Shown here: positions 1 to 10,958 of the stretch, piece by piece
Numbering within the stretch: position 1 is the stretch's first letter
Layout of the letters: each line of letters opens with the position of its first letter
From: Anaerolineales bacterium
GTDB taxonomy: Bacteria; Chloroflexota; Anaerolineae; Promineifilales; Promineifilaceae
DNA length: 10,958 nucleotides
NCBI GenBank assembly: GCA_020432595.1
Contig: JAGQGA010000116.1
Coordinates: 1 to 10,958 of the forward strand
Direction: 5' to 3'
Translations under genes and position numbers: made by a program
Notes under the pieces: generated by a model
What the model saw: only the letters and a program-made list of their open reading frames with translations
What the model was told of the DNA's origin: nothing
Databases searched by the model: none

Positions 1-1004
1 AGATTCAGGAGTCGTTTGAATTGGAGGATGGGGAGGATTTGCTGCTGGCGTTGCAGACAAACGGCCGTAAATTGGAAGACACCCGCGCCAACCTTGACAA
101 CATTCTTGTCAGCCCCCAGGAAGGGATGATTTACTGGTTTGAGGTGTTTAAAGAGCGAATTTCGCTCCACGCCGCGCCGCTGCATGTGGGGCCGCTGGTA
201 GAAAAACATATTTTCGCGGCCAAAGAAACGGTCATTCTGACTTCGGCTACTATGCGGACATCGGGTGCGGGGGCGGCCAGTGAAGCCAACTTTGCCTATA
301 TTCGGGACAGGCTGCATGCGCATGAGGCGGTAGAAACGGCCGTTGGTTCCCCTTTCGACTACAAAAACGCTACCTTGCTCTACTTGGTCAGCGACATGCC
401 CGAACCCAACCAGCCTGGCTATCAGCGGTTTGTCGAAAGCGGCATTGTAGATGTGGCGCAGGCGCTGGGTGGCCGCACGATGGTGCTGTTTACCTCGTAC
501 AGCCAGCTTGCTGAAACAACACGCAACATCGAGGCACCGCTGGCGGACGCAGGGATCACGGTGCTGGCGCAAACGCAGGGGGCATCACGGCAACAGTTAC
601 TGGATCAATTTAAGCAGGATGGGGCACGGGCAGTGCTGCTTGGCACCAGGTCGTTTTGGGAGGGGGTGGATGTGCCAGGCGAGGCACTGCAAGCGGTAAT
701 TATTGCCAAGCTGCCGTTTGATGTGCCGTCTGACCCGATTTTTGCGGCGCGGTCGGAGACGTTCGAAAATTCGTTTTTTGAATATTCGATCCCGGAGGCG
801 GTGCTGCGCTTTCGCCAGGGGTTCGGCCGGCTGAACCGGCGTTCGACGGATGAGGGGATTGTGGTGGTGCTGGATAAGCGGGTGTTGACGAAGCGATACG
901 GCCGTTTGTTTGTCGAGGCTCTGCCCGAATGCACCGTCATCCGTCAGCGTCACGCTCGCCTCGGCGAACTCACCCTGCGCTGGCTCAACCGCGAACGCGA
1001 ATAG
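1..1004 (+). CDS. dinG: DinG/XPD-family ATP-dependent DNA helicase, C-terminal part (5' end outside window)
   Basis: The reading frame is open from base 3 with no stop upstream, so this is the C-terminal part of a longer protein and the TTG at 21 need not be the start. What is visible is the second helicase half (Helicase_C_2 type) of the superfamily 2 DinG/YoaA/XPD group. A TSAT motif III lies at 240-251. The motif V-like segment SFWEGVDVPG lies at 651-680, followed by an AKLPFDVPSDP segment typical of bacterial DinG. Motif VI QGFGRLNR lies at 816-839. Family members unwind 5'-tailed DNA, R-loops and damaged forks using ATP, and most carry an iron-sulfur cluster. The Walker A, Fe-S and any N-terminal exonuclease region would lie upstream and cannot be judged. 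The gene ends in TAG at 1002-1004 with no obvious terminator before fabF. Family assignment is secure; orthology to E. coli DinG rather than YoaA is not. Confidence 0.9.
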   Translation, partial: IQESFELEDGEDLLLALQTNGRKLEDTRANLDNILVSPQEGMIYWFEVFKERISLHAAPLHVGPLVEKHIFAAKETVILTSATMRTSGAGAASEANFAYIRDRLHAHEAVETAVGSPFDYKNATLLYLVSDMPEPNQPGYQRFVESGIVDVAQALGGRTMVLFTSYSQLAETTRNIEAPLADAGITVLAQTQGASRQQLLDQFKQDGARAVLLGTRSFWEGVDVPGEALQAVIIAKLPFDVPSDPIFAARSETFENSFFEYSIPEAVLRFRQGFGRLNRRSTDEGIVVVLDKRVLTKRYGRLFVEALPECTVIRQRHARLGELTLRWLNRERE

Positions 1005-1106
1005 GTGACGGCAGGGTACCACACCGCATCTTTGGCTGTACAAACGGGTTATATCCCCTGAGCTTGCCTTTGATCAGTAAGTTAAATCACTTGAGTAGGA
1101 TTACGT

Positions 1107-2357
1107 ATGAATCAACATAAAAGACGTGTGGTGATTACAGGGTTGGGAACATATAACCCTTTAGGGAATGATGCCACCACCACTTGGAATAATATTCTTG
1201 GCTGCAAAAGTGGCATTGCCAAAATCACCCGCTTTGATGTCAGCGACTATAAAACACAGTTTGCCGGTGAGGTCAACGATTTTGACCCTGACGAGCACTT
1301 TGGGCGGCGCGAAGCCCGCAAAATGTCGCGGGTAACGCAGTTTGCCGCCGCAACGGCTGAACAAGCCATGGCTGATGCCCGTCTTGATTTAGACAAAGTG
1401 AATCGGGATCGGGTGGGTGTGGTAATCGGCACCGGTATGGGCAGTTTGGAACCCATTATTGATAATGTCAATGCCATGAACGAGCGTGGCCCCTATCGCG
1501 TTAGCCCTTTTTTTGTGCCGATGATGCTGACTGATACGCCAGCGGCAACCATTTCCATTAGCTATGGGCTGCGTGGTCCCAACATGGCTGTGTCAACAGC
1601 GTGCGCCACCGGCAACAATGTAGTGGGTGAAGCGGCCAAAATCATTGAGCGTGGCGCGGCCGACGTGATGATTGCGGGTGGTTCAGAGGCATGTATCGTA
1701 CCGTTGGTGCTGGCTGGCTTTAGCGTAATGAAGGCGATGTCTACCCGCAACGACGACCCAGCCGGTGCCTCGCGGCCATTTGATGCTGACCGCGACGGTT
1801 TTGTCACCAGTGAAGGTGCTGCGGTCCTAATCATGGAAGAATTGGATCATGCACTGGCACGAGGTGCCCACATTTATGGCGAATTCCTGGGCTATGGTAC
1901 CAGTGCCGATGCCTACCATTTGGCAATGCCGGCCGAAAATGGTGAAGGCGCAGCACGGGCGATTGCGGCAGCCATTGATGACGCAGGTCTTGCCGCAACT
2001 GACATTGATTATGTCAACGCTCACGGTACTAGCACGCCGCTCAATGACAAAGGGGAAACGGCCGCTATTAAAACCGTTTTGGGTGAACATGCCTATAACA
2101 CGCCGGTCAGCTCGACAAAGTCAATGCACGGGCATTTGCTGGGCGCGGTGGGGGTTTTGGAAGCATTGATCTGCCTGAAAAGCATTGGAGATGGCATCAT
2201 CCCGGCTACCATCAATTATGAAACTCCCGACCCGTTGTGTGATCTTGATTATGTGCCGAATGCACCACGGCCGGCCGATTTGAATGTGGTGTTGTCCAAT
2301 GGGTTTGGGCTGGGCGGGCATAATGCCACCATCATTTTGGGGAAATATCGTGGTTAG
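1107..2357 (+). CDS. fabF: Beta-ketoacyl-ACP synthase II (KAS II)
   Basis: A 416-residue condensing enzyme of type II fatty acid synthesis: it extends acyl-ACP by decarboxylative condensation with malonyl-ACP in the cytosol. The Cys-His-His triad is complete: C166 in STACATG, H306 in NAHGTSTPLND and H341 in STKSMHGHLLGA, close to the E. coli FabF positions 163, 303 and 340. The N-terminal RRVVITGLGTYNPLGN and the C-terminal SNGFGLGGHNA segments are also typical of the family, and the length is normal. ATG at 1107 is chosen because the conserved N-terminus begins right after it; a weak purine stretch (GAGTAGGA) lies just upstream. No acpP, fabG or fabD is adjacent, so the gene appears to stand alone and ends at the hairpin terminator at 2368-2394. 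It has no perfect ACGGCCGT palindrome, only a one-off variant at 2058-2065, unlike most genes here. FabB is less likely from the overall match. Confidence 0.96.
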   Translation: MNQHKRRVVITGLGTYNPLGNDATTTWNNILGCKSGIAKITRFDVSDYKTQFAGEVNDFDPDEHFGRREARKMSRVTQFAAATAEQAMADARLDLDKVNRDRVGVVIGTGMGSLEPIIDNVNAMNERGPYRVSPFFVPMMLTDTPAATISISYGLRGPNMAVSTACATGNNVVGEAAKIIERGAADVMIAGGSEACIVPLVLAGFSVMKAMSTRNDDPAGASRPFDADRDGFVTSEGAAVLIMEELDHALARGAHIYGEFLGYGTSADAYHLAMPAENGEGAARAIAAAIDDAGLAATDIDYVNAHGTSTPLNDKGETAAIKTVLGEHAYNTPVSSTKSMHGHLLGAVGVLEALICLKSIGDGIIPATINYETPDPLCDLDYVPNAPRPADLNVVLSNGFGLGGHNATIILGKYRG

Positions 2358-2367
2358 GTGAGAAAAC

Positions 2368-2394
2368 AAAAGGCCAGCAAAGTGCTGGCCTTTT
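2368..2394. terminator. Rho-independent, bidirectional terminator between convergent genes
   Basis: An 8-bp GC-rich perfect stem, GGCCAGCA (2372-2379) with TGCTGGCC (2383-2390), closes a 3-nt loop. It is flanked by AAAA before and TTTT after, so the stem can extend to 12 bp and there is a T tract on both strands. It lies 10 nt after the fabF stop and about 40 nt beyond the stop of the convergent gene, so it probably ends transcription from both sides. Confidence 0.92.
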
Positions 2395-2431
2395 CTCTTA
2401 ATTAGATGACTATAAGCAATAGCCGTAGTTA

Positions 2432-3250
2432 TTAGTTACCAGCGGCGACTGCAGCGTTGTTCATAACGGCCGTTGATCTGGTTAGCAGTTCTCCGTTCAC
2501 CCACACTTCCAGCGAATAATCCCCAGAGGCAAAGCCCTCTTCAGGGGCAAAGAAAATATAACCAGGGCCTTCTTGGCCGTAATTCCAAATTTCGTTGCCT
2601 CCATCTACCACTTCGCCATTGTGCCGCCATACCCATGCCCATTCCATGCCGTTTGCCATTGCTTTATAGGCAAAAGTAGCATAGAGGGTAAAAGAGCCTT
2701 CGGGGAAAAGACGGGTTGGGCTAACAGCTTCGTAATTGTCGGAAATTTTGGTGGAGAATTGGATGGTTCCCAGTTCGGTATCATTATTCAGATTAGCAGT
2801 TGGCTCAAACTTGTCGAACTGGGCGGGAAGGGAAACAACATCGGCAAAAAGGGAGTTTTCGGCTGTAGCAGATATGTTCACAACGGGGTTGGCAGAAACG
2901 GCCGTTTCTGCAACTGCCGCCCGCTCAACTTTCTCTACCAAAGCGATCACCTCAGCCCGCACCGGTTTGGTATTGGATAACAACGCCATTCGAGGTGCAT
3001 CGTCAGTTGGTGCTCGCCAAGCATAAGCAGCCACACCAAAAGCGGCAGCAAATAAGACAACACTAAGCGTCAAATAAGACTGCAACCGTTTTTCGGCCTG
3101 GCGGCGTAAGAAAAAGTATGGCGATTTTTTGACATCCCGCCATGATTTCAGCGAAACCAGTAAGGCGAGAAAGGCCAAGGCTAGAAAGACACCCATTAGC
3201 CAGGGCACTATGGTTCCATTTAACTCTGACAAATTCAACCCTCTTCCCAC
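2432..3250 (-). CDS. Two-TM membrane protein with extracytoplasmic domain, function unknown
   Basis: I do not recognise a named family. The 272-residue product has a hydrophobic segment at about residues 14-34, a basic cytoplasmic loop (about 36-58, rich in K and R), and a second hydrophobic segment at about 59-80. A low-complexity Ala/Val/Glu stretch follows (about 95-125), then a C-terminal domain of about 140 residues. That domain is rich in aromatic and Gly residues (MEWAWVWRHNGEVVDGG, EGPGYIFFAPEEGFASGDYSLEVWVNG) and looks like a beta-sandwich placed outside the membrane. The longest start is GTG at 3248-3250. A purine stretch GGAAGAGGG just inside it makes TTG at 3230-3232 (codon 7) a plausible alternative, with a 6-nt spacing. 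The gene is transcribed away from ccmA and convergent with fabF, with its own promoter upstream. It carries two ACGGCCGT palindromes, one enlarged to a perfect 20-bp palindrome. Confidence 0.75.
   Translation of the reverse strand: MGRGLNLSELNGTIVPWLMGVFLALAFLALLVSLKSWRDVKKSPYFFLRRQAEKRLQSYLTLSVVLFAAAFGVAAYAWRAPTDDAPRMALLSNTKPVRAEVIALVEKVERAAVAETAVSANPVVNISATAENSLFADVVSLPAQFDKFEPTANLNNDTELGTIQFSTKISDNYEAVSPTRLFPEGSFTLYATFAYKAMANGMEWAWVWRHNGEVVDGGNEIWNYGQEGPGYIFFAPEEGFASGDYSLEVWVNGELLTRSTAVMNNAAVAAGN
2892..2911. repeat. Perfect 20-bp palindrome GCAGAAACGGCCGTTTCTGC
   Basis: The longest uninterrupted palindrome I found in the window. It is centred between 2901 and 2902 and lies inside the coding sequence of the unknown membrane protein. 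It contains the iterated core AACGGCCGTT extended by 5 bp on each side. On the minus strand it encodes A-E-T-A-V-S-A. One arm plus core (AACGGCCGTTTCTGCC, 16 bp) recurs at 4318-4333 and 4846-4861 in ccmB. Confidence 0.9.
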
Positions 3251-3566
3251 GATCTTGATAGCATAAAATGCCTAAAATAGACCATTAGGATTACCAAACT
3301 ACGAGACATTATAAAGAAACTGTGGCAATTGAGCAAGTAGGCGAGTCTTTTTACGCAATTTTTAGGGTAAATTGACATCGAATTGTCGCTAAACTGCCTC
3401 TTTTTCGGTTGATACGGCGCATCATGCCATGAAGGAGGGTGATGCTCCGTAAACGCATCGTGAAAACGGCCGTTTGTCAGTACCATAGTGTCATCAAATC
3501 AAAACTATCTTAAGACTTTTCTGAACATTTTTTTATTCACAGAAATATCTTACAATTGAGTTTAGG
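3251..3566. other. Divergent intergenic region (316 nt)
   Basis: This region separates the minus-strand membrane protein gene from the plus-strand ccm operon and should hold both promoters. The minus-strand promoter is clear (3308-3336). For the ccm operon I find only weak candidates: TACAAT (3551-3556) or TATCTT (3546-3551) without a well-spaced -35. TTGACA at 3372-3377 has no -10 at 16-18 nt. One full AACGGCCGTT palindrome lies at 3465-3474 in the middle. A minus-strand open frame of 83 codons crosses the region, but it overlaps the promoter and shows no family features. No RNA gene or riboswitch is recognised. Confidence 0.6.
3308..3336 (-). promoter_or_regulatory. Sigma70-like promoter for the unknown membrane protein gene
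   Basis: Read on the minus strand, TTGCTC (3331-3336) is followed after exactly 17 nt by a consensus TATAAT (3308-3313). Transcription would begin near 3301 and give a leader of about 50 nt before the GTG at 3250. It is a sequence match only. Confidence 0.55.
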
Positions 3567-4271
3567 ATGATCAAGATAGAGAATCTGCGTAAACAGTATG
3601 GATTGCAGCCTGTTCTTCAGGGCGTAAATCTCCACATATTAGCTGGGGAGTTTGTGATGTTAGTCGGCGCAAACGGTGCTGGTAAAAGCACGTTGATGCA
3701 AATTGTGGCGGCTCTGCAAGCACCAACGGCTGGTCAGGTGACGGTAGGTGGCTGGGCATTGCCTCAATATGCCGACCGCGTACGGAGGCACATTGGCTAT
3801 GTTTCGCATGAACCGCTGCTATATGCGGACTTAACAGCCGCCGAAAATCTTGAGTTTTTTAGCCAGATTTACGAGTTGGGGTTGACGAAGGAGCAAATTG
3901 GGGAGCGTTTGCGGCGTGTAGGGCTGTTGGCGCGGCAGCGAGAGGCGGTACGGCTTTTTTCGCGGGGGATGAAACAGCGACTAGCCATTGCCCGCGCCAC
4001 GCTCCATGAACCAGATATTTTGCTACTTGATGAGCCATATACAGGGCTTGACCAGCAGGCGGCGGAATTATTGGATCATTTATTGCAACAGGAAGTAACG
4101 GCCGGGCGCACGATTTTTATGATTACTCATGATTTAGTTCATGGGTATCATCTTTGTAATCGGGTCGCTATTTTGAATCGTGGTAAAATAGTTTGTGAAA
4201 TTGAGAGCAACCAGACAACGGCAACGGATTTCTTGCAAATTTACCGGGAACAGACAGGAACGGGCAGATGA
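3567..4271 (+). CDS. ccmA: Heme exporter ABC ATPase CcmA
   Basis: The 234-residue ATPase subunit of the CcmABCD complex of cytochrome c maturation System I; it powers release of heme-loaded CcmE on the outer side of the membrane. The Walker A GANGAGKST is at residues 34-42 (K40), the ABC signature FSRGMKQRLAIAR starts near 131, the Walker B ILLLDEP has D155/E156, and the switch histidine is H188 (ITHD). The Q-loop position carries histidine (YVSHEPLLY, H81), as I recall for CcmA proteins and unlike most ABC ATPases. ATG at 3567 follows GAG at 3558-3560 at a suitable distance, and the conserved N-terminus starts at once. It is the first gene of the operon, and its end overlaps ccmB by 4 bases (ATGA). 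Alone it could be a generic ABC ATPase; the neighbours make CcmA firm. Confidence 0.93.
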   Translation: MIKIENLRKQYGLQPVLQGVNLHILAGEFVMLVGANGAGKSTLMQIVAALQAPTAGQVTVGGWALPQYADRVRRHIGYVSHEPLLYADLTAAENLEFFSQIYELGLTKEQIGERLRRVGLLARQREAVRLFSRGMKQRLAIARATLHEPDILLLDEPYTGLDQQAAELLDHLLQQEVTAGRTIFMITHDLVHGYHLCNRVAILNRGKIVCEIESNQTTATDFLQIYREQTGTGR

Positions 4272-4984
4272 GTAAGGCAGGACAACAGGAGAGGGTGAAG
4301 GGGCAAACGGGGTTTATAACGGCCGTTTCTGCCATCATCCAAAAAGATTTACGCATCGAGCGCCACACGCGGCAAACGATCAGCATCATGGTCATGTTTT
4401 CCCTCGTTACCGTCGTCATGTTCAATTTCGCCCTTGAAACCAACCTGGCTGCTGTGCGCGATGTTGCTACCGGGCTACTATGGGCAATCATTTTGCTGGC
4501 AGGCACGCTGGGGCTAACACGCTCGCTTGCCATCGAACGGGAAAACCGCGCCTTTGATGCGCTGCTGCTAGCTCCCGTCAACCGCAGTGCCATTTACGTT
4601 GGTAAGGTCGTCAGCATTAGCATATTTACCCTGTTGCTGGAAGCAATCCTAGTACTGCTCTTTATTGCGTTCTTCAACAAGCCATTTTGGCGTGCCCCGG
4701 TATTGCTGGTGCTAATTTTAGGCACTATCGGATATGTTGGCATTGGCGTGCTTATCACGTCTATGACGGTGCAAACCCGTTCGCGTGATGTGCTCCTGCC
4801 GGTGCTGCTGCTACCGCTATCGCTGCCGCTGGTGCTGCCGGCCGCAACGGCCGTTTCTGCCTACATGTTCCCGCAAACACCCCCTTGGGCCGAGGTGCAA
4901 AGCCCTGTTCTCCTCGTTGCCACTTACGATCTTATCATGTTGTCTATTGGCTTTTTTGCCTATCGTTACGTCATCGAAAATTAA
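4268..4984 (+). CDS. ccmB: Heme exporter membrane protein CcmB
   Basis: A 238-residue integral membrane partner of CcmA and CcmC. The first 25-30 residues are cytoplasmic, followed by KDLRIERHTRQTISIMVMFSLVTVVMFNFAL, which matches the CcmB N-terminal signature (charged KDLRIE-type segment, then the first membrane helix). About six hydrophobic segments follow. E. coli CcmB is about 220 residues; the extra length is in the N-terminus. The start ATG overlaps the ccmA stop, which implies translational coupling. Two copies of the 16-bp motif AACGGCCGTTTCTGCC lie in this gene (4318-4333, 4846-4861), both read as T-A-V-S-A. The second sits in a helix near the C-terminus and the first in the variable N-terminal tail. 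Confidence 0.9.
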   Translation: MSKAGQQERVKGQTGFITAVSAIIQKDLRIERHTRQTISIMVMFSLVTVVMFNFALETNLAAVRDVATGLLWAIILLAGTLGLTRSLAIERENRAFDALLLAPVNRSAIYVGKVVSISIFTLLLEAILVLLFIAFFNKPFWRAPVLLVLILGTIGYVGIGVLITSMTVQTRSRDVLLPVLLLPLSLPLVLPAATAVSAYMFPQTPPWAEVQSPVLLVATYDLIMLSIGFFAYRYVIEN

Positions 4985-4995
4985 AGAGGTTTTGT

Positions 4996-5745
4996 ATGAC
5001 ATTAGCACGCCTAAACCGTACCATTTCCATTTTAAACGTGGCCGCCCTAGTTGCTTTGCTTATCGCCCTGGCCGCCATCTTCTTTTACGCTCCCGTAGAG
5101 CGCACTATGGGCAATGTGCAGCGTATTTTTTACTTTCACGTTGGCACTGCCTGGGTAGCAGCCGTGGCCTTCTTTGTAGCGTTGATTGTAGCTGTTCTTT
5201 ATCTGCGCCAACCGCAAACCAAATGGGACACCATTGGTTTAGCCTCTATTGAGATTGGGGTAGTTTTTCTCACCATGGCAACCATAGCCGGGTCAGTTTG
5301 GGGCAGACCCGCCTGGAACACCTGGTGGCTTTGGACTCCGCGCCTAACTACTGTAACGGTTGCTTGGCTCACCTATGTTGCCTACTTCATGCTGCGCGGC
5401 GCGATTGATGATGGGCAGCGCCGCGCCCGTTTTGCTGCCATCTACGCCATCGTGGCCTTTGCCACCATCATCATGGCCTACTTTAGCATTCGCGTTTTGC
5501 GGGATATTCACCCGGTTGTCTTTGGTGGCTCAGCCGAGGGAGTACAGACAGGAGCCGAGGGTCTGCAAGAATTTTCAGGTGTTGACTCGCTGAAAATGGT
5601 CGTGACGCTCAATATAAATGTCTTGGCCTTTACCGTTATTTACGCTGCCTGGCTGGCAAACCGCTATCGGCTGCAACTGCTGCTCGATCAGGCTAACCAG
5701 CTCAAGATGCGCGTGACGGCACGGCTACAAAGTGAAGGACGTTAA
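4996..5745 (+). CDS. ccmC: Cytochrome c maturation heme-handling protein CcmC
   Basis: A 249-residue six-TM protein of the heme-handling (HHP) family; CcmC delivers heme to CcmE on the outer face of the membrane. The expected external histidines are present: H48 in IFYFHVGTAW and H172 in DIHPVVFGG. The tryptophan-rich WWD segment runs from about residue 101 to 120 (VWGRPAWNTWWLWTPRLTT). Its usual aspartate after the last Trp is threonine here (T114, ACT at 5335-5337). The frame is open further upstream into ccmB, but ATG at 4996 has an excellent AAAGAGG at 4983-4989 with 6-nt spacing and gives the normal CcmC length. CcsA of System II shares the WWD domain but is longer, and the ccmAB neighbours support CcmC. 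Confidence 0.92.
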   Translation: MTLARLNRTISILNVAALVALLIALAAIFFYAPVERTMGNVQRIFYFHVGTAWVAAVAFFVALIVAVLYLRQPQTKWDTIGLASIEIGVVFLTMATIAGSVWGRPAWNTWWLWTPRLTTVTVAWLTYVAYFMLRGAIDDGQRRARFAAIYAIVAFATIIMAYFSIRVLRDIHPVVFGGSAEGVQTGAEGLQEFSGVDSLKMVVTLNINVLAFTVIYAAWLANRYRLQLLLDQANQLKMRVTARLQSEGR

Positions 5746-5747
5746 CC

Positions 5748-5969
5748 ATGACTTTGTTTCTTCTGACAGCTTACGCGCTTAGTTTGATGCAGCCGGGCAT
5801 TGGCGATCCCAATCACTTCAATAACTATCTGGTGCTTGGCTATGGGCTGATGTGGCTTGTTGGCATGGGTTATTTACTTAACCTGGCTAGTCGGCAGCGC
5901 AACATTAAGCAAGATATTGAATTGATGAAACAAATCTTGCAGGAGGATGAGGAACCGAAAAAGAAGTAG
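5748..5969 (+). CDS. ccmD: CcmD-like small single-TM protein
   Basis: A 73-residue protein with a short hydrophobic N-terminus, one clear membrane helix at about residues 27-47 (NYLVLGYGLMWLVGMGYLLNL) and a charged, probably helical C-terminal tail (RQRNIKQDIELMKQILQEDEE, then KKK). CcmD proteins are about 50-70 residues with one helix and a charged tail; they hold CcmC and CcmE in the heme-release complex. Sequence conservation in CcmD is low, so the call rests on size, topology and position right after ccmC. The start is 2 nt after the ccmC stop, and AAGGAC at 5736-5741 inside the end of ccmC can serve as ribosome binding site. Confidence 0.68.
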   Translation: MTLFLLTAYALSLMQPGIGDPNHFNNYLVLGYGLMWLVGMGYLLNLASRQRNIKQDIELMKQILQEDEEPKKK

Positions 5970-6074
5970 CTGTTGTCATGGTTCGCTCATTTTTCACCGC
6001 ATGTTGCTCATTCATGTAAGAAACGGCCGTAAATCGTTGTCCAAACCATAGCCTAACTTGCGGAGAAATCCTCT

Positions 6075-7178
6075 ATGTCTGACCTCAAACTACCCAAGCC
6101 ACTGCAAACCTTATCCAGCACCCAAATGGTGCTGGTTGGTCTTGGTATTGTGCTCCTTGCCTTTCTTATTTTAGGCAGCCTTGGCCAAGCCAACGCCGAT
6201 CCCAACGGATTTGCCTTTGGCATACAAACGCAGCCATTTATCGTTTTAGCCGTCCTATCCTTCCTAGCTGGGATACTTAGTTTTGTTTCCCCCTGTACCC
6301 TTCCCGTCCTGACTGCCTATTTTGCCTTTGCCTTTCAGAGTGACCGCAGCAAAATTGCCAGCAACACCCTGGCGTTTATGATCGGGCTGGCAACCACGTT
6401 TAGCTTGTTTGGCGCAGCCGGTTTCTTTTTAGGTCGCTATCTTCTACAAAACCAACAGGTCATTTTACTGGTAGGTGGAGCCGTGATTATTTTGTTTGGC
6501 GTGCTGAGCCTGTTTGGTGGCGGCTTTGGTGGCACCGCCAAATTTAGCGACCAAACGCGCAGCACCGACATGCGCGGCTCGTTTCTCTTTGGCCTCACCT
6601 TTGCCGTAGGCTGGTCAAGCTGTGTCGGGCCGATTTTAGGGTCGGTACTGACGCTGGCGGCGCAAACGTCTTCAGTGTGGCGGGGCATGATGCTGCTGTT
6701 TATTTACACGCTGGGGCTAGGGCTGCCGCTGCTGCTTGTTTCTACCTTTTTTGGCCGCATGAGCCGCAAGAGCTTATTCTGGCGCGTTTTGCGGGGCAAA
6801 GGGTGGGCGTGGCATACCCACATGCTGGTTGTCGCCACCGTATGGGCACTGGCTATTTGGCGTATTCTGGTGGCCGTCGCCGAATATACCTTTCGCCGGT
6901 TTGCTGTTTTTCACGGGCAAACGTTTGGCACGGGGCATGAAATCGGGCTGTTGGTGCTGGTGTTGGCAGGGGCAGCACTTTGGGTTTATACCAGCCCGCA
7001 GGAACGCCGCATTACGGTGCAGCTTCATTCAACGCAATTGATTAGCGGAGCGTTGTTTGTTGTCATTGGGCTGTTGATGTTGAATGGTCAGTTGGCAGCT
7101 TTTAATAACCTAATTCCGCCGCAGCTTGCGGAGTGGTTAGCAATTCAGGAAGAATGGCTCATCGGGCTGTTTAGTTGA
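6075..7178 (+). CDS. ccdA: CcdA-type thiol-disulfide transmembrane protein (DsbD membrane-domain family)
   Basis: A 367-residue polytopic protein that would pass electrons from cytoplasmic thioredoxin to extracytoplasmic thiol carriers. The two redox cysteines are in the expected helices: C74 in FVSPCTLPVL and C183 in VGWSSCVGPILG, with the flanking prolines of the family. The core (about residues 50-265) resembles six-TM CcdA. It is longer than typical CcdA (about 230-250 residues), with an extra N-terminal hydrophobic segment (about 18-37) and two more C-terminal hydrophobic segments (about 285-300 and 318-340). ATG at 6075 is supported by GGAG at 6062-6065. A 105-nt gap with one AACGGCCGTA palindrome separates it from the ccmD-like gene, so a second promoter is possible though none is clear. 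It works in context with the CPPC thioredoxin directly downstream. Confidence 0.88.
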   Translation: MSDLKLPKPLQTLSSTQMVLVGLGIVLLAFLILGSLGQANADPNGFAFGIQTQPFIVLAVLSFLAGILSFVSPCTLPVLTAYFAFAFQSDRSKIASNTLAFMIGLATTFSLFGAAGFFLGRYLLQNQQVILLVGGAVIILFGVLSLFGGGFGGTAKFSDQTRSTDMRGSFLFGLTFAVGWSSCVGPILGSVLTLAAQTSSVWRGMMLLFIYTLGLGLPLLLVSTFFGRMSRKSLFWRVLRGKGWAWHTHMLVVATVWALAIWRILVAVAEYTFRRFAVFHGQTFGTGHEIGLLVLVLAGAALWVYTSPQERRITVQLHSTQLISGALFVVIGLLMLNGQLAAFNNLIPPQLAEWLAIQEEWLIGLFS

Positions 7179-7179
7179 T

Positions 7180-7800
7180 ATGAAGAAAACATTTGCAGGG
7201 AAAAACGGCCGTTTTTCTCACCCCATTCTCTTTGTTGCCGGTCTCATCTTGCTCGGCGTGGCCGGAGCCATACTGTTATTTGGGGGCACGCTTTTTAGCA
7301 AGCCGCAGGACGTGGCGTTTGAACAGATACCAGAGTTGGGCGGAGAAACGGCCGTTGTGCAGCTTCCAACCGGCGGTGGTCTGTTGGCCGTGGGCGATGT
7401 TGCGCCGGCTTTTACCCTGAACGACCTTGACGGGAACAGTGTCAATCTCAGCGATTATGCTGGCCGGCCGGTTGTTCTTAACTTTTGGGCGACCTGGTGC
7501 CCGCCTTGCCGCGTCGAAATGCCAGAACTGCAAAAAGCTTTTGAGACGCATCAAAGCGACAAGCTGGCAATTCTGGCAATTGATCAGGCCGAGACCAGTA
7601 CCGAGGTTGCCCCATTTTTTGCTGAACTGGGTCTTACTTTTACCCCGCTGCTGGACAGTGAAGGAATTGTGGGTCAGTTCTATGGGGCTTCCAACCTTCC
7701 CACTTCGGTTTTTATTAGTCCTGAAGGCCAAATAACGGCCGTTCACCGTGGTGCTCTAACGGCCGAGCAGGTGGACGGGTATCTTGAAAATAATCAATAA
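7180..7800 (+). CDS. Membrane-anchored TlpA/ResA-like thioredoxin
   Basis: A 206-residue thiol-disulfide oxidoreductase: N-terminal basic residues, one membrane anchor at about residues 16-38, a linker, then a redoxin domain from about residue 67. The active site WCPPC is in NFWATWCPPCRVEMPEL (C107, C110), and a cis-proline lies in SNLPTSVFI. ResA, CcmG and TlpA proteins of this type reduce apocytochrome c cysteines before heme attachment, receiving electrons from CcdA. The ATG is 1 nt after the ccdA stop with no clear Shine-Dalgarno, so translation is probably coupled. Three full AACGGCCGTT palindromes occur in this short gene, at 7204, 7347 and 7734. The last bases including the TAA stop form part of the hairpin stem of the repeat element at 7798-7853. 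ResA versus CcmG cannot be decided by eye. Confidence 0.9.
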   Translation: MKKTFAGKNGRFSHPILFVAGLILLGVAGAILLFGGTLFSKPQDVAFEQIPELGGETAVVQLPTGGGLLAVGDVAPAFTLNDLDGNSVNLSDYAGRPVVLNFWATWCPPCRVEMPELQKAFETHQSDKLAILAIDQAETSTEVAPFFAELGLTFTPLLDSEGIVGQFYGASNLPTSVFISPEGQITAVHRGALTAEQVDGYLENNQ

Positions 7801-7853
7801 TCGGTAATCAGTAAGGTACCCACTGATTACCGATTACCGATTACCGATTACCG
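7798..7853. repeat. Heptad inverted-repeat element (unit GATTACC)
   Basis: A perfect 15-bp stem pairs TAATCGGTAATCAGT (7798-7812) with ACTGATTACCGATTA (7822-7836) across a 9-nt loop containing GGTACC. The right arm is four perfect tandem copies of GATTACC (7825-7852) followed by G. The element begins with the TAA stop of the thioredoxin gene and ends with the G of the GTG start of the next gene, so it fills the whole intercistronic space. There is no T tract, so it is not a standard terminator. Confidence 0.92.
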
Positions 7854-8650
7854 TGACAATTCCCCCTAAACAACCTATCACCGGCTGGCAGCGTACTGCG
7901 GTCATTTGGCTGCAAAAGCTCACCTATCGCTTTGCCCGCCATTGGCTATTGGCGTTCAATCTTTTTTTTCTTACCTACGCAGGGTTGCCAGTTTTAGCGC
8001 CTGTGCTCATGCACGTCGGGTTTACCGCACCTGCTCGCTTTATCTACACTGCCTACAGTCCCATGTGCCACCAAATGGCATCACGCTCCTATTTTCTGTT
8101 TGGGGAGCAAATTGCTTACCCTCGCGCTCTGGCTGGCACCAACCTACTCCCCATTGAAAGCTATATGAGCAGCATTCCTGAGTTTAGCGCCGCATCAACC
8201 GACCCGGCCGACTGGGGGCAATTTTTGTTTGCCGCCCGTCAATTTATTGGCAACCCGCAGATGGGGTATAAAACGGCCGTTTGTGAGCGCGACCTCGCCA
8301 TCTATGGTTTTGTATTTATTGGTGGGCTGGTTTATGGGGTCGTGCGACAGCGGCGCAAGGTAGGACCTTTACCACTGCTGGCATTTATTCTCATTGGCAT
8401 GGGGCCAATTGGCCTCGATGGGTTCAGCCAACTGTTTAGTCAATTTGCCTCCACCCCTGTTTTTTCCTCGCTGCAAGCGATCTTCCCCCTGCGTGAATCC
8501 ACCCCGTTTTTGCGTACCTTCACCGGTGCCATTTTTGGCTTTATGTTGGTTTGGCTCACCTTCCCCCACATTAACGAAGGTCTAAAAGAAACCGAGGAAC
8601 GACTGGCCGCCAAACTACGGCGTATTGGGGAACTGCCTGAAGAATTGTGA
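7853..8650 (+). CDS. DUF2085 family polytopic membrane protein
   Basis: A 265-residue membrane protein matching the DUF2085 pattern: SPMCHQMASRSYFLFGEQ (C72, H73) after the first hydrophobic segment, AVCERDLAIYGF (C144) at the start of the next helix, then GMGPIGLDGFSQL and RESTPFLRTFTGAIFG. There are about four hydrophobic segments. The molecular function is unknown. The position after ccdA and the thioredoxin gene, with conserved Cys and His, makes a redox, metal or heme role conceivable, but this is inference. The start is uncertain: GTG at 7853 is the only usual start codon before the first membrane segment. It directly abuts the GATTACC tandem repeat and has no Shine-Dalgarno. The gene ends the seven-gene unit. 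Confidence 0.82.
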   Translation: MTIPPKQPITGWQRTAVIWLQKLTYRFARHWLLAFNLFFLTYAGLPVLAPVLMHVGFTAPARFIYTAYSPMCHQMASRSYFLFGEQIAYPRALAGTNLLPIESYMSSIPEFSAASTDPADWGQFLFAARQFIGNPQMGYKTAVCERDLAIYGFVFIGGLVYGVVRQRRKVGPLPLLAFILIGMGPIGLDGFSQLFSQFASTPVFSSLQAIFPLRESTPFLRTFTGAIFGFMLVWLTFPHINEGLKETEERLAAKLRRIGELPEEL

Positions 8651-8698
8651 GCGCGGCTGATGGGTTTAGACAAATAGGGGCATAAAATGACTTTTTTG

Positions 8699-8759
8699 GG
8701 AGATTGGAGATTGGAAATTATGCAGATTTACAATCTCCAATCTCCAGTCTCCAATCTCC
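8699..8759. repeat. Heptad inverted-repeat element (unit GGAGATT), possible terminator
   Basis: The left arm has GGAGATT at 8699-8705 and 8706-8712 plus a degenerate third unit (GGAAATT). The right arm has AATCTCC at 8732, 8739 and 8753 plus AGTCTCC at 8746. A perfect 15-bp stem forms between 8699-8713 and 8731-8745 with a 17-nt loop; other registers of the right arm can also pair. T tracts flank it (TTTTTT at 8692-8697, TTTT at 8760-8763), and it lies between convergent genes, so it may act as a terminator in both directions. Confidence 0.88.
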
Positions 8760-8793
8760 TTTTACAGAATGCCCCCGTTCAGGATGGTACCTT

Positions 8794-9936
8794 CTAACCG
8801 CGCAGTATCCGCTGCAACGCCGCCAGCAGCGTCATGACATTTTCGGGGCGGCTGTTGAAGCCCATTAGCCCCACGCGCCACACTTGACCAGCTAGTTTGC
8901 CAAACCCCCCGGCAATTTCAATGTTGTATTCGTTAAGCAGCCGACGAGCCACGGCGGCCGCATCTACGCCATCGGGCACACGCACCGTGGTCAGACTGGG
9001 GATGCGGTGGGCGGGGTTGGCGACGTGGCATTCCAGCCCCATCTCGGCCAATCCATCCCAGAAAAGCTGGGCATTTTGCTGATGGCGCTGCCAGCGGGCT
9101 TCCAGCCCTTCCTCAGCAATCAGCAGCAGCCCTTCGCGCAGGGCGTAATTCATGTTGCTCGACATGGTGTGGTGATAGGCTCGCCGTTCGCCCCCCCAGT
9201 AGGGCTGCAGCAGCGTCAGGTCATAATACCAGTTGGGCAATTTGCCCGGCCGTTCCTGGCGCAGTGCCATAGCACGGGGACCAAAGGTAAGTGGCGATGC
9301 GCCGGGGGGGCAACCTAGCCCTTTTTGTGAGCAACTGTAGGCAACATCAATCCCCCATTCTTCCACCAGCAGCGGCGCGGCACCGAGGCTGGTGACGCAG
9401 TCGGTAAGCAGCAGACAGTCGAATTGGCGGCACAGTTCACCTACCCCTTCCAAGGGCTGCAGCGCCCCGGTGGAGGTTTCAGCGTGGACAAGCATGAGGA
9501 CAGTTGGCTGGTGCTTTTGCAGACCGGCGCGAATGTCGTCGAGCGTAAACACGTCGCCCCACGCTTTTTCCATCACGCGCACATCGGCACCATAGCGGCC
9601 GGCCATTTCTACCAGCCGTTCGCCAAAATACCCCATGACGCCAATGAGGACGCGAGCACCGGGGATGACGGTGTTGGCAACTGCCGTTTCCATGGCCGCA
9701 CTCCCTGTCCCACTAATCGAAATAGTCAGTTCATGCTCCGACTGCCACGTGTAGCGCAGCAGCTCCTGAATTTCGTTCATAATCGCCACAAACGCTGGGT
9801 CGAGGTGGCTCAATTGCGGCATGGAAAGCGCCCGCAGCACGCGGGGATGGGCATCGGATGGGCCTGGGCCAAGCAGCAGGCGCGGTGGAATGTTAAGGGG
9901 AGTCGTGGAAACACGATGGGTGTTATTTATGGGCAT
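8794..9936 (-). CDS. Class V PLP aminotransferase (alanine-glyoxylate / serine-pyruvate type)
   Basis: A 380-residue PLP enzyme of the AGXT-like group, which uses alanine or serine as amino donor to glyoxylate or pyruvate. Seen: N-terminal LLLGPGPSDAHPRVL, the cofactor-binding SGTGSAAMETA loop, a ring-nitrogen aspartate in LLLTDCVTSLG (D179), the Schiff-base lysine in YSCSQKGLGCPPG (K205), a central YHHTMSSNMNYALREGL and the substrate-carboxylate arginine region VWRVGLMG. Positions agree with human AGT (D183, K209). The frame stays open to a TTG at 9973-9975, but that lies in the heptad repeat; ATG at 9934-9936 has AAAGGAAAG just upstream and gives the normal family length. Phosphoserine aminotransferase and other class V members fit less well. 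Substrate cannot be settled by eye. It is convergent with the ccm operon and downstream of the kinase gene on the same strand. Confidence 0.92.
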   Translation of the reverse strand: MPINNTHRVSTTPLNIPPRLLLGPGPSDAHPRVLRALSMPQLSHLDPAFVAIMNEIQELLRYTWQSEHELTISISGTGSAAMETAVANTVIPGARVLIGVMGYFGERLVEMAGRYGADVRVMEKAWGDVFTLDDIRAGLQKHQPTVLMLVHAETSTGALQPLEGVGELCRQFDCLLLTDCVTSLGAAPLLVEEWGIDVAYSCSQKGLGCPPGASPLTFGPRAMALRQERPGKLPNWYYDLTLLQPYWGGERRAYHHTMSSNMNYALREGLLLIAEEGLEARWQRHQQNAQLFWDGLAEMGLECHVANPAHRIPSLTTVRVPDGVDAAAVARRLLNEYNIEIAGGFGKLAGQVWRVGLMGFNSRPENVMTLLAALQRILRG

Positions 9937-9957
9937 CTTTCTTTCCTTTGGAAGGTG

Positions 9958-10031
9958 ACAAGTAACAAGTTGCAAGTTGTTTTAGCAGCCATTACCTGCT
10001 ACCTGACGCTTGTTACTTGCTACTCTGCTAC
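9958..10031. repeat. Heptad inverted-repeat element (unit near ACAAGTT / TTGYTAC)
   Basis: The left arm runs in 7-nt steps: ACAAGTA (9958), ACAAGTT (9965), GCAAGTT (9972). The right arm runs CTGCTAC (9997), CTGACGC (10004), TTGTTAC (10011), TTGCTAC (10018), TCTGCTA (10025). An 11-bp perfect stem pairs CAAGTAACAAG (9959-9969) with CTTGTTACTTG (10009-10019) across 39 nt. It fills most of the 91-nt gap between the kinase and aminotransferase genes, and the kinase stop codon (10028-10030) lies in the last unit. No strong T tract follows it on the minus strand. Confidence 0.8.
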
Positions 10032-10958
10032 AACAAAAATGAGGCAACGGCCGTTAATATCACCAGCAGCAGCGTCATTAGCACCAGCATCACCAGCAAC
10101 CAAGTGGGAGCGTAGGGAGTGACAAGGAGCGTGCCGTTCAATGCCTGCCGCTGGCCGGGACCGGTGACTTCAATTTCAAAGGGATGGGCTTGGGGTTTGC
10201 CCAGCAACGGCCGTTCGGGAGGGGTGAGATGAAAAACGGCCGTTGCTGTCTGCCCCGCCCCAATCTTAAGCTGTTTGCGCCACTCATCAAACAGCACCAC
10301 CTCGCTGGGCGTGCGCGGAATCAGCCGCAGCGACACCGGGTACTGCCCCTGGTTTTGCACCGCCACCGTACACGCCCCGCCGTTGCGAAGGGTGGGGCTG
10401 CCCAGCCGGGCAGAAAAGGCTACGGTAGGGTGTGGGGGATGGGGTGTGGTGTGTGGGGCTGCTGGCGGTTTTTCCGGGGGTGGGGCTGGGCGCGAATGGA
10501 TCATGGTAGGCAATTCATTGGCACTTGGAGCCGCTGGAGAACTGGGCGGGGTGGGATAGCGGGTATGGACTTCGGTAACAATGCTGACAATATCGCTGTT
10601 GGCGGCCGGCAACGCCACCCCGCTTGCCAGACTGTGGCTGGCCTGGCGTAAGGCTGCCGCCAGTTCATCACCCGTTTGGTAACGATTGGCCGGCTTTTTT
10701 GCAAGTGCCTTCATGATGATGTTTTCTACCACCAGAGGGAAATCAGCGTGGAGATTGTGGGGTTCCGGCGGCTGTTCATTCAGGTGTTTGATCACCGCGT
10801 CGGTAGGCGATTTGATGTCAAACGGCAGTTTGCCGGTGGCAAGCTGGTAAAGGACGACACCCAGGGCGTAGAGATCAGAACGGCCGTCTAGCGAATCCCC
10901 CGTTACCTGCTCTGGCGACATATAGGGTAAGGTTCCCAGCATAATGTCAGCCTGGGTG
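10028..10958 (-). CDS. Ser/Thr protein kinase with C-terminal membrane anchor, 3' part (5' end outside window)
   Basis: The frame is open to the right edge, so the N-lobe and catalytic DFG/HRD motifs are missing from view. Visible first is the end of the activation segment and C-lobe of a Hanks-type kinase: GTLPYMSPEQ (the APE-equivalent SPE), then DGRSDLYALGVVLYQLATGKLPF with the F-helix aspartate, and the closing arginine segment KKPANRYQTGDELAAAL. A linker of about 60 residues rich in Pro, Ala and Ser follows. Next is a beta-rich domain of about 100 residues with features of CARDB/NEW3-like folds (GGACTVAVQNQGQYPVSLRLIPRTP). A single membrane helix ends the protein (about the last 30 residues), with almost nothing beyond it. 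Such kinases are membrane-tethered signalling proteins; the target is unknown. Four ACGGCCGT palindromes lie in the visible part. The methionine at 10940-10942 is inside the activation segment and is not the start. Confidence 0.9.
   Translation of the reverse strand, partial: TQADIMLGTLPYMSPEQVTGDSLDGRSDLYALGVVLYQLATGKLPFDIKSPTDAVIKHLNEQPPEPHNLHADFPLVVENIIMKALAKKPANRYQTGDELAAALRQASHSLASGVALPAANSDIVSIVTEVHTRYPTPPSSPAAPSANELPTMIHSRPAPPPEKPPAAPHTTPHPPHPTVAFSARLGSPTLRNGGACTVAVQNQGQYPVSLRLIPRTPSEVVLFDEWRKQLKIGAGQTATAVFHLTPPERPLLGKPQAHPFEIEVTGPGQRQALNGTLLVTPYAPTWLLVMLVLMTLLLVILTAVASFLL

Follow-up and report, generated by a model that had tools for sequence, protein, structure and literature searches.

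A highly iterated palindrome with lineage dialects around a CGGCCG core in one order of Anaerolineae

Results

The window, that is the whole stretch of 10,958 nucleotides analysed from an Anaerolineales contig, contains 17 exact copies of the octamer ACGGCCGT between positions 61 and 10887, compared with 0.21 expected from dinucleotide shuffling (none of 200 shuffles reached 17). Thirteen of these copies lie within the 10-mer AACGGCCGTT, for which the expectation is 0.01. The sites, given here without strand, begin in an ORF with a Helicase_C_2 domain (21..1004), which holds an octamer with A/A flanks at 61..68, a 10-mer at 335..344 and an octamer with T/T flanks at 898..905. Two 10-mers follow in the minus-strand ORF 2432..3250 (2465..2474 and 2897..2906), one outside the ORFs taken as coding (3465..3474), and two in the CcmB ORF 4268..4984 (4318..4327 and 4846..4855). 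Another octamer with A/A flanks (6023..6030) is located between ORFs, ahead of the DsbD_TM ORF 6075..7178; the AhpC-TSA/Redoxin ORF 7180..7800 carries three 10-mers (7204..7213, 7347..7356 and 7734..7743) and the DUF2085 ORF 7853..8650 carries one (8272..8281). The minus-strand ORF 10028..10942, whose translation looks like the end of a putative Ser/Thr kinase, contains 10-mers at 10046..10055, 10206..10215 and 10235..10244 and an octamer with A/C flanks at 10880..10887.

Our recount reproduced the numbers of an earlier sequence-only reading of the window (17 octamers against about 0.2 and 13 10-mers against about 0.01). Its spacing of about 650 bp agrees with a mean start-to-start distance of 676 bp, and the copies it reported in all three codon frames and in intergenic DNA were found again: 15 are inside ORFs (10, 4 and 1 in frames 0, 1 and 2) and two are outside, at 3466 and 6023. 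The window is nearly free of one-base neighbours of the octamer, with seven in total over all 24 variants, and HIP1 proper (GCGATCGC) has no copy in it. The count preserving 7-mer frequencies that had been proposed as a check gave 17 seen and 11.8 'expected' in the window; this maximal-order Markov model misleads in the present case, as most copies of the nested 7-mers come from the motif, whereas an order-3 model with the CGGCCG sites cut from the background reveals the excess. The flanks behave as independent half-sites, since 13 palindromic 10-mers were seen and 13.4 were predicted for independent sides, and a palindrome longer than 8 bp was therefore rejected. The outer A beside the octamer is a lineage habit, set independently on each side. 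The 10-mer is thus as abundant as had been claimed, but it is not the unit, as it is the octamer that is kept in the clade compared below.

The source genome is represented by the window alone, and the genome-wide counts come from its relatives in the order. In 28 of 56 genomes of this Anaerolineae order more than 30% of all CGGCCG were extended to ACGGCCGT, at 437-2,102 copies per Mb. Compared with a range of about 500-2,500 per Mb genome-wide for words of the HIP class, 27 of the 28 have 991-2,102 and G012 has 437. Genome G001 carries 14,867 copies in 7.7 Mb and its reversed control 185, while none of the 361 genomes sampled from the rest of the class exceeds 430. Pooled over 24 relatives, 1504 copies were seen on both strands (752 sites) and 15.6 were expected from the order-3 model, so that in the relatives, as in the window, this short GC-rich palindrome stands far above composition. 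Four of the 28 genomes were left out of the pooling on account of masked stretches (G011 and G030), a weaker signal (G012) or a first contig without HIP (G027). The pooled intervals (691, one site per about 557 bp) are near-random, with a CV of 1.09 and a near-exponential distribution, by which regular spacing or saturation was rejected. A highly iterated palindrome with a CGGCCG core is a genome-wide property of this order, extended to ACGGCCGT in about half of the genomes. The sequence-only reading had called it HIP1-like with a different sequence and had named a genome-wide frequency near expectation as grounds for dropping the call; the relatives, with the count in G001, show the opposite. 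No account of this word or of any Chloroflexota HIP was found in the literature searched, where the sole paper containing ACGGCCGT deals with DNA encryption codes.

The base pair flanking the core varies between lineages. Besides ACGGCCGT (the A dialect), the core occurs as TCGGCCGA in two genomes (T), as GCGGCCGC in one genome, G044 (G), and as bare CGGCCG in many; one further genome of the order has TGCCGGCA in place of a word with this core. The bare hexamer is strong in G052 (25,568 copies in 7.4 Mb), and in some high-GC members CGGCCG is three- to fivefold above base composition with no outer preference. For the dialects other than ACGGCCGT, 3.3-47 kb of each genome were sampled, with 24-47 kb from G007, G026, G044 and G021; the samples of G011, G030 and G040 were wholly masked. 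Lineage dialects around a common core are thus present here, as they are in uptake sequences. In the A dialect the deviations cluster at the terminal bases, as in the HIP class: single-base variants at the outermost base numbered 251 against 73 expected, and those in the core 118 against 138 (the T and G dialects gave counts too small for this comparison). All single-base variants together came to 369 seen and 211 expected, an excess of about 21% of the 752 sites.

Codon and amino-acid usage, which the sequence-only reading had also named as a possible full explanation, accounts for about a tenth of the coding copies: 637 were seen in the 24 genomes and 64.5 expected, and in the window 15 were seen and 1.9 predicted from the proteins and codon usage. 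The density is lower in noncoding DNA (1202 per Mb) than in coding DNA (1621 per Mb). Proteins bear the imprint of the word as tripeptides that differ by dialect, with TAV seen 338 times (51.5 expected), SAE 27 times (4.6) and AAA 38 times (7.7), each in its own dialect.

Conservation was followed along one 20-kb stretch of G004 in four relatives of its clade, all counts sharing the same G004 sites; the comparison covers ACGGCCGT genomes. Between G004 and G001 (87.5% identity) 28 of 32 sites were kept, compared with 145 of 447 (32%) matched 8-mers (Fisher p 7e-10), and 27 of 34 G004 sites were retained in every aligned relative. Within octamers CGGCCG was kept in 29/32, 12/14, 12/15 and 11/13 cases in the four pairs, but with neither matching flank only in 4/9, 0/3, 1/3 and 0/2. 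The octamer, not the bare hexamer, is therefore actively maintained in place in the one clade tested. No reduced divergence was seen around the sites, and the positions 1-3 bases outside fell below average conservation in each of the four pairs. Among lost sites, 5 of 7 had at least two differing positions, compared with 115 of 306 changed control windows, numbers too small to support a claim.

We also searched for enzymes that could read the word. PF00145, the m5C enzymes, was found in 26 of 56 genomes and is missing from several of the richest ones (G001, G029, G031 and G032), by which an obligate m5C methyltransferase was rejected. An m5C clade common to the hexamer genomes G008, G049 and G050 and to G033 (65-76% identity) was set aside as reader; the best solved relatives of its G049 member are 3lx6 and 3me5, which we take to be Dcm-type CCWGG enzymes. 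An obligate PF01555 enzyme of ordinary arrangement was likewise rejected, with no strong match in G001, G012, G027 and G041. Following the weak PF01555 matches led to a methyltransferase-like protein of about 660 residues, which 29 of the 31 octamer genomes carry, compared with 14 of the other 25 (p 0.0013, uncorrected for descent). It was not found in the octamer genomes G041 and G042 or in G008 and G048-G052, which have the hexamer. At E 1e-60 the family occurs in 69 genomes of the class, 42 of them outside the order (three candidates per genome were scored in this class-wide search, which makes absences there weaker). The 20 best-scoring carriers outside the order (577-1,099 bits) had no HIP in one stretch of 3.4-20 kb each, by which the family was rejected as a sufficient cause; the other 22 mostly match through a more distant paralogue only. 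The solitary methyltransferase suggested earlier thus has a weak candidate, which is also present where there is no HIP.

The nearest solved folds of the 660-residue protein are the tRNA methyltransferases Trm11, Trm14 and TrmN, and its DPPY motif reads TDPPY[FY]D wherever seen, the same in the A, T and G dialects. Its neighbours (8 ORFs in 7 genomes) include Dus, MFS, P450 and PucR-type or MoxR-type genes and no nuclease. For the DUF1156-type anti-phage methylases (NF042963) it stays below the curated cut-off (76 and 67.5 bits, compared with 1000), and DUF1156 itself matches two of the three proteins, only at E 0.01-0.02. In G001 all PF01555 matches below E 0.001 fall inside its gene and PF00145 has none; a second ORF of 957 residues there matches its catalytic part with 69 bits, so that it is not the sole candidate in that genome. 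G052 gave no match to PF00145, PF01555 or the 660-residue family despite its strong CGGCCG signal, these being the methyltransferase families that the search covered. MutL (PF01119) was recovered in 50 of 56 genomes, a rough stand-in for genome completeness; mismatch repair is thus available, and as MutL excludes nothing it was rejected as a discriminator.

Some tailed-phage contigs are dense in the word, which appears in them in two dialects. The density reached about 3,500 per Mb in one contig with terminase and portal genes, a value biased upward, since the viral loci were picked, among the matches listed, by closely spaced copies. The avoidance expected of a restriction target was not observed, the sites being enriched in hosts and in these chosen phage contigs.

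Discussion

The Chloroflexota word is a HIP with a new sequence and with dialects around CGGCCG, and that it is a maintained HIP with dialects we hold to be nearly certain. As the whole best explanation we favour such a HIP together with a putative genome-maintenance reader, at a probability of roughly 0.4. A single protein with two-fold symmetry, conserved within the order, would read the word in all resident DNA, whether chromosome or phage. It could be an enzyme that modifies DNA, or one of repair directed by modifications or mismatches, along the lines put forward for cyanobacterial HIPs, and would either favour cells with roughly one site per 500 bp or convert near-sites to full sites. 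As its specificity for the outer base pair drifted, the whole genome would follow, to A..T, T..A, G..C or no preference. A link to modification or repair is favoured, yet tentative as a mechanism. The enzyme-like sharpness, with variants of the A dialect in excess at the outermost base only, argues for it, as do the wide occurrence of MutL and the 660-residue protein of most octamer genomes; however, none of the candidate enzymes profiled (PF00145, PF01555 and the 660-residue family) could be linked to the site, and Elhai's GmC model makes no prediction of an A or T flank. The broader picture, in which the word is a recognition signal common to hosts and phages and a single drifting reader rewrites some ten thousand sites and the tripeptides with them, sorting lineages and viruses by dialect, is possible but somewhat unlikely.

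The main rival of a reader linked to modification or repair is a signal for DNA uptake or recombination that accumulates by drive, with dialects marking species as in Neisseriaceae, which we consider rather unlikely. The word is a perfect palindrome and so has no orientation, we know of no uptake word that is a palindrome, and the noncoding density is below the coding one. On the other hand, the Neisseriaceae DUS dialects, as described in part of the source, are also lineage variants with a common core and thousands of copies per genome (PMC3630211). The kingDUS, with 5918 copies in 2.4 Mb, is of similar density, and its single-base variants add 21% (PMC3630211), about as much as the excess of such variants here. 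The DUS differs from our perfect palindrome in having ComP as its receptor (PMC3630211). The presence of the word in some phage contigs also fits, as uptake words accumulate in Pasteurellaceae prophages, according to the section concerned (PMC7371117).

The word could instead be bound by an abundant protein that organises the chromosome or protects DNA (a nucleoid or segregation protein, or a symmetric Chi-like nuclease brake), with phages using the word for protection or packaging. The two-fold symmetry, the near-random placement and the dense tailed phages are consistent with this, but nucleoid proteins are usually less tight than this recognition of 8 bp, in which core variants do not rise above background, and the phage densities are biased by the choice of contigs; we regard it as unlikely. 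That the 660-residue protein itself is the putative reader and methylates the HIP appears improbable. It is found in nearly all octamer genomes, stands alone without a nuclease neighbour and takes the PF01555 matches in G001, but HIP-less genomes carry it, its DPPY motif is alike across dialects even though adenine is absent from GCGGCCGC, the folds nearest to it are those of tRNA methyltransferases, and G001 offers the 957-residue ORF as a second candidate.

A classical restriction-modification site is very unlikely as the cause: CGGCCG and GCGGCCGC, the form in G044, are restriction sites of the NotI/EagI type with the same core, but the word is strongly enriched, not avoided. Least of all would we expect bias in codons, amino acids or mutational context to have produced the word as a by-product, and codon usage is very unlikely as the cause: context bias might give the CGGCCG excess of the high-GC members without outer preference, but the octamer is tenfold beyond the codon and protein expectation, occurs between genes too, is kept as an octamer only and has three outer-base dialects.

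Among known systems, cyanobacterial HIP1 and the alternate HIPs resemble the word in being GC-rich palindromes at about 1,000-2,000 per Mb, with single-base deviations at the first and last base (the outermost-base pattern of Elhai 2015) and with alternates replacing the main word in some lineages, as far as the relevant parts of that survey describe them (PMC4390886). The Chloroflexota word differs in sequence and phylum. Its dialects, spread over an order, all nest around one core and have an outer pair of A, T, G or no preference; a cognate methyltransferase is at most a candidate, and the word is found in phage contigs. The function of HIP1-type words is unsettled, and their relationship to the methyltransferase was still 'a mystery' in one passage of Elhai 2015 (PMC4390886). 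This one order offers a natural experiment, with the same core, three outer base pairs, a no-preference form, a replacement word and two-dialect phage contigs; cyanobacteria give such variation only sporadically, as portrayed in sections of Elhai's survey (PMC4390886). The reader would be a protein that follows the outer base pair from genome to genome, which the dialects make testable. The imprint on proteins (TAV, SAE/SAD and AAA) reveals a DNA-level demand strong enough to alter proteins, and it matters when selection is read in HIP genomes. The binning of metagenome contigs and the assignment of phages to their hosts may likewise profit from HIP density.

Occurrence of the palindrome in the window and in related genomes

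The window contains 17 copies of the octamer ACGGCCGT, with CGGCCG as its core, against 0.21 expected, and 13 copies of the 10-mer AACGGCCGTT against 0.01, as the sequence-only reading had reported. That reading had also placed the copies in functionally unrelated genes, in all three frames and outside genes, and this agreed with our results: Pfam assigned the affected genes to a helicase C-terminal domain, CcmB, thioredoxin-fold and DUF2085 proteins, and others, and 15 of the 17 sites were coding (frames 10/4/1) and two noncoding. We also noticed dense inverted repeats, perhaps terminator-region repeats, directly past two ORFs (7791-7850 and 8699-8759).

Of 80 genome contigs retrieved via the FabF-like protein of the window, a single one, from an Anaerolineae MAG, was motif-dense (39 copies in 21 kb; the runner-up had 2). 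Its genome, G001, carries 14,867 copies of ACGGCCGT in 7.7 Mb versus 185 of the reversed word, which confirms genome-wide enrichment in relatives. More than 30% of CGGCCG sits within the octamer in 28 of the 56 genomes of the order of G001, at octamer densities of 437-2,102 per Mb. A class-wide sample of 396 genomes included 35 from this order, and the remaining 361 had at most 430 copies each. Since the 265-aa DUF2085 protein of the window has relatives in 48 of the 56 order genomes (top identity 65%), the window comes from a member of, or a neighbour to, the motif-bearing order. The 16.8-kb contig C1 of G027 (L115) had no ACGGCCGT, though the genome overall has 1,470 per Mb, and was enriched for the palindromes GAGCTC and TTCGAA; most likely the contig was binned wrongly or represents foreign DNA.

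Maintenance of aligned sites

A single 20-kb stretch of G004 was aligned to its same-clade relatives G001, G003, G006 and G005, with 8-mers matched for G+C and CpG as controls. Sites were retained in 28 of 32 cases versus 145/447 matched 8-mers for G001 (87.5% identity), 12/14 versus 64/199 for G003, 12/15 versus 64/206 for G006 and 11/13 versus 96/197 for G005, and one site each was exclusive to G001 and G006. Among the G004 sites with at least one aligned relative, 27 of 34 were retained in all of them. In the four pairs, CGGCCG was retained in 29/32, 12/14, 12/15 and 11/13 cases within octamers, in 4/7, 3/4, 4/4 and 4/4 with a single matching flank, and in 4/9, 0/3, 1/3 and 0/2 without one. 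These counts identify the octamer as the unit of maintenance in this clade. Positions 1-3 outside it were conserved below average in all four pairs. In stretches pooled over A-dialect relatives, the outermost base was the only position at which single-base variants were in excess, and site spacing was near random.

Dialects of the outer base pair

In sampled stretches, two genomes carried TCGGCCGA and no ACGGCCGT (G007, 36 copies in 27.8 kb; G026, 32 in 27.9 kb), and G044 had 61 copies of GCGGCCGC versus one of ACGGCCGT in 46.9 kb. Many other genomes of the order have CGGCCG with weak or absent outer preference: G008 has 5,127 per Mb with little or none, and G048-G052 about 3,000-3,460 per Mb, with a mild A..T preference in G048. 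G033-G040 have about 2,310-3,950 per Mb; these genomes are GC-rich, and the excess over composition is therefore only about three- to fivefold. The HIP signal was slight or absent in G014 and G015. G021 had 3,665 copies of TGCCGGCA but only 447 of CGGCCG in 4.0 Mb, and G022 had 886 of TGCCGGCA in 4.7 Mb.

GCCGGC is nearly missing from the whole genomes of G044 (51 in 8.0 Mb) and G008 (132 in 4.1 Mb), opposite to CGGCCG though identical in composition, which looks like restriction avoidance. G021, where CGGCCG is scarce and TGCCGGCA plentiful, is the mirror case.

The palindrome in viral contigs and its possible reader

Searches of viral contigs with three-copy and two-copy motif patterns gave at least 278 loci. 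At least 25 of these (those listed come from at most 21 contigs) had five or more copies and over 1,000 ACGGCCGT per Mb, although the contigs were picked for dense copies and these densities are thus not averages. Larger proteins (38 in total) were scanned at 13 loci, and seven loci (L350, L361, L402, L415, L455, L460 and L469) had packaging, portal or tape-measure genes. L350 and L404, non-overlapping parts of one 65-kb contig, each span 13-14 kb and hold 48 and 47 copies, respectively. L570, adjoining a phage primase-helicase, had 11 copies of TCGGCCGA and none of ACGGCCGT.

The Chloroflexota word is a highly iterated palindrome by form, sharing with the class its palindromic nature, density and deviation pattern, but its sequence, its host phylum and the structure of its dialects set it apart from cyanobacterial HIP1; belonging to the class and functioning like its members are two distinct questions. 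A cognate methyltransferase also defines the class, and for this role the protein of about 660 aa described below is a weak candidate. We favour a reader linked to modification or repair, because octamer specificity is sharp, deviations are limited to the outer base and phage DNA carries the word. This combination resembles the action of an enzyme on all resident DNA. Alternatively, the palindrome could be an uptake signal, which accounts for the dialects and for the word in phages almost as well as the modification- or repair-linked reader does.

Codon usage and protein imprint

Codon and amino acid usage, which the sequence-only reading had named as a possible explanation, is very unlikely to be the cause: expectations from the same proteins and the codon usage of each of 24 ACGGCCGT genomes gave 64.5 coding copies versus 637 seen, and noncoding DNA also carries the word (1,202 per Mb, versus 1,621 in coding DNA). 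For the window, 1.9 coding copies were predicted versus 15 seen.

The palindrome alters protein sequence. The tripeptide TAV occurred 338 times versus 51.5 expected in the A dialect, SAE 27 versus 4.6 in the T dialect and AAA 38 versus 7.7 in the G dialect; in proteins from eight of the dense viral loci, TAV occurred 75 times versus 11.0. In the low set, TAV was at expectation (25 versus 26.7) and AAA was already over-represented (179 versus 83.7), so the G-dialect AAA excess is partly general.

The methyltransferase-like gene and short repeats

Candidatus Leptofilum is among the names attached to homologues of the methyltransferase-like protein of about 660 aa, a candidate reader. In G026, one of the two T-dialect genomes, its gene was matched in two overlapping frames within a 740-kb contig (L624, C1:577104-579030), which is a frameshift or assembly error. 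Contigs frequently end inside this gene (G012, G014, G017, G018, G023, G024, G027, G030, G040 and G054), many around model positions 210-305; this might reflect mid-region strain variation, or merely shared conserved DNA. A second, longer and more distant paralogue lies at G016 C3:55857-57725 and is also found in 25 genomes of the class outside the order (three candidates scored per genome). ORFs of 860-1007 aa in G001 (C11:142085-142597), G002, G004, G005, G034 and G054 match the catalytic part of the protein with 61-91 bits and are perhaps DUF1156-type methylases.

Short repeats in another stretch, L092 (about 2168-2227, 6691-6892 and 11784-11948), recur in many places in G001, G003, G005 and G006 among the matches listed, some of them at contig ends, and are probably MITE- or REP-like elements.
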